DNA of 64,000 bases, from positions 1 through 64,000 of the forward strand of contig CAMCMB010000019.1 of assembly GCA_945875845.1 (NCBI GenBank), read 5' to 3'. Shown piece by piece: positions 1 through 64,000 of this stretch; the first letter of the stretch is position 1; each line of letters begins with the position of its first letter. The notes under the pieces were generated by a model. The model was not told where the DNA came from. It saw only the letters and a program-made list of their open reading frames with translations, and ran no database searches. The DNA comes from Pirellula staleyi DSM 6068. GTDB taxonomy: Bacteria > Planctomycetota > Planctomycetia > Pirellulales > Pirellulaceae. A program made the position numbers and the translations under genes.

Positions 1-891
1 AGGTTTCCATCAGGTGACGGCGGACCCGCGACTTAGATCCATCGCTTTGTTCTGATTTCTTCTTGGTTTGTTAGCTCTGAATCGATCTTGTATTGGCCGA
101 TCAGGATATCAGTACCACGAGTACTGTTGTCAGTCATTGTATGTTCTTAGTTGTCGCGCTGCAACACAATGACATGCTATGTCTGCGTGGATGCATGGTA
201 ATGCAATCCACGACTTGGCCCTGGCGTACTGGAGTGAAGTGCTGTCTCCATCAATCGCCCCTGCAATCAAAACGAACCTGGCGAATTGGGAAAGTTGTTT
301 TGTTTTGCTTTAATCCAATCGCAACAACTTGAAGGCACTTCGTTCTCGTCGGTGGCAAGCAAACCATCGCTCTATTCTGTCCGCCGCTGTCCGCCGCTGT
401 CATCGAGCACTGACAATCAGAACTTGTTTTTATCCCGGTTTGGGTTAGTTATCACTGAATTTATCGGAGTTATCCCTGATTTGTCAATTTAATTATTTCT
501 GATTCCGGCCAATTATCCTGGTTTCAGTCTCGGCTGTCGCGGTGGATCGGTTTCGGTGATAACTAATTATCTCTGACAAGCCGTACCCACTCATTCCCCG
601 CCATCAGGCCATCAGGGTGTAATTTTGTGGAGACAACAGTCACGGCAAGGGGGTTGACCAGCGTCTAGCCAATTCATTATAAAATTGATCCAAGGAACAA
701 CTGACTACAGGCGGAGTCCTGACTAGCAGGCGTTTTTGACTTGGGAGATTCTTGCCATGGTCTTTGTGAATAGCTAGGCCTATGGTTCACACTCGCTACC
801 CTGGCAACAATCCGAACCAAGTTGTGCACCTAAGTCACCGTCAGTGCGAGAATGCGAGACTAACTCTTGGATACGTAGTCACCGTCGACTG
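1..891. other. Left-end non-coding stretch
   Basis: No convincing gene is visible here. The short open frames have no recognisable domain, no good ribosome binding site and low-complexity composition. Around 375-400 a short direct repeat (a ctgtccgccg unit twice) occurs, and 440-570 is AT-rich with several ttatc-type words. The convergent end of ribF lies at 892. It may be decayed coding DNA or the 3' flank of a gene outside the window. Confidence 0.4.
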
Positions 892-1866
892 TCATTCACC
901 CGGATGCGCAATTTGCTTCGCCATTTGGATGTCCTGGTTCAGTTGTGCAATCAAATGGTCTTTGGATTCAAACTTCTGAACATCGCGCAATTTTTCCAAG
1001 AGTTCGATTTCAAGTTCCTGGCCATACAGGTTGCCAGCAAAGCCAATGATGTGTGTTTCTACTTTCAGCGCAGATTCGCCAAAGGTCGGATTGGGGCCAA
1101 TGTTGATCGCAACGGGCAAGCCAACCGGATTCATCGCGGCGATATCGTTTGCAAGGCCCGGGCTGGTTTTACGAGCGACGACGCGGCCCGCATAAACGCC
1201 TGGCGGAGGACAAAGAACGGGGATTTGTTCCAGGTTTGCGGTCGGAAATCCAAGTGTCCTGCCCCTTTGGGCTCCGCGACCGACGATGCCGGAGATTCGG
1301 TAGGGTTCGACTAAAAGGTTGTTGGCAAGTGCGATATTTCCCAACTCGATTTGCGTCCGGATGCGTGTGCTGGAAATCCACGCACCTTGCTCTTGCTTTG
1401 GTTCCAACAAAGAAAAGCGAATATTCCTTTCATCGCACAGTCGTTTTAGCATAGCGATGTCACCGCGACGTTGTCGTCCGAAGCGAAAATTCTCGCCCTC
1501 GGCTATCGCCTTGGCCTTCAATGCATCTACGACAATCTTCTCAAAGAAATCCTCCGGTTCGAGCCGAAGCAATTCCAAGGAGGTGGGGAAAACAACCACA
1601 CAATCGATGCCTAGCTTGGTTAGCAGTTCCGACCGTCGGTCGATTCGAGTGAGGGCCTCGGGCGCTTCCTGGGGACGCAACAGTCTCGCGGGGGGAGGGT
1701 CAAACGTAAACACAACCGCTGGCCCCGATACTTCATCGGCCAGCTGACGCACCTGTTCGATGATGGCTTGATGACCGCGATGAACACCGTCAAAATTTCC
1801 AATCGTGACGGCTCCACCTTGTGCAGCCGACGGTAAATCTGCAATGTTCTCGAGCAGCGCATTCAT
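892..1866 (-). CDS. ribF: Bifunctional riboflavin kinase / FMN adenylyltransferase (RibF)
   Basis: Makes FMN from riboflavin and then FAD from FMN in the cytoplasm. The 324-residue protein has the usual two-part layout. The N-terminal FAD synthetase part carries the nucleotidyltransferase signature GNFDGVHRGHQ near residue 23, followed by FTFDPPPARLL. The C-terminal riboflavin kinase part carries GIVGRGAQRGRTLGFPTANL and later TFGESALKVETHIIGF. The open frame runs further upstream, but the ATG at 1866 is preferred because it begins just ahead of the conserved fold and overlaps the stop of the PAP2 gene (ATGA). The two genes are therefore probably translated in series. Length and motifs match the family well. 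Confidence 0.95.
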   Translation of the reverse strand: MNALLENIADLPSAAQGGAVTIGNFDGVHRGHQAIIEQVRQLADEVSGPAVVFTFDPPPARLLRPQEAPEALTRIDRRSELLTKLGIDCVVVFPTSLELLRLEPEDFFEKIVVDALKAKAIAEGENFRFGRQRRGDIAMLKRLCDERNIRFSLLEPKQEQGAWISSTRIRTQIELGNIALANNLLVEPYRISGIVGRGAQRGRTLGFPTANLEQIPVLCPPPGVYAGRVVARKTSPGLANDIAAMNPVGLPVAINIGPNPTFGESALKVETHIIGFAGNLYGQELEIELLEKLRDVQKFESKDHLIAQLNQDIQMAKQIAHPGE

Positions 1867-2480
1867 TCTGATTTTTTCCAAAACCATAGCGATATCAACA
1901 AGGAAATCAAAACACCTCCCATGACATCCGAGAGAAAATGGGCACTTGAGGCTATTCGTTGAAAGCAAGCAGCTGCCGCCATCATCCCAAAGAACCACTT
2001 TCCCCGCGGGTAAACCTGTGTCAATCCAATGCCCAAAGCAACTGCGGTTGCCGAGTGACCGGAAGGAAAGCTGCGCAATTGTTCATCAAACCACGAACCT
2101 GTCCATGGCATGCACCAAGTATCCCAGCCGGAAAGGATTTCCGTGGGCGATTCATTCAACGAATGAGGGCGATATCTGGGCACAACGATCTTGGCTGCAT
2201 TTGCCACGATCCCACAAAGCATGGTAAAGCCTGCAGCCCGCCACAATTTAGGTCGATTTTCGAGATCGATCAGCAATAACGCCATAAAAATGGCAACCAC
2301 TCCAGCCGTATGACCAAAGGTTTCGGATAGTTGGATCGCTTTGTTGAGATCGCCGGGGATCCTGAGCCGCTTGAAAATCCGGGAAATTTCGAGATCCCAG
2401 CTCAGGGCCACCAGACCCACGAAGCATGCCAAAATCGCACCCGATTTGCCTCGTTTTTGGAATTGGTGTTGGAGGTGCAT
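1863..2480 (-). CDS. PAP2-family membrane phosphatase
   Basis: A 205-residue integral membrane protein of the type-2 phosphatidic acid phosphatase superfamily, which removes phosphate from lipid phosphates or undecaprenyl diphosphate at the membrane. All three family motifs are present in order: KIVVPRYRP (KX6RP), FPSGHSAT (PSGH) and RIASSAHFLSD (RX5HX3D). Several hydrophobic segments separate them, and the C-terminus is a last membrane helix ending WFWKKSE. The frame stays open upstream only because it runs through stop-free 32-bp repeats, so the ATG at 2480 is chosen. The stop overlaps the ribF start by ATGA. The substrate cannot be told from sequence. Confidence 0.88.
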   Translation of the reverse strand: MHLQHQFQKRGKSGAILACFVGLVALSWDLEISRIFKRLRIPGDLNKAIQLSETFGHTAGVVAIFMALLLIDLENRPKLWRAAGFTMLCGIVANAAKIVVPRYRPHSLNESPTEILSGWDTWCMPWTGSWFDEQLRSFPSGHSATAVALGIGLTQVYPRGKWFFGMMAAAACFQRIASSAHFLSDVMGGVLISLLISLWFWKKSE

Positions 2481-2560
2481 CAGATGCAAATGGCTGTCGT
2501 GAGAGTGGTTTACGCTATAGATAAGTAGGTGGAGTTGGACTTTGACCAGCCAATCGATTG

Positions 2561-2753
2561 CTTGGGAGGGTGAGGCTCCTGCCGAACCATGGCTTGGGAG
2601 GGTGAGGCTCCTGCCGAACCATGGCTTGGGAGGGTGAGGCTCCTGCCGAACCATGTCTTGGGAGGGTGAGGCTCCTGCCGAACCATGGCTTGGGAGGGTG
2701 AGGCTCCTGCCGAACCATTGAGTCGTAAGCTCGGCGGGAGCCTCGCCCTCCCA
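2561..2753. repeat. Five 32-bp tandem repeats plus inverted arm (palindrome family 1)
   Basis: Five near-identical direct copies of a 32-bp unit begin at 2561, 2593, 2625, 2657 and 2689. Each contains gaggctcctgccgaacca. They are followed at about 2726-2753 by the inverted arm (tcggcgggagcctcgccctc), so any unit can fold with it. The same hairpin occurs as single or 107-bp tandem copies near 29.9, 44.6 and 60.3-60.6 kb. There are no unique spacers, so this is not a CRISPR array. Confidence 0.93.
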
Positions 2754-2937
2754 TTGATTTTCAAACCCGTAGTCTACCGTTCGGCAAGGTGAAAGTATCC
2801 AATATAGTCACCTTTCGTCGTTCCTGTCTGCGCCATTGACAGCCTCCCCCCTCCAGCGTTCACAATAACAAGATGGTTGAATCCTTTTGTCATTGATGGG
2901 AGAATGCTTCAAACCACTTTCCTTAACCAAAAATGCT

Positions 2938-5900
2938 ATGTCCATGAATCTCCAAAGGATGACACTGATCATCGCTTGTGTTTCTTTTGGCCGCGTTACT
3001 GCCACGGAACCAAATCCCCAATCCGCTGTAGACTTTCAGCGGCAAATTCAGCCTATCTTGGCCGAGCACTGTACGCATTGTCATGGTGCTGACGCAGACG
3101 CTCGCAAAGGTGCTCTGCGCTTAGACATTGAATCGTTGGCGTACGCCGGAGGGGAATCCGGTTCACCGGCGATTACCCCTGGCAAACCCGAGCTTAGCCT
3201 CGTTCTGAAACGCGTCACGTCCAAAGACCCTGACGAGCTGATGCCTCCCCCACACGCGAACAAGCCGATGGACGATGCGCAAATCAGCTTGCTAAAACAA
3301 TGGATTGAGCAAGGTGCCAAGTACGAATCCCACTGGGCCTTTTCAATTCCCGTCAAGCGAGAACTCCCGATCCCCGGGGTCCATCCCATCGACTCCTTTG
3401 TTCGAAGCCGCCTAACGCAGATGGGAATAAATCAAGCGGAACGTGCACCCAACCATACCCTGGCTCGCCGAATTTACTTGGACACGATCGGCATCCCCCC
3501 TTCTCCGGCGGAAGTTGCAGAATTTGAACGAACGCCTATTGAGTCGACAATCGATCGACTGCTTGCTGACGATCGCTACGGCGAAAAATGGGCAAGGCAT
3601 TGGTTGGATGTCGCACGCTATTCTGATACCAACGGATACGAAAAGGACTTGAGACGCGATCAATGGGCCTGGCGAGATTGGGTGATTGCTGCCATCAATC
3701 GCGATCAACCCTACGACCAGTTCATCATCGAACAACTTGCGGGTGATTTGCTGCCTGACGCGACTCAAGAACAAATCGTGGCGACAGGATTCTTGCGAAA
3801 CAGCATGCTCAATGAGGAAGGTGCCATCGTTCCAGAGCAATTTCGCATGGTCGAAATGTTTGACAGAATCGATTGCATTGGGAAAGCAACGCTCGGATTG
3901 ACCGTTCAATGCGCTCAGTGCCATACGCACAAATTCGATCCCATCACGCACGACGAATACTTCGGCATGCTTGCCTTTCTCAACAACGCGTACGAAGCTC
4001 AGTCGGCGGTTTACAGTCAGGAACAGTTGGGTTCAATACGCTCAATACGAGACTCGATCGCTGGATTGGAATCCAAAATAAAAAAAGAGCATCCGACTTG
4101 GGAAACGGACTTGAACGCGTGGGGAAAATCGATTCTTGACAATCAACCTGCATGGTCGGTCGTTGCATTCGATGATTTGAACAGTGTCAGCGGCCTAAAC
4201 CACCCAGCACCTCAGCCCGACGGAACGATCTTGATGACAGGTCATTCCAGCAGCGATGTGTACATGATCGGTTCTCCCGATCTCGAAGGAGTGACGGGTT
4301 TGAGACTCGAAGTCCTCAATCATGGGGACTTGCCGCTACGTGGTCCAGGTCGCAATGCAAAAGGCATGTGGGAGATCCATACGATTGAATTGTTTGCTCA
4401 AAAACCGGATAGCAAGGACTGGGAAAAATTGAAGCTTGCCAGCGCCACCGCCGATTTCTCCTCGAAAGAAGTCAAGGAAGGGGATGGCAAAAAAGCGATT
4501 GGCCCTGTCTCCTTTTTAATCGATGGCAAAGCAGAAACGTTTTGGCAGGCGGATCGAGGGATTGGGCGAAGAAATCAAGCCTCGGTCGCAGTTCTAGCGT
4601 TTGAGCAACCGCTTGCATTTCCCGCTGGGGCACGTTTCAAATTCGTTATGCATTCGGGTGATAATGTTGGGTGCTGTCGTATTAGTCTCTGCAAAACGCC
4701 GCAACCTGTTGCACCTGCCTGCGATCATGCGGCTGTACTCGCATTGTCGATTCCAGAAGCGGACCGAAACTTGGAGGATCGATCGGTCCTTTTTGCCAAT
4801 TGGCGCAAGTCGAACGAGGGGTTAAAAGACCTAAACTCGCAAATCGATGCCGCTTTGGATCGATTGCCTCAGCCTCTTACGACAGTGCTTCACTTAGCCG
4901 AGCGTGAAACCAAACTGGCTAGGCCAACGCATATGCTAGATCGAGGGGAGTGGGATCGTCCCAAGGGTGTTGTGGCTCCACATGTTCCGTCGGCATTGCA
5001 TGCGATGACTCCGTCGGACGAGCCACCGCGGCTGGCCTTTGCTCGTTGGTTGGTTGATCGGCGTTCGCCACTTGCGGCTCGTGTTGCGGTCAATCGAATA
5101 TGGCAATCGCTATTTGGAGATGGGCTCGTGCCAACATCGGAGGACTTTGGAACACGGACTCAAAAACCTGAGTACGCGGAATTGCTTGATTACTTGTCTG
5201 TTCAAATGATGGACAACGGATGGAGTCAAAAAAACATGATCAAAACGATTTTGATGAGTGAAACCTACCAGCAGAACTCGTCGAATCGACCGGAACTGAT
5301 GGAGCGTGACCCCAAAAACCAGTGGCTCGGTAGAGGTCCGCGTTTTCGAGTGGATGCCGAGCTGATACGCGACATCGCGTTATCCACGGCGGGCTTGCTT
5401 ACGCATCGAATGGGTGGCCCAAGTGTCATTCCGCCGGTGCCCCAAAATGTATTGAACTACAATTACATTGTTCCGACGTTTTGGAACCCGCCGACCGGCC
5501 CAGAGCGTTATCGACGTGCTCTGTATGTTTTCCGAAAACGCTCGATGCCCGACCCGGTGTTGGCAAGCTTGGATTCTCCGAATGGGGATTTTGCGTGTGC
5601 TCGTCGTGTCCGATCGAACACGCCGCTGGCTGCGCTCACCGGATTGAACGAAACCATTTTTGTGGAAGCAGCTCAAGCGATGGCGTTGCGAGTCCTGAGA
5701 GAGGGTGGAAAGGAAGACCATTCTCGAGTCAATTATGCCTTTCAACTGTGTGTTGCAAGAGTACCCAAGCCAACCGAACACGCTGCGATCCTTTCGCTTC
5801 TTTCAGAACAGCGCCAACGCATTGCCGATGGATGGCTGAATCCGAGGGAAATTGCGACCGGCGACGCAGCGAAATTGCCCACGCTTCCTGAGGGAACCAA

Positions 5901-5976
5901 TCCGCAAGATGCGGCCGCTTGGACTCTCGTATGTCGCGTGCTTCTCAATCTTGACGAAACCATCTCCAAAAACTGA
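2938..5976 (+). CDS. Planctomycete-type cytochrome DUF1549/DUF1553 protein
   Basis: A large exported protein of about 1012 residues. A short hydrophobic signal (LIIACVSFG region) is followed by a PSCyt1 cytochrome-like domain with a c-type heme site CTHCHG at residues 45-50. Then come a DUF1549 domain (about 130-350, with DRYGEKWARHWLDVARYSDT and a second CAQCHTHKFDP motif), a middle beta-rich region, and a C-terminal DUF1553 domain (about 700-1000, with RVAVNRIWQSLFGDGLV). Such proteins are abundant in planctomycetes and usually pair with DUF1501 proteins, as here 8 bp downstream. Their chemistry is unresolved; a role in extracellular redox or polysaccharide breakdown is inference. The start could be ATG 2938 or ATG 2944; neither has a clear ribosome binding site. 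Confidence 0.92.
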   Translation: MSMNLQRMTLIIACVSFGRVTATEPNPQSAVDFQRQIQPILAEHCTHCHGADADARKGALRLDIESLAYAGGESGSPAITPGKPELSLVLKRVTSKDPDELMPPPHANKPMDDAQISLLKQWIEQGAKYESHWAFSIPVKRELPIPGVHPIDSFVRSRLTQMGINQAERAPNHTLARRIYLDTIGIPPSPAEVAEFERTPIESTIDRLLADDRYGEKWARHWLDVARYSDTNGYEKDLRRDQWAWRDWVIAAINRDQPYDQFIIEQLAGDLLPDATQEQIVATGFLRNSMLNEEGAIVPEQFRMVEMFDRIDCIGKATLGLTVQCAQCHTHKFDPITHDEYFGMLAFLNNAYEAQSAVYSQEQLGSIRSIRDSIAGLESKIKKEHPTWETDLNAWGKSILDNQPAWSVVAFDDLNSVSGLNHPAPQPDGTILMTGHSSSDVYMIGSPDLEGVTGLRLEVLNHGDLPLRGPGRNAKGMWEIHTIELFAQKPDSKDWEKLKLASATADFSSKEVKEGDGKKAIGPVSFLIDGKAETFWQADRGIGRRNQASVAVLAFEQPLAFPAGARFKFVMHSGDNVGCCRISLCKTPQPVAPACDHAAVLALSIPEADRNLEDRSVLFANWRKSNEGLKDLNSQIDAALDRLPQPLTTVLHLAERETKLARPTHMLDRGEWDRPKGVVAPHVPSALHAMTPSDEPPRLAFARWLVDRRSPLAARVAVNRIWQSLFGDGLVPTSEDFGTRTQKPEYAELLDYLSVQMMDNGWSQKNMIKTILMSETYQQNSSNRPELMERDPKNQWLGRGPRFRVDAELIRDIALSTAGLLTHRMGGPSVIPPVPQNVLNYNYIVPTFWNPPTGPERYRRALYVFRKRSMPDPVLASLDSPNGDFACARRVRSNTPLAALTGLNETIFVEAAQAMALRVLREGGKEDHSRVNYAFQLCVARVPKPTEHAAILSLLSEQRQRIADGWLNPREIATGDAAKLPTLPEGTNPQDAAAWTLVCRVLLNLDETISKN

Positions 5977-5984
5977 ATTGCAGC

Positions 5985-7406
5985 ATGAACGATTTTTTGA
6001 CAAAACAAGCAAGACTGGCCCGTCGCCGTTGGTTTTTTCGAGACTGCGGTGTTGGACTGGCTGGGATCGCCGCATCCTCACTCATGGGTCGCGACTCCTT
6101 GTTGGCGGCTAGCGACAACGCACCCCTGAGTGTTAAGCAGCCTCATTTTCCCGCCAAAGCAAAACGCGTCATCTACATGTTTCAAGCGGGCGCCCCAAGC
6201 CACTTGGAACTTTATGACTACAAGCCAGAGTTGACCAAGAACGATGGCAAGCTACCGCCCAAAGAGCTATTGGCAGGCTACCGCGCTGCTTTCATCGATC
6301 CCAATTCCGCCTTGCTCGGTCCCAAGTTCAAATTTGCCAAGCACGGCAAATGCGGTATGGAGTTGAGCGAAGTATTGCCGCACATCGCTTCTATTGCGGA
6401 CGAAATATGTTTGGTCAAGACGATGCAAACCGATGCTGTGAACCATGCTCCAGCTCAGATTATGATGAACACGGGTTCGCAACAATTTGGTCGACCTAGT
6501 TTCGGAGCTTGGACGCTCTATGGGTTGGGTAGTGAATGCGAAGAACTACCTGGTTTCGTTGTCTTGACGAGCGCCAAGGGGACAAGTGGTGGTGCAAGTA
6601 ATTACGGCGCGGGTTTCTTGCCAACGCTTTACGGTGGAACACCTTTGCGTAGCGGTGGGGACGCAGTCCTTTATCTTTCCAATCCGAACGGCATCGATCA
6701 AGCGGCGCAGCGATCCTCATTGGACACTCTCCATCGGCTCAATGAGTTGGCCATGCAAGAGTTTAGCGATCCTGAGATCACGGCCCGTATCCAGAGTTAT
6801 GAAATGGCGTATCGATTGCAAACCAGTGCGCCGGAATTGATGGACTTGAGCAAGGAGTCAGCGGGAACACTTGAGCGATACGGCATCAAAGATCCCAAGG
6901 AATCTTCGTTCGCGAGAAATTGCTTGCTGGCACGTCGATTGGCGGAACGAGGCGTTCGCTTTGTGCAGCTCTTTCACGAAGCCTGGGATCAACACGGTGG
7001 CTTGACGGCGGGCGTCAAGGCAAATGCAGGGGATACAGATCGACCGAGCGCAGCCTTGGTGCAGGACTTAAAGGAACGCGGGTTGTTGGAGGACACGTTG
7101 GTCGTTTGGGGTGGAGAGTTCGGCAGGACGCCGATGGTTCAAGGTGGTAATGACGGTCGCGATCATCACAACCGTTGTTTCAGCATGTGGTTTGCCGGCG
7201 GTGGGTTCAAGAAGGGATATGTGCATGGCGAAACCGACGACTTTGGATTCAACGTGTCGAAGAACCCTGTTCATGTCCACGACTTGAATGCAACGCTGCT
7301 GCATCAATTAGGATTCGACCACACGCGATTGATTCATCGTTTTCAAGGCAGAGACTTTCGACTGACGGACGTTCACGGTAACGTCATTCGCGAAATGTTA
7401 GCTTAA
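5985..7406 (+). CDS. DUF1501 Tat-exported protein
   Basis: A 473-residue protein with an N-terminal twin-arginine signal (ARRRWFFRDCGVGLAGIAA, about residues 12-30), so it is probably exported folded. The body matches the DUF1501 family, which is related to the alkaline phosphatase/sulfatase superfamily: VIYMFQAGAPSHLELYDYKP near the start, PSFGAWTLYGLG, VVWGGEFGRTPMVQGG and GRDHHNRCFSMWFAGGGFK. The last two segments supply the conserved Asp/His residues likely to bind metal. It begins 8 bp after the DUF1549/1553 gene, so the pair is almost certainly one operon. The substrate is unknown. Confidence 0.92.
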   Translation: MNDFLTKQARLARRRWFFRDCGVGLAGIAASSLMGRDSLLAASDNAPLSVKQPHFPAKAKRVIYMFQAGAPSHLELYDYKPELTKNDGKLPPKELLAGYRAAFIDPNSALLGPKFKFAKHGKCGMELSEVLPHIASIADEICLVKTMQTDAVNHAPAQIMMNTGSQQFGRPSFGAWTLYGLGSECEELPGFVVLTSAKGTSGGASNYGAGFLPTLYGGTPLRSGGDAVLYLSNPNGIDQAAQRSSLDTLHRLNELAMQEFSDPEITARIQSYEMAYRLQTSAPELMDLSKESAGTLERYGIKDPKESSFARNCLLARRLAERGVRFVQLFHEAWDQHGGLTAGVKANAGDTDRPSAALVQDLKERGLLEDTLVVWGGEFGRTPMVQGGNDGRDHHNRCFSMWFAGGGFKKGYVHGETDDFGFNVSKNPVHVHDLNATLLHQLGFDHTRLIHRFQGRDFRLTDVHGNVIREMLA

Positions 7407-7998
7407 CGCGGGCGTAGCATCGGAACCAAATCCATGGAAACCCGAATCGTAACGGCTCGTTGCTTTAATGGACTGTGATACGGGGTATTCGAACGTGGTA
7501 TGGGCGTCTCGCCCATGAATTCACGAGCGCGCTCGTGCCACGCGATGGTAACCCGACGCATAACGGCTTGTTGCTTTAATGGTACGACGGACTTCCAAGT
7601 CCGTCGGATTCCCCATTGACGGACTTGGAAGTCCGTCTTACCGCCCTTACCCAATAACGACTTCACTAAAGCAACAAGCCGGTAAGCGAGGAACTGGGTC
7701 AGGAAGCAAACGACTAACCACAGAGACACAGAGGGAGCAAGATCAAAAATATCTCGCTAGGTTGAAGGTCAGTTACCACAGGCGTAAAGCCAGTGGCATG
7801 AATTGAATGCCCCTGGGTTTATCCCAGGGGATTGTTACCCTCACGCTAGGGCAAAGTTCAGGTACCACTGGCATAAAGCCAGTTGCGTGCGTTACTGCGT
7901 TTTCGGCGGAGCACTGTATTTGCTATCGAGGATCGTTTACCATGTTGCCTTGATGAATGGCTAAGTCACCTGCTGCACAATTGAAAGGGCCCTCTCCC
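7407..7998. other. Repeat-filled intergenic region
   Basis: No gene is seen. It holds a fragment of the 116-bp element (its flank plus first 18 bp, about 7430-7466), a complete copy (7565-7680), a hairpin at 7810-7830 (cccctggg / cccagggg), and two related copies of a ccac(a/t)ggc-taaagccagt word at about 7776 and 7865. Confidence 0.7.
7565..7680 (+). repeat. 116-bp nested palindromic element, copy A
   Basis: It is bounded by 14-bp terminal inverted repeats, ggcttgttgcttta and taaagcaacaagcc. Inside is a second palindrome, acggacttccaagtccgt, repeated as ggacttggaagtccgt after an attccccattgac spacer. The outer flanks (aacccgacgc left, ggtaagcgagg right) match copy F at 56.6 kb. Confidence 0.92.
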
Positions 7999-9492
7999 AT
8001 GAACGTACCGATGGACATCTCGCGACGCGATTTCGTTGAACGAGCCATTGTGGCTGCCACGACCGCGCTTGCCGCAGGAGCTGGTTCCAACTACCTGATT
8101 GCGGCTGAGCCCGAACCTGCAAGAAGGATCGTTGGCCCGAACGACAAATTGCGCGTCGCCACCATCGGCGTGAATGGTCAGGGCGGTTCGCATCTCTCCG
8201 AATGGCTCAAACTGCCAGACGTAGATGTCGTTGCGATCTGTGATTGCGATCCGGCCGCCTATCAAAAAGTGATCGGCAAATTCAAGGACGCGGCGATTAA
8301 GCCCAAGTATGTGCAAGACGTTCGAAAATTGTTAGAAGACAAAACCATTGATGCGGTATCGATCGCGACGCCGAACCATTGGCACGCATTGATGTCGGTT
8401 TGGGCCATGCAGGCAGGCAAGGATGTATATATCGAGAAACCTTGTAGTCATAACGTGCGAGAAGGACGCGTGATGACACAATGGGCTCGCAAACTAGGCC
8501 GTATTTGCCAAATGGGAGTCCAGAGTCGCAGTATGACCGGGATGCGTTCGACGCTGGATTTCGTTCACAGTGGAAAAATCGGGAAAGTAAGTGTTGCGAA
8601 AGCAATTTGTTTCCGACGTCGAGGGAGCATTGGCCTTGTCGACACGCCGGCTCCAATCCCAACGGGCATGGATTTCGACCTGTGGTGCGGTCCAGCACCC
8701 AAGTTAGTGCCTATTCGCTCGAAATTGCACTACGACTGGCACTGGGTAGGCGCGACCGGAAACGGCGATCTTGGAAATCAAAACCCGCATGAGCTAGACA
8801 AAGCCCGCTGGGGACTTGGAAAACAGGAACTCCCAAAACGTGTTCTGAGCATTGGTGGGCGACTGGGCTACTCCGACAACGGCGATGTCGCTAATAGCCA
8901 AGTCACCTTTTATCAATGGGACGATGCGTTGCTCATCTCCGACGTTCGTGGCTTAGACATCAAGTCGAAGGTCACATTCGGTCTAAAGGGGGTTAAGCCC
9001 TTCGATGGCGCCTCCAATCTTTGGTACGGGACGGACGGATATGTCGTCGCCCCCAATTACTCTTCTGGCGTCGCATTTGACAAAGACGGAAATGAAATTG
9101 GAAAGTGGAGTGGTGGCGAGTACAAAGCGCACTTCGCGAATTTCGTAAAGGCGATCCGAAGCCGCAATCACAAGGACTTGCACTTGGACATTGAAGATGG
9201 ACACCTTTCCAGCGCGTTAGCTCATTTGGGCAACGTATCCTGGAAACTAGGGGCCGAAACCTCGCCAAGTGCGCGACCCGCCATGTGGTCCGAAAACAAG
9301 TACATCGCAGAAACGCTATCGAGTTTTGAGGAATACACCAAGGAAAACAAGGTTGATTTCAAAGCAACCAAACTCTCTATGGGAATGGAGCTTTTGATCG
9401 ATCCCAAGACGGAGCTTTCCACCAGCGAAGCGGCCAACAAGCTTTTCACACGCGAATATCGTGACGGCTTCGTGCTACCAGAAGTTAGTTAG
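7999..9492 (+). CDS. Gfo/Idh/MocA-family oxidoreductase, Tat-exported
   Basis: A 497-residue NAD(P)-dependent oxidoreductase of the glucose-fructose oxidoreductase type, acting on sugars or inositol-like substrates. A Tat signal (ISRRDFVERAIVAA) covers about residues 7-20. The Rossmann fold follows with GVNGQGGSH at 57-65, then TPNHWHAL, and the EKP motif at 146-148 that sets the nicotinamide environment. GNQNPHELDKARWGLG lies in the substrate domain. The frame is open from 7957, but ATG 7999 (or 8011) leaves a normal Tat signal. Planctomycetes carry many such paralogues; the exact substrate is not predictable. Confidence 0.9.
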   Translation: MNVPMDISRRDFVERAIVAATTALAAGAGSNYLIAAEPEPARRIVGPNDKLRVATIGVNGQGGSHLSEWLKLPDVDVVAICDCDPAAYQKVIGKFKDAAIKPKYVQDVRKLLEDKTIDAVSIATPNHWHALMSVWAMQAGKDVYIEKPCSHNVREGRVMTQWARKLGRICQMGVQSRSMTGMRSTLDFVHSGKIGKVSVAKAICFRRRGSIGLVDTPAPIPTGMDFDLWCGPAPKLVPIRSKLHYDWHWVGATGNGDLGNQNPHELDKARWGLGKQELPKRVLSIGGRLGYSDNGDVANSQVTFYQWDDALLISDVRGLDIKSKVTFGLKGVKPFDGASNLWYGTDGYVVAPNYSSGVAFDKDGNEIGKWSGGEYKAHFANFVKAIRSRNHKDLHLDIEDGHLSSALAHLGNVSWKLGAETSPSARPAMWSENKYIAETLSSFEEYTKENKVDFKATKLSMGMELLIDPKTELSTSEAANKLFTREYRDGFVLPEVS

Positions 9493-9575
9493 TTACCATT
9501 AAGATCGCCCACCAAAATCACCTCGTTACTCCCATTCTCCCACACTCCCATTCTCCCAAGCAATCAAAATATCTT

Positions 9576-10061
9576 ATGACCGAAATCGCGACGACCATTC
9601 AATGTTGGCAATTCAATCGAACCAGGACGCTTGCAACGTTAGATGAGTTCGAAAAGCAAACGGATCCAACTCACGCGATTTCATGGAGACCTGGAATTGG
9701 AAGAGCTCACGCGGCTTGGCAGTTCATGCATATTGCCATCACCGAAGAGCTTTTTGCAACCACTCGGCTGATGGGGCATGAACCCACATTGGGCGAGTGG
9801 ATCGACCGGTATCGGGGTGGTAGCAAACCGGACGACAACATCCCCACGTTTGCGCAGATCCGGGAGACGCTCTTAGTTAGCCGAGAACGCTTGATTGCAG
9901 TCGTTTCTGCTTTCAACGACGCACAGCTAGAGAGCGTTCCAAAAGGACTAGCGGAACGAGGGTGGTCCCTCCGGACTGCACTTCAGGTCCTAGCTTGGCA
10001 TGAGCCCCATCATCAAGGACAAATCCATATTACGCTCAACCTGTTCAAGAACCAAACTTGA
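9576..10061 (+). CDS. DinB-like metalloenzyme-fold protein
   Basis: A 161-residue four-helix-bundle protein resembling the DinB/YfiT superfamily. Three histidines sit where the metal ligands are expected: one in AWQFMHIAI (about residue 52) and two in WHEPHHQGQIH near the C-terminus. Members act as thiol-dependent transferases or remain uncharacterised. It stands alone and converges with xseB, 40 bp away. No strong ribosome binding site precedes the ATG. Confidence 0.75.
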   Translation: MTEIATTIQCWQFNRTRTLATLDEFEKQTDPTHAISWRPGIGRAHAAWQFMHIAITEELFATTRLMGHEPTLGEWIDRYRGGSKPDDNIPTFAQIRETLLVSRERLIAVVSAFNDAQLESVPKGLAERGWSLRTALQVLAWHEPHHQGQIHITLNLFKNQT

Positions 10062-10101
10062 CACAGCGGTTGGAAAGTCCGACCGAGTTCTGCACCGACA
10101 A

Positions 10102-10371
10102 TCAGTTCTCCTCGCTTTCGTCATCTTCCCAAGTTTCCGTGATCGCTTCGCCACGTCCCGTGATGCCGCGAAGCAGTTCGATTTTTCGTCTTGCGCCCGA
10201 GAGTTGCAACTGGCAAAGTCGTACATACTCAACCGCTTTGGCGTATTCGGTTAATGCAGCATCAAGTCCTAGCGTGTTCCCCTCCAATTTGCGGACAATT
10301 TGGTCTAGATGAGCCATAGCGGACTCAAACGTCGGGGTCTCTTCGGGAAGGTCTGGTTTAGAACGTGCCAT
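10102..10371 (-). CDS. xseB: Exodeoxyribonuclease VII small subunit
   Basis: An 89-residue protein of normal XseB length. The diagnostic pattern is clear: PTFESAMAHLDQIVRKLE, then LGLDAALTEYAKAVEYVRLC and a helical tail ending with an acidic cluster. XseB binds the large subunit XseA to form the single-strand-specific nuclease. xseA is not in this window, which is common when the two are unlinked. Confidence 0.93.
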   Translation of the reverse strand: MARSKPDLPEETPTFESAMAHLDQIVRKLEGNTLGLDAALTEYAKAVEYVRLCQLQLSGARRKIELLRGITGRGEAITETWEDDESEEN

Positions 10372-10589
10372 CGTGAATCGGTTCGCTGCGAGAAGGGTAC
10401 AGACCGTTCTAAACGGAAAGGTCGTACAGTCTAATGTCTCTGGAATGAAAGAATTGCTCGCCCATTATAGCGAGGTAACTGTGGCGAGCGGTAGTATTGT
10501 TTCCGGGAGGAAAAGGCTGCCCCTGGCAACATCTTTCCAATACACAATGCAACGAACAAGTCGCAACGAATCAGCCGGAACGCGGCAGG

Positions 10590-10705
10590 GGCTTGTTGCT
10601 TTAATGGTACGACAGACTTCCTAGTCCGTTGAATTCCCCATTGACGGACTCGGAAGTCCGTCATACCGCCCTTAACCAATAACGACTTCACTAAATCAAC
10701 AAGCC
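10590..10705 (+). repeat. 116-bp nested palindromic element, copy B
   Basis: It has the same core as copy A, with terminal arms ggcttgttgcttta and taaatcaacaagcc. The flanks differ from copies A and F and are themselves palindromic (ccggaacgcggcaggg left, ccctagcttccgg right), so the core sits at the tip of a longer hairpin. Confidence 0.9.
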
Positions 10706-10736
10706 CCTAGCTTCCGGTTTATCCCGAATGGCGGGA

Positions 10737-11657
10737 TCACTTCACAACTTCGTGGAGCCATTCCCGAGCCTTGATTCGAAGGGGCAAGTCGCGAAGAACC
10801 CATTCTGCAGAATGATTCGAATACGGGAGCGTTTCAAACGTGAACTGGCCATTCGTTGGATGGGCAGTTAGATAATCCCGAGTCATGTCAATCGATGTTT
10901 CATGGCTGATCCATTGAGGACGACCGCCAAGTCGCGCGAGTCGCTCGATTGCAGAAGTCCGATCTCCGCCTGGATACCATTGCTTCTCTCGCACGCCATC
11001 ATAGTGACTGTGACAAAAGAATCCTCGCCAAACCTTTGAGATTTCGTCGTCGTGCAGTCCGATAAAATTGCATCCGATCGATCCTCGGGAGAACCCGCAA
11101 AGCACCACGCGATTTTCGTCGCCACCCAACGTTGAAATCGCATGGGAAAGAACTGAGAGGCAATAGCGTTTGGTTTCCTCGATATCGCCCCACCAAACAT
11201 CTGCGTTACGCAGGACCCCGTTCTCTGAACGGACATAGGGCAATGCTAACCAAAGGAAGCCCTTGCCTTCGCTGAGACCATAGCCAAGTTTACATCCATC
11301 GACCGATCCGTCGCTAACGTCTCCCAGCAGATTTCTGAAACCGCCATTTCCTGGATACTCTACCAAGATGGGATAGGACTTTGACGGTTGCCAATCGGTA
11401 GGCAAGTAGAGAGTGTGATAGACTTCTGTGCCCTGCCAAGGCTCGGCTGTCACACGCACTCGACGACCTGCACCTGGGGCACCGGATTCCACTTCCGGGA
11501 CCGTCAGATCTGTTGGGATGTCGTTGAGATTCGATTCGCTACTTTGGATGACGCGAGGTTCCGTCGACCATCCTTCGATGGTCCACGAAACGAGTCCGAA
11601 ATAGCAAATCGCGATTAGAACAATGGCGCTCTGGAATTTTCGTAAGACTTGTCCCAT
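10737..11657 (-). CDS. Exported alpha/beta-hydrolase-like protein
   Basis: A 306-residue protein with an N-terminal hydrophobic signal/anchor (SAIVLIAICYFGLVSW, residues 10-25). A nucleophile-elbow sequence CGFSRGS places Ser190 as nucleophile. A candidate catalytic His lies in YSNHSAEW near residue 285. An extracytoplasmic esterase or deacetylase is plausible, but no exact family was recognised. The frame is open from a TTG at 11678, but the ATG at 11657 is preceded by a good GAGG ribosome binding site. It lies 22 bp downstream of glgB on the same strand, so co-transcription is likely. Confidence 0.72.
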   Translation of the reverse strand: MGQVLRKFQSAIVLIAICYFGLVSWTIEGWSTEPRVIQSSESNLNDIPTDLTVPEVESGAPGAGRRVRVTAEPWQGTEVYHTLYLPTDWQPSKSYPILVEYPGNGGFRNLLGDVSDGSVDGCKLGYGLSEGKGFLWLALPYVRSENGVLRNADVWWGDIEETKRYCLSVLSHAISTLGGDENRVVLCGFSRGSIGCNFIGLHDDEISKVWRGFFCHSHYDGVREKQWYPGGDRTSAIERLARLGGRPQWISHETSIDMTRDYLTAHPTNGQFTFETLPYSNHSAEWVLRDLPLRIKAREWLHEVVK

Positions 11658-11679
11658 CGTCCGCACCTCATCAAACAAC

Positions 11680-13890
11680 CTATTCGGGTTTAAAAATAAC
11701 AGTTGCCAACGGAGGCAGTATCAACTCGATGGACGCGGGTCTACCGTGTTGTGGAATGTTCGAGTCCGCGCGGATTCCCGGATAGTTGCCCACATTGGTG
11801 CCTGCGTAGTGGACGGAATCGCTATTAAAGATTTCGCGGTAGAAACCAGCGCGTGGCACACCCATGCGGTATTTTCGCACGACGGGTGTGAAGTTGCTGC
11901 ACACAACCAAAAAGTCTTTTGGATCTTTTGCTTTGCGAATGTATCCGAGCACACTGTCTTGAGCGTTCATGCAGTCGATCCACTCGAAACCATCCGCAGA
12001 GAAGTCCAATTCGTAGAGTGCTGGCTCGCGTTTCAAGAGATGGTTCAAATCTGCGACCAGTTTTTGAACCCCACGGTGAGTCTCCCAGTCCAGAAGGTCC
12101 CATTGGAGTTCACTGTCATAGTTCCATTCGTGCCATTGCGCCAGTTCGCAGCCCATGAACAACAAGTTCTTGCCCGGATGTGTCCACATGGTTGAATAGA
12201 GCAATCGCAAGTTCGCAAACTTTTGCCAAAGATCGCCAGCCATTTGAGCGATCAACGCACCCTTGCCGTGAACGACTTCATCGTGTGATAGAGGAAGTGT
12301 AAAGTTTTCGGTAAATGCATAGATCAAACTAAAAGTCAGCTCGTTCTGATGAAATTGGCGATGGATGGGTTCGTGTCGCATGTAGCGGAGCGTGTCGTTC
12401 ATCCAACCCATGTTCCATTTGAGCGAGAAACCAAGTCCACCGGACTCGGTTGGTCGGCTAACGCCTGGCCACGCCGTCGATTCCTCAGCGATTGTCAGCA
12501 CGCCTGGATGTTGCAAGTGCGATTGGATGTTGAATTCGCGAAGCAAGTGGATGGCTTCCAAGTTTTCTCGGCCACCATGAACATTCGGAACCCACTCTCC
12601 TTCTTTTCTGGAATAGTCCAGGTAGAGCATGGAGGCAACTGCGTCGACTCGCAAGCCATCAAGGTGATATTTTTCGAGCCAAAACAATGCATTAGCGACC
12701 AAGAAGTTGCGAACTTCGTTTCGACCGAAGTTGAAAATCATGGTACCCCAATCCGGGTGTTCGCCTTGCCGTGGGTCAGCGTGCTCGTACAACGCCGAAC
12801 CGTCGAATTGCCTCAGTCCGTGGCTATCTTTAGGGAAGTGTGCAGGCACCCAATCGATAATCACACCGATATCGTTTTGATGGCAATGGTCGACAAAGTA
12901 CATGAAGTCCTCAGGCGTACCGTATCGGCTCGTGACCGAAAAATAGCCAACGGTTTGGTAACCCCATGAACCGGTAAACGGATGCTCAGAAACAGGAAGC
13001 AATTCCACGTGAGTGAAACCCATTTCTTTGCAGTACTGCACCAGTTGATGTGCAATTTCGCGATAGTTCATCCATCCATGTACACCTGTTTTGCATTTGC
13101 GCCACGACCCGAGATGGACTTCATAAACCGACATTGGCTTATCGAGCTGATTCTCGCCTTTGCGTCGATCCATCCATTGATCATCTTTCCATTGGTAGTC
13201 GTCGAGCGACGTGACGATCGATGCGGTGCGTGGCGGGAGTTCGGCAAAGACACCATAGGGATCGGTCTTGTCGACCACTTGCCCGTCCTGCATCCGAATC
13301 CGATACTTGTACTTTTGCCCGGTACCAATTTGTGGGACGAACAATTCCCAAATCCCGGAAGGAATTTGCTTCTGCATGGAATGCGAACGACCATCCCAAT
13401 GGTTGAAATCGCCGACGACTTGAACGCTCTGTGCATTGGGGGCCCAAACGGCAAAATTGACGCCCACATTCCCTTCGACATCCCGCAGATGGGAGCCGAG
13501 TTTTTCGTAGATTTTCCAATGCTCTCCCGCATTAAATAGATGGCGGTCGAAATCGCTGATCAAACTTGGCACAGCGTATGGATCTTGCATCTCGATAGTC
13601 TTTCCGGTCGAGTTCGAAAGTCGAAATCGATATTGAGGGTTGGTGGAGGAATCTTGCTGTGGCATCAAACCTTCGTACACTCCGGATGGGTGAATGCGAC
13701 GCATGGGCCGGGTTGCGGCGTTGCGATCGTCAAGCAACCACGCTTGATCAAATCCTGGAAAATAACCGCGAACGGCAATTGCGTTTTTGCCATCGACTTG
13801 GATTGCGTGGGGGCCCAGTACGCTGGCTGGGTTCGCATTGACTCCATCGATAATGCTGGACAAGGTATTTAGGTTGATCTGAGTTTGCAC
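11680..13890 (-). CDS. glgB: 1,4-alpha-glucan branching enzyme (GlgB)
   Basis: Introduces alpha-1,6 branches into glycogen. The layout is an N-terminal beta-sandwich region, a CBM48 module (NFAVWAPNAQSVQVVGDFNH), then a GH13 barrel with SVYEVHLGSW, the nucleophile Asp in DGLRVDAVASMLYLDYS, the acid/base Glu in TIAEEST, and LSHDEVVHGKG. The tail (FEWIDCMNAQDSVLGYIRK) is typical of GlgB. An ATG at 13941 would add 17 residues but has no ribosome binding site. A GTG at 13890 sits behind GGAG with 8-bp spacing and is preferred, giving 736 residues, close to the family norm. No other glycogen gene is adjacent. Confidence 0.96.
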   Translation of the reverse strand: MQTQINLNTLSSIIDGVNANPASVLGPHAIQVDGKNAIAVRGYFPGFDQAWLLDDRNAATRPMRRIHPSGVYEGLMPQQDSSTNPQYRFRLSNSTGKTIEMQDPYAVPSLISDFDRHLFNAGEHWKIYEKLGSHLRDVEGNVGVNFAVWAPNAQSVQVVGDFNHWDGRSHSMQKQIPSGIWELFVPQIGTGQKYKYRIRMQDGQVVDKTDPYGVFAELPPRTASIVTSLDDYQWKDDQWMDRRKGENQLDKPMSVYEVHLGSWRKCKTGVHGWMNYREIAHQLVQYCKEMGFTHVELLPVSEHPFTGSWGYQTVGYFSVTSRYGTPEDFMYFVDHCHQNDIGVIIDWVPAHFPKDSHGLRQFDGSALYEHADPRQGEHPDWGTMIFNFGRNEVRNFLVANALFWLEKYHLDGLRVDAVASMLYLDYSRKEGEWVPNVHGGRENLEAIHLLREFNIQSHLQHPGVLTIAEESTAWPGVSRPTESGGLGFSLKWNMGWMNDTLRYMRHEPIHRQFHQNELTFSLIYAFTENFTLPLSHDEVVHGKGALIAQMAGDLWQKFANLRLLYSTMWTHPGKNLLFMGCELAQWHEWNYDSELQWDLLDWETHRGVQKLVADLNHLLKREPALYELDFSADGFEWIDCMNAQDSVLGYIRKAKDPKDFLVVCSNFTPVVRKYRMGVPRAGFYREIFNSDSVHYAGTNVGNYPGIRADSNIPQHGRPASIELILPPLATVIFKPE

Positions 13891-13963
13891 GGGGTCTACT
13901 CCGTTGGTTATAGCGAAAAAGGATGATTTGGTGTACCGCATGAACTTGCCCGACGACCGGGGG

Positions 13964-14842
13964 CTAATGTCGTGAAGTTCGCTTTTTGGGGTCTAAGAGC
14001 AGCAAGCTTCGCAGGTAGGATTCCAGCCCTTCGTCTATGGTTAAGATCACATCCCAAGTACGCTTGCAAAGCGAAACTGGGCAGCGAACCGCAAATCGAA
14101 CGGGAAAGGTGAGTTGATAAAGAAACGTTTGGAATGACGGCAACCATCCCTTCGCTTCGACTCGACTCAATCTGCGAATTTCGGATTGACGATCGCGTTT
14201 GTTGAGCCCGCCGGGTGCGTCTGAGATTTCAACGTCTTTTTTTGCGAGCCCTTTGTTTTTTGGGATAGCGTTGTTTTTTGCGATGATGGGCGTGTCGACG
14301 TAGATGCGTTGGTTGTTTGGGTTTGCAACACGCGTGCGGAGGTTATCGGGCCTGTTTTCCGATGCTAGCTTTTTGGCGGTGTTGACTTCGTGCGCGTCGA
14401 TTACATTCATCGCCTCTTCGTCCGTCGCGTCCTCTTGCGCCATATATCTGCATTGGACTTGATGAAAGGCAAGTGTTCGATCGATGCGCCGCCAGATGTC
14501 TGCGTTTCGGATGGGTTGCACTGCACCGAAATGCTCCCATGTGAAGTCGTTTTCTCGCCATTCCGTCAGACCGTATTGCAGACCACGTGTGACGTAGCGG
14601 CTGGTAGTAATCAAAGTCACACGGCTGGGTTGTTCAAGCGACTCGAGCCCTCGAAGGACCGAGACCAAAGCACAGCGGTCCGGAGCGCACGACTGTTCCG
14701 AATCCGTCGCTTCTGTGCGAACTCCCGATTCGACGTCTTCAAGAACGAATCGCCATCTTCCGCGTTGGCTGGCGGTACTGTCACTGCTGGCAAGGGCATT
14801 GCCGTCGCAGAATAGTAGGTAGTGGGGCTTAGGGGCGGTCAT
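13964..14842 (-). CDS. RNase HI-like protein with degenerate active site
   Basis: A 292-residue protein whose first ~135 residues follow bacterial RNase HI along their length: LLFCDGNA (first strand), DRCALVSVLRGLESL, VTLITTSRYVTRGLQYGLTEW, IRNADIWRRIDRTLAFHQV. Asp13 matches catalytic Asp10 of E. coli RNase HI, but Ala58 stands where Glu48 should be and Thr80 where Asp70 should be. Normal RNA:DNA hybrid cleavage is therefore unlikely. A 150-residue C-terminal tail, mostly basic and polar, is extra to the family. The frame is open from a TTG at 14848; the ATG at 14842 is chosen. A nucleic-acid-binding or structural role is inference. Confidence 0.7.
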   Translation of the reverse strand: MTAPKPHYLLFCDGNALASSDSTASQRGRWRFVLEDVESGVRTEATDSEQSCAPDRCALVSVLRGLESLEQPSRVTLITTSRYVTRGLQYGLTEWRENDFTWEHFGAVQPIRNADIWRRIDRTLAFHQVQCRYMAQEDATDEEAMNVIDAHEVNTAKKLASENRPDNLRTRVANPNNQRIYVDTPIIAKNNAIPKNKGLAKKDVEISDAPGGLNKRDRQSEIRRLSRVEAKGWLPSFQTFLYQLTFPVRFAVRCPVSLCKRTWDVILTIDEGLESYLRSLLLLDPKKRTSRH

Positions 14843-15024
14843 AACCAATGCTCAGTGTCTTCTCGTTCAATATGTCTGCGTAAGCTTGCGCGGCAGTTCG
14901 ATTTGTGAGAGACGAACATCGAGAAAAAGGGTATGATTTTGAAGAGACTTGACGCTTTGAGTTGAACTTAAGGCTTATTCCATGTGTACCGGCAACCTAT
15001 CGCATTTCACCGAGGACTTCCCGA

Positions 15025-15528
15025 ATGACAATTTGGCCTGACATGCCTGATTGCGGGGTTTACTTGGCCTGGCCCGATGATGGGACTCAATGGATTCATC
15101 CCGATGACATCGAATTAGCAGTTCATTGGATACCCAGCAATCGTGTGCTGCGTCGTCATAGCTTTGATGGCGAATACTACCGACTGCAGTACGGTGAGCA
15201 GAGCATTCGAGTAAAGCCGACCATGTGGCATCGTGTCGTAGATGAAGGTTTTTCGGTGGGCGATCGAGTGGAAGTGCTTGGGAGACTGATGGAGAACGAA
15301 CCTTGCATTGGACGAATCGCGGAAATCCGGTTCGACAAGCCAAACAATCGCATTCTCTATTCGGTGGAAACCAGGGAATTGCCGTTGCCCCGTCCGTTTA
15401 TCTCAAGCGATTTGATGCCCTTAAATCGAAAAATTCAATTGCGTGAGTCGGACAGCAATCCGCCGCAAGCTCGCCAAGTGGAAATGCCCGGCATGGAATG
15501 GTTAAAGCTCGATGACACTACTATGTAA
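15025..15528 (+). CDS. Conserved hypothetical protein, SH3-like C-terminal part
   Basis: A 167-residue soluble protein not assigned to a named family. It is rich in Trp and Pro (TIWPDMPDCGVYLAWPDDG) near the start, with IHPDDIE and later VGDRVEVLGRL followed by GRIAEIRFD, which looks like a small SH3/KOW-type beta barrel. ATG 15025 is chosen over an upstream TTG (14962) because GAGG lies 9 bp ahead of it. It sits between divergent and collinear housekeeping-type genes, 67 bp before truD, and may share its transcript. Confidence 0.6.
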   Translation: MTIWPDMPDCGVYLAWPDDGTQWIHPDDIELAVHWIPSNRVLRRHSFDGEYYRLQYGEQSIRVKPTMWHRVVDEGFSVGDRVEVLGRLMENEPCIGRIAEIRFDKPNNRILYSVETRELPLPRPFISSDLMPLNRKIQLRESDSNPPQARQVEMPGMEWLKLDDTTM

Positions 15529-15595
15529 TGGTTTTGTCGATTAAGCTCTTGGTACCTATTCTTGACAATACTCTCAAAATGATTACCCCTCCGCG

Positions 15596-16849
15596 ATGAA
15601 ATTGAAAACCATGCCCGAAGATTTTCGGGTCGAAGAGATCACCGATATCAAACCGACGAAAGGCCAGTTTGGGTTGTATCGATTGGATAAGTGCGGGATT
15701 GGAACCCCAGAAGCCATGCAACTCATTTTGCACAAGTGGCAGTTGTCTCGCAACGATCTCAGCTATGGTGGAATGAAAGATCGACATGCGGACACCACTC
15801 AATACCTTACGATTTTTCGAGGCCCCCATTCCGGTTTAACCGAGCGATCGTTTCAACTGGAGTATCTTGGCCAGTGCCCTTACCCTTTCCATGCCAAGGA
15901 CATTGTCGCCAATCGGTTTGACATTTACCTGCGGCGGATCCCATCCGACAAAAAAGCAGCATTGACGGAGAGCTGCAAACGGATTCAGCAAACGGGAGTT
16001 GTCAATTACTTTGACGATCAACGCTTCGGTTCGATCGGCTTTTGCGGAGAACTCATCGGAGTTCCCTGGTGTTTAGGAAATTACGAACGCGCACTTTACT
16101 TGGCGATGGCGGAACCGAATTTGCACGATCGGCCCCGTGAAAAGGAACAAAAGCAGATCCTTCGAGACCATTGGGGCGACTGGCTCAAATGCAAGGCGCT
16201 TCTCGATCGCTCCCATCGCCGCAGTGTCGTGACCTATCTTTGCGATCACCCAAGCGACTTTAAACGAGCCGTTGCGATCATTCGACAGGATCTGCGAGGC
16301 ATCTACGTCGCCGCCTTTCAAAGCTGGGTCTGGAACCGCTGGCTATCGAAGTTGATCGAGGCCCAAGCTGGCGTCGAGCACGTGGAATATTTAGAGTCGG
16401 CTTGCGGTCCGCTTGCCATTCCAGTTCAACAGCCCGATTTCTCGATTGGAGGGACGACTCTGCGACGACTCGATTTGCCTCTCCCCTGTGCACGGCAACA
16501 CGAATGGCCGGCCAACACCGCCGAGACGCTGCAAGAGGTACTTGGGCCGCTGAATATGGATGTCAAGCAGATGAGGCTCAAGTTTCCTCGCGATACATTT
16601 TTTTCGAGAGGGGTGAGAGCCGCATGGCTCGTGGCGGGTGATATGACCTACGGCTGGGGTGCAGACTCGCTCAACCCAGGCTTCGAATGCTTGCGAGTCA
16701 CCTTTGAGTTGCCCCGCGGGGCGTACGCGACGATGGTCGTGAGATATCTTTTCAATGAGCCAATCGTGGATGCAGATGAGGATTCAGATGAGGAGAGCTC
16801 GTTTGAACCCAGTGCCGGCGATTATGGAGGTGGAGCCAATGGCCTCTAA
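15596..16849 (+). CDS. truD: tRNA pseudouridine(13) synthase TruD
   Basis: Converts U13 of some tRNAs to pseudouridine. The 417-residue protein begins with the family's MPEDFRVEEI, has the catalytic motif GGMKDRHADTTQ with Asp62 as catalytic residue, and then NYFDDQRFGS, the TruD hallmark. The insertion domain (about 170-330) is followed by RDTFFSRGVRAAW. The acidic C-terminal extension after about residue 385 (DADEDSDEESS) is unusual but harmless in appearance. Start ATG fits the family's N-terminus exactly. Confidence 0.95.
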   Translation: MKLKTMPEDFRVEEITDIKPTKGQFGLYRLDKCGIGTPEAMQLILHKWQLSRNDLSYGGMKDRHADTTQYLTIFRGPHSGLTERSFQLEYLGQCPYPFHAKDIVANRFDIYLRRIPSDKKAALTESCKRIQQTGVVNYFDDQRFGSIGFCGELIGVPWCLGNYERALYLAMAEPNLHDRPREKEQKQILRDHWGDWLKCKALLDRSHRRSVVTYLCDHPSDFKRAVAIIRQDLRGIYVAAFQSWVWNRWLSKLIEAQAGVEHVEYLESACGPLAIPVQQPDFSIGGTTLRRLDLPLPCARQHEWPANTAETLQEVLGPLNMDVKQMRLKFPRDTFFSRGVRAAWLVAGDMTYGWGADSLNPGFECLRVTFELPRGAYATMVVRYLFNEPIVDADEDSDEESSFEPSAGDYGGGANGL

Positions 16850-16916
16850 ACCGTTAGAGGCACCACGCAAGCGGGCTGGAGAGTGGGGGGAAGCTTCCAG
16901 CTTGCTGTCTGTAATT

Positions 16917-17003
16917 TATCCCAAGCTGGAAGCTTAGGCCACGCTTTATCCCAAGCTGGAAGCTTAGGCCACGTTTTATCCCAAGCTGGAAGCTTAGGCC
17001 ACT
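16917..17003. repeat. Three 30-bp tandem repeats
   Basis: Three direct copies of a 30-bp unit containing atcccaagctggaagcttagg lie immediately behind truD. Each contains a short palindrome around aagctggaagctt, and an inverted partner aagcttccagctt lies at about 16891-16903. The last copy runs to the stop codon of the convergent small membrane protein gene. Confidence 0.9.
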
Positions 17004-17283
17004 AATTGCCGCGAGATGGGGCGCGACGCGATGTGATCACATCCCAAAGGTACCACTCAAGATACAACAACAATACGGGTCCCAAAAAAATCAACATCTG
17101 AATTGGTTGACGTATCGCAATCCATTCAGGGAGCAACGGTGTCACCCCTTGAGACAAAGCAAATATCATTCCGGTATTGACGGCCAGCATGGCAGCGCTC
17201 ATTAGGACGACACCCAGGATATAGAGCACAAGCTTTCGAACCGCACGATTCTCGACTTGCGGATCATTTTCTGTTTCTAACAT
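17002..17283 (-). CDS. Small two-helix membrane protein
   Basis: A 93-residue protein with two predicted membrane helices, KLVLYILGVVLMSAAMLAV and about 62-80 (LIFLGPVLLLYLEWYLW), with a charged N-terminus and RRAPSR tail. No family was recognised. The frame is open further upstream, but that part lies in repeat DNA shared with the flank of the element at 56.7 kb, so ATG 17283 is taken. Confidence that it is a real gene is moderate, based on two clean helices and charge pattern. Confidence 0.55.
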   Translation of the reverse strand: MLETENDPQVENRAVRKLVLYILGVVLMSAAMLAVNTGMIFALSQGVTPLLPEWIAIRQPIQMLIFLGPVLLLYLEWYLWDVITSRRAPSRGN

Positions 17284-17449
17284 TCTTGGTTCCCGTCGCT
17301 TGCTGGTTCGTCGCCTTTTGCCCCGCAAAAGGTGCGTCAAGGGCGAGACCTTTCGCGGATAGGCTGTGAATTTTTGGATGGACCACTTTTCGGCGGCAAT
17401 TCGGCAACCCACGCGGAAGCGAGGAGCCGACTGCAATCGCCCGCTCACC

Positions 17450-17565
17450 GGGCTATGGATTGAATGGTACGACGGACTTCCTAGTCCGTCGAATTCCCCA
17501 TGGACGGACTTGGACGTCCGTCGTACCGACCTTACTCAATAACGACTTCACTAAATCAACAGCCC
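17450..17565 (+). repeat. 116-bp nested palindromic element, copy C (flipped against its flanks)
   Basis: The core reads in the same direction as copies A, B and F, but its left terminal arm is degraded (gggctatggattgaa). Both outer flanks are the reverse complement of those around copy F, so the core is inverted within the larger repeat. Confidence 0.85.
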
Positions 17566-17640
17566 GTCGCGGGTCGAGTTATCATAGCCTATCCGGCGGA
17601 TAACTCACCTTGCGTCAAGCGAAAGGCGACCCGCACCATT

Positions 17641-17841
17641 CTACCGAATTCCTCTTTGCGACGCACGATATCCGCAAGTTGAATATCCGCAAGTTGAATG
17701 CGTTGCAGCCCCTCCAATGAGATTCCACTCACCGCAAAACTGGCAAGTACGGTTCCGAATAAGCCCGGAAAGGTCGATTCCTCGACTAGACAGCAATTCT
17801 GAGTAGCGATCCGGCCAATCTTGGCCTACCATGCCTATCAA
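17641..17841 (-). pseudogene. Fragment resembling a PfkB-family sugar kinase
   Basis: The minus-strand frame reads IGMVGQDWPDRYSELL then SRGIDLSGL, the typical N-terminal PfkB/ribokinase-like segment in which a strand is followed by a helix and SRGxDLSG. It continues QFCGEWNL, similar to the substrate-contact region, then degenerates into a short repeat (STCGYSTCGY). Neither the usual N-terminal GGN region nor the C-terminal DTxGAGD motif is present. It is read as a decayed remnant; the match is short, so chance resemblance cannot be excluded. Confidence 0.4.
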
Positions 17842-18021
17842 TCGAACGGGCGTAAAAAACCAGCTGCGTGCGAAAAAAAAGTTGCGTTACCGCCTAAAAT
17901 GCGTTCTCGCGAATCCGTTGGAGTTTCGATCGTATCGAATGCGACGGTACCGACTGCCAGTAGAGACATTGCAATTCATACGCACCTTTGGGTGCCTGAG
18001 AGATAAAGGACAAAAAAGTCG

Positions 18022-19053
18022 ATGCTGGAGCCCGAGCAATTTCGTCCGCCATGGTATCTCCGAAACGGGCATCTTCAAACGATCCTGACCGGCTTTTATA
18101 AACCGAAACCGCCGTTGCTTCCTCCGATCGAACATAAAATTCCGATGAAGGATAACGGTTACAGTCTTGTCTTTGAAAATCGGCCCACTCACCCTGCTGC
18201 CGAGCATTGCGAGGAAGCGGTGTTGCTTCTTCACGGCTTAGGCTCTTCCCACGCTGGCACCTACATGACCACGATGGCTCAGTGTCTGCTTGAGCGGGGA
18301 GTCCGCGTTTTCCGTGCAGACCTGCCGGGCGCTGGTACGTCGGGCAAGTACACATCCCTGCCACCTCACGGAGCTTGTCACGAAGAAATCTGGAATATGC
18401 TTTTGTTGCTTCGGGACAACTTGGGAATCCGACGATGGCGAATTTCCGGCGTTTCGCTCGGAGGAAACATTTTGCTGAGAATGCTGACCTCAAAGCATTT
18501 GCAGATCGACGCTGGGGACTCGACCGGCGAGTTATCGATTTTGAAAGCTGTCGCAGTTGCGCCGCCGATCCGTCTGTCGGATTGCTCCACTCAAATGGAG
18601 AAAGGCGTACACCGGCTTTATGCCAAGTACTTTATGGGAGCATTAAAAAAGCAAGCCAAGATGCGAGCTGAAATTTGGCCACGATGGGCTGAACTACTCA
18701 AGGGTGCGTCGTTCGAGTCGATTCGTACTTTTGATGAGACGATGACGGCTCCATTGGCAGGGTTTCGCGATGCGGAGGAATACTATTCTGCTGGTTCATC
18801 TGCCGCGTGGCTGGACCAGATTCGCGTTCCGACTGAAATTCTGATTGACGAACACGATCCCATTGTGCCGGCTTGGATGTTTGAAAATGTTGTCTTGTCC
18901 CCTTCGACTAGGCTGCGAAAAACAGCATTTGGCGGTCATGTCGGGTATATGCATCGCAGTCGCATGATGAACGGCACCCGGACGCCCGTTTCAAAAAACA
19001 AGCAACTGCACCGGTGGTCTGACTCCTGGATTGTCGATGAGTTGATGAAATAA
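18022..19053 (+). CDS. YheT-type alpha/beta hydrolase
   Basis: A 343-residue hydrolase of the YheT/ABHD1-3 group. The N-terminal LRNGHLQTI signature is diagnostic. The oxyanion region LLLHGLGSSHAGTY, the nucleophile elbow SGVSLGGN (Ser145), the acid in IDEHDPIVPAW and the base in FGGHVGYMH form a complete triad. Relatives act as lipid or short-chain esterases, mostly uncharacterised in bacteria. The start ATG follows an AAAGGA about 12 bp away. Confidence 0.9.
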   Translation: MLEPEQFRPPWYLRNGHLQTILTGFYKPKPPLLPPIEHKIPMKDNGYSLVFENRPTHPAAEHCEEAVLLLHGLGSSHAGTYMTTMAQCLLERGVRVFRADLPGAGTSGKYTSLPPHGACHEEIWNMLLLLRDNLGIRRWRISGVSLGGNILLRMLTSKHLQIDAGDSTGELSILKAVAVAPPIRLSDCSTQMEKGVHRLYAKYFMGALKKQAKMRAEIWPRWAELLKGASFESIRTFDETMTAPLAGFRDAEEYYSAGSSAAWLDQIRVPTEILIDEHDPIVPAWMFENVVLSPSTRLRKTAFGGHVGYMHRSRMMNGTRTPVSKNKQLHRWSDSWIVDELMK

Positions 19054-19651
19054 GAAAGTGACTTTTCGCCAACTTCGCGAGGGCGTCGATCACTGTCCTA
19101 ATGAGCCGGAACGCTCCGATTCACGGAAATCCATTCGGCCACCTTCCTTCGGCCACCTTCCTTCGGCCAGCGGTCGAAATGCAAGAAAACCTTGTTTTGC
19201 CCACAATGGTAATTCGAGCAGTGGAGGTTGTTTTTCCCACCAGAAAGGCCAAGATCGCCCTTGTTTTTTTAGAATCGATCTTCACGCTTTCGGAGAATAT
19301 TTCTATAGATACCATAACGAGAGTAAGTCCCGGTGCTGAGCGGAATCCAGTTTTATCAGCCACAGGGCGCTAGCGAATTGGCACTCACTTTGTAGCGGAA
19401 CAGCGCAAGCTGTCCGGTGACAGTAGGCAAATCACTTGGATATTCACCGGGCGGCTCGCGCCGCTCCGCTACGAAAACATTGGTTCGAACCAAAAGTGAG
19501 TGCCATTGGGCGCTAGCCCACGGTTTTCCATAAATCGGACGCTAGCACTCCCAGTTGGAACTTAGTGCGGATCTTTGCAAAAACGGTAAGCCAGAGGTAA
19601 ATAACCATCGACGAAAAAACAATCGAAGTAGAGCAAGCGATCAAGGTATCG
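19054..19651. other. Intergenic region with inverted repeat pair
   Basis: Two inverted copies of repeat family 2 (19392-19420 and 19444-19473) form a long hairpin. The word gtgagtgccattgggcgctag near 19495 partly echoes 19372-19390. No gene is convincing. Confidence 0.55.
19392..19473. repeat. Inverted pair of repeat family 2
   Basis: Two 29-bp arms face each other across 23 bp: gtagcggaacagcgcaagct... and ...ggctcgcgccgctccgctac. Single arms occur at 31778, 38461 and 50418, and a second inverted pair at 63304-63366. Confidence 0.88.
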
Positions 19652-20578
19652 ATGGGCCATGTTGTGGATGCGGTCAAACGTGCTGCGTCCGGCGACTACG
19701 ACGCGATTATCGATGTTGGGTTAATGGTTTTAACCCCGGCGGTTAGCGCGCTGGCAATTCTGTTTGGTTTTTACTTTCTGGCTAAGTATGCGTCGAAACT
19801 GATATCGAGTCCGATCAATAGTCGCGTGGATCAAACGCTTGGGCGGTTTGTTGAGAAGCTTGTTTATCGAGGCATGATCGCTTGTGGTTTATTGTTTGTG
19901 CTCAACTATTTCGGTGTGCGTTCGACAAGCTTTGCTGCGGTGATCGCTGCGTCCGGTTTTGCCATCGGCCTTGCATTTCAAGGAACCCTTTCGAACTTCG
20001 CGTCCGGCATATTATTGATGGTGTTTCGACCGTTCAAGGTGGGTGACATGGTGGTTGTGAATGGGATTGCTGCAAAGGTTCACGAAATCGACTTGTTTTC
20101 GACATCTGTCGACACGCCAGACAACCGTCGATTGATCATTCCCAACAGCGCCATCGCAGGGCATACGATTGAGAACGTAACCTATCATCCGTGTCGTCGC
20201 GTTGAGGTTCCGGTTGGCGTAGCGTACTCGGCAGACATGGACGAGACACGAGCGACATTGTGGTACGCGATCGAGGCCATTTCGGATTCCATCATTCAAA
20301 ACGAGGAGCAAAAATCGCAAGTGATGCTTGTAGGACTAGGCGCATCTTCCGTTGACTGGATCGTGAGAGTGTGGAGCGAGACGGAGGAATTTCGCGAGGT
20401 ACAGGACCGTCTGGTTTACAGCGTCAAGTCGTTTTTGGATGCAAGGGGAATTCCGATCGCGTTCCCTCAACTGGACCTACATCTTCATGAAGTAGCTGAC
20501 AATCTGAATTTTGTACGCGGATCAAAGCAACGCCAGTCCCCGAGACGAAGCGCTAGTCGCAATTCGGACGCAAGTTAA
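19652..20578 (+). CDS. Small-conductance mechanosensitive channel (MscS family)
   Basis: A 308-residue inner-membrane channel that opens under membrane tension to release solutes. Two N-terminal helices lead into the pore helix (AAVIAASGFAIGLAFQGTLSN, rich in Gly/Ala) and the beta domain entry FRPFKVGDMV, followed by IPNSAIAGHTIEN. The tail after about residue 285 is basic (KQRQSPRRSASR). The ATG at 19652 is preceded by AAGG at 6 bp; the open frame extends upstream but without a normal start codon. Confidence 0.93.
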   Translation: MGHVVDAVKRAASGDYDAIIDVGLMVLTPAVSALAILFGFYFLAKYASKLISSPINSRVDQTLGRFVEKLVYRGMIACGLLFVLNYFGVRSTSFAAVIAASGFAIGLAFQGTLSNFASGILLMVFRPFKVGDMVVVNGIAAKVHEIDLFSTSVDTPDNRRLIIPNSAIAGHTIENVTYHPCRRVEVPVGVAYSADMDETRATLWYAIEAISDSIIQNEEQKSQVMLVGLGASSVDWIVRVWSETEEFREVQDRLVYSVKSFLDARGIPIAFPQLDLHLHEVADNLNFVRGSKQRQSPRRSASRNSDAS

Positions 20579-20739
20579 TCGTCCGCTTCGGTCGATGCTG
20601 ATCCTTTCAGGATTAAACCCCCGAGTTCCAAGAATAAATCTCTCCCGTTTTGTTGTGCTTTCAACTGGGAAGGGTTATCATCGAATTTCCTCCCGCGTGA
20701 TGCCCCGTCTTTTTCTCGTTGTATTGTGGAGTTCAGTAT

Positions 20740-21153
20740 ATGCTGCGTTGGATGATGCCGTACTGTTGTTTGTGTTTGATGGGCTTTTTGATGCTGGGGT
20801 GTGGACCGGCGAGTGATCGGCTGCCCGTTAGTGGAACGGTCACTTTAAAAGGCGTTCCGATCGATGACGGAATCATCGAGTTTGCTTCTGAAACCTCTCG
20901 ATCGGGAGCTCCCATCACCAAAGGGAAGTACGATATTGCGGCCGACCAAGGGCTTCCACCGGGTGTGTACAAGGTAGTCATTACGGCTGGCGACGGAAGA
21001 ACACCTGCGGAGTCGCCGGATGGCTTGCCAGGTCCAACAGGTGCCAACATTGTGTCCAAGGATCGTATTCCTCCGGAGTACGGCTCAAATTCAAAGCAAG
21101 AAGTGACTGTCTCACAAAAGGGGCCTAATAAGTTTGATTTTGCGATACCATAG
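20740..21153 (+). CDS. Small lipoprotein with carboxypeptidase-regulatory-like fold
   Basis: A 137-residue lipoprotein. The signal peptide ends in a lipobox GFLMLGCG with lipidated Cys. The mature part (VSGTVTLKGVPIDDGIIEF, then GVYKVVITAG) fits a transthyretin/carboxypeptidase-regulatory beta sandwich. Planctomycetes often encode such a lipoprotein beside a DUF1559 protein, as here. The ATG at 20740 has GGAG 9 bp upstream, so it is preferred to one at 20719. Confidence 0.8.
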   Translation: MLRWMMPYCCLCLMGFLMLGCGPASDRLPVSGTVTLKGVPIDDGIIEFASETSRSGAPITKGKYDIAADQGLPPGVYKVVITAGDGRTPAESPDGLPGPTGANIVSKDRIPPEYGSNSKQEVTVSQKGPNKFDFAIP

Positions 21154-21170
21154 TGTTTGCTGGCCTTAGA

Positions 21171-21265
21171 AAAGGTAGCAGGCACTTTCCAAGTGCCGTC
21201 AGCCTGCGATTTGCACACGGTTGCGGACGGTTGCGGACGGCACACGGAGTGTGCCTGCTACTTTT
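21171..21265. repeat. Palindromic repeat between lipoprotein and DUF1559 genes
   Basis: Outer arms gtagcaggcac (21175-21185) and gtgcctgctac (21251-21261) are perfect inverted repeats. Inside lie an inner palindrome ggcactttccaagtgcc and a tandem gttgcggacg pair. It could fold as one hairpin of about 90 nt. Confidence 0.8.
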
Positions 21266-21382
21266 GGACGGACGTTATCACGTTGATGTGTGGCCCACAA
21301 TGAAATCTGAATATTACGATTCAATTGTTTTTCATCCTCTCACGGTTTAGTGTCGATGTCTTATTCTTAATCGGAGTTAGTA

Positions 21383-22375
21383 ATGCGTTTCAAGAAGAGT
21401 GGTTTTACGTTGGTGGAATTATTGGTGGTCATCGCCATCATCGGTATCTTGGTCGGTCTACTGCTTCCGGCGGTTCAAGCGGCCCGCGAGGCGGCCAGAC
21501 GAATGCAGTGCCAAAACAATCTCAAGCAACTGGGGTTGTCCATGCACAACTACGAAAGTGCATACAAGCGGTTGATCGGCGGAGTAGGACCCTTTGGATG
21601 CTGTTGGGGAACCTGGCAAGTGGGTATTTTGCCGTTCATGGAGCAAAGTAATCTGTCGAACATCTACGTGAACTACGGTGGCCATGACGGGACCGGTCAA
21701 CGATACGGAGGTGGCTTAAACCGACCGGTTGCGAGCGCTAGAATTCCTACGCTGACCTGTCCTAGCGATACGCCGAATGCACCTATTGGAGGCACCCCTC
21801 CCATCACTTCTCACAATTATGCCGTCAACTACGGAAACACCAGTTTCCTGCAGGGCACCTTGAATGCTGGTACAGCCAATCAAGTTCTCTTTCTCGGCGC
21901 TCCGTTCAATATCTACACAGGCTCAACAGGTGACGACGGCCCAGTGAATGCGGCTTCTGCAGCAACATGGACAAGAGTCTACGGAAGACCCGTTAGGCTT
22001 GCCCAGATCACGGACGGTACCAGCAACACGCTGATGGCCTCCGAAGTTCTCCAAGGACGTCTCAACGACCTGAGAGGCTTTTCCTGGTGGGGAAACGCGA
22101 CGGGATTCGTAACCTTTATGCCACCCAATAGCACGTTGCCCGATGTGGTCACAGGTGGAATTTGCGTTTCAACGATCGCAAACCCTCGCATGCCATGCAC
22201 CACAACCAGTACGCCCGCTCGCCCTCGAATGATGGGAGCTCGTAGTCTCCATACGGGTGGCGTCAACACGACACGCTGCGACGGATCTGTCGGATTTATT
22301 TCTGACAGTATCGATTTTATAGCTTGGAATGCGATTGGAACCGCAGCCGGTGGTGAAGTAGCCAACGTCGAATAA
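21383..22375 (+). CDS. DUF1559 prepilin-like protein
   Basis: A 330-residue protein with a classic prepilin N-terminus, GFTLVELLVVIAIIG at residues 7-21, giving a cleavage site after Gly7 and conserved Glu12. It is followed by LLPAVQAAREAARRMQC, the standard DUF1559 linker. The C-terminus carries the family's HTGGVNTTRCDGSVGFIS. These proteins are massively expanded in planctomycetes, are probably processed by a prepilin peptidase, and have unknown function. A GGAGT ribosome binding site precedes the ATG. A terminator follows about 50 bp downstream. Confidence 0.95.
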   Translation: MRFKKSGFTLVELLVVIAIIGILVGLLLPAVQAAREAARRMQCQNNLKQLGLSMHNYESAYKRLIGGVGPFGCCWGTWQVGILPFMEQSNLSNIYVNYGGHDGTGQRYGGGLNRPVASARIPTLTCPSDTPNAPIGGTPPITSHNYAVNYGNTSFLQGTLNAGTANQVLFLGAPFNIYTGSTGDDGPVNAASAATWTRVYGRPVRLAQITDGTSNTLMASEVLQGRLNDLRGFSWWGNATGFVTFMPPNSTLPDVVTGGICVSTIANPRMPCTTTSTPARPRMMGARSLHTGGVNTTRCDGSVGFISDSIDFIAWNAIGTAAGGEVANVE

Positions 22376-22426
22376 CCCGAAAGAGGTCTGTGAGCTGACA
22401 CACACCGCAGCTTTTCTCAAACAACA

Positions 22427-22462
22427 ATGCCCGGGGCGTGTAGAGCACTCCGGGCATTTTTA
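22427..22462. terminator. Intrinsic terminator between convergent genes
   Basis: A 9-bp perfect stem aatgcccgg / ccgggcatt with a 14-base loop is followed by tttatt on the plus strand. It ends the DUF1559 transcript. A weaker T-run on the other side may serve the convergent permease gene. Confidence 0.85.
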
Positions 22463-22482
22463 TTAAGCTTGTCGACCAACTG

Positions 22483-23652
22483 CTACTTGAACAGCGTTGC
22501 AGGATCGGTTGCCCAGAGTTTTCTCACTGCCAAAGCACCGCTGATGGTGCACATCAAAAATGTCAAACAAAAAACGGAAAGCACCCTCAGGGGCGTCAGC
22601 ATCATGACCAGACCGGTCCATTCCGAGAGCCAAGCATAGAGTCCCCAACTCAGCAGCCACCCGGGTACAAAACCGAAAACGCTCAAATAGAAGGATTGAA
22701 GCATGACGAATCTCAGAAAGTAATAGGGACCGTAACCCATGGCTTTTAAGGTGGCAAACTCAGCCAAATGGTCGTGAATGTCAGTGAACAGAATCTGGTA
22801 ACAAATAATCACGCCGACAAAGAGTCCCATGACCGTTCCGATGGTAAAAATGATTCCAATTGGGGTGCTTTTTGCCCAAAATCCTATTTCGCGTTGGATG
22901 AGTGCTTCCCGATCATAGACGTTGATTGCGTCCCCGAGCAACGATTGCAAATCTTCCCGAACCGCTTGTTTGTCTGCCCCTTCTTGAAGCATTACTAAAC
23001 CAAGGTCGACTGCAGCCAGAGGTGGCCTTAGCCCGTTTCGGATGGGAAAGAACCACTCGACACCTCTGTCCGAGAGAATCAAGGTGCCATCGTAAACAAA
23101 GTCCGTTCCGATTTCGACCCATTCCTGCATTCGAACTTGCCGACCGGAGAGCTCGATTTCTTGTGCTCGCAGTTTCGTCAAATCGCGTTTCTCAAAGCCG
23201 TACGTTGCCTTGCTTTTTCGGTCAACCAATGCGTCTTTTGCATCGACTAGCAATCGGCATTTCGCATTGATGGTGGGATCGGAAAACACTTCGCTATCTT
23301 GTGGGACGCCAATGGCACGAATGGATCGCGACACATTCCCAATGACACGTACTTCCGCAAGCGCTCGATCGATATAGAGTGGCTGAACATCGCGTATCGA
23401 CCTTAGGCCGCGTGCTCGCTGTAGCAAACCGAAGTCGAATCGTTGTTCACTTGGGACGGAGTAGCGAGCGGGGCTAATGATCACCAAATCGGCTTTTACC
23501 ATCCGAAGAATTTGTACCGTGCTATCGAAAAGACCGTACAAAAATCCGATCTGCATGAACATCAACACGACCGCAAAGCCGATCCCAGACGAAGCCAGTG
23601 AAAGCTTCGAGAAACTGGTCGTCGTATTGAGCCACGCAAGCGGAGTTCTCAT
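22483..23652 (-). CDS. DevC/FtsX-like ABC transporter permease
   Basis: A 389-residue membrane protein with one N-terminal helix (GIGFAVVLMFMQIGFLYGLF), a large extracytoplasmic domain, and three C-terminal helices (IGIIFTIGTVMGLFVGVIICYQ and two more). This is the MacB/FtsX topology. The sequence HDHLAEFATLKAMGYGPYYF is typical of the DevC branch, which works with DevA ATPases and DevB membrane-fusion proteins in export. Neither partner is in the adjoining DNA, so they must be elsewhere or lost to the IS remnants upstream. The start ATG matches the family N-terminus. Confidence 0.88.
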   Translation of the reverse strand: MRTPLAWLNTTTSFSKLSLASSGIGFAVVLMFMQIGFLYGLFDSTVQILRMVKADLVIISPARYSVPSEQRFDFGLLQRARGLRSIRDVQPLYIDRALAEVRVIGNVSRSIRAIGVPQDSEVFSDPTINAKCRLLVDAKDALVDRKSKATYGFEKRDLTKLRAQEIELSGRQVRMQEWVEIGTDFVYDGTLILSDRGVEWFFPIRNGLRPPLAAVDLGLVMLQEGADKQAVREDLQSLLGDAINVYDREALIQREIGFWAKSTPIGIIFTIGTVMGLFVGVIICYQILFTDIHDHLAEFATLKAMGYGPYYFLRFVMLQSFYLSVFGFVPGWLLSWGLYAWLSEWTGLVMMLTPLRVLSVFCLTFLMCTISGALAVRKLWATDPATLFK

Positions 23653-23692
23653 CGAATTTCAGGTGTCGCTCTTGAAGGAGTGGTAAAGCTAT

Positions 23693-23750
23693 CTGTGGCA
23701 TAGGCTTCCAGCCTGTGAAGCTACCCCTGTGGCACAGGCTTCCAGCCCTC
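23693..23750. repeat. Short repeat pair
   Basis: Two imperfect direct copies (ctgtggcataggcttccagcc and ctgtggcacaggcttccagcc) about 34 bp apart lie upstream of the DevC-like gene, each with an internal aggcttccagcct-type palindrome. Confidence 0.75.
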
Positions 23751-23899
23751 ATCTTTACCCACAAGTTTACTCAACGCAGCCGTTTGCCGAGTTCGATTCC
23801 GATATTTGTTTGGTGTAATTTTAGGTAGACTCGCCATATCGTTTGCCAACCTGGTTCTCCATCATGCCTACGTCCCAAAAAGCAACCCGGCATTGCTAG

Positions 23900-24534
23900 C
23901 TATCGAAGGAACTCGTACACCAGCTCGGTTGCTTCCTCTATGGCTTGAGTGAGCGTGACCTTTTCCCCTCGGCAGTTGATTACCTTGCGATTTAACTTTG
24001 ATGCTCGAATCACCCAATCATTGTTGGTCAGTTTGACGCGACACATCGCTTCGAAGTAGTCACCACCACGATCAAAAACATGTATCCATTGCGAACCTTC
24101 TGGAGCCGTTCCAACTTTATCTACAATTTTGCCCCAGATGTCACTCTCGCGATTTCTTGCCAAACTCTGGAAGCGGGTCTCATTCTTGGGTTTGAACGCT
24201 CGGTAATGGGTGACGGCTCCAGCAAGTTCAACAACTTGGTTCTCATCCAAGCTAAAAACCAAGCATGGATGCAACTGGATTCCACGTCCTTACCATCGCT
24301 CAGCATTCCTAAACCCTTTGTAGAGGTATGCCAAGTGAAGTTGAGGTCTGTTGTATCGCTAATGAGCAGATAACGCCCTGGCTTAGTTTTGCGAGTTTGT
24401 TCCCAATGCGGCAAACAAATTGCGTCCAAGGTTACATGTTCGGTATCGAACAACCGATACGCAGCTTTTAGGTCTGACCAATCATTGAACTGACTTGGTA
24501 GAGATTGATCGGGAGTGTCTTGGTTCACCGGCAA
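23900..24534 (-). pseudogene. Frameshifted IS4-family (IS50-like) transposase remnant
   Basis: Two overlapping minus-strand frames join to one transposase sequence. The first (24534 down to about 24260) has SDWSD-like and AAYRLFDTEHVT followed by LLISDTTDLNFTWH, the first catalytic Asp region. The second (about 24274 to 23900) has FKPKNETRFQSLARNRESDIW and HVFDRGGDYFE, the second Asp region. A frameshift near 24265 separates them. The N-terminus and the part with the catalytic Glu (YREKW signature) are missing, so it cannot be active. Confidence 0.75.
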
Positions 24535-24749
24535 ATGGAATATTCTGCGCTTGGCTAACGCAGTGTAAACGCATCCTGCTTAGGGATTTCGCCGCATCGT
24601 GCGGCGAAGGTTTATCGCATAAGCCAAAATCGGAATGGAAGGGAGCGGTCCTTCGAAAAGGGCCGCTCGTCATTCCGACTTTGGGCTCCACGACGCTCGG
24701 GTTGCACCTCTGCAGAGCCCTGTCCTTCGCGTAGCTGACAATCGCAGCT

Positions 24750-25060
24750 AAGAATCAGCCATTTTCGCAGGGTGGCTTGGAGAGTATTGCCAACTGAGTG
24801 GCTGTGGCGTAGCGCAATCTTGGTTGCTTGTTTCTGAGTATTGGACCAGTTCGATTGCCGATTCTCGAAGGGAGTATTGAATCCCCCGCTCGATGGCTGC
24901 CAAGCCATCTTTCTTGGGGTAGCCATGAAGAAGCGACAAGATCCGCTGCGCTTCCTGCCTGCCATTGCGACATTTGCGAAGGATACCATCGAAGTACACC
25001 ACGGCCACTTGGCCCCATTGCATGTATTTTTCTCGAAGGATAGCGAGTTGCTCATGATGA
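24750..25060 (-). pseudogene. C-terminal fragment resembling an IS21 IstA transposase
   Basis: The minus-strand reading VVYFDGILRKCRNGRQEAQR, then ILSLLHGY and AAIERGIQYSLRESA, has the helical pattern of the IstA C-terminus (helix, IL.L..Y, AIE.A..). It is fused in frame with IS3-type sequence upstream, which indicates one element truncating another. No start of its own exists. Assignment to IS21 is by resemblance only. Confidence 0.45.
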
Positions 25061-25099
25061 ACGGTTGGAGGACGATGGCTGTCTTGGCTCCTCTTCTCG

Positions 25100-25266
25100 T
25101 TTCTGCCGCGAGCTAAGGGATGGCTGTCGTCGTCAAGCATCATGAATGTCAAGCGTCGATAGCCTTCCAACGGTTGCTTGTCATGGAATGTCCGATCGCT
25201 CGATCCAGTACTTCATGTAGTCGACAGTCTTGTCGCGAATATCGTGGGGGACCCAAACGCCTTCTA
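25100..25266 (-). pseudogene. Truncated IS3-type transposase orfB remnant
   Basis: Reading across two shifts gives LEGVWVPHDIRDKTVDYMKY, then a stop, then LEGYRRLTFMMLDDD. Both are recognisable pieces of the N-terminal half of an IS3-family orfB, with the stretch between them deleted. The integrase core with its DDE residues is gone. Confidence 0.6.
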
Positions 25267-25602
25267 GAGGTCCCCATTGGCTTTTTTTGCCCGTACGTTC
25301 TCCTCCATGAGCTCTGCGATACCTTCGTTCTTGTGGATGAGCTTCTCTTGCAGCCTTCGGATTTGCTGTTCCTTGAGCGCGTTGATTTTGGCTTCCGCCA
25401 ACTTGCTGGCCTTATCCGATTTGGCGGTCTTCTCGAAAGCCTTCACTGCGTGCTCCATCACCACAGCAACCCACTGATGGATTTGCGTTGGCTGAATCGA
25501 TAGCTCTTCGGCTATCGTGGCAATCGACTCCTTTCCTTTTAGGTGCCGCCGAACGATGGCAGCTTTTTGTTCCGCTGTGAATTTTCTACGTGAATGGGTC
25601 AT
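25264..25602 (-). CDS. IS3-type transposase orfA
   Basis: A 112-residue DNA-binding protein of the HTH_Tnp_1 type. RRKFTAEQKAAIVRRHLKG opens the helix-turn-helix, with LSIQPTQIHQWV as recognition helix, followed by a Lys/Glu-rich coiled coil (AEAKINALKEQQIRRLQEKL). It is complete, but orfB behind it is truncated, so the element cannot transpose alone. Confidence 0.8.
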   Translation of the reverse strand: MTHSRRKFTAEQKAAIVRRHLKGKESIATIAEELSIQPTQIHQWVAVVMEHAVKAFEKTAKSDKASKLAEAKINALKEQQIRRLQEKLIHKNEGIAELMEENVRAKKANGDL

Positions 25603-25676
25603 GGAAATCTCTCCGGTAAAAAAGGTTATGTCAACCTATTCAACGGAAATTCCACTTCCTACTGGAGCAAGACAAG

Positions 25677-25757
25677 GGCGGTAAGACGGACTTCCAAGTC
25701 CGTAAATGGGGAATTCGACGGACTAGGAAGTCCGTCGTACCATGAAATCAACAAGCC
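25677..25757 (-). repeat. 116-bp nested palindromic element, copy D (truncated)
   Basis: It is inverted relative to copy A. One terminal arm and about 35 bp are missing, and the break lies next to the IS3-like remnant. The intact arm (gaaatcaacaagcc) borders the same flank as copy F. Confidence 0.85.
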
Positions 25758-25870
25758 GTCACGCGTCGGGTTACCATAGGCTATTCAACGCAGAGCGCGT
25801 TCTTTCGAGGAGCGAAAGGGGACGATCATCAATTCACAGCCTTTTGAATTTAGCTGTGGCGAAACGAAAA

Positions 25871-25905
25871 CAGGACGGGCAACTGAGCCCGTCCTGCTTT
25901 TCTTT
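25871..25905. terminator. Intrinsic terminator of the Cys-rich protein gene
   Basis: A 10-bp perfect stem caggacgggc / gcccgtcctg with loop aactga is flanked by A/T runs on both sides, so it can work on both strands. It lies 40 bp beyond the stop at 25945. Confidence 0.85.
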
Positions 25906-25944
25906 TTTGAATGAGACGCTTTAAGTTCTAAGACAAACGTTCAA

Positions 25945-26595
25945 TTACTGAACCTTGGCTTCGGTCTTTTCCGGAACCATCGCCATCAAAGCTGCCTTGT
26001 ACTTAGCGACTGCCAAGTTCAGTCTTGCTGTGTGCTCGCATTCGGTTTCCTCTTTGTCAACGACGAACAACGTCTTGACGTTCTTGTTGGCAGCCAGAGC
26101 CTTGGCTTCGACTGGGCAGTTGCAGCTCTTTTCGCCAACCTTGTACGAGATCGCAACGCTGTCCATAGCCTTCTTTACTTTGCTGGCAACTTCGCCTGCT
26201 TTCACGGAGCAAGTCATTGTCTCACCAGCAACCGTCGTGGCGCCTGAGATTTTGCAAGTGCTAGGAGTTGCAAAAGCACTCACGAACTTCTCTGTTTGGT
26301 CGACGAGTCCAACAAACGCTTTTTCGGACGAATCGTACTTCGCTGTGCCGACGAGATACACCAACTTGGTCTTCGCAGCCAAAGCGGCGGCCTTTGCTGA
26401 TTCCTCACAGCAAAGTGCTTGGTCGCCAACCATGTAAGCGATCTTGGGAAGCTTTGCCAAACCTGCGGTCACTGGGCAGGTCGATCCATCTTTGGCACAG
26501 ACGCCATCGCATTTGCCCTTGGCGTCGTCCGCACGCAACATCGAACCGGTAGAGGCAAGTGCCAAAACCATCAAACTCAATTTGAAAGACTTCAT
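25945..26595 (-). CDS. Secreted Cys-rich protein with internal duplication
   Basis: A 216-residue exported protein of no recognised family. A signal peptide (KLSLMVLALASTGSMLRA) precedes a mature part with ten cysteines. Two halves repeat each other: a Cys followed by PVTAG or SVKAG, then YMVGDQALCCEESAKAAALA in the first and YKVGEKSCNCPVEAKALAAN in the second, each ending in a beta-strand of the LVYLVG/LFVVD type. Paired CC and CNC motifs suggest metal binding or thiol chemistry, but this is inference. ATG 26595 has AAGGAG 11 bp upstream, a strong site. It is a single gene with its own terminator. Confidence 0.75.
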   Translation of the reverse strand: MKSFKLSLMVLALASTGSMLRADDAKGKCDGVCAKDGSTCPVTAGLAKLPKIAYMVGDQALCCEESAKAAALAAKTKLVYLVGTAKYDSSEKAFVGLVDQTEKFVSAFATPSTCKISGATTVAGETMTCSVKAGEVASKVKKAMDSVAISYKVGEKSCNCPVEAKALAANKNVKTLFVVDKEETECEHTARLNLAVAKYKAALMAMVPEKTEAKVQ

Positions 26596-26851
26596 ACGTG
26601 AACATTCTCCTTGAAAACAGTGAACTAGAAACGTGATTTGAAAGCGGGGAAGCCTGCGCAATCGGACTAGAGTCTACCACGAACGCATTCGGTACGCATC
26701 CCATCCGAGAGCGGTTCGATTTGACGTACTCCCCCTCGTTGACATAACATCATAGCGGTCTGTCTGAGGATAATCCAGTTTTGGCAAAACGCCGTGATTT
26801 ACCGCTCGACATCGCTTATCTGTTCCGGCTACCCCCTACATTGGTGGAATT

Positions 26852-27829
26852 GTGACGAAGATGAAACGCATACTGGTGACGGGTGGTGCGGGGTTTTTGG
26901 GTTCCTACATGTGCGAACGGCTGGTGGACGAAGGGCACGACGTAATTTGCCTCGATAATTTCTTCACAGCACAGAAAACCAACGTTGTTCACTTGTTGAG
27001 TCGCCCCAATTTTGAATTGATTCGGCATGACGTTACCCTGCCGATATTTTTGGAAGTGGATCAGATTTACCATATGGCTTGTCCTGCTGCGCCGGGCCAC
27101 TATCAGTTCAACCCCATCAAGACCATAAAAACTTCGGTCCTGGGTTCGATCAACATGCTCGGCATGGCCAAGCGCTGTCAGGCCCGCATTCTACTAGCTA
27201 GCACGAGCGAAATCTACGGCGATCCGCTGATTCATCCGCAAACCGAGTCGTATTGGGGAAATGTGAACACGATTGGAATCCGATCTTGCTACGACGAAGG
27301 CAAACGGGTCGCAGAAACGTTGTTCATGGACTACTACCGCAAGAACAAGGTCGATATCCGAATCGTTCGGATTTTCAACACCTATGGACCACGTATGCAT
27401 CCTTTCGATGGACGCGTAGTTTCGAATTTTATTCGCCAAGCGATACAGTGCCAACCCATCACCATTTTTGGCGAGGGGGATCAGACACGTTCGTTCTGCT
27501 ATCGAAACGATCTTGTCGAGGGTATATTTCGGTTGATGAACAACGAGAATAATTTTATTGGGCCCGTGAATATAGGTAATCCGGGAGAATTCACTATTCG
27601 GGAACTGGCGGAATTGGTCATCGAACTGACCGGCAATCATGTTGCGCTCGAAAAGCGACCACTGCCTCCCGACGATCCAAGTCGTCGTCGTCCTGATATT
27701 ACGCTTGCCAAAAAGCATCTAAACTGGGAGCCTCAAATTCCGCTTCGCGAGGGGCTTGAAAAGACCATCGATTGGTTTCGATCGATCGACTTCGATCACT
27801 ACCGTCCACCCACACCCAATTATGTTTGA
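26852..27829 (+). CDS. UDP-glucuronate decarboxylase (UDP-xylose synthase type)
   Basis: A 325-residue extended short-chain dehydrogenase that converts UDP-glucuronate to UDP-xylose using bound NAD. The cofactor motif GGAGFLG is at residues 11-17. The catalytic Tyr and Lys lie in SCYDEGKR (Tyr147, Lys151), and [14 protein letters not shown] and [16 protein letters not shown] are typical of the UXS branch. The start may be GTG 26852 (behind GGTGG) or ATG 26861. Its end overlaps folP by 8 bp, so the two are co-transcribed. Product use is probably in cell-surface polysaccharide. Confidence 0.92.
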
Positions 27830-28688
27830 GACTCAGCGTGCTATTCCCAATTCCGCCAGCCGATGGACGCTTAAGACTCGAGAATTGAGTTTGGGAAGAA
27901 TGCCGCTAATCATGGGTATTCTCAATCTGACGCCAGACAGCTTTTCCGATGGCGGCAGATTTTTTACGATCCAAGCGGCTGTCGACCAGGCCAAACGGTT
28001 AGAAGATGACGGCGCCGACATCCTTGACGTCGGCGGGGAAAGCACGCGACCGTACAGCCAGAGCGTTTCGCTAGATGAAGAAATGAGCAGAGTTATTCCC
28101 GTCTTGGAACGATTGCAAGGCAAGGTTCGGATTCCGATCTCGATCGATACGATGAAGGAAAGCGTCGCGTCTGCCGCGATCGATTTGGGGGCAGAAATTA
28201 TCAACGACGTCTCAGGACTCGAAGCCGATCCAGCCATGATCGAACTGGCTTGTTCATCCAAGGTTGGGATTTGTGCGATGCACATGCGAGGTACGCCTCA
28301 AACCATGCAAGACGATCCGGTTTATGTCGATGTGGTTTCCGAGATTTTGGACTATTTGGAGCAACGAGATCAATGGCTTGTCGAACAAGGAGTTGCGCCC
28401 GAGCGCATTTGTCTCGATCCAGGAATTGGATTTGGGAAAACGCATGAGCACAATCTGGAGCTATTGAAACATGCCAGCGAGTTTCATCGGGCTGGACGCC
28501 CGTTGCTGATCGGCCACTCTCGCAAGGGCTTTATCGCCAAAGTTTTGGGGAGCAAAAACATAGATCGTTGCTTTGGAACGGTAGGGGTTTCGTTGGCATT
28601 AGCATTGCAGCGCATTCAGATATTGCGAGTGCATGATGTTGCCGCGAACAAACAGGCGTTGCAATTGTTCCTTGCAGCACTGTCTTAG
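27822..28688 (+). CDS. folP: Dihydropteroate synthase (FolP)
   Basis: Joins 4-aminobenzoate to dihydropterin diphosphate in folate synthesis. The 288-residue barrel has every landmark: [44 protein letters not shown] and [14 protein letters not shown]. The frame is open from 27756, but ATG 27822, which overlaps the end of the preceding decarboxylase gene by 8 bp, gives the expected N-terminus. The association of folate synthesis with a nucleotide-sugar gene is unusual and may only reflect compact packing. Confidence 0.96.
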
Positions 28689-28817
28689 ATGCACCTAGCG
28701 AAACCGGCATTATCTGAGCTTGCGGTCGAAATCTGCGCAAAAAATTCTTGAAGCGTTGTTAAATGCGACTAGTTTGGAATATTGATCCGGGGGGCAATAA
28801 CGCGTGAGGACTATTTT

Positions 28818-29279
28818 ATGTATGCAAAGTTGAGTTTTGTTTTGACTGCTTTTCTTGCATTGGCGTTCGCCAACCCAACGGTCAAAGCTCAGGATCCCTA
28901 TGGCTTCCAATTGGGGTACACCCTGGGATACCAAAACAGCTTTCAAAATCGGCTTCCAGCGCCCCCTTACTTTTCCGTCTTTCCTCCTGTGTACTATGGC
29001 AAACACGTCGAGCGGCCCTATGGAGACAGCCCCTACGCGTCATTTCCACAAATGAGTTTGGCGAGGGACTACCATCCCGTTCCAAAAGACGCCCCAGTCC
29101 GAACTTATTCCGTTTGGAATCCGAGCGTCGAACAAGGTGTGCGCGCAGGAACAAACACACGTAGTCTCGACAATGAACACGTTGTCGTAATGCCCCAAAA
29201 AATAGGCCGCACAGTCGAAATCATTAATCCATTTGTGCAAGATCAACTCGTGACACGCTCGCTCACTCCCACTAAGTGA
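28818..29279 (+). CDS. Secreted Tyr/Pro-rich hypothetical protein
   Basis: A 153-residue exported protein without a known domain. A signal peptide (LSFVLTAFLALAFANPTVKA) is followed by an aromatic, proline-rich part (YGFQLGYTLGYQ, then LPAPPYFSVFPPVYYG). The C-terminal third is more ordinary. ATG 28818 lies 8 bp behind GAGGA and replaces a longer frame starting at 28782. The 3' end overlaps the convergent UspA gene by 8 bp. Confidence 0.65.
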   Translation: MYAKLSFVLTAFLALAFANPTVKAQDPYGFQLGYTLGYQNSFQNRLPAPPYFSVFPPVYYGKHVERPYGDSPYASFPQMSLARDYHPVPKDAPVRTYSVWNPSVEQGVRAGTNTRSLDNEHVVVMPQKIGRTVEIINPFVQDQLVTRSLTPTK

Positions 29280-29706
29280 TCTTGATCACTAGGACGGGGC
29301 ATTTTGCAAGGCGGAGAATTCGCTCCGCGACGCTCCCCAAAAGCAACCGGCTGATCCCACTTCGTCCGTGGGATGAGACCACAATCAACTCCGCGCCGAT
29401 TTCTTCTGCACGTTCGGCGCACACTGTTCCAGGATCACCGACCAAAACTTCTTTTACGATGCCTGCATAACGCGGATCTACGAATTCCTGGTCGAGCGCC
29501 TTGACCGTATTTTCGATCCGCACCTGATCGTCGACTGCTTCCAGAGGGAATCCTTCTGGCGCAAGTGGTACAAAAGTAGGCAAGACTTGCAAAATGCGAA
29601 TTTGTGATTTGGTGGTCGCCAGTTCGATGGCTTTGTCAACCGCCAGATGCGAGTGCTCCGAAAAATCAAAGGGAACCAAAATCGTTTTGTTGATGGTCCA
29701 TGCCAT
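29272..29706 (-). CDS. Universal stress protein (UspA family)
   Basis: A 144-residue cytoplasmic protein. KTILVPFDFSEHSHLAVDKA opens the alpha/beta fold, and SSHGRSGISRLLLGSVAERI carries the ATP-binding pattern GxxGx9GS. CPVLVIKI closes the last strand. UspA proteins respond to starvation and stress; the target is unknown. The frame is open upstream, but ATG 29706 gives the family's N-terminus. Confidence 0.92.
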   Translation of the reverse strand: MAWTINKTILVPFDFSEHSHLAVDKAIELATTKSQIRILQVLPTFVPLAPEGFPLEAVDDQVRIENTVKALDQEFVDPRYAGIVKEVLVGDPGTVCAERAEEIGAELIVVSSHGRSGISRLLLGSVAERILRLAKCPVLVIKIT

Positions 29707-30241
29707 AGTTTGTTTTCTTTCAAAGGGTGTGACGAAACGCGACCAAACGGAAGGAAGATTAGGCGAGCGTGTGGAACCAAGGGGATTCAATCTCAATCCA
29801 CGGCTTTATATCCCTGCGATTCCACTTGATCGAAGACATAGAGCGAATGGTGTTCCCAAGTAGGGGAGGGTGAGGCCACCCCTCCAAACCTATTTTCCTC
29901 GACTTTGCCCAATCCATTCCTTGCTTGGGACGGTGAGGCTCCTGCCGAACCATGGCGTCGTAAGCTCGGCAGGAGCCTCGCCCTCCCATTGGTTTCCAAT
30001 GCATTCGACATTGCAAAGATGTTTAGAGCGGTGGAAAGAGGCTCTTGCCGAGCTTGCTGCTACGTTCGTTCTCGTCACATACGTGACAATCGGACACATA
30101 CCAATGCGTCTTATCCGCACATTGGTTCCCACAGCCCGTTTGTGTGCGGGCCGTCGAACGAATTGATTGCGGCAACTTGATACAGTTCGTAGAATGCACC
30201 GTCCACCTGTAAGGAATCCTTAGCACCGTTGAGTCCCATGC
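29707..30241. other. Intergenic region with family 1 hairpin
   Basis: It contains a full family 1 hairpin (29924-29988) with both outer segments shared with 60.4-60.66 kb, and a decayed half copy near 30040 (gaggctcttgccgagcttgc). No gene is supported. Confidence 0.6.
29924..29988. repeat. Palindrome family 1, single copy
   Basis: Arms gaggctcctgccga and tcggcaggagcctc form a 14-bp perfect stem with a 17-base loop, extended by gggaggg-type arms. The preceding cctcgactttgccca and following gatgtttagag words recur beside the copies at 60.4-60.6 kb, so the full unit exceeds the hairpin. Confidence 0.9.
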
Positions 30242-31753
30242 ATGTCGAATTTTCGTAACCCTTCGAGAGCCACTTGTCTGGGCGACTGGATCGAACTCGT
30301 GTTGAAGTCGGTATGTCCAATTCCGACAGCCCGGGCGGTGTCGGTGTTTTGCATAGTCCTTGCGTTTTCTTCGCATTCGAATTCGCTTCTGAAGGCCGAT
30401 GATCGACCGAATTTGATTTGGATTATGGCCGATGATCTTGGGTTTGGCGATTTAGGATGTTATGGTCAGAAAGTCATCCAAACGCCCAATCTGGATCGAA
30501 TGGCCGCAGAGGGAATGAGGTTCACCCAGTTTTATGCGGGCGCCACGGTTTGTGCTCCGTCGCGAAGCGTATTGATGACAGGACAACATCACGGTCGCAC
30601 GCGTGTTCGAGGAAACGCCGGTAAAACCAATCCCAAAGCTCAAGCACTCCTGCCAGAAGACGTGACGGTGGCAAAAGTCGTTCGTGACGCGGGATATCGC
30701 ACAGCGCTTACTGGAAAGTGGGGACTTGGGGACCAAGGAGAGGCGGAAAGCGGTCTCCCTCGGAGACAAGGCTTTGATTATTTTTTCGGTTTTCTCAATC
30801 AGAATCATGCGCACAATCATTTCCCCGATTATCTCTGGCGAAATGAAGCCAAAGTTTCATTGCCGAACAAGATCATTCCGGTCGGTGACAGCGGAGGGGG
30901 GTACGCCATCGAGGCGTTGCAATTCGCGGATGATCTGATCGCGGACGAAGCAATGCAATTTGTGGAGCAGAACCAGTCGAATCCGTTCTACTTGTACTGG
31001 AGCATGGTGATTCCCCATGCGAACAATGAGCGAACTCGCGAGCTGAAAGATGGAGCTGACGTACCGAGTTACGGAACATACACAGACAAAGACTGGCCAA
31101 ATCCTGACAAAGGGCAAGCGGCAATGATCTCGATGATGGACCAATACGTGGGTCGCATGCTCGCGACATTGAATAAGCTTGGCATTGCAGACAAGACATT
31201 GGTGATCTTCACCAGCGACAATGGACCTCACAATGAGAGCAATCACAATCTCGAACGCTTTCGACCATCGGGGCCGTTTTCCGGCATCAAACGTAGCCTT
31301 ACCGATGGAGGTATTCGTGTCCCAGCGATTGCTTGGTGGCCTAACCACATCGAGGCCGGAACGACAACCGATCACGTCGCGTACTTTGGTGACTGGATGG
31401 CGACCGCAGCCGAGCTTGCTGGCGGTAAGACTCCGGACGGATGCAATTCAATCAGTTTTTTGCCAACTTTGTTGGGCCAACCCTCTCGTCAAAAAAAACA
31501 TGAGTTCTTGTATTGGGAGTTCCATGAAGGGGGCTTTAAACAAGCAGCACTTTACCGAGGTCGTTGGAAAGGCATTCGAAGCGGAAACGCAAATTCTCCG
31601 ATCGCGCTATTTGATCTGCGTTCGGATATTGCCGAAAAAGAAAACGTTGCCAGCAAGAACCCTGAAATTGCGGCGACGATCGGTGAGTATCTGACAACTG
31701 CGAGATCGGATTCGACGAATTGGCTTCCGAAATGGGATTCGAAGAAAAAGTGA
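30242..31753 (+). CDS. Exported sulfatase (formylglycine-dependent)
   Basis: A 503-residue type I sulfatase. The motif CAPSRSVLMTGQ at residues 104-115 holds the Cys104 that the maturation enzyme turns into formylglycine. Asp64 and Asp65 in IMADDLGFGDLG bind calcium, as does the DNG in IFTSDNGPHNES. A hydrophobic signal (AVSVFCIVLAFSS) ends near residue 50, so the true start might be a later GTG at 30299 rather than ATG 30242. Planctomycetes use many such enzymes on sulfated algal polysaccharides; no partner gene is adjacent. Confidence 0.92.
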   Translation: MSNFRNPSRATCLGDWIELVLKSVCPIPTARAVSVFCIVLAFSSHSNSLLKADDRPNLIWIMADDLGFGDLGCYGQKVIQTPNLDRMAAEGMRFTQFYAGATVCAPSRSVLMTGQHHGRTRVRGNAGKTNPKAQALLPEDVTVAKVVRDAGYRTALTGKWGLGDQGEAESGLPRRQGFDYFFGFLNQNHAHNHFPDYLWRNEAKVSLPNKIIPVGDSGGGYAIEALQFADDLIADEAMQFVEQNQSNPFYLYWSMVIPHANNERTRELKDGADVPSYGTYTDKDWPNPDKGQAAMISMMDQYVGRMLATLNKLGIADKTLVIFTSDNGPHNESNHNLERFRPSGPFSGIKRSLTDGGIRVPAIAWWPNHIEAGTTTDHVAYFGDWMATAAELAGGKTPDGCNSISFLPTLLGQPSRQKKHEFLYWEFHEGGFKQAALYRGRWKGIRSGNANSPIALFDLRSDIAEKENVASKNPEIAATIGEYLTTARSDSTNWLPKWDSKKK

Positions 31754-32073
31754 TTGGGCGTTAACTTGCCAATCCTTACCGGACAGCTTGCGCTGTTCCG
31801 CTACAAACAATCCCAACCGTGGCAAGATGCGATCCCGATGGCGCTCGAGTTGGAACGAGCGCGAAAGGCAAAAGCACTCACGTTTGTTGACTAGTTCAAT
31901 AAGGAAAGTTCCGGTCAGAATTGCGAAAAGTATCCAAAAATCGTTTGGATTTCGCCACGTTTTCCAGAAAAACGGCAATTCAGTCCGGTATTCTGTAGGT
32001 TAGGCGGGAACTTTTCGATCGAATAAACACTCCGAACCATGCAACACACCTACTATAGATATATTGATTTGCC
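31754..32073. other. Intergenic region with one family 2 arm
   Basis: A single arm of repeat family 2 lies at 31778-31804 (accggacagcttgcgctgttc...). The rest shows no gene or structure that I can support. Confidence 0.55.
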
Positions 32074-33348
32074 ATGGAATTCCCACCTTCAACTATCGAC
32101 GAACTCTTGAGCGGAATGCTTGATGGTGCACTTTCGGAGGTAGAAGCACGCGAATTAGCTCGCGCGATGACAGCCGATCCGACGCTGCAAAGTCGCTTAG
32201 ATGAACTCAGTCATTCTCGAAATGCGTTACTAAAGGGGCGGAGCCGTGGACGACTCGGTTCCGATTTTTCCTCCAAAGTCACCGAACTCGCTCGCTCTCG
32301 AGCCAAGGCGATGGGGGGAGATGCTCCTGAATGGTTACGGTCGAAGCCCAACGGAACCGTTCGGGAATTGGCGTTAAAGACTCCCCATGTGGCAAGGCCC
32401 GATGTGGCTCGCAAGGTTGAATTAAGACCGTGGTTATACGCCTGTGCATTGGCAACGGCGGCTCTTTTCGTTTTCGTTTTTGCTTCGATTCCCAACACAG
32501 AACCCGATGGACCTCTTGCGGTCAATCCGAACGGGAAATTGAGATTTCCGGATTCGGATAAGCCTGAACAAGATTTCATTCCTAAGGCAAATTTTCTCGA
32601 CTCGATACTGTTATCGGATGCAAGTGATTCCGATAAATCTCCATCCCAGCGGCACGCTCCCAAGGAATCGGCACCCCCAGTCGAATCCAAATCGATTGCA
32701 GAGCATTTAGCCGCGAACTCGACATCGTTGGACGGGCAAGTTGTGGTTGACCTCAATGAAGCCCCAAAACCGCCAACTCAAAATCCGGGACAGGTTGACC
32801 TTACGACTCCACCAAACAAGCTCTTTTTTACGATGGTCCTAGATATCACCGTCGACAAAGTTGCGTTGGAGAACCGAGCCTTGGAATCCATTTTTGAAAA
32901 ATATGGAATTGTCTATGCCTCTGACTTAATCATCAATGCAGACCAATTGAAGGCTCTCGAAGATTCGAAATTGGTTGATTCGACCAATGGTGCCTCATCG
33001 GAGAAGATTGGTGTGATGTTCCTTGGGTCGACCACAGAGAAGATCGGTCGTGCGGTAATCGACATCATTGACCAGTATAAAGACTTTCCTGAGTTTTCGC
33101 TTTCCATGAGCTCAGACAAGTCTGCCGGTTTGCTGGTTCAACAGTTGAGTGGGATCAAGATCGATGATGAGGCGAGCGGAGTTTTTCAACGGTTGCTACC
33201 GCCGAATGCGAAAGGCTCGGCACGTTCATTCTCGACTTCGCCAAGAAAAGTAGGCATGACACGTTTGGAAAAGTTTCCGTTGTCATCTGTTTCGAGTGAA
33301 TTGCAGAAGAAGTCGTACTTGCTGTTGCTAATTCGTTCATCGGAATGA
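32074..33348 (+). CDS. Anti-sigma-factor-like single-pass membrane protein
   Basis: A 424-residue protein. The N-terminal part (IDELLSGMLDGALSEVEARE, then LARAMTADPTLQSRLDEL) resembles the short helical sigma-binding domain of RseA-like anti-sigma factors. One membrane helix (WLYACALATAALFVFVFASI, about 120-140) leads to a long acidic, Pro/Ser-rich extracytoplasmic region and a folded C-terminal domain from about residue 245. No sigma factor lies beside it, so the role is uncertain. No clear ribosome binding site precedes the ATG. Confidence 0.6.
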   Translation: MEFPPSTIDELLSGMLDGALSEVEARELARAMTADPTLQSRLDELSHSRNALLKGRSRGRLGSDFSSKVTELARSRAKAMGGDAPEWLRSKPNGTVRELALKTPHVARPDVARKVELRPWLYACALATAALFVFVFASIPNTEPDGPLAVNPNGKLRFPDSDKPEQDFIPKANFLDSILLSDASDSDKSPSQRHAPKESAPPVESKSIAEHLAANSTSLDGQVVVDLNEAPKPPTQNPGQVDLTTPPNKLFFTMVLDITVDKVALENRALESIFEKYGIVYASDLIINADQLKALEDSKLVDSTNGASSEKIGVMFLGSTTEKIGRAVIDIIDQYKDFPEFSLSMSSDKSAGLLVQQLSGIKIDDEASGVFQRLLPPNAKGSARSFSTSPRKVGMTRLEKFPLSSVSSELQKKSYLLLLIRSSE

Positions 33349-33381
33349 AACGAACTTCGTTGTGCGACGCTCCGCGTCGCA

Positions 33382-33511
33382 GGAATCACGACGGCGGAGC
33401 GTCGTGCAACTCAGGGAATCACGACGGCGGAGCGTCGTGCAACTCAAGGAATCACGACGGCGGAGCGTCGTGCAACTAAGGAATCACGACGGCGGAGCGT
33501 CGTGCAACTAA
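33382..33511. repeat. Four 33-bp tandem repeats (family 3)
   Basis: Units start at 33382, 33415, 33448 and 33480, each with acgacggcggagcgtcgt, itself a palindrome. A variant half unit (gcgacgctccgcgtcgc) precedes at 33364. Related sequence occurs at 53173-53220 and near 63408. Confidence 0.92.
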
Positions 33512-33518
33512 GGCTACA

Positions 33519-34955
33519 CTACTCGATTTTGTAGCGACGCATCTTTTGTCGGAGCGTTGAGCGATGGATTCCAAGTTGAGCGGCGATCGCGGCGCGATTT
33601 CCTTGGAACTCGAATAGCATTCCGCGTAGAAGCGAAGGTTCAACAGACGAAAGGAAGTCTTCGTACATTGTGCCGAAGAAATCCTCATCGTTGCCGACAC
33701 TCACTCGCCGACCGGAATTTTCCAGTCTTTGCAAATGTTCCCGGATCCAACGACGCACTTCTTCCGCGAGGGCAGAATGGTCGTCCATTTCCATGGTCGT
33801 AGTGGATTGGGCAACGCGGATCAAATCATCGACTCCAATGCGATGATTTTTCGCGACTACCAATGCGTGGTCGATAGCGATTTGCAATTCGCGAAGATTA
33901 CCCGCCCAAGGTTGGTTGGTAAGCCATGTTTCCGCTTCCGGCGTGAAATGCACATTGCTTGGTTCGACTCGGCTTCGTAACAAGGAGTAAGCGAGCGGGA
34001 GAATATCGCTTGGGCGTTCCGATAATGGTGGTACTTCGATTGAGAGCACACTCAACTGTTGTTGTAGTTCCTCCAGGAAATCGCCTTCCTCGACGGCCGT
34101 CAGCAAGTTCCGAGTGGTGGAAGCCATGATGCGAGCCTCGCATCGCCGAGGGGTTGAGTCCCCGAGTGGCAAGTACGTTTTTTGTTCGAGTACTCGCAGC
34201 AATTGAGCCTGCAGTGACTTCGTCAAATCGGAAACCTCGTCGATGAATAACACGCCACGGCCCACGAGTTCGAATGCACCGGACTTATCGGTTCGTTGGC
34301 TGCTGGTTTGCCCGAGAGAACTGCCCAGCAACTCGATAGCCAGAGCGATTGGAGGAATCGATAACGGCGAAAAAGTAAGAAAAGGTGCCTCGCTACGACG
34401 GCTATGTTTGTGGATCGCAGAGGCAATCGATTCCTTGCCCGTTCCGCTCGGGCCGTGTATCAGTACGGGCACATCGCACTTCGCCGCCATCGCGATCTGC
34501 TTGTAAACCTGCTGCATGGCAGGGGACGAGCCAAGGAGCGTATCATAATGCCAAGGCTCGATGGGATATGTCGACGAAGGGAAATGGTCCCGCGTGGCGA
34601 GTGCTTTGGTGAGCGCCTTGAGAACATCCGTCAAATCAAAGGGCTTCGTCAAGTACTCAAAGATGTCGAATTCCATAGCCTGGATCGCGCTGGAAAGGTC
34701 GCCGAATGCAGTCATCATAATGATCGGGACGTCGGGCTGTCGTTTTTTGATTTCTGCCGTTGCTGCGAAGCCGTCCATGCCTGGCATTCGCATGTCCAGC
34801 ATGACTGCATCCAGTTGAGTGGTGCTGTTCAGAACCTTCAGTGCATCTTCTGCGTTTGCGAAAGTTGTCGCTCGGTAGCCGGCCTGATCGATGGCTTTTT
34901 TCAGTGCCCAGCAAATCGCTTGTTCATCATCGATGATCCATATGTTTTTCTGCAT
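33519..34955 (-). CDS. NtrC-type response regulator without a recognisable GAFTGA loop
   Basis: A 478-residue regulator with receiver (phosphoacceptor Asp54, Lys104), AAA+ domain (Walker A GPSGTGKE at 168-175, Walker B GVLFIDEV at 234-241) and a Fis-type helix-turn-helix (about 444-476, RAAIAAQLGIHRSTLRQKM). At about 208-228, where sigma-54 activators have the GAFTGA loop, it reads ELLGSSLGQTSSQ, so contact with sigma-54 is doubtful. It starts 3 bp after the histidine kinase gene, in an operon with sppA. Confidence 0.88.
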   Translation of the reverse strand: MQKNIWIIDDEQAICWALKKAIDQAGYRATTFANAEDALKVLNSTTQLDAVMLDMRMPGMDGFAATAEIKKRQPDVPIIMMTAFGDLSSAIQAMEFDIFEYLTKPFDLTDVLKALTKALATRDHFPSSTYPIEPWHYDTLLGSSPAMQQVYKQIAMAAKCDVPVLIHGPSGTGKESIASAIHKHSRRSEAPFLTFSPLSIPPIALAIELLGSSLGQTSSQRTDKSGAFELVGRGVLFIDEVSDLTKSLQAQLLRVLEQKTYLPLGDSTPRRCEARIMASTTRNLLTAVEEGDFLEELQQQLSVLSIEVPPLSERPSDILPLAYSLLRSRVEPSNVHFTPEAETWLTNQPWAGNLRELQIAIDHALVVAKNHRIGVDDLIRVAQSTTTMEMDDHSALAEEVRRWIREHLQRLENSGRRVSVGNDEDFFGTMYEDFLSSVEPSLLRGMLFEFQGNRAAIAAQLGIHRSTLRQKMRRYKIE

Positions 34956-34958
34956 TCG

Positions 34959-36437
34959 TTACTCCGGATGTTCAAGTCGAATTCGCAACACGAATTCCGT
35001 CCATTTGCCGTCACGACTCCAACGAATATTGCCTGACTGGCGCTGCGCGATTTGTTCGCTCATGGCTAGCCCAATGCCGACACCTTCTCGTTTGGTGGTT
35101 GCAAACGGTTCGAACATCGATTTTTCAATTTCGGCCGAGGGTCCGGGTCCATTATCTCGAATCGACCATTCCAGAAAAGATACGTCTTGATCCTGTACGC
35201 TTCGAGTGCGCAACTCAACGATACCGGCTGGGCCTGCGGCCTCGAAGGCGTTTAGGACCAAATTGATGAGCGCTCCTACCAAGGCATTTCCGTCTTTGAC
35301 CGGCGTATCGTTGTGGAAGGCGGGAGTCGCTTGCGCATCGCTTGTCAAGCTCTCGACGCTAAAGGTGACGCGTTGATGCTCTGCGATGGGTTGAGTCAAT
35401 TCCTGGACCGCAGCCACGATTTGGGAAATCGTCATCGGCGAAGTGGTCGCGTTGGTGGTGCCCCCCTTGAGCGTCAGCAGACGCTGTATCGTTTCCTCTG
35501 CGAGCAGCATTTGTTTTTGCGCAATCCCGAGAGCTTCCTGCATTTTCGGTTCTGGATCGCAGGTTTGGATAGCCAGCCGAGCGCCGGTCAATCGATTTCT
35601 CAATTCATGAGCAAGTCCGCTCGCGATCAAATTGATAAGACGCGAGCGTTCGTTTTGCGCGATTTTCGAATTGGACCGCAGCAACTGTTGACTCATCGAA
35701 TTTACGGAGACGTACAACGAGTGAATGGCGTCCATGGGGCCTGCGGGAATAATCGTCTCGAAGGAACCGTCAGCGATCCGCTGCACATGTTTTTCCAGAC
35801 GTTCGATTCGACGGCCGATACGACTGGCTACGAACGTCGCAACCAGCGCGACTGCGATCGAGGAGCAAAGTCCGGTTAGGAGCGGCAGTACGAACGCTTG
35901 AATCGTTGCTCGGTTGGAGTTGTCCGCAGACTCGAGCAAGATCAAGTATCTGTCGTACGAAAGGTTCGAGGGGCTCGATGTTAGCCGAAAGGCCGTCGCG
36001 TTCCAAGCACTTCTCGTTTCAGTGACAATTGTATCGTAGAACGGTTCGATGGATGAACGGGCTCGCAGGCAAAGACGGCCTATTGCTTCTTGTCTTACTG
36101 CAGTGGGGAAATCGATCGACGTCGACTCGACTCGCGTTGCAAATGCGGTTGCGGACGATTGGGGTCCGGCACCCGCAATGATCGCTAGCTTGAGATTCGA
36201 AAGCTCTTGGATTTGATTTAAAACACTTGACGTTAACGGATAGGTAGCGTTGACGCACAGTTTGCCGGTAGATGTCAGACGTTCTATCGTGGCCCGCTGA
36301 GCGGAGCGGTCGGCAAACCATTTGGAAAGGAATGTCACTCCCAATGCTGTCACAGAAACAGCGAGCAGCATTGGGAGCAAGAATTGAACACGAAGCGATA
36401 CCGTCACGGAACTGCGTAGTTTCTTGTTAGCGTACAC
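34959..36437 (-). CDS. Membrane sensor histidine kinase
   Basis: A 492-residue kinase. Two membrane helices (about 17-38 and 181-205) bracket an extracytoplasmic sensor of ~140 residues without a known fold, followed by a HAMP-like linker. The H-box is GLAHELRNRLTGARLA with His277; the usual Pro after the Asn is Arg. The ATPase part has INLVLNAFEA (N-box), RDNGPG and GVGIGLAM. It starts at a GTG that overlaps the sppA stop by 11 bp and is followed by its probable partner regulator. Confidence 0.9.
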   Translation of the reverse strand: MYANKKLRSSVTVSLRVQFLLPMLLAVSVTALGVTFLSKWFADRSAQRATIERLTSTGKLCVNATYPLTSSVLNQIQELSNLKLAIIAGAGPQSSATAFATRVESTSIDFPTAVRQEAIGRLCLRARSSIEPFYDTIVTETRSAWNATAFRLTSSPSNLSYDRYLILLESADNSNRATIQAFVLPLLTGLCSSIAVALVATFVASRIGRRIERLEKHVQRIADGSFETIIPAGPMDAIHSLYVSVNSMSQQLLRSNSKIAQNERSRLINLIASGLAHELRNRLTGARLAIQTCDPEPKMQEALGIAQKQMLLAEETIQRLLTLKGGTTNATTSPMTISQIVAAVQELTQPIAEHQRVTFSVESLTSDAQATPAFHNDTPVKDGNALVGALINLVLNAFEAAGPAGIVELRTRSVQDQDVSFLEWSIRDNGPGPSAEIEKSMFEPFATTKREGVGIGLAMSEQIAQRQSGNIRWSRDGKWTEFVLRIRLEHPE

Positions 36438-38403
36438 GCAATTCTTGTGGCATCAACGCCCAGATGTCGGGCCTGCCAGGCGACGTTTTCAAGGCCGAGT
36501 TGAGCAGAGCTCGGGTTGTATCCAATCGAAATCCGCGTTGGGCCAAAACGCCCAACAGATTCTGTTCTAGCGTCTTCAAAACACCGACGTGTTCGGCTGC
36601 AATATCGTTGTTGGCGGACTCATCAAGCAATCGAAATAGATCGAATCCCGTTGGCGCATCGGGCCGGGAGATCACTTTGTACTTTTCCACGTTGGCTTTC
36701 TTCGCAACGGCGGCGATGCAATCGTCCACACCGCCGATTTCGTCGATAAGTCCATGCGTTTTGGCTTGTTCGCCGGACCAAACGCGTCCGCCCGCCAATG
36801 TTTTGAGTTTTTCGGAGGGAATATTGCGAGACTGGCTAGCGAGCGCGATAAACCGCTCGTAGACGTCGTCAATAAAGCGTTGCAAGTTTGCGACCTCAGA
36901 CTCCGACCATGCTCGATCGATCGCATTGGAGGCCGCCGATTCATCCAGCAAAACCGATTCGACATGGACTCCAACTCTTCTCAACAATGAACCGATACTT
37001 AGCTTCAGAGAAAAAACACCGATAGAACCAGTGATCGTAGCTCTCTCTGCATAAATAGGTTGACCAATACAGGTCACCCAATATCCGCCAGAAGCCGCAA
37101 CTTCTCCCATCGAGAAGACGACCGGCTTTTTACGAGCGAGTTCATCCAGTGCTTGCCGAATGGCTTCGCTCGCGGTGGCGCTACCGCCGGGCGAGTTGAC
37201 TCGAACGACCACCCCTTTAATGCGTTCGTCTTGAATGAGTTCATCGATGGTCTTAACCATGGGGCCTGCTACAATTTCGCCGGGTGACGTTTCTTTTCCG
37301 TCGACGATTGCACCGCTCAAATGAAGCACGGCAATCGAATCGTCCTTCGTTCGAGCGACCTCCTTGGGGCCAGCCATTGCTTTGCTCATAATCTCGAAAA
37401 GAGACAATTCGCGTTTCGGCTTGGCTTTGGGGATCGTCCACTCGAATTCTTTGCCGATGGAGTCTTGGATGGTCCTTTTCATGCTGCCGTACGGAGCTAG
37501 CTTGGTAACCAAGCCGGCAGCCAAGGCTTCTGCAGGGAGCAACATGCGCTTCTTTTGCAACTCGCGAACGGCTGCCGTTGTTAGGCCTCGCCCTTTGGTA
37601 ATTCGAGACACTTGGGCTTTGTTGATTGAGTCCAGCATGGCAACGTAGTGGCTTTTGAGGTGTTCGCTCATTGTAGTGTTGGTGTAAGGCTCTACAGCAC
37701 CCTTAAAATCGCCGGCTCGAACAACCGAGGCCTTGACACCCACCAGGTCCATGACTTCGCGGTAAAACATCGTGTCGAGCGAGGAGGATGGCATGTCGAC
37801 GCCACCGAAATCCGCCATGATGATATCATCGCAGCAAGCGGCGATGGCGAGGTGTGCGTTGCTGGCGTTTTCCAACCAAGCAATCGTTTTTTTGCCTTTG
37901 GCTTTCAGTTTTTCAATTCTACGAGAGAGTTCATCCAGTTGAGCCGAGTTCATTTCGATCGCGGTATCGGATAGGTCAAACAGAACATAGGCCAGATTTT
38001 CCTCGTCCCCCATCTCTTGCAGGTAATCGCAAAGTCGAAAGAACGACTTGCTTTTGCCGACGCCACCGCCAAGCAGTAGAGCGGTCGGGTCAAGAGATGG
38101 CGGTTGCACGAAGTCCTCGTAGGAACCGCTCAAGGCGATTGCGCGAAGTTGTTTTTTGGGCGGTGCTTTTTCTTTGAAGGTTTTGGGTTTGTCCGATTTT
38201 TTTTCCGGTGCGACGGATTCGGATTTGATTTCGGGTGCGGCGACCACGTTTTGAAGCGGCGGGGTCGTTTCACCCGGCTTGGGATCTTGAGCCGGTGATG
38301 GGGCTCCAAGCTGAGCAAAAGCTGAGCCTAAAAAAGGTAAGTTGCCCAGAAGCAACACGGCGACGAGCGAGAAAAAGATTCTGGGGAAGAGATGGATCAG
38401 CAT
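36427..38403 (-). CDS. sppA: Signal peptide peptidase SppA, 67K type
   Basis: A 658-residue double-domain S49 protease that degrades cleaved signal peptides in the membrane. A signal/anchor (FFSLVAVLLLGNLPFLGSAFA) is followed by a Pro/Lys-rich linker. The N-terminal half holds the catalytic Lys (RAGDFKGAVEPY, Lys234); the C-terminal half holds the nucleophile (GEVAASGGYW, Ser438). This is the same division as in E. coli SppA. It is the first gene of an operon with a histidine kinase and an NtrC-like regulator, which suggests that envelope state is sensed together. Confidence 0.93.
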   Translation of the reverse strand: MLIHLFPRIFFSLVAVLLLGNLPFLGSAFAQLGAPSPAQDPKPGETTPPLQNVVAAPEIKSESVAPEKKSDKPKTFKEKAPPKKQLRAIALSGSYEDFVQPPSLDPTALLLGGGVGKSKSFFRLCDYLQEMGDEENLAYVLFDLSDTAIEMNSAQLDELSRRIEKLKAKGKKTIAWLENASNAHLAIAACCDDIIMADFGGVDMPSSSLDTMFYREVMDLVGVKASVVRAGDFKGAVEPYTNTTMSEHLKSHYVAMLDSINKAQVSRITKGRGLTTAAVRELQKKRMLLPAEALAAGLVTKLAPYGSMKRTIQDSIGKEFEWTIPKAKPKRELSLFEIMSKAMAGPKEVARTKDDSIAVLHLSGAIVDGKETSPGEIVAGPMVKTIDELIQDERIKGVVVRVNSPGGSATASEAIRQALDELARKKPVVFSMGEVAASGGYWVTCIGQPIYAERATITGSIGVFSLKLSIGSLLRRVGVHVESVLLDESAASNAIDRAWSESEVANLQRFIDDVYERFIALASQSRNIPSEKLKTLAGGRVWSGEQAKTHGLIDEIGGVDDCIAAVAKKANVEKYKVISRPDAPTGFDLFRLLDESANNDIAAEHVGVLKTLEQNLLGVLAQRGFRLDTTRALLNSALKTSPGRPDIWALMPQELRVR

Positions 38404-38534
38404 GGAAACTCCGATGGGGCTTTTCTTCTGTTTGGAAATGGGTAGTTTATTCTATTCGACTCACCGGACGGCTTGCGCCGTTCCGCTACAATAATTTCGA
38501 GTACAATTGGTTTTGGTGAAAATCAAAGGCGTAG

Positions 38535-38622
38535 ATCATGAGTCGGGCTAAGATCATGAGTCGGGCTAAGATCATAAGTCGGGCTAAACAGTACGCTAAA
38601 CAGTACGCTAAACAGTACGCTA
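38535..38622. repeat. Two successive micro-tandem arrays
   Basis: Three copies of an 18-bp unit (atcatgagtcgggctaag) pass directly into three copies of a 12-bp unit (acagtacgctaa). Both units end in gctaa, as if one arose from the other by slippage. Confidence 0.85.
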
Positions 38623-38656
38623 ACGTTTTGCGGTTGATTAGCCGAAGGGCCTTAGC

Positions 38657-38789
38657 GGGCTGTTGATTTAGTGAAGTCGTTATTGGTGTGAAGTCGTTAT
38701 TGGTTAAGGGCGGTAGGACGGACTTCCAAGTCCGTCGATGGGGAATTCGACGGACTAGGAAGTCCGTCCTACTTTTAAATCAACAGCCC
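38657..38789 (-). repeat. 116-bp nested palindromic element, copy E (133 bp, internal duplication)
   Basis: It is inverted relative to copy A, with arms gggctgttgattta and taaatcaacagccc. A 17-bp internal segment (gtgaagtcgttattggt) is duplicated in tandem, which explains the extra length. The flanks form a different palindrome (ccgaagggccttagc / gaaagcccagggttttcgg). Confidence 0.88.
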
Positions 38790-38856
38790 GAAAGCCCAGG
38801 GTTTTCGGCCCATGTTAGGATTCGGTCGTCTTGTATTCTAGTTTAGGGGTAAAGGT

Positions 38857-39567
38857 TTGATAGTAACGATCGACGGGCCTGCCGGATCAGGGAAAAGCTC
38901 GGTGGCCAAACGACTTGCGAGTGAAATCGGGTTCCGTTTTCTCGATACAGGTGCCATGTATCGTTGTGTCACGCTCGCCTGTCTTCGCAAAAAAATGGAT
39001 TTGGGTCAGCTTCAAGACGTCGCGAATCTAGCTCGTCAGGTTCATATTGAGATTTTCGAGGACCATGTCGTTTTGGATGGCGAAGACGTTTCCGACGCGA
39101 TTCGTACTCCAACGGTAACCACGTCGATTCGGGCGATCGCCGATAATGTTGCTGTTCGCGAATGCATGGTTGCGGCTCAACGACGTTGGGCGGCCGGTCG
39201 CGATGCCGTTACCGAAGGGCGCGATCAAGGGACGATAGCGTTCCCCGATGCGGAATGCAAGATATTCTTGACCGCTACTCCGGAGGAGCGAGCTCGGCGG
39301 AGGGTATCCCAACTTCTCGAATTGGGTGTGAACGTTAGCTACGAAGAAGTCTTGGAAATGCAGAATCAGCGAGATCATCAAGACACTCAACGCGAATCTG
39401 GAGGGCTCAAACCAGCCACGGATTCGATTATGGTTTGGACTGACGGAATGACCGAGGACGAAGTACTGCGAAATTTGGTTGCGATCGTAGAAAGCAAACG
39501 TCCACCTGAAATGAAACCGACGGCAACGCATTCACTGCAGCACAAACCTTACTTGACTCCAAACTGA
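38857..39567 (+). CDS. cmk: Cytidylate kinase
   Basis: Phosphorylates CMP and dCMP. The 236-residue protein has the P-loop GPAGSGKSS (7-15), then FLDTGAMYRCVTLA and EGRDQGTIAFPDA. The family normally reads GRDIGT here; Gln replaces Ile. FLTATPEERARRR marks the lid. The start is a TTG behind AGGGG. The C-terminal tail is a little longer than usual. The stop overlaps the plsC start (TGATG), so both are made together. Confidence 0.93.
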   Translation: MIVTIDGPAGSGKSSVAKRLASEIGFRFLDTGAMYRCVTLACLRKKMDLGQLQDVANLARQVHIEIFEDHVVLDGEDVSDAIRTPTVTTSIRAIADNVAVRECMVAAQRRWAAGRDAVTEGRDQGTIAFPDAECKIFLTATPEERARRRVSQLLELGVNVSYEEVLEMQNQRDHQDTQRESGGLKPATDSIMVWTDGMTEDEVLRNLVAIVESKRPPEMKPTATHSLQHKPYLTPN

Positions 39568-40247
39568 TGACGAGCAAGTCTGTCGGCGCAGGATCTATTG
39601 TCACCGAAGCGAGAGTCGTCGGTCGCCGAATGTTCTATCGATGCATGCGGTTGATTTGTCGTATGATCGCAGTGGTTGCGTTTGGTCTGCGAACGGAGGG
39701 GAGACATCATTTGAATTTTGAAGGTGGTGGGATGTTGCTCTCGACGCATCAATCGCTTATGGACCCAGTGTTGGTTGGGATCGTGTCGAACAGGAGATTG
39801 AATTATTTGGCTCGCAAGACACTGTTCAAGAATCCCGCGTTTGCTCTATTGATACGCTTGCTCGACGCGATCGAAATCGATCGAGAGCGAGGGGGATTGG
39901 CGGGTCTCCGCGAGATGCTCAAGCGGCTTCAAGGCGGCGAGTGGGTGCTGATGTTTCCCGAGGGAACACGCACCTCGGATGGCGAAGTTGCTGAGATCAA
40001 GCCAGGCTTTATTCCAGTTGCAAGACGCTCACAAGTTCCGATCGTTCCCATTGCCATTGTGGGCGCTTATGACTGCTTGCCCAAAGGTGAAAAGCTTCCG
40101 ACGAGGAAGCCCATTGCGGTTGTGGTCGGTGAGCCGATGCTTGCAGATACATACATGTCCATGACTGATACTGCGTTGCTGGAAGAGCTAAACCAACGAC
40201 TTCGGAAACTTCATGCACGAGGTCGCGAATTGGTGCCCGCGAAGTGA
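39567..40247 (+). CDS. plsC: 1-acyl-sn-glycerol-3-phosphate acyltransferase
   Basis: Adds the second acyl chain in phospholipid synthesis at the inner membrane. The 226-residue protein has the catalytic HX4D motif HQSLMD (residues 61-66), an acceptor-binding FPEGTRTSDGE (about 131) and IVPIAIVGAYD. A hydrophobic stretch (CRMIAVVAFG) precedes. It shares one base with the cmk stop, a coupling often seen for cmk-plsC in bacteria. Confidence 0.93.
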   Translation: MTSKSVGAGSIVTEARVVGRRMFYRCMRLICRMIAVVAFGLRTEGRHHLNFEGGGMLLSTHQSLMDPVLVGIVSNRRLNYLARKTLFKNPAFALLIRLLDAIEIDRERGGLAGLREMLKRLQGGEWVLMFPEGTRTSDGEVAEIKPGFIPVARRSQVPIVPIAIVGAYDCLPKGEKLPTRKPIAVVVGEPMLADTYMSMTDTALLEELNQRLRKLHARGRELVPAK

Positions 40248-40442
40248 CCTACAGATCTCGCAACCGCAATTGCTGAAGTTGGTTGCGAACAGAGAAGTTG
40301 AATGCGAACAGAATCATGTACCGAGCCGCGAAGCAGGCTGTTTTTGCCCCTCCATGACCTTGTGTCATGAGAAGCAAAGTCTGGTAGGCTAGAACCAATG
40401 GCCGTCAGGCGGGTTATAGCCCCCTTTATGCCAGGGGGTAAA

Positions 40443-41759
40443 CTATGCCAGGGGGTGAACGACCAAGCCCGAGACGAGCTTGGGATAGAAGTACGTGCTT
40501 TTGGCAGGCATGCGTTCTTGGTGGAGCGATACGGTTCGAATGTGCTCGATTGTGGCGGGCATCACCATGGCAGCCAGCGGGTAATCCAAGTTTCCTTCCA
40601 ATTGGCCATTGAGACCATCGATAACTTCTTGGACCAAGTGCACATAGGTGGGCTTCGGTATGTCTTTTAGACCGAGAAGATCTTCAAAAACGAGGCGATG
40701 CAAAACGGCGACGCCGAGGCTTTGCCAATCCGCGGAGTGCTCAGCCGAGATGGCAGCCATACGATCTGCGGCTGCTTGTTTCGCAGAAATCCTCGTCCAT
40801 TCGTTCGACGCTTTGGAGTAGATGGCCAATATCAACTGCTCGTCAAGTCGGTCCATTTCCGCCCAAACGGCACCCGCGTTTTCAGGCCCTGTTCCCACCA
40901 GTTCGCAATCAAAGTAGGGCGAGAGTTTCTCGTGGAGTTGACTAGTTGTCATCGCTGGAACTCCGGATAACAATCGATGCGTTGGCAAAACGACGAGGCC
41001 TGGATCGCTCATGCTAACAAGCATCGTCAGAACATAGTTTGCTGGATGCGAGTCCGGGAGCGGCGATTGGGCGTTGAGTTCGTCCCGATAGTTGCAAGCG
41101 GTTTCGTAACGATGATGACCGTCGGCAACGAACATATCCTTCTGGTCGATGAAAGCCATTACCTGCTGAATCGTTTTGACATCGCTAACAGGCCACATGC
41201 GGTGAACGACCCCTAAGTGATCCGTCGCTTCCAGGCCATGCACGCCAGCGATCTTGGCTTCGAGTATTTCTTGAATCGCGTTTTCTGAATCTGGATACAA
41301 ACCGAAGATTTGCGACAAGTTGGCTTGGGTGGCACGCGTTAACCGCAAGCGATCGTATTTGGCTTTGGCGTGCGTTTCTTCGTGAGGATAAATGTTCCCT
41401 TCGCCGAACCGTTGAAGCCGAACACGGGCCATAAAGCCGCGTCGCGTTCGTTTGACGCCTGCGATCTCAAATTCTTGGTGGTAGACGTAAAGCGAGGGAT
41501 CGGGTTCGGTCTGAAAAATCCCTTCGTTCCTCCACGAGCGATAGATTCTGGCTGCTCGCTCGTAGAGGGTGTTTTCGTCGAGATCTTCCTTTTCGCGTCG
41601 ATTCAGCTCGAGTCTTAGGAAATTGAAGGGTGATAGGCTATAGAGGTGGTCCTGAAGCTGTGAATCGACTACGTCATATGGGGGGGCGATGCAATTCGAT
41701 AGCGAGCCCACCTGCGCCAAATTGTAGCGAAGTCCGCGAAAGGCTTGGATTTTTGGCAT
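40443..41759 (-). CDS. DUF1015 family protein
   Basis: A 438-residue soluble protein. The N-terminal FRGLRYN and CIAPPYDVVD, the middle HEETHAKAKYDRLRL and the strongly conserved FVADGHHRYETACNYRDE identify the DUF1015 (YpiB/SerC-associated) family. Function is unproven, though a role linked to serine or kinase metabolism has been suggested for relatives. The ATG matches the family start. The tRNA-Gln terminator lies just upstream. Confidence 0.92.
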   Translation of the reverse strand: MPKIQAFRGLRYNLAQVGSLSNCIAPPYDVVDSQLQDHLYSLSPFNFLRLELNRREKEDLDENTLYERAARIYRSWRNEGIFQTEPDPSLYVYHQEFEIAGVKRTRRGFMARVRLQRFGEGNIYPHEETHAKAKYDRLRLTRATQANLSQIFGLYPDSENAIQEILEAKIAGVHGLEATDHLGVVHRMWPVSDVKTIQQVMAFIDQKDMFVADGHHRYETACNYRDELNAQSPLPDSHPANYVLTMLVSMSDPGLVVLPTHRLLSGVPAMTTSQLHEKLSPYFDCELVGTGPENAGAVWAEMDRLDEQLILAIYSKASNEWTRISAKQAAADRMAAISAEHSADWQSLGVAVLHRLVFEDLLGLKDIPKPTYVHLVQEVIDGLNGQLEGNLDYPLAAMVMPATIEHIRTVSLHQERMPAKSTYFYPKLVSGLVVHPLA

Positions 41760-41780
41760 GGTTGGGTGGATCGTGTGAAT

Positions 41781-41806
41781 AAAAAAAGCCCGGTCAGGAC
41801 CGGGCT
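41781..41806 (-). terminator. Intrinsic terminator behind tRNA-Gln
   Basis: On the minus strand a 7-bp stem agcccgg / ccgggct, extendable through the loop, runs straight into TTTTTTT. It lies 16 bp beyond the tRNA 3' end and 22 bp before the DUF1015 start, so it separates the two. Confidence 0.88.
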
Positions 41807-41822
41807 TGTGAAGGTTGAAAAG

Positions 41823-41894
41823 CTACCCCGCTAGGACTCGAACCTAGGATAAGTGAACCAAAATCACTTGTGTTGCCAATTACACCACGGGGCA
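41823..41894 (-). tRNA. tRNA-Gln (anticodon TTG)
   Basis: A 72-nt cloverleaf on the minus strand. The acceptor stem TGCCCCG pairs with CGGGGTA, with discriminator G. The anticodon stem AGTGA/TCACT encloses loop TTTTGGT, giving anticodon TTG. The T-arm is CCTAG-GTTCGAGT-CCTAG. CCA is not encoded. Confidence 0.95.
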
Positions 41895-41971
41895 GTGTTT
41901 CGTCGAATGAAAACGGGTTTTCCCGCCTAGATGTCGAAGTGTATACACTCTTTAGAACCTTGACAACCCAA

Positions 41972-43360
41972 TTATCGAACGTCTTTTGAACCGTTCCGGG
42001 AGATCGAAGAGGGCACGGCAGATTCAAGACCCATCGACACGGTCATGCGAGCTCTTTTTCGCACAAGGTAATACCTGGAGGTGGGAGCACTCCGGAAGCT
42101 GGGATTCTCAAGAATCCACGCGAGATGCCTCAATTCCGGTGTTTGCCAGTCCATAACACCAACAATAATGTCACCTGGGGCGAGCCGGGCTTTGTCGGCA
42201 GGACTTCCTGGTCGAACTTCGTTAATTCTCAACCCGCCGGAGTATTTGTAGCTCTCGCCCACCAACGCCACCGCCGAGTCAGAAACGACGGAAAGACGAA
42301 CCCCAAGCTGTTCCCAAGCCGCACGATTGGTGTCTCCCTCAACACTGCCCCCCGCTAACTTGATGGAGTGAGCGATCAACATTCCATCGCGTTCACAGGC
42401 CAATTGAACCGAATCTCCCTCGTGTTTGTCGAGCAATGCAAGTTCAAGCTCAAGTCGATTGCGAACCACTTGCCCTTCCACGCTTTCCACTCGGTCGCCG
42501 GATTGGATCTCTCTCCTATGGCTTGAACCGTTGTCAGTCGACTCACGAACGATAAGCTGACTGCCGTTCTCGTTTAGTTTGCGAGAAAAAGTCAGGCCGT
42601 GTGTGCCCGCTTCTCGATGGGCTGCCACCAAATCCGCCATAACCTCTAAAGCAGTATCGATCGGAATTGCAAAACCGATGCCTTGAGCCCCAACGCGCAC
42701 TGCCACGTTGATGCCGATGACTTCGCCTTCAATATTCAACAGAGGGCCACCCGAATTTCCTGGATTGATGTCTGCATTGGTTTGGATCAGGTCGTTGTAC
42801 TGCTGCGTTCCGTTGACGGGAATGTCGCGATGCAGAGCACTGATAATCCCGACCGTGACCGTGTTTTGGTAGCCAAAGGGATTTCCGATTGCGATGACGG
42901 TTTCGCCACGAAGCAAGTTATCACTTCTGCCAACCACAATGACTGGCAAATCCCTTGTGGTAGGGATTTTAATTAATGCTAGGTCCGTCTCCGGATCATA
43001 ATTGATCATGTTGGCAACCGACGTACTGCCATCGGCTAGCGTGACTTCAATTCGTCCGACTTCCGCTACCACATGGTAGTTGGTAATGATGTATCCGCGT
43101 CGATCGATGATGACGCCAGTTCCCATTCCGTTGACTTCTTGCTTGGTCGATTGGCCAGAGCTGGAAGCGTTCGTAATGGTCTTGTTACCTTGAATGTTGA
43201 CTACGGCGGGCTCAGCCTTTTGGATGGCTTGAACGACGGGAGTGCTTCGTGTTCCATCTGCATGGACTCCTCTCACGGATGGGGAACCCAGGCAAATTGC
43301 CATCATTAGCAACGCATTGCGGACAAGCGAGGGCTGACGATTCGTTAAGCTAAATCTCAT
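41972..43360 (-). CDS. HtrA/DegP-like exported serine protease with two PDZ domains
   Basis: A 462-residue periplasmic protease for damaged proteins. A signal peptide (about 1-34) is followed by a trypsin-like domain with triad His96 (TNYHVV), Asp126 (ETDLALIKI) and Ser203 (NPGNSGGPL). The first PDZ domain (about 250-340) is recognisable by GDRVESVEGQVV; the second (about 350-440) has RPGSPADKARLAPGDIIVGV. No strong ribosome binding site is seen before the ATG. Confidence 0.92.
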   Translation of the reverse strand: MRFSLTNRQPSLVRNALLMMAICLGSPSVRGVHADGTRSTPVVQAIQKAEPAVVNIQGNKTITNASSSGQSTKQEVNGMGTGVIIDRRGYIITNYHVVAEVGRIEVTLADGSTSVANMINYDPETDLALIKIPTTRDLPVIVVGRSDNLLRGETVIAIGNPFGYQNTVTVGIISALHRDIPVNGTQQYNDLIQTNADINPGNSGGPLLNIEGEVIGINVAVRVGAQGIGFAIPIDTALEVMADLVAAHREAGTHGLTFSRKLNENGSQLIVRESTDNGSSHRREIQSGDRVESVEGQVVRNRLELELALLDKHEGDSVQLACERDGMLIAHSIKLAGGSVEGDTNRAAWEQLGVRLSVVSDSAVALVGESYKYSGGLRINEVRPGSPADKARLAPGDIIVGVMDWQTPELRHLAWILENPSFRSAPTSRYYLVRKRARMTVSMGLESAVPSSISRNGSKDVR

Positions 43361-43544
43361 GCTGGGCCGGGTCTAGTACTCGGAAGTATCGTAGCAATCA
43401 ACGCAATGCGATCGCAGGCTAGCATAGCTAACTTGGAATACACATCTAACGTGGGGTAGCATCGGTCGTTCGTTTCCTACCGCATGATCGGGTCGTAGCG
43501 TCCTATCCATACTCCACCCATGCGGAGAACTTATCCCATCTTTC

Positions 43545-44381
43545 CTAGTTCCCGGAGTCGGTACGCACCTCGTAGCTTTTGGCCATATGAAATGACGAAG
43601 CTAAAACTTCGCGATAGTCGAAATGCTCAACATCCTCACCCAGCAATTCCACTTCGTAGAATCCTTGGTACCCATGCTGTTCTATGGTTTGCACGATGGC
43701 TGGCAGAGGGACTATTCCGTGGCCTAACAAGCATCGATTTTGTTCGCCCATGGGCGCCCGCTTGGCATCTCCAAGTTGGACCAAGCGTATGAAAGGAACG
43801 ATGGAAGGCAACCAATCGATCGCGTTCTGGTCTTGGGCCATGTGATAGCTGTCAAACACAATGCCGCAATTGCTTCTCCCAATGGCTGCGATTACATCCA
43901 AGGTATCTGGAATGCTTGTTAAGAACGTGAACTCTTGAGCACAGCCGATATGCATCGGCTCAACTGCCAATTGGATACCGACAGCCTGAGCTGCTTCGGC
44001 CAGTTCGCAAAGGGCTTTTGTTAAGATGCGTTTCGCGTGATTGCGCGTGTGGCCCGATCGACTTCCCGCTAGGACGACGAGACAATCCGCACCTATCTGA
44101 GACGCCACATCGACTGCGTCGAGCGCATCGTGCATGGCCTCACTAAACGTTCTGCCATCGTTTCCAGTAAAGCCTCCAGCCCAATTCAGCGACGATGCTT
44201 TCATGCCATTATCGAGCAAGAGCTCACGACCTTTGGCTTCGCCGCAATCGGAAAGCTTGGGTCTCCAAACGCCCACCGCTGGAAAGCCATGCTCCTTGTA
44301 CCTAAGAACGTCCTCTTCGAAACTCCATCGATAGGTGGAAATTTCCGAAACAGCCAGTCGTGACGTCCATGTTTTTGGCAT
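43545..44381 (-). CDS. Sugar phosphate isomerase/epimerase-like TIM-barrel protein
   Basis: A 278-residue AP-endonuclease-2/xylose-isomerase-type barrel. LAVSEISTYRWSFEEDVLRY opens it; metal-ligand candidates are Glu in LAVEPMH, Asp/His in FDSYHM, Asp in QLGDAKRAP and Glu in YEVELLG. Relatives isomerise inositols, tagatose or hydroxypyruvate; the substrate is open. The frame extends upstream into a family 1 hairpin; ATG 44381 with AGGGAG 6 bp ahead is clearly the start. Confidence 0.88.
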   Translation of the reverse strand: MPKTWTSRLAVSEISTYRWSFEEDVLRYKEHGFPAVGVWRPKLSDCGEAKGRELLLDNGMKASSLNWAGGFTGNDGRTFSEAMHDALDAVDVASQIGADCLVVLAGSRSGHTRNHAKRILTKALCELAEAAQAVGIQLAVEPMHIGCAQEFTFLTSIPDTLDVIAAIGRSNCGIVFDSYHMAQDQNAIDWLPSIVPFIRLVQLGDAKRAPMGEQNRCLLGHGIVPLPAIVQTIEQHGYQGFYEVELLGEDVEHFDYREVLASSFHMAKSYEVRTDSGN

Positions 44382-45246
44382 CGAATCTCCCTGAAAGTAG
44401 AATGAGGCAGTCGACGGACGATGAGTCACTTGTACGACACGCGATCGCAAGTATCTACGTGCTGACCTGGAAGTAAAGCAGGGTGAAGAGCCATTCCTAA
44501 ATTTTGGGAGGATTGGGGCGATTTGGATCCAAAAAAACCATTGAATCCATCCTGGAAAATACGTGACCCTCAGGCCTGGGGTGGTAAGGGGAGGGGGAGG
44601 CTCCTGCCGATCCATTGCGTCGTAAGCTCGGCAGGAGCCTCGCCCTCCCGTTGAATACTAAACATTAGAACCGGCCAAGATTTCTGTTCAGCACCCCTGC
44701 TAATGAAACGAATCCGTTGCATGTGTGCTCGCTTTTCGCGCAGGAACCATGCCCTTTTTTTGTGCACTCTTCCCCTCGCACAAGCGTGCATTTACGGAAT
44801 CCGCACGCAAGGGGTTTCCTTGAAATATTTTTTGCGGCAATTTAATGGCCCTTCGGTGGGTGGATTGGTGTCCCATATCAAAATTAATGTAATAATCCAT
44901 CCAATTCGTGCACGGACAGCTTGCCTTGGCACAATGTTTGGTACGAGAACTGCATTTTGATTGTGTTGTCGGGAGACTGATGTTAGACGAGTGTGTGTGT
45001 GACAGAATGTTTTCGCCTGTACAAATGGCACCGCGGCTGATTCGAAGCTGGCTGGAGGAGGGAGAGGACCTTCGGCTGATTTTGGAGATTTCGCGGTGCC
45101 TTTTTTCGTTTCGATTCTTGAAGTCTTCAATTTTTTTGGTAACGGCCGGAACGTCGCCTTCGAAGTCGTGTTTCTTTTAAAAACGGCATCATTGTTTCGG
45201 TGCTTTTGACTTCTCTCGTCACGTTTATCTTCCCCGAGGTCAACAA
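44382..45246. other. Intergenic region without a supported gene
   Basis: It carries the family 1 hairpin at 44588-44650. Between 44660 and 45246 open frames exist on both strands but lack signal peptides, domains and ribosome binding sites. The divergent neighbours probably keep their promoters here; I cannot place them. Confidence 0.5.
44588..44650. repeat. Palindrome family 1, single copy
   Basis: Arms gaggctcctgccga and tcggcaggagcctc surround tccattgcgtcgtaagc; outer gggaggg/ccctccc arms extend the stem. The more distant flanks seen at 29.9 and 60.4 kb are not present. Confidence 0.9.
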
Positions 45247-46041
45247 ATGCGTATTTCAGTTGCGTTGTGTAGGTTATTTCTGTTTGGCTGCATCCTGATG
45301 GCCGCAGCTCCGCTCTCAATGGCCCAGGGCGGTCGCGGAGGAGCTGGAGGTGGTCCCGGCGGCGGAGGTCGCGGTGGGTGGGCCGGTGGTGGATTCGGCG
45401 GCGGCATGGGAGGTGGCGGTTTGTTCTCGCTGACTCAAATAGCGGAAGTTCAAGCGGAACTCAAGATCGACGAAGACCAAAAGAAGGAGCTAGAGGCAAT
45501 TGGCAAAGAAATGAGAGACGCGAGAATGGCTCTGATGCCGGCACCAGCGGACGGTGGCCGTCCAGACATGGCAAAAATGCGCGAACTCATGCCAAAGATG
45601 GCAGAGATGCAAACCAAGTATGAGGGAAAGTTGGAAGAAGTCCTCGACCCAAAACAAATGGATCGACTTTTGGGCCTTTTTGTGCAGCGGGACGAGATTC
45701 GGACTCTTTCGAACGCGATAGTGGCAGCCAAACTGAAAATAACCGACGAACAGAAGGCTGAGCTTGCAAAAATCGAAAAAGCAAATGGCGAAGCGATGAT
45801 GAGTGCGTTCTCTGGCGGTGCTGGTGGCGGCGGGGGAGACATGAGAGAAAAATTCCAAGCCATGCGCAAGGAAAACGAGGAAAAAACTATGGGTGTCTTG
45901 ACCGCCGAGCAAAAGAAAACCATGGAAGACATGAAGGGTCCGAAGTTTGAGTTTCCACAACGTGGACCAGGCGGCCCGGGTGGACCAGGCGGACCAGGCG
46001 GCCCGGGTGGTGGACGAACGCGTCCAGGAACAAACCCGTAA
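45247..46041 (+). CDS. Secreted Gly-rich, Spy/CpxP-like helical protein
   Basis: A 264-residue exported protein. The signal peptide ends at PLSMAQ. A Gly-rich linker (residues 28-58) leads to two similar helical segments: SLTQIAEVQAELKIDEDQKK and later NAIVAAKLKITDEQKAELAK, each followed by a Met-rich helix, resembling the LTxxQ repeats of Spy/CpxP chaperones. The C-terminus is a tandem GGP repeat. Such proteins are common in planctomycetes; function is unknown, perhaps envelope stress or metal handling. A terminator follows. Confidence 0.72.
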   Translation: MRISVALCRLFLFGCILMAAAPLSMAQGGRGGAGGGPGGGGRGGWAGGGFGGGMGGGGLFSLTQIAEVQAELKIDEDQKKELEAIGKEMRDARMALMPAPADGGRPDMAKMRELMPKMAEMQTKYEGKLEEVLDPKQMDRLLGLFVQRDEIRTLSNAIVAAKLKITDEQKAELAKIEKANGEAMMSAFSGGAGGGGGDMREKFQAMRKENEEKTMGVLTAEQKKTMEDMKGPKFEFPQRGPGGPGGPGGPGGPGGGRTRPGTNP

Positions 46042-46077
46042 ATTCAAATATTCGATCGAATCTGATTGATTGTTTAC

Positions 46078-46110
46078 AAAGAGGTTGGGACACTATCCCA
46101 ACCTCTTTTC
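46078..46110 (+). terminator. Intrinsic terminator behind the Gly-rich protein gene
   Basis: A 13-bp perfect stem aaagaggttggga / tcccaacctcttt with loop cacta is followed by a T-rich tail (tcgttt). Confidence 0.9.
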
Positions 46111-46144
46111 GTTTCAATCCCGCAAAAAATTTTGAATATTCGTA

Positions 46145-47350
46145 ATGCCACAATTCGCTTTCGTTTTACTGCTCGTGATGTTCTTGATCGACCGAAGTGT
46201 CTTAGGGGATGGGCCCGATTTTTCTATCTCGGAGCGGGCTAAGCAAATCCACCGAGCAAGCTACGTTTGGGACGGCCACAACGACTTGCCCTGGGCACTG
46301 CGAGAACGGAATGATCTCCGTATCGAAAAAACGGACCTTAACAACGAACCCAAACTACATACCGATATCCCAAGGTTGCGTGCAGGCAACGTCGGAGCCC
46401 AGTTTTGGTCGGTGTTTGTACCATCGAAGACGAGGCACTCCGGAACCGCCTTTCAAACCACGATCGAGCAGATCGACTGCGTTTACGCATTGGTCAAGAA
46501 ATATCCCGATGTTTTCGAAATTGCATTGAATACGGACGATGTGGAACGCATTCGAAGCTCAGGTAAAATTGCATCGTTGATGGGGGTCGAAGGGGGCCAT
46601 TCCATCGAAAACTCCATCGGTAAGCTCAAGGAACTGTTTGCTCGCGGAGCTCGGTACATGACTTTAACCCATGGCGACACCCTCGATTGGGCGGATGCAG
46701 CCACCGACGACTCCAAGAGCGACGGACTCTCTCCGTTTGGTGAAGAGATTGTTCGTGAGATGAACCGAATGGGAATGTTGGTCGATTTGTCCCACGTATC
46801 ACCAGCCACTATGTCCGATGCTCTGGACATCACTACGGCTCCCATCCTCTTTTCTCATTCCTCTGCCATGAGCATTGCCAACCATCCTCGCAACGTTCCC
46901 GACGATATTCTACGCCGTGTCAAAACGAACGGAGGAATCGTGATGATCAATTTTTTTTCAGGATTTGTGGTTCCGGAATCGGCAAAGAACATGAAGGACA
47001 TGTTCGGTGTTCGACGTGAGTTTGATAAAGAGTTTGGAAGCGATTCCGATTTGGCCAAGAACGCGCTGCTCAAATGGCGGTCGTCACATCCGATTTATCC
47101 CGGCGATGCCTCGATCGTGGCGGAACACATTGATCACGTCGCCAAAATCGCTGGCGTCGATCATGTTGGGTTGGGGAGCGACTACGATGGAATCGAAGTA
47201 GTCCCCAAAGGGCTCGAGGATGTTTCGACTTATCCTTTGCTCACCGAGTTATTGCTGCGAAAGGGCTACTCCGAGAAGGATATTCACAAAATTATGTCAG
47301 GTAATATGATGCGAGTCTTGAAAGCGTGTGAAGGAGCAGCAAAACCATGA
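46145..47350 (+). CDS. Membrane dipeptidase (M19, renal dipeptidase family)
   Basis: A 401-residue exported zinc dipeptidase. Signal sequence 1-20 is followed by VWDGHNDLPW with ligands His45 and Asp47, the bridging Glu in GVEGGHSIEN, His in VDLSHVSPATM and SHSSA, and Asp in GLGSDYDGIE. All metal residues are kept, so it should be active on dipeptides, including D-residue ones. The stop overlaps the start of the PVC-type dehydrogenase (ATGA), so they are co-translated. Confidence 0.94.
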   Translation: MPQFAFVLLLVMFLIDRSVLGDGPDFSISERAKQIHRASYVWDGHNDLPWALRERNDLRIEKTDLNNEPKLHTDIPRLRAGNVGAQFWSVFVPSKTRHSGTAFQTTIEQIDCVYALVKKYPDVFEIALNTDDVERIRSSGKIASLMGVEGGHSIENSIGKLKELFARGARYMTLTHGDTLDWADAATDDSKSDGLSPFGEEIVREMNRMGMLVDLSHVSPATMSDALDITTAPILFSHSSAMSIANHPRNVPDDILRRVKTNGGIVMINFFSGFVVPESAKNMKDMFGVRREFDKEFGSDSDLAKNALLKWRSSHPIYPGDASIVAEHIDHVAKIAGVDHVGLGSDYDGIEVVPKGLEDVSTYPLLTELLLRKGYSEKDIHKIMSGNMMRVLKACEGAAKP

Positions 47351-50300
47351 GTTCCGAATCCCTGTGCAAGTTGTGTGTGGTTGCTTTCGCGTATTGCCTT
47401 GCGAGCCCGATGGCGCTTGCTGAAACGAAAGTCATAGGCAATATCACCTTCACTCTGGCCGAAGGTCTGCAGATTGAGCGCGTTGCGGATGAGTCGCTGA
47501 TTCAATGGCCGATTGCAGCTACCTACCACGAATCAGGTGACTTGATCATTTTGGAGTGCCATTGGATCCGTGGCATCGACAAGAAAAAGCAGCTCGAGTC
47601 GAAACCGCACAAAATCGTTCGTCTGTCCGATACCGACGGTGATCGCAAATACGACAAACGAACTGTGATTGCAGATGAGCTTGGTTTCCCTCAAGGAATT
47701 ATGGTGCTAGGCAATGATTTGCTCATAACCACGCCGCCACAGATTCTGCGGCTAGCCGACAAAGACAAGGATGGTTTCTTTGAGTCTCGCGAAGTGTGGT
47801 TTGACGGAGCGACATTGACAGGTTGTGCGAACGACTTGCATGGCCCCATGATGGGGCCCGATGGTTGGATCTATTGGACCAAAGGTGCTTTTGCGGAACA
47901 GAATCATGAACTGCTGCATCGTGAAGACAAATCCGATGGGGAATTTGCACCTTCCAAGGCCGCACACATCTATCGTCGTCATCCCACAGGTGGACCTATC
48001 GAACGACTGATGAGTGGCGGTATGGACAACCCATCCGATCTTACTTTCTCGCCCGAAGGCGAACTATTCTTTTGCTCTACGTTTTTGCACAATCCTGGCA
48101 ATGGCTTGCGAGACGGAATTGCCCACTCGCCACGTGGCGGGCTCTTTGGCAAACAACATCAAGTGATCGATGGACACAGGTCCACTGGGGCATTGCTGCA
48201 ACCTATCGCCAATCTGGGCCCCGCTGCACCTGCGAGTGTAAATTATCTGGTCTCGAATGCGATTGCAAACGCCACATGGCATCCGCTCGCCGAAGGTGCC
48301 ATCGATACGAATCGATTTTTGGTGTCGGCCCAATTCAATTTGCAGAAGGTTGGGTTGCATCGATTGATTCCCCTCGGATCGAGTTTCGAAACGGAGACAC
48401 ACGACTTGGTATCGGCTGATCGAATTGACTTTCATCCCGTCGACATCCTCGAAGAGCCCGATGGCAGTTTGCTCGTGTTTGACACTGGCGGTTGGTACGA
48501 TTTGTGTTGCCCCAGTTCGGGAAGCGAACAATTCGTTGCTCGCGGTGGCATCTATCGATTAAGTGGGGGGGGAACCCCACGAGGTTCGCAAACCCTGAAT
48601 CCCGCAGTCGTTCAACACCAAAGTTTCGATGCAGACGAGCGGAAACGATCCATGTGGGAGATTGCTCGCGCTATCACCGCAGGTGCAGCACCCAAAGAAA
48701 AAGTCGTCGCGATGATCTCTCTGCTAGCAGACAAAGATCCGTCGATACAACAGACTGCAGCCCACATTGTTGGTTTGAATCGATGGGGAGTTGCTCGGGG
48801 GGATTTGGAACGGGTCCTGCAAAGCGAATTTCCGCCAGCCGTGCGTGCCGCGATGGAATCGCTCGGTGTGGTTGGTAACGCAGAAAGCATTGTCCCCATT
48901 TTAACGGCCCTGAATCGATTTCCAGAAGATCGCTTGATGATGCATTCTGCGATCTACGCATTGATGGAAATCGGTGCGACAAACGAGATGATCCGCGTTG
49001 CCAAAGTGGCGGGTAATGTCCAAGAGCGTTACGCAGCTCTCTACGCGCTCAACCAACTCGGAAAACTGTCGGATGATGTAATGCCGTTGCTTGTCGAATG
49101 CTTGACGAGTTCGAACGCTCGATTGCGTGAACTGTCGCTCAAGTGCTTGACGAGCCGTCCTCAAGGGTTGTCGATGTGTGTACCGTTCCTAAAGAATGCC
49201 TGGGAAAACGAAGACGCCAGTGCACTTACCGCTGGATCATCCATCCTGCAGCTAGGGATTGCAAACGAATCGATTCGCGAACTTGTCGCTGCGTGGCTTC
49301 GTTTGGGGCCGACTTTGTCTCCCACTCGAAGAGACTGGCTTCTCGATTCGGTACAGGACATGGGTGGTATTTCGATTCCGCCTGAATGGAGTAACGCCAT
49401 CATCACTTGGATGGACGTAGCCAAGGAAAAGGAATCGCTCGTCAAGCTTGCGAACGCGATTCAAAATGCCAATTTCGCGGCAGGGGATCGCGAGCCCGTC
49501 GCCAAAGCCATTCGAATTCGCGCGGAGGGGTTGCTCGATTCGCCTCAAGTCGCAATTGCTTTATTGTCTGCGTGTCCTACGGTTTCACAACCGCAAACGT
49601 CGGGATGTGCTAGGGTCATTATTGAACAACTTGTTGCACCTGAGGGAGTCCACGGTGCGCAAGCGGAGGTTGCGTTGAGCCGTTCGACGATCTCGAAAGA
49701 GTCGGCCAATCAACTTTTGCAATCGCTTGCTCAGATTCCACCCTTGCAATTGCAATCCGCGATAGACGCATCGCTGCGTTGCGAAGACGCTTCGATCGAT
49801 CTCGCCTTGCTGGAAAAACTGCCAAATGTACCGGCTACCAAAACATTGGCGGTGGAAAGACTGATGGCAAGTCTAGGCAAGAGGTCGGACGAACTCAAGA
49901 ATAAGTGGGCAACGATGCTGCAAACGGTGATGGCTCCGCCAGACGATATCGCTCAGAGCTTAGATGCCTGGTTGGAGCGATTACCAAAGGGGGATTCGGT
50001 CCGTGGGTACCAAGTATTTCGAAGCGCAAAAGCGGCATGTAGCAGTTGTCACCAAATTGGGTACATCGGCGGTCGTTTGGGGCCCGAATTGAGTCGCATT
50101 GGAAAAACGCGTACCCGTCGTGATTTGGTGGAAGCTGTTGTCTTTCCAAGTTTTCGAATGTCTCAAGGCTATTATCCGGTTCGCATACGAACCGTCGACG
50201 ACGTTGTTTTTAATGGCATTTTTTCGAAGCAGACCGATTCCTATGTTGAGCTACTTTGTGGGGCGGATAAAGTTTGCCGAATCGCAACGGACGAGATCGC

Positions 50301-50406
50301 GGAAAAGAGTGAAAGCAAGCTGTCCGTAATGCCAACGGGACTCGAGCAACAGATGAGCCTAGCTGAATTCGCGGACTTGATTGCGTACTTGGAATCTAGG
50401 AAATAG
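47347..50406 (+). CDS. PVC-type membrane-bound dehydrogenase with C-terminal cytochrome c domain
   Basis: A 1019-residue exported protein. After a signal peptide (to about residue 26) comes a beta-propeller of the planctomycete/verrucomicrobial dehydrogenase type (about 35-400, with DTDGDRKYDKRTV, NDLHGPMMGPDGWIYWTKG and DILEEPDGSLLVFDTGGWY). A HEAT-repeat-like helical middle spans 420-860. The C-terminal c-type cytochrome part has CSSCH in FRSAKAACSSCHQIG near residue 900 and LGPELSRIGKTRTRRDL. The substrate is unknown. It is coupled to the dipeptidase gene by ATGA overlap. Confidence 0.92.
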   Translation: MSSESLCKLCVVAFAYCLASPMALAETKVIGNITFTLAEGLQIERVADESLIQWPIAATYHESGDLIILECHWIRGIDKKKQLESKPHKIVRLSDTDGDRKYDKRTVIADELGFPQGIMVLGNDLLITTPPQILRLADKDKDGFFESREVWFDGATLTGCANDLHGPMMGPDGWIYWTKGAFAEQNHELLHREDKSDGEFAPSKAAHIYRRHPTGGPIERLMSGGMDNPSDLTFSPEGELFFCSTFLHNPGNGLRDGIAHSPRGGLFGKQHQVIDGHRSTGALLQPIANLGPAAPASVNYLVSNAIANATWHPLAEGAIDTNRFLVSAQFNLQKVGLHRLIPLGSSFETETHDLVSADRIDFHPVDILEEPDGSLLVFDTGGWYDLCCPSSGSEQFVARGGIYRLSGGGTPRGSQTLNPAVVQHQSFDADERKRSMWEIARAITAGAAPKEKVVAMISLLADKDPSIQQTAAHIVGLNRWGVARGDLERVLQSEFPPAVRAAMESLGVVGNAESIVPILTALNRFPEDRLMMHSAIYALMEIGATNEMIRVAKVAGNVQERYAALYALNQLGKLSDDVMPLLVECLTSSNARLRELSLKCLTSRPQGLSMCVPFLKNAWENEDASALTAGSSILQLGIANESIRELVAAWLRLGPTLSPTRRDWLLDSVQDMGGISIPPEWSNAIITWMDVAKEKESLVKLANAIQNANFAAGDREPVAKAIRIRAEGLLDSPQVAIALLSACPTVSQPQTSGCARVIIEQLVAPEGVHGAQAEVALSRSTISKESANQLLQSLAQIPPLQLQSAIDASLRCEDASIDLALLEKLPNVPATKTLAVERLMASLGKRSDELKNKWATMLQTVMAPPDDIAQSLDAWLERLPKGDSVRGYQVFRSAKAACSSCHQIGYIGGRLGPELSRIGKTRTRRDLVEAVVFPSFRMSQGYYPVRIRTVDDVVFNGIFSKQTDSYVELLCGADKVCRIATDEIAEKSESKLSVMPTGLEQQMSLAEFADLIAYLESRK

Positions 50407-50417
50407 ATGTCGACGCC

Positions 50418-50446
50418 TCACCGGACAGCTTGCGCTGTTCCGCTAC
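50418..50446. repeat. Repeat family 2, single arm
   Basis: One 29-bp arm, tcaccggacagcttgcgctg..., lies between the dehydrogenase and the first VWA gene and contains the inner palindrome agcttgcgct. Confidence 0.85.
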
Positions 50447-50590
50447 CAAGAGAGAGCCCAATCGAAGGATGTTCCAGTCACGAGAATTTTGCTTCGAAAC
50501 CACCGTTGAATTATTGACCGGAAAGCAGCCATTCGTGACAATCCTCAGCTGAGTATTTCGCGGCCGATGATCCTTGAGAAGAGCGATGCC

Positions 50591-52180
50591 ATGTCTCACT
50601 CACCCAAACCTATCTCGCCGAATTCTGAGGAATTGCTGGAGCGGGGGCGATTGACTCTACGTGCGATACAGTATCGCGAACAGGCCGCTCTCTATCGAGC
50701 AGAAGCGACGAGTTTGCAAGCGGCCTTGCTCCAAGCGGAAAAAGGCGATGTGACGCCGCTTGAGCAGTGGCTCGATCTGAAATCGAGTGCGTTTTTCGAT
50801 GGTGTCGATCCCATGTTGAGTCCGGCGTTGGCGAGTCGGGCAAAAACGGTCGCTTCCCACCCTCTGTCGCTTGAGAATCGAGACCTGCGACTGCGAGTCG
50901 ATGGCATTGCACCGGTCGGGACACCGGAGCAAATCGTCAAAACTTCTCCTTGGGCGAGAATGGAGCAAGCCGCCTTAGCCAGGCTTGGTGCCGACAAGCC
51001 GGCGGACGCACGCGCCGACGCGTCCAATGCACTCGCCGACGCGTCCAACGCGGAGGCGGTTAGCGAGATGAGGGATGAGGCGGTTAGCGAGTTGAGGGAT
51101 GAGGCGGTTAGCGAGCCGAGGGATGAGGCCGTGGCCGTATCGATTGCTGAGCAAATGGTTGAGCCGCTTGCCTTGTCGGAATCGCTTCGAAAGGCATTGG
51201 AGGTTGTTGATCGTGAATCACCGAATGGGAACAAGAGGCCATGGTGGAGGGCGGCGCATCTATGGGTCAGTTTTGTGGTGCATGCCGGTATCCTTCTAGT
51301 ATTGAGTGCGGTCTTTATTTCAGCAGTCAAGAGACCGCAGATTTTATCCATCGTATCTGCCGCAGTTGAGGCGGATAACGTTTTGACGGAGACACCCATG
51401 GAGATGATCTCTGAGCTTGAGACCACGGTTTCTGATGCAACGCCCTCCACGCCCAATCTAACGATGTCGGACATGGTAAAGGATGTCGCATTGCCATCGC
51501 TTCAGGTGGACGTTGGAACAGCACCTGCAAAAGAGTCTAGTCCTTCGTCGTCGATGCTCGGTGCCGCGTCGGAGATGGCTCAAGCGATGTCGGGTAGCAA
51601 GATGGTGGCTGGTGCAGAGTTTTTCGGTGTGAAGGCAACAGGAAACACCTTCGTCTACGTTGTGGATAGCTCACCCAGCATGCGACGCGACGGAGCTTTC
51701 GAGAAAGCCAAGCAAGAATTGATGCGTTCGCTCACTTCGATGAAGCCGAAACAACGTTACTTCATCAATTTTTTTGGCAAGGAGATCGATCCCATGACAA
51801 CCAAATCGGGTACGGTTGAAAAATTCCCGGTCTATGCCATCCCTGAAAATATTTCCCAAACAATCGACTGGATGCATCAGGTTCAGGTACAAAAAGACGG
51901 ATGGCCACCGAACGAAGCATTGGCACAGGCGATCGCAATGCAACCCGATGGGATTTTTTTGTTGTTTGACGGTGATACGAAAGTCGATGTTGCCAAATTT
52001 CTGCGGCGAGAAAACCGCACCGATGACATTCTTTCGGCTGGGGAACCGAAGGTAGCGATTCACGTCGTCCATTTTTTCCAAGATGAGTTCCAAAAGCAAA
52101 TGAAACAGGTCGCGGAAGAGAATGGAGGGACGTATCGATTTGTGCCTCGCCCCGAAAGGCCTTCCAATGGAAAACGGTAG
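50591..52180 (+). CDS. Membrane-anchored VWA-domain protein 1
   Basis: A 529-residue protein. The cytoplasmic N-terminal part contains Ala/Asp repeats (DASNALADASNAEAVSE) and three 8-residue repeats of EAVSExRD, encoded by 24-bp tandem DNA at 51053-51124. A single membrane helix (HLWVSFVVHAGILLVLSAVF) leads to a C-terminal von Willebrand A domain: EFFGVKATGNTFVYVVDSSP with a DxSxS metal site, and LLFDGD. The expected MIDAS Thr is not obvious (GWPPNEAL). ATG 50567 is an alternative start. It is followed by a sister gene 16 bp downstream. Confidence 0.78.
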   Translation: MSHSPKPISPNSEELLERGRLTLRAIQYREQAALYRAEATSLQAALLQAEKGDVTPLEQWLDLKSSAFFDGVDPMLSPALASRAKTVASHPLSLENRDLRLRVDGIAPVGTPEQIVKTSPWARMEQAALARLGADKPADARADASNALADASNAEAVSEMRDEAVSELRDEAVSEPRDEAVAVSIAEQMVEPLALSESLRKALEVVDRESPNGNKRPWWRAAHLWVSFVVHAGILLVLSAVFISAVKRPQILSIVSAAVEADNVLTETPMEMISELETTVSDATPSTPNLTMSDMVKDVALPSLQVDVGTAPAKESSPSSSMLGAASEMAQAMSGSKMVAGAEFFGVKATGNTFVYVVDSSPSMRRDGAFEKAKQELMRSLTSMKPKQRYFINFFGKEIDPMTTKSGTVEKFPVYAIPENISQTIDWMHQVQVQKDGWPPNEALAQAIAMQPDGIFLLFDGDTKVDVAKFLRRENRTDDILSAGEPKVAIHVVHFFQDEFQKQMKQVAEENGGTYRFVPRPERPSNGKR

Positions 52181-52196
52181 TGTGAGGGCGTGAGAG

Positions 52197-53153
52197 ATGG
52201 TAATGGAACGCATGGGTAAGCCGCGATCAAGAGAGAGCTTTCAATCGACGATTGCGTTTTGCGTTAGCACATCGATGCACGCTGCGATCGGTCTCACGCT
52301 TGCCTTGATGTTGGTCGCGACTCACGGCAATGGTAGTCCGACTTTGCAATTGCGCATGACCGCCGAGCAAGCGTCGCAAGAGATTGCTCCGCTCGAGATC
52401 TCCATTCAGCCCCAACCAGAAGTTCTCGATGCGTTGATGGATCCATCGCTCGATCTCAAGATCGAATTAAATTCCGCGGAGGTGAAAGCGGAGTTGAATA
52501 GCTCGCGGACTGGATCGGAAGGAACGATCCGAAGCAGCGATGTCTCTCGTGCGGTTGAGTCCGCACCTGGAGTGATTGCGAACGAATCTGTCCAAAAGGC
52601 CAAATCGAAATCAAGGGCCTCGTTTTTTGGGGCGGAAGCAGATGGCAATCGATTTGTATTTGTGATTGACTCGTCAGGTTCGATGCGAGGAACCCGTTGG
52701 CAGGCCCTTTGTGTTGAGCTTATACGAGCGCTTCAAAGTCTTTCACCGGATCAGGAGTTTTTCGTTATCCGTTTTGACTCATCTGCGCATCCAATGTTCG
52801 GAACGGCACCTCCCAAAGGCGAATTTCTTACGGCAACGTCGAAGAATGTTAGGCGAGTCCAGAACTGGATTCGTTCGATTGAACATGGCAGAAACACTTT
52901 CCCATCCTCGGCCGTAGGCATGGCCCTGAGGCTCAAGCCGGACGCCATCTTTCTGCTTTCGGACGGTGAAATTGGCGACAACACGATCGCGGATCTGGAG
53001 ACGTGGAATCAAGTGGAAGGGGACGATGGCTATAGCAAGACGATTGTGCCTATCCATACGGTATTGCTGCACAGCCAAGTTGGGTATGCCACACTTGAGC
53101 GAATTGCGAACGAGAACTCAGGCACGTTCACTCCGGTTCGCGCACATCCATAA
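52197..53153 (+). CDS. Membrane-anchored VWA-domain protein 2
   Basis: A 318-residue sister of the preceding protein with the same plan but a shorter N-terminus. One helix (STSMHAAIGLTLALMLVAT) is followed by a VWA domain sharing the entry FFGAEADGNRFVFVIDSSGS and the second metal motif FLLSDGE; Thr in NTFPSSA may complete the MIDAS. Both end in a similar strand and NxGTF/Y-RFVP/TPVR close. Adjacent and collinear, they probably form one operon from a duplication. The start has GAGGG upstream. Confidence 0.8.
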   Translation: MVMERMGKPRSRESFQSTIAFCVSTSMHAAIGLTLALMLVATHGNGSPTLQLRMTAEQASQEIAPLEISIQPQPEVLDALMDPSLDLKIELNSAEVKAELNSSRTGSEGTIRSSDVSRAVESAPGVIANESVQKAKSKSRASFFGAEADGNRFVFVIDSSGSMRGTRWQALCVELIRALQSLSPDQEFFVIRFDSSAHPMFGTAPPKGEFLTATSKNVRRVQNWIRSIEHGRNTFPSSAVGMALRLKPDAIFLLSDGEIGDNTIADLETWNQVEGDDGYSKTIVPIHTVLLHSQVGYATLERIANENSGTFTPVRAHP

Positions 53154-53172
53154 ATTCGATGCCTGCGCTTCC

Positions 53173-53220
53173 TTCGTTGAACGACGCTCCGCCCCTTCGT
53201 TGAACGACGCTCCGCGTCGT
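53173..53220. repeat. Family 3 repeat, two units
   Basis: Two direct copies of ttcgttgaacgacgctccgc lie 24 bp apart, the second completed to the palindrome acgacgctccgcgtcgt. They lie between the convergent VWA and permease genes. Confidence 0.85.
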
Positions 53221-53245
53221 TTTGCTCATCGAATACCTCGCCGCA

Positions 53246-55474
53246 TTACGCAGTAAGCTTCATTTGTTGTTCGTATAAATCGTTAAGTACAACGCTCTTC
53301 CTGCGTTTGGAAAAGACGGATTCTCGCGTTGCAAACCATGCGATCAAGGTGATCGCGATACCAACGCTCAGGATACGCCAGGTTGTCGTATAAGCTAAAT
53401 GCCCATCGCTTTGTTCGATCGCCCAGGACAACCAGTGCGGCGAGTTGACACTGCGACTGGAGTATGAGGCGAGAAGCAGGGAGATGGAGTTGTGCATCAA
53501 ATGAAATGCAATCGTGCATGCGACTCCACCTGATCGATAAGCAATCCAGCCGATCATCACACCCATGACGGATGCCGTAATCGTTTGCTGCAAAACTCCA
53601 TGTGAAAGTCCGAAAAATGCGGCCGTCCCGAGTATGGCTCGCACCTGTCCGCCTTTCCGTTGGAGTCCCGCGAAAAGGAATCCTCGGAAGACCAATTCTT
53701 CGCAGATTGCAGGTATCAACGCAAGCATCAGTAGCACTTGCCAAATGGGGGTACTTGAGATGATGGAATCAAATTGCATTAGCATCGAGGTCGTTTGTTC
53801 GCCAAGCTTGTACTCATTACCAACCGCTGCCGCAAAAGCCACATAGGTTGGGTGCAAGCAAACCGCCAAGGACGCGGCGGCCATGATCTCGAGCGGACGC
53901 GGTCGATGCAGTCGAAGCGCCTTTCGAGCGGATCGGGTGAGCATAGTTGCCATGATCAAAGCAGGAGCTAGGATCAATCCCAATTGAGTGACAATGGTCG
54001 ACTGGACCACGCTTGTCCAGCTCAGGGGCATTCCGCTCAGGGAGAAACGACCAAAGAACAAGCCGACTAGGATCAACAAACCGCAGAGAATCGATTCATT
54101 GCACGTCGGCGTGTCTTCGCGTTGCCGCCAGACATTGATTAACCACTGTGCCACCGATGAGCGTTCGCTATCCCGGAACATCACGCTTTCGCTTTCAAAT
54201 TGACGTATCGCCCATCGCTTCGAAAGGAAACAACAAAAAAGCGTGACGGCAATCACCGTCGGTAGGTGCAACAATGCAAGGCCATATTCGCCGTCTATCA
54301 AGGCTCGCGACATAAGTACTGCTCCGGTGACCGGAACTACGCTGGTACCATGGGATAGTGTCACTCCGGGAATCATTGGCAACATCACCAACGGCATACC
54401 AACGAGTAACAACGGCATCAAATAGTATTGCCCCTCTTTGGTGCTCCTGGCCAAGCTCGCGACCGCAAGTGACAGGGCACTGAACATCGCAGAAATTGGA
54501 AGGACCAACAGGATCAACCAACCCATGGAATGCAATGGCAAGGGGCCGAGCGATGCGACCATATCGATAGCCCCAAGTCCCGAGAATTGTGCCATCACGA
54601 TAGAAGTTGTCAGGTGCATGCTCGCTAAATTGAGCAAGGCTGTTCCGATACTAAAGCACATAATGGTTAGCAACTTGCCACACACGATTTCTTTTCTGCG
54701 GGCCGGGCTACATAACAACGTTTCAAGAGTACCTCGCTCCTTTTCGCCAGCGCAAAGATCAATCGCTGGATAAAATGCGCCCGTCAAGGCCCAAATCAGC
54801 ATGACGAATGGTAATATTTTGGTCCAAACCAACGCCCTCTTCACCTCAGGTCGAGAAACATCCAGTTGTCGGATCGCAAGCGGATCGACCAAGGCTGTTC
54901 CCAATTCCGTCCATGCGAGCTGTGTGCGGATCCAGCTTAGGTGCCAACCTTCGAGCTTTTCAGCCAGCAAGCGAATCGCAAGTTGCGACCGCTCCCAACG
55001 TTGGTTGCTCAGAATGACAAGTGGATTATCAGAAATGGAATTGTGATAGCCGGGCGGAACCCAAATGACAGCATCGCAATGAACTTGTCGCAAGAGTTTC
55101 TCAGCCGCTTTCCCATCGACAATGTACGATTCCGTTGATTTGTTTTTGACTTCGGAGTTGGTTTGTGTTTGGACCGATTGAAATTGTTCAAGTGTCACAC
55201 CGATTGAGTCGTCAACAGTCAGCGTTTTCCACTGTATTTGGCTTGGATCGGACGATTCCAAGATCAAAGGCGAATCGCTAGGCCAATTTTCAAGGCCAAA
55301 TATTCCGATCGAGACGTGCTGTTCGCGATGGAATTGCGCCACTTGGAGCATCACCATCCCCATCAACGGATAGAGCAACAGCGGGAATATACAGATCGTG
55401 AACATGGTCCTACGATCTCTCAATTGATCGCGAACTTCGCGATGGAAAATCCATTTTACATGGGACCAATTCAT
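53246..55474 (-). CDS. ABC-2 permease fused to a CPBP intramembrane protease
   Basis: A 742-residue membrane protein in two parts. Residues 1-420 are a NatB-type ABC-2 permease: one helix, a large outer loop, then more helices with [19 protein letters not shown]. Residues ~460-740 are a CPBP (Abi/CAAX-like) protease with EELVFRG (Glu592, Glu593, Arg597), FGLSHG (His625) and a third motif AFHLMHNS. All catalytic motifs are intact. It overlaps the ATPase gene by 4 bp (ATGA), so both form one transporter. Such fusions are known in planctomycetes; substrate unknown, sodium export is one precedent for NatAB. Confidence 0.9.
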
Positions 55475-56298
55475 AGTGCGCGGCCCTGCGAGGAAGTGGA
55501 GGCGGTGCGTATCCGCATTCCTAGGTCAACAGGTGGTTTGGCATCGAAATGTCCTTTGTCCCCTTTCGTGAGCAACTGAAAGAACAGTTCTTCGAAGTCA
55601 TTTTGTTCATGACGATCAGCCAGTTCCTCCAGCGTTCCTGTATCGAGCAGTTTGCCTTTGTAGATGATCGCGACATGGTCGCATAATCGTTCGACTTCGC
55701 GCATGATGTGCGTTGAGTAGATGATGCATTTGCCTTGGTCTCGCAAGTCCATAACGATGGATTGCAATGCTCGTGCGACCATCACATCGAGTCCGAGCGA
55801 GGGTTCATCGAAAATCAATACGGGCGGGTCGTGAATCAATGCGCGCGCGATCGAGACTTTCTGTTTCATCCCGGTCGACATTTTTGCGCCGGGGCAATCT
55901 CGAAACTCTTCCATTTGGAGTGTGCGAAATATTTTTTCCATCCGGGGGTAGAGTCGATCGGCAGGCAAGGCGTAAAGCCGTCCGAAGTATTCGACAAGTT
56001 CCCATGCGCTCATACGGTCGTAGATCGCTGTGTTGTTCGAAACGAAACCAATCGAATGCCGAACCAAGTCCGCCTGCTCGGTGACATCAAAATTGTAGAT
56101 CCGCACGGACCCTGACGACGGCTGAAGGATGGTGGCCAATATTCGCAACGCGGTTGTCTTGCCTGCTCCGTTCGGGCCGAGGAGTCCGAAGACTTCTCCC
56201 GCTTTCGCCGCGAAACTGATGTTATCGAGCGCCTTGAATTCACCTCGGGTGGCATCGGGATAGTTCTTACATAGGTTTTGAACTTGAACAAAATCCAT
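55471..56298 (-). CDS. ABC transporter ATPase (NatA-like)
   Basis: The 275-residue ATP-binding partner of the fusion permease. Walker [10 protein letters not shown], signature [15 protein letters not shown] (a variant LSGGQ usual in NatA), Walker [14 protein letters not shown] and switch His in [12 protein letters not shown] are complete. ATG 56298 gives the standard [11 protein letters not shown] start; a GTG 9 bp upstream is possible. Transcription probably begins in the repeat-containing region upstream. Confidence 0.93.
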
Positions 56299-56865
56299 AG
56301 ATCGCACGGGGTACCAAAATTAGGACTCGGTGATTTGCAATGCATTCAAGTACATCGCTTACCTGTGTCGTGCGAGACTCTGTAGCAATCAAATAAAAAA
56401 GACCAGCAATATTTGTACGACTTCTCGGTGTATCCGTTACAACCGTACTATCCTAGACCTCGCCTCGATGGACTTTTCGATCCATTTGTGTTGCCTTCGC
56501 TACGCGAAAGAACGCGTTCGCCGTCGGATAGGCTATGGAAACCCGACGCGTGACGGCTTGTTGATTTAATGGTACGACGGACTTCCTAGTCCGTCGAATT
56601 CCCCATTGACGGACTTGGAGGTCCGTCCTACCGCCCTTACATAATAACGACTTCACTAAATCAACAAGCCGGTCAGCGAGGGATTGCAGTCGGCTCCTCG
56701 CTTACGGGCACGGGTTTTCAAACTGCCGCCAAAAAGTGCACCATTTGTAAATTCACAGCCTGTACGCGAAAGAACGCGAGAAGAGCACAACTTTTTCGGG
56801 TCAAAAGGTGACAATCGGACATTAATGATCGACCGATGCAAAATTTGGCTGGAACTCTGCGAGCA
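56299..56865. other. Intergenic region with element copy F
   Basis: It holds the 116-bp core (56555-56670) and its right flank to about 56780, which reappears inverted at 17.33-17.45 kb. No gene is supported. Confidence 0.6.
56555..56670 (+). repeat. 116-bp nested palindromic element, copy F
   Basis: A complete core with perfect arms ggcttgttgattta / taaatcaacaagcc and inner palindromes acttcctagt and acttggaggt. It serves here as the reference for comparing flanks. Confidence 0.93.
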
Positions 56866-57420
56866 TCAAGGGGCACGTTTTCGCAGTTTGCGTTGGAGCG
56901 ATCTTCGATGAATCCCCAATCGCCTGGCGGCTTCCGAGATGTTGTTACTGCAATCTGCCAAAACGCGATGGATGTGCTCCCATTCGGCTTGTGCCAGGGT
57001 TGGGACCAAAATCTCGTCATTGCTTTCCACAATCTCAACCTCTGTCCCGCCCCGCTTGAAGGCGTTCAAGATGTCATCCGCATCTGCGGGCTTGGGCAAA
57101 AAATTGACGGCTCCCAATCGAATGGCATCAATGGCTGTCGCGATACTTCCGAAACCGGAAAGAATCAATACTTGAACTTCCGGACGAATAGCCTTGAGGT
57201 CCGCGATAACGGTGAGTCCTGTTCGGCCTGGCATTCTTAGATCGACCACCGCCAAATCGGTTGGGTCCAATCGGTATAACGCAACCGCCTCGTCGCAGGT
57301 ACCCGCGACCACCACGCGAAAGCCTCGTTCCAAAAATGCTTCGGCTAGTCGATCTCGCAGAATGAAGCTGTCGTCGACCAGCAAGATACTTCGGCAGTCC
57401 TGATCGGGTGAGTTTGACAA
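56866..57420 (-). CDS. RegA/ActR-type response regulator
   Basis: A 184-residue two-domain regulator. The receiver has the acidic pair in LLVDDSF, phosphoacceptor Asp60 (AVVDLRMPG) and Lys110 (FLPKPAD). A linker leads to a Fis-like helix-turn-helix at the C-terminus (NISEAARRLGIHRRSLQRKL), as in the redox regulators RegA/PrrA/ActR. The frame starts only at a TTG, 4 bp behind the stop of the TIM-barrel gene, so translation may depend on it. No cognate kinase is nearby. Confidence 0.88.
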   Translation of the reverse strand: MSNSPDQDCRSILLVDDSFILRDRLAEAFLERGFRVVVAGTCDEAVALYRLDPTDLAVVDLRMPGRTGLTVIADLKAIRPEVQVLILSGFGSIATAIDAIRLGAVNFLPKPADADDILNAFKRGGTEVEIVESNDEILVPTLAQAEWEHIHRVLADCSNNISEAARRLGIHRRSLQRKLRKRAP

Positions 57421-57424
57421 AAGC

Positions 57425-58336
57425 CTATCCCATACATTTTTCGAGCAGTTTTTTCGTCGCCATGATTCCTTCGTCTGGACTCAATCGATTGCCTTCGTAT
57501 TCGATGCCAACCCAGCTATGGTATCCGGCATCCAAAACGATCTTCATCATTTTCGGGAAGTCGATCTTGGTCTCGTTCCCATTCTCATCAAAGTCATAGC
57601 TTTTGGCACTGACGGCCTTGGCGTGAGGCATCAGTTCGGTTACCCCTTGATAGCGATCATACTCATAGAAATTTCCAAAATCTGGAAGGGTTCCGCAATT
57701 GGCAACATTCGCTAAGCGAATGGTTTCGGCGAGCCATTTGCCATTGGAACTAAGTCCACCGTGGTTCTCAACAATCACTCCGATATCGAGCGGTTTGGCG
57801 TATTCGGCCAATCGACGCAATCCATCCGCTGCGAGCTTTTTGCCTTCTTCGTAGTCGCCATCCTTCTCGGTCTGGGCGTTCACGCGTATGGAATGGCAAC
57901 CGAGAAACTTGGCCGCTTGTACCCATTTGTAATGGTTTTCGACTGCCTGCGTTCGCTTTCCCTCATCCTTGTCGCCCAATGCACCTTCCCCGTCGATCAT
58001 GATCAACACATTCGTGACGCCGAGATCATTCGTGCGCTTCTTCATTTCGGCTAAATACTTTTCGTCTTTTGCCTTGTCCTTGAAGAACTGGTTAACATAC
58101 TCGACGGCTTCAATGCCAAACTTTTCCTTCGCAATTTTTGCAAAATCGAGATTGTCTATTTCTTTTTTGAACAGCGGTTTGTTCAGCGACCACTGCGCTA
58201 AAGAAATCTTGAAGGGCTTCGCTTTTTCGGTTTGGGCGAAGGAATTTGCACCGCTTACTGACATCGCAGCAACTGCAGTTGCTGCGGTGGCCGTAGATGT
58301 CGACAAAAAACGGCGGCGAGAAAGTTGGTTTAGCAT
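57425..58336 (-). CDS. Tat-exported sugar isomerase-like TIM-barrel protein
   Basis: A 303-residue protein. The Tat signal [15 protein letters not shown] precedes a xylose-isomerase/AP-endonuclease-like barrel with [29 protein letters not shown], Glu in [10 protein letters not shown], Asp in TLPDFGNF and Glu in WVGIEYEG as likely metal ligands. Substrate unknown; extracellular sugar conversion is plausible. ATG 58336 gives the clean signal; the upstream extension is out of character. A regulator gene follows at 4 bp. Confidence 0.86.
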
Positions 58337-58643
58337 AGTGAGGGAAGGAATTCTGATGGGATCGGTTGCGGAAGTCTTGGAAAGCGCCGGTCGGACTAAG
58401 TGTCTTGATTGTATTTTGCCAAGTGTTGGTGAGCAAGCAACCAAATTGCAACTTACTTGTCAAAGAAAGGGCACGCCATCGGGGCGCCGTCAAATCCTTC
58501 GAAAAACTCTGCCAATTCATCCATTTCACCATTGCGGATGTATCGGGTACAATAGGGCACCGTCCATGTCCGGATTTTCCATCAGAAAGCTGGCATCCTG
58601 ACTCGTCCCGGTAAGCCCCCCACCTTCAAACAAGGCACGACAA

Positions 58644-60302
58644 ATGCGATTGGCTGCAAAGCGATTCTTTCTATTACAAGTTCTTTCACTATGCTGCGTC
58701 GGGTCTTCCACGTCCATGGCGGACGATTATGATCCAACCGCGGTTGCTCAAGCAGCGATTGCGAAACTCAAAGTAGGTGCGAAAGACTGGCCTCAATGGG
58801 GTGGATCCCCCGAACGGAACAACGTCCCCAAGACTGGTCCGCTTCCAACCAAATTCGAGGTGAAAACGGGTCAAAATATCCGATGGTCGATGCCTCTCGG
58901 CTCAGAAACCTACGGAAATCCCGTCGTTGCAAACAACAAGGTTTACGTGGGCACGAATAATGGCAGTGGCTACATCAAGCGTTATCCAGCCACCGTGGAT
59001 CTCGGTGTCCTTGTTTGCTTTGATGAAAAGGATGGAAAGTTTCTATGGCAGCATAGCAGCGAAAAGCTTCCCACCGGCCGGGTTCATGATTGGCCCAATC
59101 AAGGAATTTGCTGCGCACCGTTGATCGATGGGGATCGATTGTGGTACGTCACCAGTCGTGGCGAAGTCGTTTGCCTCGATACGGAAGGCTTTCTGGATGG
59201 TGAAAATGACGGATTTAACAAAGAACCCAATGAAAACAAAGACGAAGCGGACGTAGTTTGGAAATTGGACATGATGTCTCAATTAGGCGTTTCTCAGCAC
59301 AACATGTGTAGCTGTTCGGTCACTTGCGTGGGCGACCTGCTGTTTGTCAATACGTCCAACGGTGTCGATGACGGTCACTTGACGGTCCCCGAAGAAAAAG
59401 CTCCCAGTTTCATTTGCATGAGCAGGCTAACCGGCTCTGTGCTGTGGACAGACAACACTCCGGGCGCCAACATTTTGCATGGACAATGGTCCTCGCCTGC
59501 ATCGGCCGTACTCGGCGGACAAGATCAGGTCATCTTCGGCGGCGGAGATGGATGGCTGTACAGCTTCGATCCGGCAGGTGAAAACGGCAAAGCCAAAATG
59601 CTTTGGAAATTTGACGCTAATCCCAAAGACTCGATCTACAAGCTGAACGGTGCTACTCGCAATCACATTATCGCCACACCGGTCATTTACGACGGTTTGG
59701 TTTACGTCGCTGTCGGTGAAGATCCTGAACACGGTGAAGGGGGCGGGCATCTTTGGTGCATCGATCCAACCAAACGCGGCGACGTCAGCCCAACCCTCGT
59801 TTACAACTCAAAAGACATGAGCAAAACAATTGCCCCCAAACGCAAGCAAGCGTTGGTGGCTGCCGACGGGGATGTCGAACGCGACAATCAAAACTCAGCC
59901 GTTGTGTGGCATTACGTTGGAAGTGACTTGAAAGAGTTCGAAACAACGATGCATCGAACGTGCGGTACGGTCACGATCAAGGACAATCTGCTGTTTATCG
60001 CTGACTTTAGTGGAATGCTCCACTGCTTGAACGCCAAAACAGGCGAAGCTCATTGGACTCACGACATGTTGGCTGCCTCCTGGGCATCCCCTCTCGTTGC
60101 GGACGGAAAGGTTTACATTGGCGACGAAGATGGAGATATCTTGATCTTCGAACTTTCCGCAACCAAGAAGCGTATCGCTGAGATCAATCTGGGGTCGGCG
60201 CTTTACACGACCCCTATTGCAGCCAATGAAACGATCTACATAGCGAACCGCAACCGCATCTTTGCGATTCAGGAAGGGACGAAGAGCGAGCCCGTTAAGT
60301 AA
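58644..60302 (+). CDS. Exported PQQ-type beta-propeller protein
   Basis: A 552-residue protein with signal peptide (FFLLQVLSLCCVGSSTSMA) and repeated propeller blades of the PQQ/BamB type: WPQWGGSPERNNV opens, then VYVGTNNG, LVCFDEKDGKFLWQ, VVCLDTEG, LHCLNAKTGEAHWTHD and VYIGDEDGDILIFEL. No dehydrogenase active-site residues were recognised, so a binding or scaffold role is as likely as an enzyme. It is preceded by nothing operon-like and followed by repeats. Confidence 0.88.
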   Translation: MRLAAKRFFLLQVLSLCCVGSSTSMADDYDPTAVAQAAIAKLKVGAKDWPQWGGSPERNNVPKTGPLPTKFEVKTGQNIRWSMPLGSETYGNPVVANNKVYVGTNNGSGYIKRYPATVDLGVLVCFDEKDGKFLWQHSSEKLPTGRVHDWPNQGICCAPLIDGDRLWYVTSRGEVVCLDTEGFLDGENDGFNKEPNENKDEADVVWKLDMMSQLGVSQHNMCSCSVTCVGDLLFVNTSNGVDDGHLTVPEEKAPSFICMSRLTGSVLWTDNTPGANILHGQWSSPASAVLGGQDQVIFGGGDGWLYSFDPAGENGKAKMLWKFDANPKDSIYKLNGATRNHIIATPVIYDGLVYVAVGEDPEHGEGGGHLWCIDPTKRGDVSPTLVYNSKDMSKTIAPKRKQALVAADGDVERDNQNSAVVWHYVGSDLKEFETTMHRTCGTVTIKDNLLFIADFSGMLHCLNAKTGEAHWTHDMLAASWASPLVADGKVYIGDEDGDILIFELSATKKRIAEINLGSALYTTPIAANETIYIANRNRIFAIQEGTKSEPVK

Positions 60303-60732
60303 GGACTAGGCTTTGCATAACCCCATTCTATGCTCGTTCGGGTGGAGGCTCCTGCAGAACCGTTGCGTACCAAGCTCGGCAGGAGCCTCGCTCCGCCCCT
60401 GTAAACATGTTTTCCTCGACTTTGCCCAAACCATTCCTTGCTTGGGAGGGTGAGGCTCCTGCAGAACCGTTGCGTACCAAGCTCGGCAGGAGCCTCGCTC
60501 CGCCCCTGTAAACATGTTTTCCTCGACTTTGCCCAAACCATTCCTTGCTTGGGAGGGTGAGGCTCCTGCCGAACCATTGTGTATTAAGCTCGGCAGGAGC
60601 CTCGCTCCGCCCATTGATTTCCGATGGTTCGACATGGGAAAGATGTTTAGAGGGGTGGGCCTCGCGCTCCCAAAGGAATTCCGAAGGGAAAGCCTGGCGG
60701 CCCCACTGTCTCCCCAAGTACCGCAAGCAAGC
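60303..60732. other. Repeat array between propeller and M41-like genes
   Basis: It is dominated by the 107-bp family 1 array (60345-60612) and its right flank (gatgtttagaggggtgg near 60640). Long open frames here are products of stop-free repeats and are not genes. Confidence 0.7.
60345..60612. repeat. Palindrome family 1, 107-bp tandem array
   Basis: Three hairpins start at 60345, 60452 and 60559, exactly 107 bp apart. Each unit joins arms gaggctcctgc and gcaggagcctc with a constant linker (ttttcctcgactttgccca...). The first two share a Cys-less variant (gcagaaccgt), the third has the form found at 29.9 kb. Confidence 0.93.
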
Positions 60733-61215
60733 ATGAATCGCCTCAACGAAGAAGAAGAAGAACAGCTTCGAACAGCCTATCACGAGGCTGGACATTGCGT
60801 GATGGCGATTCTTTGTGGCGCGAAAGCATCGATTGCCTCGATCACCTCCGAACAAGAGTATCTCCATGGCCAAGTCGAAATCCATTGGCCATCTCGCAGT
60901 TCTGTTGCCGATCAGTTAGCAACTGTTTTGGCCGGCCCCGTTGCCGAAATGATTTATCGATCGGAACCCCTCCATCCAGGCCTTGTGCCGGAATGGTCCG
61001 AAGACTGGAAGCAAGCTTGGGCGCTCGCTCGTCCGAAGTCTGGAAGCGATGGTCGGTGCATGGCGATGCTCGAGCAGTTGGTGGCCAAGCTCTATCAGAC
61101 ACTTTCGCAAGATCGCTATTGGGCCGCAGTTGCAGCCGTTCAAGATTTGCTCATAGCCCATAACGAAATCGATCACGACCAGATCGAATACGAAGTGAAA
61201 GCATTGCTAGATTAG
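60733..61215 (+). CDS. Stand-alone M41 (FtsH-peptidase-like) zinc protein
   Basis: A 160-residue soluble protein that resembles only the peptidase domain of FtsH. The zinc motif is AYHEAGHCVMA (His17, Glu18, His21), and WSEDWKQAWALAR (Asp91) matches the region of the third ligand in FtsH. LAGPVAEMIY matches the helix after the active site. There is no AAA+ domain or membrane helix. It may be a protease, or a decayed domain reused for binding. The upstream frame runs through repeats, so ATG 60733 is taken. It converges with dnaA. Confidence 0.75.
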   Translation: MNRLNEEEEEQLRTAYHEAGHCVMAILCGAKASIASITSEQEYLHGQVEIHWPSRSSVADQLATVLAGPVAEMIYRSEPLHPGLVPEWSEDWKQAWALARPKSGSDGRCMAMLEQLVAKLYQTLSQDRYWAAVAAVQDLLIAHNEIDHDQIEYEVKALLD

Positions 61216-61256
61216 CCGGCTCGGGCTCAACTGACCAGAGATTAGCCGACCAGAGA

Positions 61257-62831
61257 TTAGCCGACCTGCAAGGTTGCCTCAAGATTTTTGAGGATCTCTC
61301 GTACGCCGATCTGGCCTCGACCACATCCGATCAGCCCATCCGATTCAATCCATTGCTCAACTTTTTTCTGAGCCGAGATCACGGTGGAATGCTGGCGATT
61401 GCCGAAGTATTCGCCGATTTCCGAGAGTGCGGTGCGAGTGTATTTGCGAGCCAAGAACATCGCGAGCATCCTGGGTTGACTAATGCTCTGACACTTGCTT
61501 TTGGCTCTAAGCATCTTTTCTTCGAGACCAAACGCTTCGCAAACTACTTTTTCAATATCATTCATTCGAACAACGGGTTGGCATGCTCGAATCAAATCCA
61601 AAGTGCATCGAACCGCTTCGTCCTCCGTCAAAGCTCGGCCGAGTACACGTTGTTGGGCTCCAAGTCGGTGTGCTACACCTTGCAAAACTCTCGCATCTCC
61701 ACTGCAATTTTGAGATAAATGGTTGAGTGTTGAGTCTGCCAAGTCGATGTTTAGCTTCTTGCAAATTTGTTTCAAAACTTTCCCTCGCGTTATCGCATCG
61801 AGGGGATCGATTGCGCAAGCCATGCCACCTGACAGCCGTGCATACAGATCGGCCCCGAGTCCCGACAACTCGTTTAGGCCGCGGTCTGCGACCAAAATGA
61901 CTTGTCGCTTTTCACGCAGCAACATATCGATGGAATTGCGAAGCTCAGCGAGAGTACCTGCTTTACCAAGAAAGAATTGAATGTCGTCGATGACGATTCC
62001 TTCGACATCGCGATACTTGCTGCGAAAATTTGCGAAACCACCACCCCGGGCGCTTTCCGTATACTCGATCGTAAATTGCTCGGCAGTGAGTATTAGGACG
62101 CGGCGCATGCGGTGCATCATGCGCATCTTGTGTGCCAGCCCGATAGCAAGGTGCGATTTACCTGTGCCACTTGGTCCATGAATGAGCAACGGATTGATTT
62201 GACCGGGCTGCTCTAACACCATTTGGCCAGCCGTAAACGCTAACCTATTGTGATCGCCGGCGACATACTCATCCCATCGCTTTTCGTTCTCGCGGCGAAT
62301 CTCAAACAGGCGGTCGACGTGGTGTTCCGAAGAGGTGACCGTTGACCCGTGATGCTCCTCACCGCGATGAGGCGTTCCGCCACGAACCACTCTTAGTTGG
62401 GATTTCGCCTCGGGCTTGACAGGGTCCCGCTGCCGAACATCGAGCCTGTCCGGTTCGGTTCGCGATACAATCGGCGGAATAGTCAGAGTCGAGGCTAACA
62501 CGGATGAGTTGGGTGCGATTCTAGGTTGAAGACGATCGTCTGTGGAGGTTGATTCCGACGAAGAAGCAACTGAGATTTGGAATCCGAAACCGCTGCCAGC
62601 CGTTTCTAGAATTGCAGCCTGAAGATCGTCTCGAAACATCTTGGAGATGATATCGGCAACGAACGAGCTCGCAACCTCGATCCTGATTACATTATGCCCG
62701 ATTTGCGTCCACTTGACACCACCACCAAACCAAAGATCCATCCTATCTTGGCCAATCCTTTGGCGAAGCCTGCCTTCGACCGAATGCGCGACCGAATCTT
62801 CGAACATAGCAACTTCGTGCGCTATTTTCAT
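61257..62831 (-). CDS. dnaA: Chromosomal replication initiator DnaA
   Basis: A 524-residue initiator that binds DnaA boxes and opens the origin. Domain I is short (about 1-90). Domain II is a long, polar, low-complexity linker (about 90-170). Domain III is AAA+ with GPSGTGKSHL (219-228) and GIVIDDIQFF, and the arginine-rich sensor region. Domain IV ends with ALSEIGEYFGNRQHSTVISA, where Gln480 replaces the usual Asp of GRDHTTV. ATG 62831 sits behind AGGAG, so the full N-terminus is used. dnaN and gyr genes are not adjacent. Confidence 0.93.
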   Translation of the reverse strand: MKIAHEVAMFEDSVAHSVEGRLRQRIGQDRMDLWFGGGVKWTQIGHNVIRIEVASSFVADIISKMFRDDLQAAILETAGSGFGFQISVASSSESTSTDDRLQPRIAPNSSVLASTLTIPPIVSRTEPDRLDVRQRDPVKPEAKSQLRVVRGGTPHRGEEHHGSTVTSSEHHVDRLFEIRRENEKRWDEYVAGDHNRLAFTAGQMVLEQPGQINPLLIHGPSGTGKSHLAIGLAHKMRMMHRMRRVLILTAEQFTIEYTESARGGGFANFRSKYRDVEGIVIDDIQFFLGKAGTLAELRNSIDMLLREKRQVILVADRGLNELSGLGADLYARLSGGMACAIDPLDAITRGKVLKQICKKLNIDLADSTLNHLSQNCSGDARVLQGVAHRLGAQQRVLGRALTEDEAVRCTLDLIRACQPVVRMNDIEKVVCEAFGLEEKMLRAKSKCQSISQPRMLAMFLARKYTRTALSEIGEYFGNRQHSTVISAQKKVEQWIESDGLIGCGRGQIGVREILKNLEATLQVG

Positions 62832-63441
62832 CGCAAACTCCTAAACCATGCGAGTCCGCAGATGAAATCATTCATCCGCAGTATCCTTTTCAAACAGGAA
62901 CCATCCTGCCTGACGTAAAATTCATGGGCTTGTCGTACCGCATTAAAGATCGTTTAAGCTGGCTTTCTGCCCGCAGAAGACGACCCTCGCTCCCAGTACC
63001 CATTGAACTTGACGAGGCCGATTTTAAGAATGCTAGCTCTCAAGTCAAACTCGATTCCGGTTTCTTGACTTAAGAAATTCTTTCCCGATGATGAAGATCC
63101 GGTTAAAGACAGGGCGAAACCGTCCCGCAAGAGGTTTAGCCAAAATCGAAAGCGTTGAAAGAGCGTTGTGGAAAACCTGTCGAAGCCGAAAGCGGATCGC
63201 TCGATGATCGTTCGATGATTGTTGGTGGCGGGAAGGGTGCGTCGGGCTACGATTTGATTATCGTCGCCTTTCGCTCCAGGCTGTGAAAAAATGCTCGGGT
63301 CACCACCGGAGGGCTCGCGCCCTGCCGCTATCATTTGCTAGCGGAACGGCGCGAGTTGTCCGGTGAGTCAATCAGAATCAATTCACAGCCTGTCCGCGAG
63401 AACCACGACGCGGAGCGTCGTGCAACTTAGGGCGGTCGTGG
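62832..63441. other. Region between dnaA and the DUF4912 gene
   Basis: It holds the family 2 inverted pair (63304-63366), the word attcacagcctgtccgcgag shared with other repeat flanks, and a family 3 hairpin near 63408. The open frame at 62954-63334 has no recognisable features. I see no cluster of TTATCCACA-like boxes. Confidence 0.55.
63304..63366. repeat. Inverted pair of repeat family 2 (degenerate)
   Basis: Two arms, accggagggctcgcgccctg... and ...gcggaacggcgcgagttgtc, face each other across a short spacer as at 19.4 kb, with more differences between arms. Confidence 0.75.
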
Positions 63442-64000
63442 CTACAAATCGTCCGAGTCGAGCGACAGCGGTTCCATTACTTTTGTATTGCGTTCGACTG
63501 CAATGACGACGGTTTGTTCGTCGACTCCATCGCGACTTTTGGCAGTCGCAGGTAGCACTTGTCGTCGGTCGGGTAGGGGCATACGAATGGAGAACGTCCC
63601 GTCTGTTCTTACTTTCACGGGCTCGGTGCCGACGGAAACGTGGGCCTCGGGATGGGTTGATCCAAAAACGACCAGTTCGGCGTCTACGTCGAAATGGAAG
63701 TGTTTATGCCGTTTGAGCGAGCCCTCGGCGCCGCTTCCAAACTGCGATAAAACGTCGGCGTCCATTGTGCGTTTCAGTCGCTCCTCGAACACTTCGGTCA
63801 AATCACCGGTTTGAGTATCGTCGCCATATCCACCACTCATCGAATAGATGTGCTCCGCGTCGGTTGCAATGTCCGCCCAATGATCATCCGAAGCTTCTTT
63901 TCCTCCGGGCACGGGCGTGGTAACGGTGTTGCTTCGCGCGAGTTCGTAGAACCGGTTGTTGGCAGTCAAATAGCCCATGAGCATCCGAAACCGGCTAGGC
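63442..64000 (-). CDS. DUF4912 protein, C-terminal part (cut by window edge)
   Basis: About 185 C-terminal residues of a protein that starts beyond the right edge. YLTANNRFYELARSNTVTTP and the closing part with ELVVFGSTHPEAHVSVG, PVKVRTDGTFSIRMPLPDRR match the C-terminal domain of DUF4912 proteins. The MLM at 63984 is internal. The N-terminal DUF4912 domain cannot be seen. Function is unknown; the end is an acidic SDDL. Confidence 0.8.
   Translation of the reverse strand, partial: PSRFRMLMGYLTANNRFYELARSNTVTTPVPGGKEASDDHWADIATDAEHIYSMSGGYGDDTQTGDLTEVFEERLKRTMDADVLSQFGSGAEGSLKRHKHFHFDVDAELVVFGSTHPEAHVSVGTEPVKVRTDGTFSIRMPLPDRRQVLPATAKSRDGVDEQTVVIAVERNTKVMEPLSLDSDDL

Follow-up and report, generated by a model that had tools for sequence, protein, structure and literature searches.

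Several bacterial insertion sequences (ISs) are known to target REP palindromes. ISPsy8, ISPa11, ISPpu9/10, ISRm22 and ISRm19 are described in this way, and IS1397 and ISKpn1 are named in the same context (PMC1525189). The REP-targeting ISs have fixed insertion points and direct repeats, and hybrid repeats are attributed to recombination between copies (PMC1525189). In the case of ISPsy8, where the transposase is always on the plus strand, the broken REP is on the minus strand four times and on the plus strand once, so that both relative orientations are on record (PMC1525189). These elements are autonomous and present in 4 to 9 copies where copies are numbered (PMC1525189). Bacterial MITEs such as MITEAba12 (PMC6382973), NEMIS and RUP (PMC3733652) are short, non-coding, high-copy sequences with terminal inverted repeats. 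A third relevant system is the class 3 TnpA-Y1 transposases, found mainly in Planctomycetes, Acidobacteria and Proteobacteria, in which a Y----Q motif is combined with REP-like structures (PMC6006769).

The locus examined here, from a planctomycete, has features of all three. Like the REP-targeting ISs, its core element sits at a fixed step of a palindrome between direct repeats, and its empty target can be reconstructed (PMC1525189). Unlike them, the core is 118 bp long and gene-free, with 266 anchor matches, 4-bp duplications and orientations near 1:1. With the MITEs it shares all the properties listed above, but in contrast to MITEAba12, NEMIS and RUP it strongly prefers REP-like palindromes, and its parent IS was not found among three DDE families. 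The likeness to class 3 TnpA-Y1 (HuH) concerns the surrounding repeat and does not extend to the core: a many-copy palindrome flanks a Y1_Tnp protein of about 180 amino acids with NHxH and Y----Q motifs, as in that class (PMC6006769). A MITE specialising in REP-like palindromes is a variant of the known REP-targeting elements. Among titles and abstract beginnings of the open-licence papers retrieved, we found no description of a high-copy MITE that targets the REP-like palindromes of a class-3-like TnpA-Y1.

The window, that is, the whole stretch of 64,000 nucleotides that was analysed, belongs to contig C19 of a genome of 7.0 Mb in 149 contigs (G000). The initial annotation reported that two of its core copies, C and F, read in the same direction although the flanks of one are the reverse complement of the flanks of the other. 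Aligned on the same strand, the two cores are identical at 106 of 117 positions (score 185); core C against the reverse complement of core F scores 77 (z 15), a residual match that we take to be a product of the core's own hairpin. With the cores excluded, the left flank of C (17310-17448) aligns to the reverse complement of the right flank of F (56672-56812) with 108/143 identities (score 140, z 30; mean 20.1 and maximum 41 in 300 shuffles), and the right flank of C (17567-17641) to the reverse complement of the left flank of F (56460-56553) with 49/67 (score 56, z 10; shuffled mean 17.9, maximum 33). Three same-strand flank comparisons, used as controls, gave z values of only 2.0, 1.2 and 0.6. 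The observation is confirmed: beyond chance, the flanks of C and F are related and the core is not inverted along with them. Neither contrary outcome, unrelated flanks or cores inverted as well, was found by alignment. Two details changed. The core, given as 116 bp, measures 118 bp in each copy at refined boundaries (C 17449-17566, F 56554-56671), and the flank homology, placed between 17330 and 17612, is present at those limits but extends farther, to about 17310 and 17630.

The repeat interrupted by C and F is a REP-like palindrome, AACCCGACGCGTNAGCGAGG-loop-CCTCGCTNACGCGTCGGGTT, here termed type 1; a second family, type 2, has CTAG near its middle. By eye, the two cores occupy the same arm of one asymmetric palindrome; its asymmetric loop, GAGCCGACTGCAATC, gives the direction. 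The arms of C are imperfect (CGGGCTATGGATTGA vs TAAATCAACAGCCCG). The features of the window are as follows.

7564-7681, plus strand: copy A of the core, inside a type-1 palindrome
10589-10706, plus strand: copy B of the core, inside a type-2 palindrome
17310-17641, no strand: composite at C, outer repeat plus core, absent from the orthologous site in sister genome G014 (breakpoints not base-exact)
17406-17448, plus strand: left part of the REP-like palindrome interrupted by C, AACCC..AGCGAGGAGCCGACTGCAATCGCCCGCTCAC (sequence and empty version, L182)
17445-17448, no strand: left target duplication of C, TCAC (sequence and tally)
17449-17566, plus strand: copy C of the core, terminal inverted repeats around a double hairpin (anchor 17538-17555)
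17567-17570, no strand: right target duplication of C, TCGC, one mismatch (sequence and tally)
17567-17580, plus strand: right part of the palindrome interrupted by C, TCGCGGGTCGAGTT (sequence and empty version)
25674-25758, minus strand: copy D of the core, truncated; a gene encoding an HTH protein of transposase type lies nearby
38656-38790, minus strand: copy E of the core, 135 bp, with a short internal duplication
56540-56553, plus strand: left part of the palindrome interrupted by F, AACCCGACGCGTGA (sequence)
56550-56553, no strand: left target duplication of F, GTGA (sequence and tally)
56554-56671, plus strand: copy F of the core, facing the other way from C within the palindrome (alignment)
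56672-56675, no strand: right target duplication of F, GTCA, one mismatch (sequence and tally)
56672-56715, plus strand: right part of the palindrome interrupted by F, GTCAGCGAGGGATTGCAGTCGGCTCCTCGCTTACGGGCACGGGTT (sequence)

The gene near truncated copy D (25264-25602, minus strand) encodes a 112-amino acid protein with a transposase HTH (PF01527), and copy D may have been broken by an IS. The search for structural RNA in 17200-17800 gave one Rfam match, RF02954, at 19.9 bits, under the threshold of 42.6.

With up to 2 mismatches allowed, an 18-base stretch of the core matches 266 places in G000; the reversed control matches none. Both ends could be set in 116 of 123 anchors from the window and the retrieved loci, the other 7 being dropped; these 116, out of about 266, are the first-listed and best-matching copies and form a non-random sample. 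Exactly 118 bp separate the ends in 109 of the 116. The core is thus short and uniform in length; it has no coding capacity and is too small to encode a transposase. Its ends are imperfect terminal inverted repeats of about 15 bp, CGGGCTGTTGATTTA or CGGCTTGTTGATTTA, the end type of the arms being CGGSYTGTTGMTTTA. A perfect 4-bp direct repeat borders 62 of the 116 bounded cores (mean 13.7 and maximum 22 in 200 shuffles); it is missing in the other 54, with C and F each one mismatch away. The commonest duplications are CTAG (18), GTAA (11), TTAC (9), TCAC (9), GTGA (5) and CCAG (4), and non-palindromic ones (CCAG, CAAG, CCTG, CTGG) also occur. Short uniform non-coding body, terminal inverted repeats and a fixed 4-bp duplication are the marks of a MITE, and the anatomy of the core is that of a MITE moved by a transposase with a 4-bp stagger. 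Two truncated copies, L128 (G000:C8) and L251 (G002:C37), retain one arm.

Core anchors were found in 8 of the 40 genomes listed, including its own, hence in 7 of 39 relatives. All anchor matches in G008, G010, G020 and G021, and 2 of 5 in G002, are devoid of arms, so that genuine cores are seen in G002, G014 and G016. The named records in which a core occurs (9 stretches) are Pirellula-labelled metagenome assemblies. A hairpin doublet resembling the interior of the core (GACGGACTTCC..GTCCGTC) is present, alone or in tandem, at L293-L295, L297 and L299 in G007, G013 and G009; the anchor search of these three genomes gave no core.

In all likelihood, the core is a 118-bp MITE that inserts in either direction into REP-like palindromes, and C and F are separate insertions. 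The steps would be these. A non-autonomous transposon of 118 bp, duplicating 4 bp of its target, enters chiefly type-1 palindromes, at a GTRA/TYAC step between base and tip, in either arm, as the flanks and the empty copies show; the flanks show palindromes with CTAG near the centre to be a second target. Judging from the tally and the duplications, C and F would have arisen by separate insertions, with opposite cores, into two copies of the same palindrome. A DDE-type transposase, past or located elsewhere, would have moved the element in trans, and homologous recombination between copies would have produced arrays and chimeric flanks.

In 63 of the 116 cores both flanks are halves of the type-1 palindrome (BT 26, TB 23, BB 11, TT 3, where B is the base and T the tip). 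In 22 both match the type-2 family (XX 9, XB 9, BX 4), with the reservation for XB and BX that the fuzzy rule may confuse half of one palindrome family with half of the other, though L088 looks truly mixed. Matches are one-sided or mixed in 19 (?T 5, X? 4, ?X 3, B? 3, T? 2, ?B 1, TX 1). By the same rules neither palindrome is found on either side of 12 cores, 5 of which resemble the palindromes beside L285. Allowing up to 2 mismatches, a search of all of G000 gave 72 intact type-1 arms, against 2 for the control; at about 60 bp each they amount to roughly 4 kb out of 7.0 Mb, a figure that leaves aside palindromes of greater divergence. Even so, the preference of the core for type-1 palindromes is strong. 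Seven palindromes (L181-L187) have both arms intact and are empty of cores; L182 is the empty counterpart of the surroundings of C. Further nesting is seen at L185, L186 and L027, where the type-1 palindrome is itself enclosed by larger repeats whose ends resemble GAGACTGCTGATTTA or GGGCTTGTTGATTTA.

The source of the type-1 palindrome may be a TnpA-Y1 gene. G000 has 19 matches to PF01797 (Y1_Tnp), 17 of them above the cut-off, and one of the 19, L265 (ORF G000:C21:225-767), is bracketed by type-1 palindromes. On the left, the palindrome stops about 14 bases ahead of the start codon; the one on the right starts at 736, within the last codons of the ORF. The targets of 66 of the 116 cores resemble these two palindromes above all 300 random window pieces. 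The L265 protein scores 26.2 bits against Pfam Y1_Tnp (cut-off 23) and 21.5 bits, far under the cut-off of 80, against NCBIfam REP_Tyr_transpos (REP-associated tyrosine transposase); among solved structures there was no convincing match (best E 0.04, unrelated). Its relative L272, at 20.2 bits, falls under the Pfam cut-off. NHxH, which is NHSH in L265, and Y----Q are invariant in seven of seven aligned Y1 proteins, picked from 15 matches as stop-free, with L281 and the fragment L282 left out.

The class 3 motif NHVH reads NHSH in this protein. The 5' foot of class 3 is CnGA (PMC6006769), and CCGA is present in the type-1 palindrome. Among 12 relatives of L265 whose flanks were compared by eye, with no statistic, the closest (in G014, G001 and G010) are flanked by AACCCGA palindromes like type 1, and the more distant ones by other palindromes; several of the 12 genes carry stops. 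The type-1 repeat shows two marks of a REP: it is a many-copy palindrome, as arm matches and folds indicate, and it flanks a Y1 transposase gene. Because of the context of L265 and the description of class 3 (PMC6006769), it is best read as the putative REP of a class-3-like TnpA-Y1 enzyme. The type-1 palindromes would then be the REP-like sequences of a RAYT-like TnpA-Y1 gene, whose flanks are as described and whose activity is presumed. The initial annotation had proposed a search for a TnpA_REP-like gene, which thus succeeded for the surrounding repeat and failed for the core. For type 2, the gene of L285 was considered as a possible counterpart; the link is weak, with 10 of 116 targets matching the L285-side palindromes above controls, and its protein has no Pfam match at E 0.01.

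A transposase gene with the ends of the core was not found in G000 among the three DDE families searched (PF01609, 5 hits; PF13546 and PF13586, none). Exact occurrences of the arm with C or T directly after it numbered 7, every one at a locus that has a core as well. Loose matches to the arm mean little, because each of the five DDE loci has 2 to 7 at up to 4 mismatches in 15. A decayed DDE gene (PF13701, below cut-off) lies between long inverted repeats at L180 (G000:C41:37763-40966). The ends of this locus, GCTGTGAATTTA, contain one 3-mismatch and one 4-mismatch arm match, at both ends of the long inverted repeat, oriented as in the core and adjoining CTAG and CTGG. L180 is a possible relative of the missing parent, a lead and not a result.

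Crossing over between cores would leave recognizable products. The 11 BB copies have the palindrome base on both sides and have lost the tip hairpin, the 3 TT copies form another such class, and at L093 (G000:C35:67000-68809) three cores form an array in which they alternate with the palindrome's tip hairpin. We infer that these are the expected leftovers. Pairs of cores less than 400 bp apart number 11, at nine of the retrieved loci, and all are direct, which fits tandem exchange or the loss of long palindromes.

Within type-1 palindromes, the core runs base-to-tip in 26 copies (including F; 16 with a perfect duplication) and tip-to-base in 23 (including C; 17 with a perfect duplication). In the 27 of these 49 with a loop readable by script, the arrangements are right arm minus 12 (F among them), left minus 7, right plus 6 and left plus 2; C, one of the 22 unread, is right arm plus by eye and was added by hand to its group for the clustering test. 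Independent insertion in either orientation accounts for 26 versus 23 without inversion, as would free inversion. Either-orientation insertion at a preferred target suffices, and inversion in place is unneeded. Of the two routes offered in the initial annotation, insertion in both orientations is thus well supported by the 4-bp duplications, the empty palindromes and this tally, whereas a flip by recombination over the arms is unneeded and has no direct support, though a pair of orthologous sites at which the cores face opposite ways leave it some probability.

These sites come from a comparison of orthologues among the retrieved loci. G014 and G016, 94-97% identical in aligned loci, have the same core orientation at all three shared sites. 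G000 and G016 share four, two in the same orientation (L010/L148, L083/L172) and two in opposite orientations (L052/L213, L112/L144). The opposite pairs could stem from two separate events at a hot spot or from a single insertion that flipped. The L052/L213 pair, with different arm types and several differing internal bases, leans toward separate insertions. A rank test of core similarity at orthologous sites had no power; same-orientation orthologues are no closer than random copies, so core similarity cannot decide between a flip and two insertions. Between collinear flanks G014 is devoid of the composite of C (471 bases in the window vs 81 unmatched in G014, so that the empty site is not exact to the base); this absence is a point against an assembly chimera as well. 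Core plus palindrome are missing from G014 at the L007/L060 site as well. L123 and L147/L214, considered as one shared insertion, were dropped, their flanks being different.

Two explanations involve flipping of the core within the palindrome. In the broader one, which we regard as rather unlikely, a DDE-type MITE has specialised on palindromes spread by TnpA-Y1, in a layering of two unrelated transposition systems of which one makes the targets that the other fills, and the core flips over its arms on the evolutionary time scale, so that orthologous orientation turns over between species. It is also unlikely, in our estimate, that the core inverts in place within the palindrome through its inverted arms, by site-specific or RecA-type recombination, occasionally or as a switch. 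Such inversion would account for the two orientations found at an identical spot in different copies of one palindrome, and for the opposite orthologues of G000 and G016. With about 15 imperfect bp, the arms are short for homologous recombination, and the agreement of G014 and G016 at every shared site among the retrieved loci, the sequence differences between L052 and L213 and the uniformly direct close pairs all speak against it, with the reservation for the last that inverted pairs may be lost as unstable palindromes.

According to another explanation, core and palindrome travelled together as a composite that flipped just once, early on, giving rise to two composite lineages. Eleven listed places in the genome do share about 213-298 bp with the composite of C, at 82-84% identity and in the forward direction. 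However, the cores show no grouping by arrangement (the observed value was reached in 1789 of 2000 shuffles) and none by BT versus TB (275 of 300), all four combinations of arm and orientation are present among the readable copies, and cores also occur outside the type-1 family with duplications of their own. We consider this quite improbable. As groups, type-1 and type-2 cores differ slightly (7 of 300 shuffles reach the observed value), and because of this difference the core pool is not fully mixed between the two kinds of palindrome, a point that counts against the preferred reading.

It is highly improbable that the core is REPIN-like and moved by TnpA-Y1 (HuH) via single-stranded DNA instead of by a DDE transposase: the number of Y1_Tnp matches in G000, the occurrence of the interior hairpin doublet alone in other Pirellula-group genomes and strong single-strand folds (z -6.4 and -9.2) would suit such a mode, but Y1 enzymes of the IS200/IS605 type are not known to duplicate their target, which is at odds with the 4-bp direct repeats, and cores on both sides were found at none of the 19 Y1 loci.

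With separate insertions of a MITE as the preferred reading, the apparent inversion of the core is best seen as ordinary in itself, the outcome of a known habit of mobile elements and not of a DNA switch. What looked like a flip of DNA becomes a record of insertions, and a high-copy palindrome of a Pirellula-like genome is linked to a class-3-like TnpA-Y1 gene. The origin and behaviour of class 3 TnpA-Y1 are described as calling for experiments (PMC6006769). Pairs of gene and repeat can now be compared within one genus, near relatives having similar AACCCGA palindromes and distant ones others. The two orthologous sites with opposite cores provide concrete loci at which to ask whether short inverted arms flip in nature.
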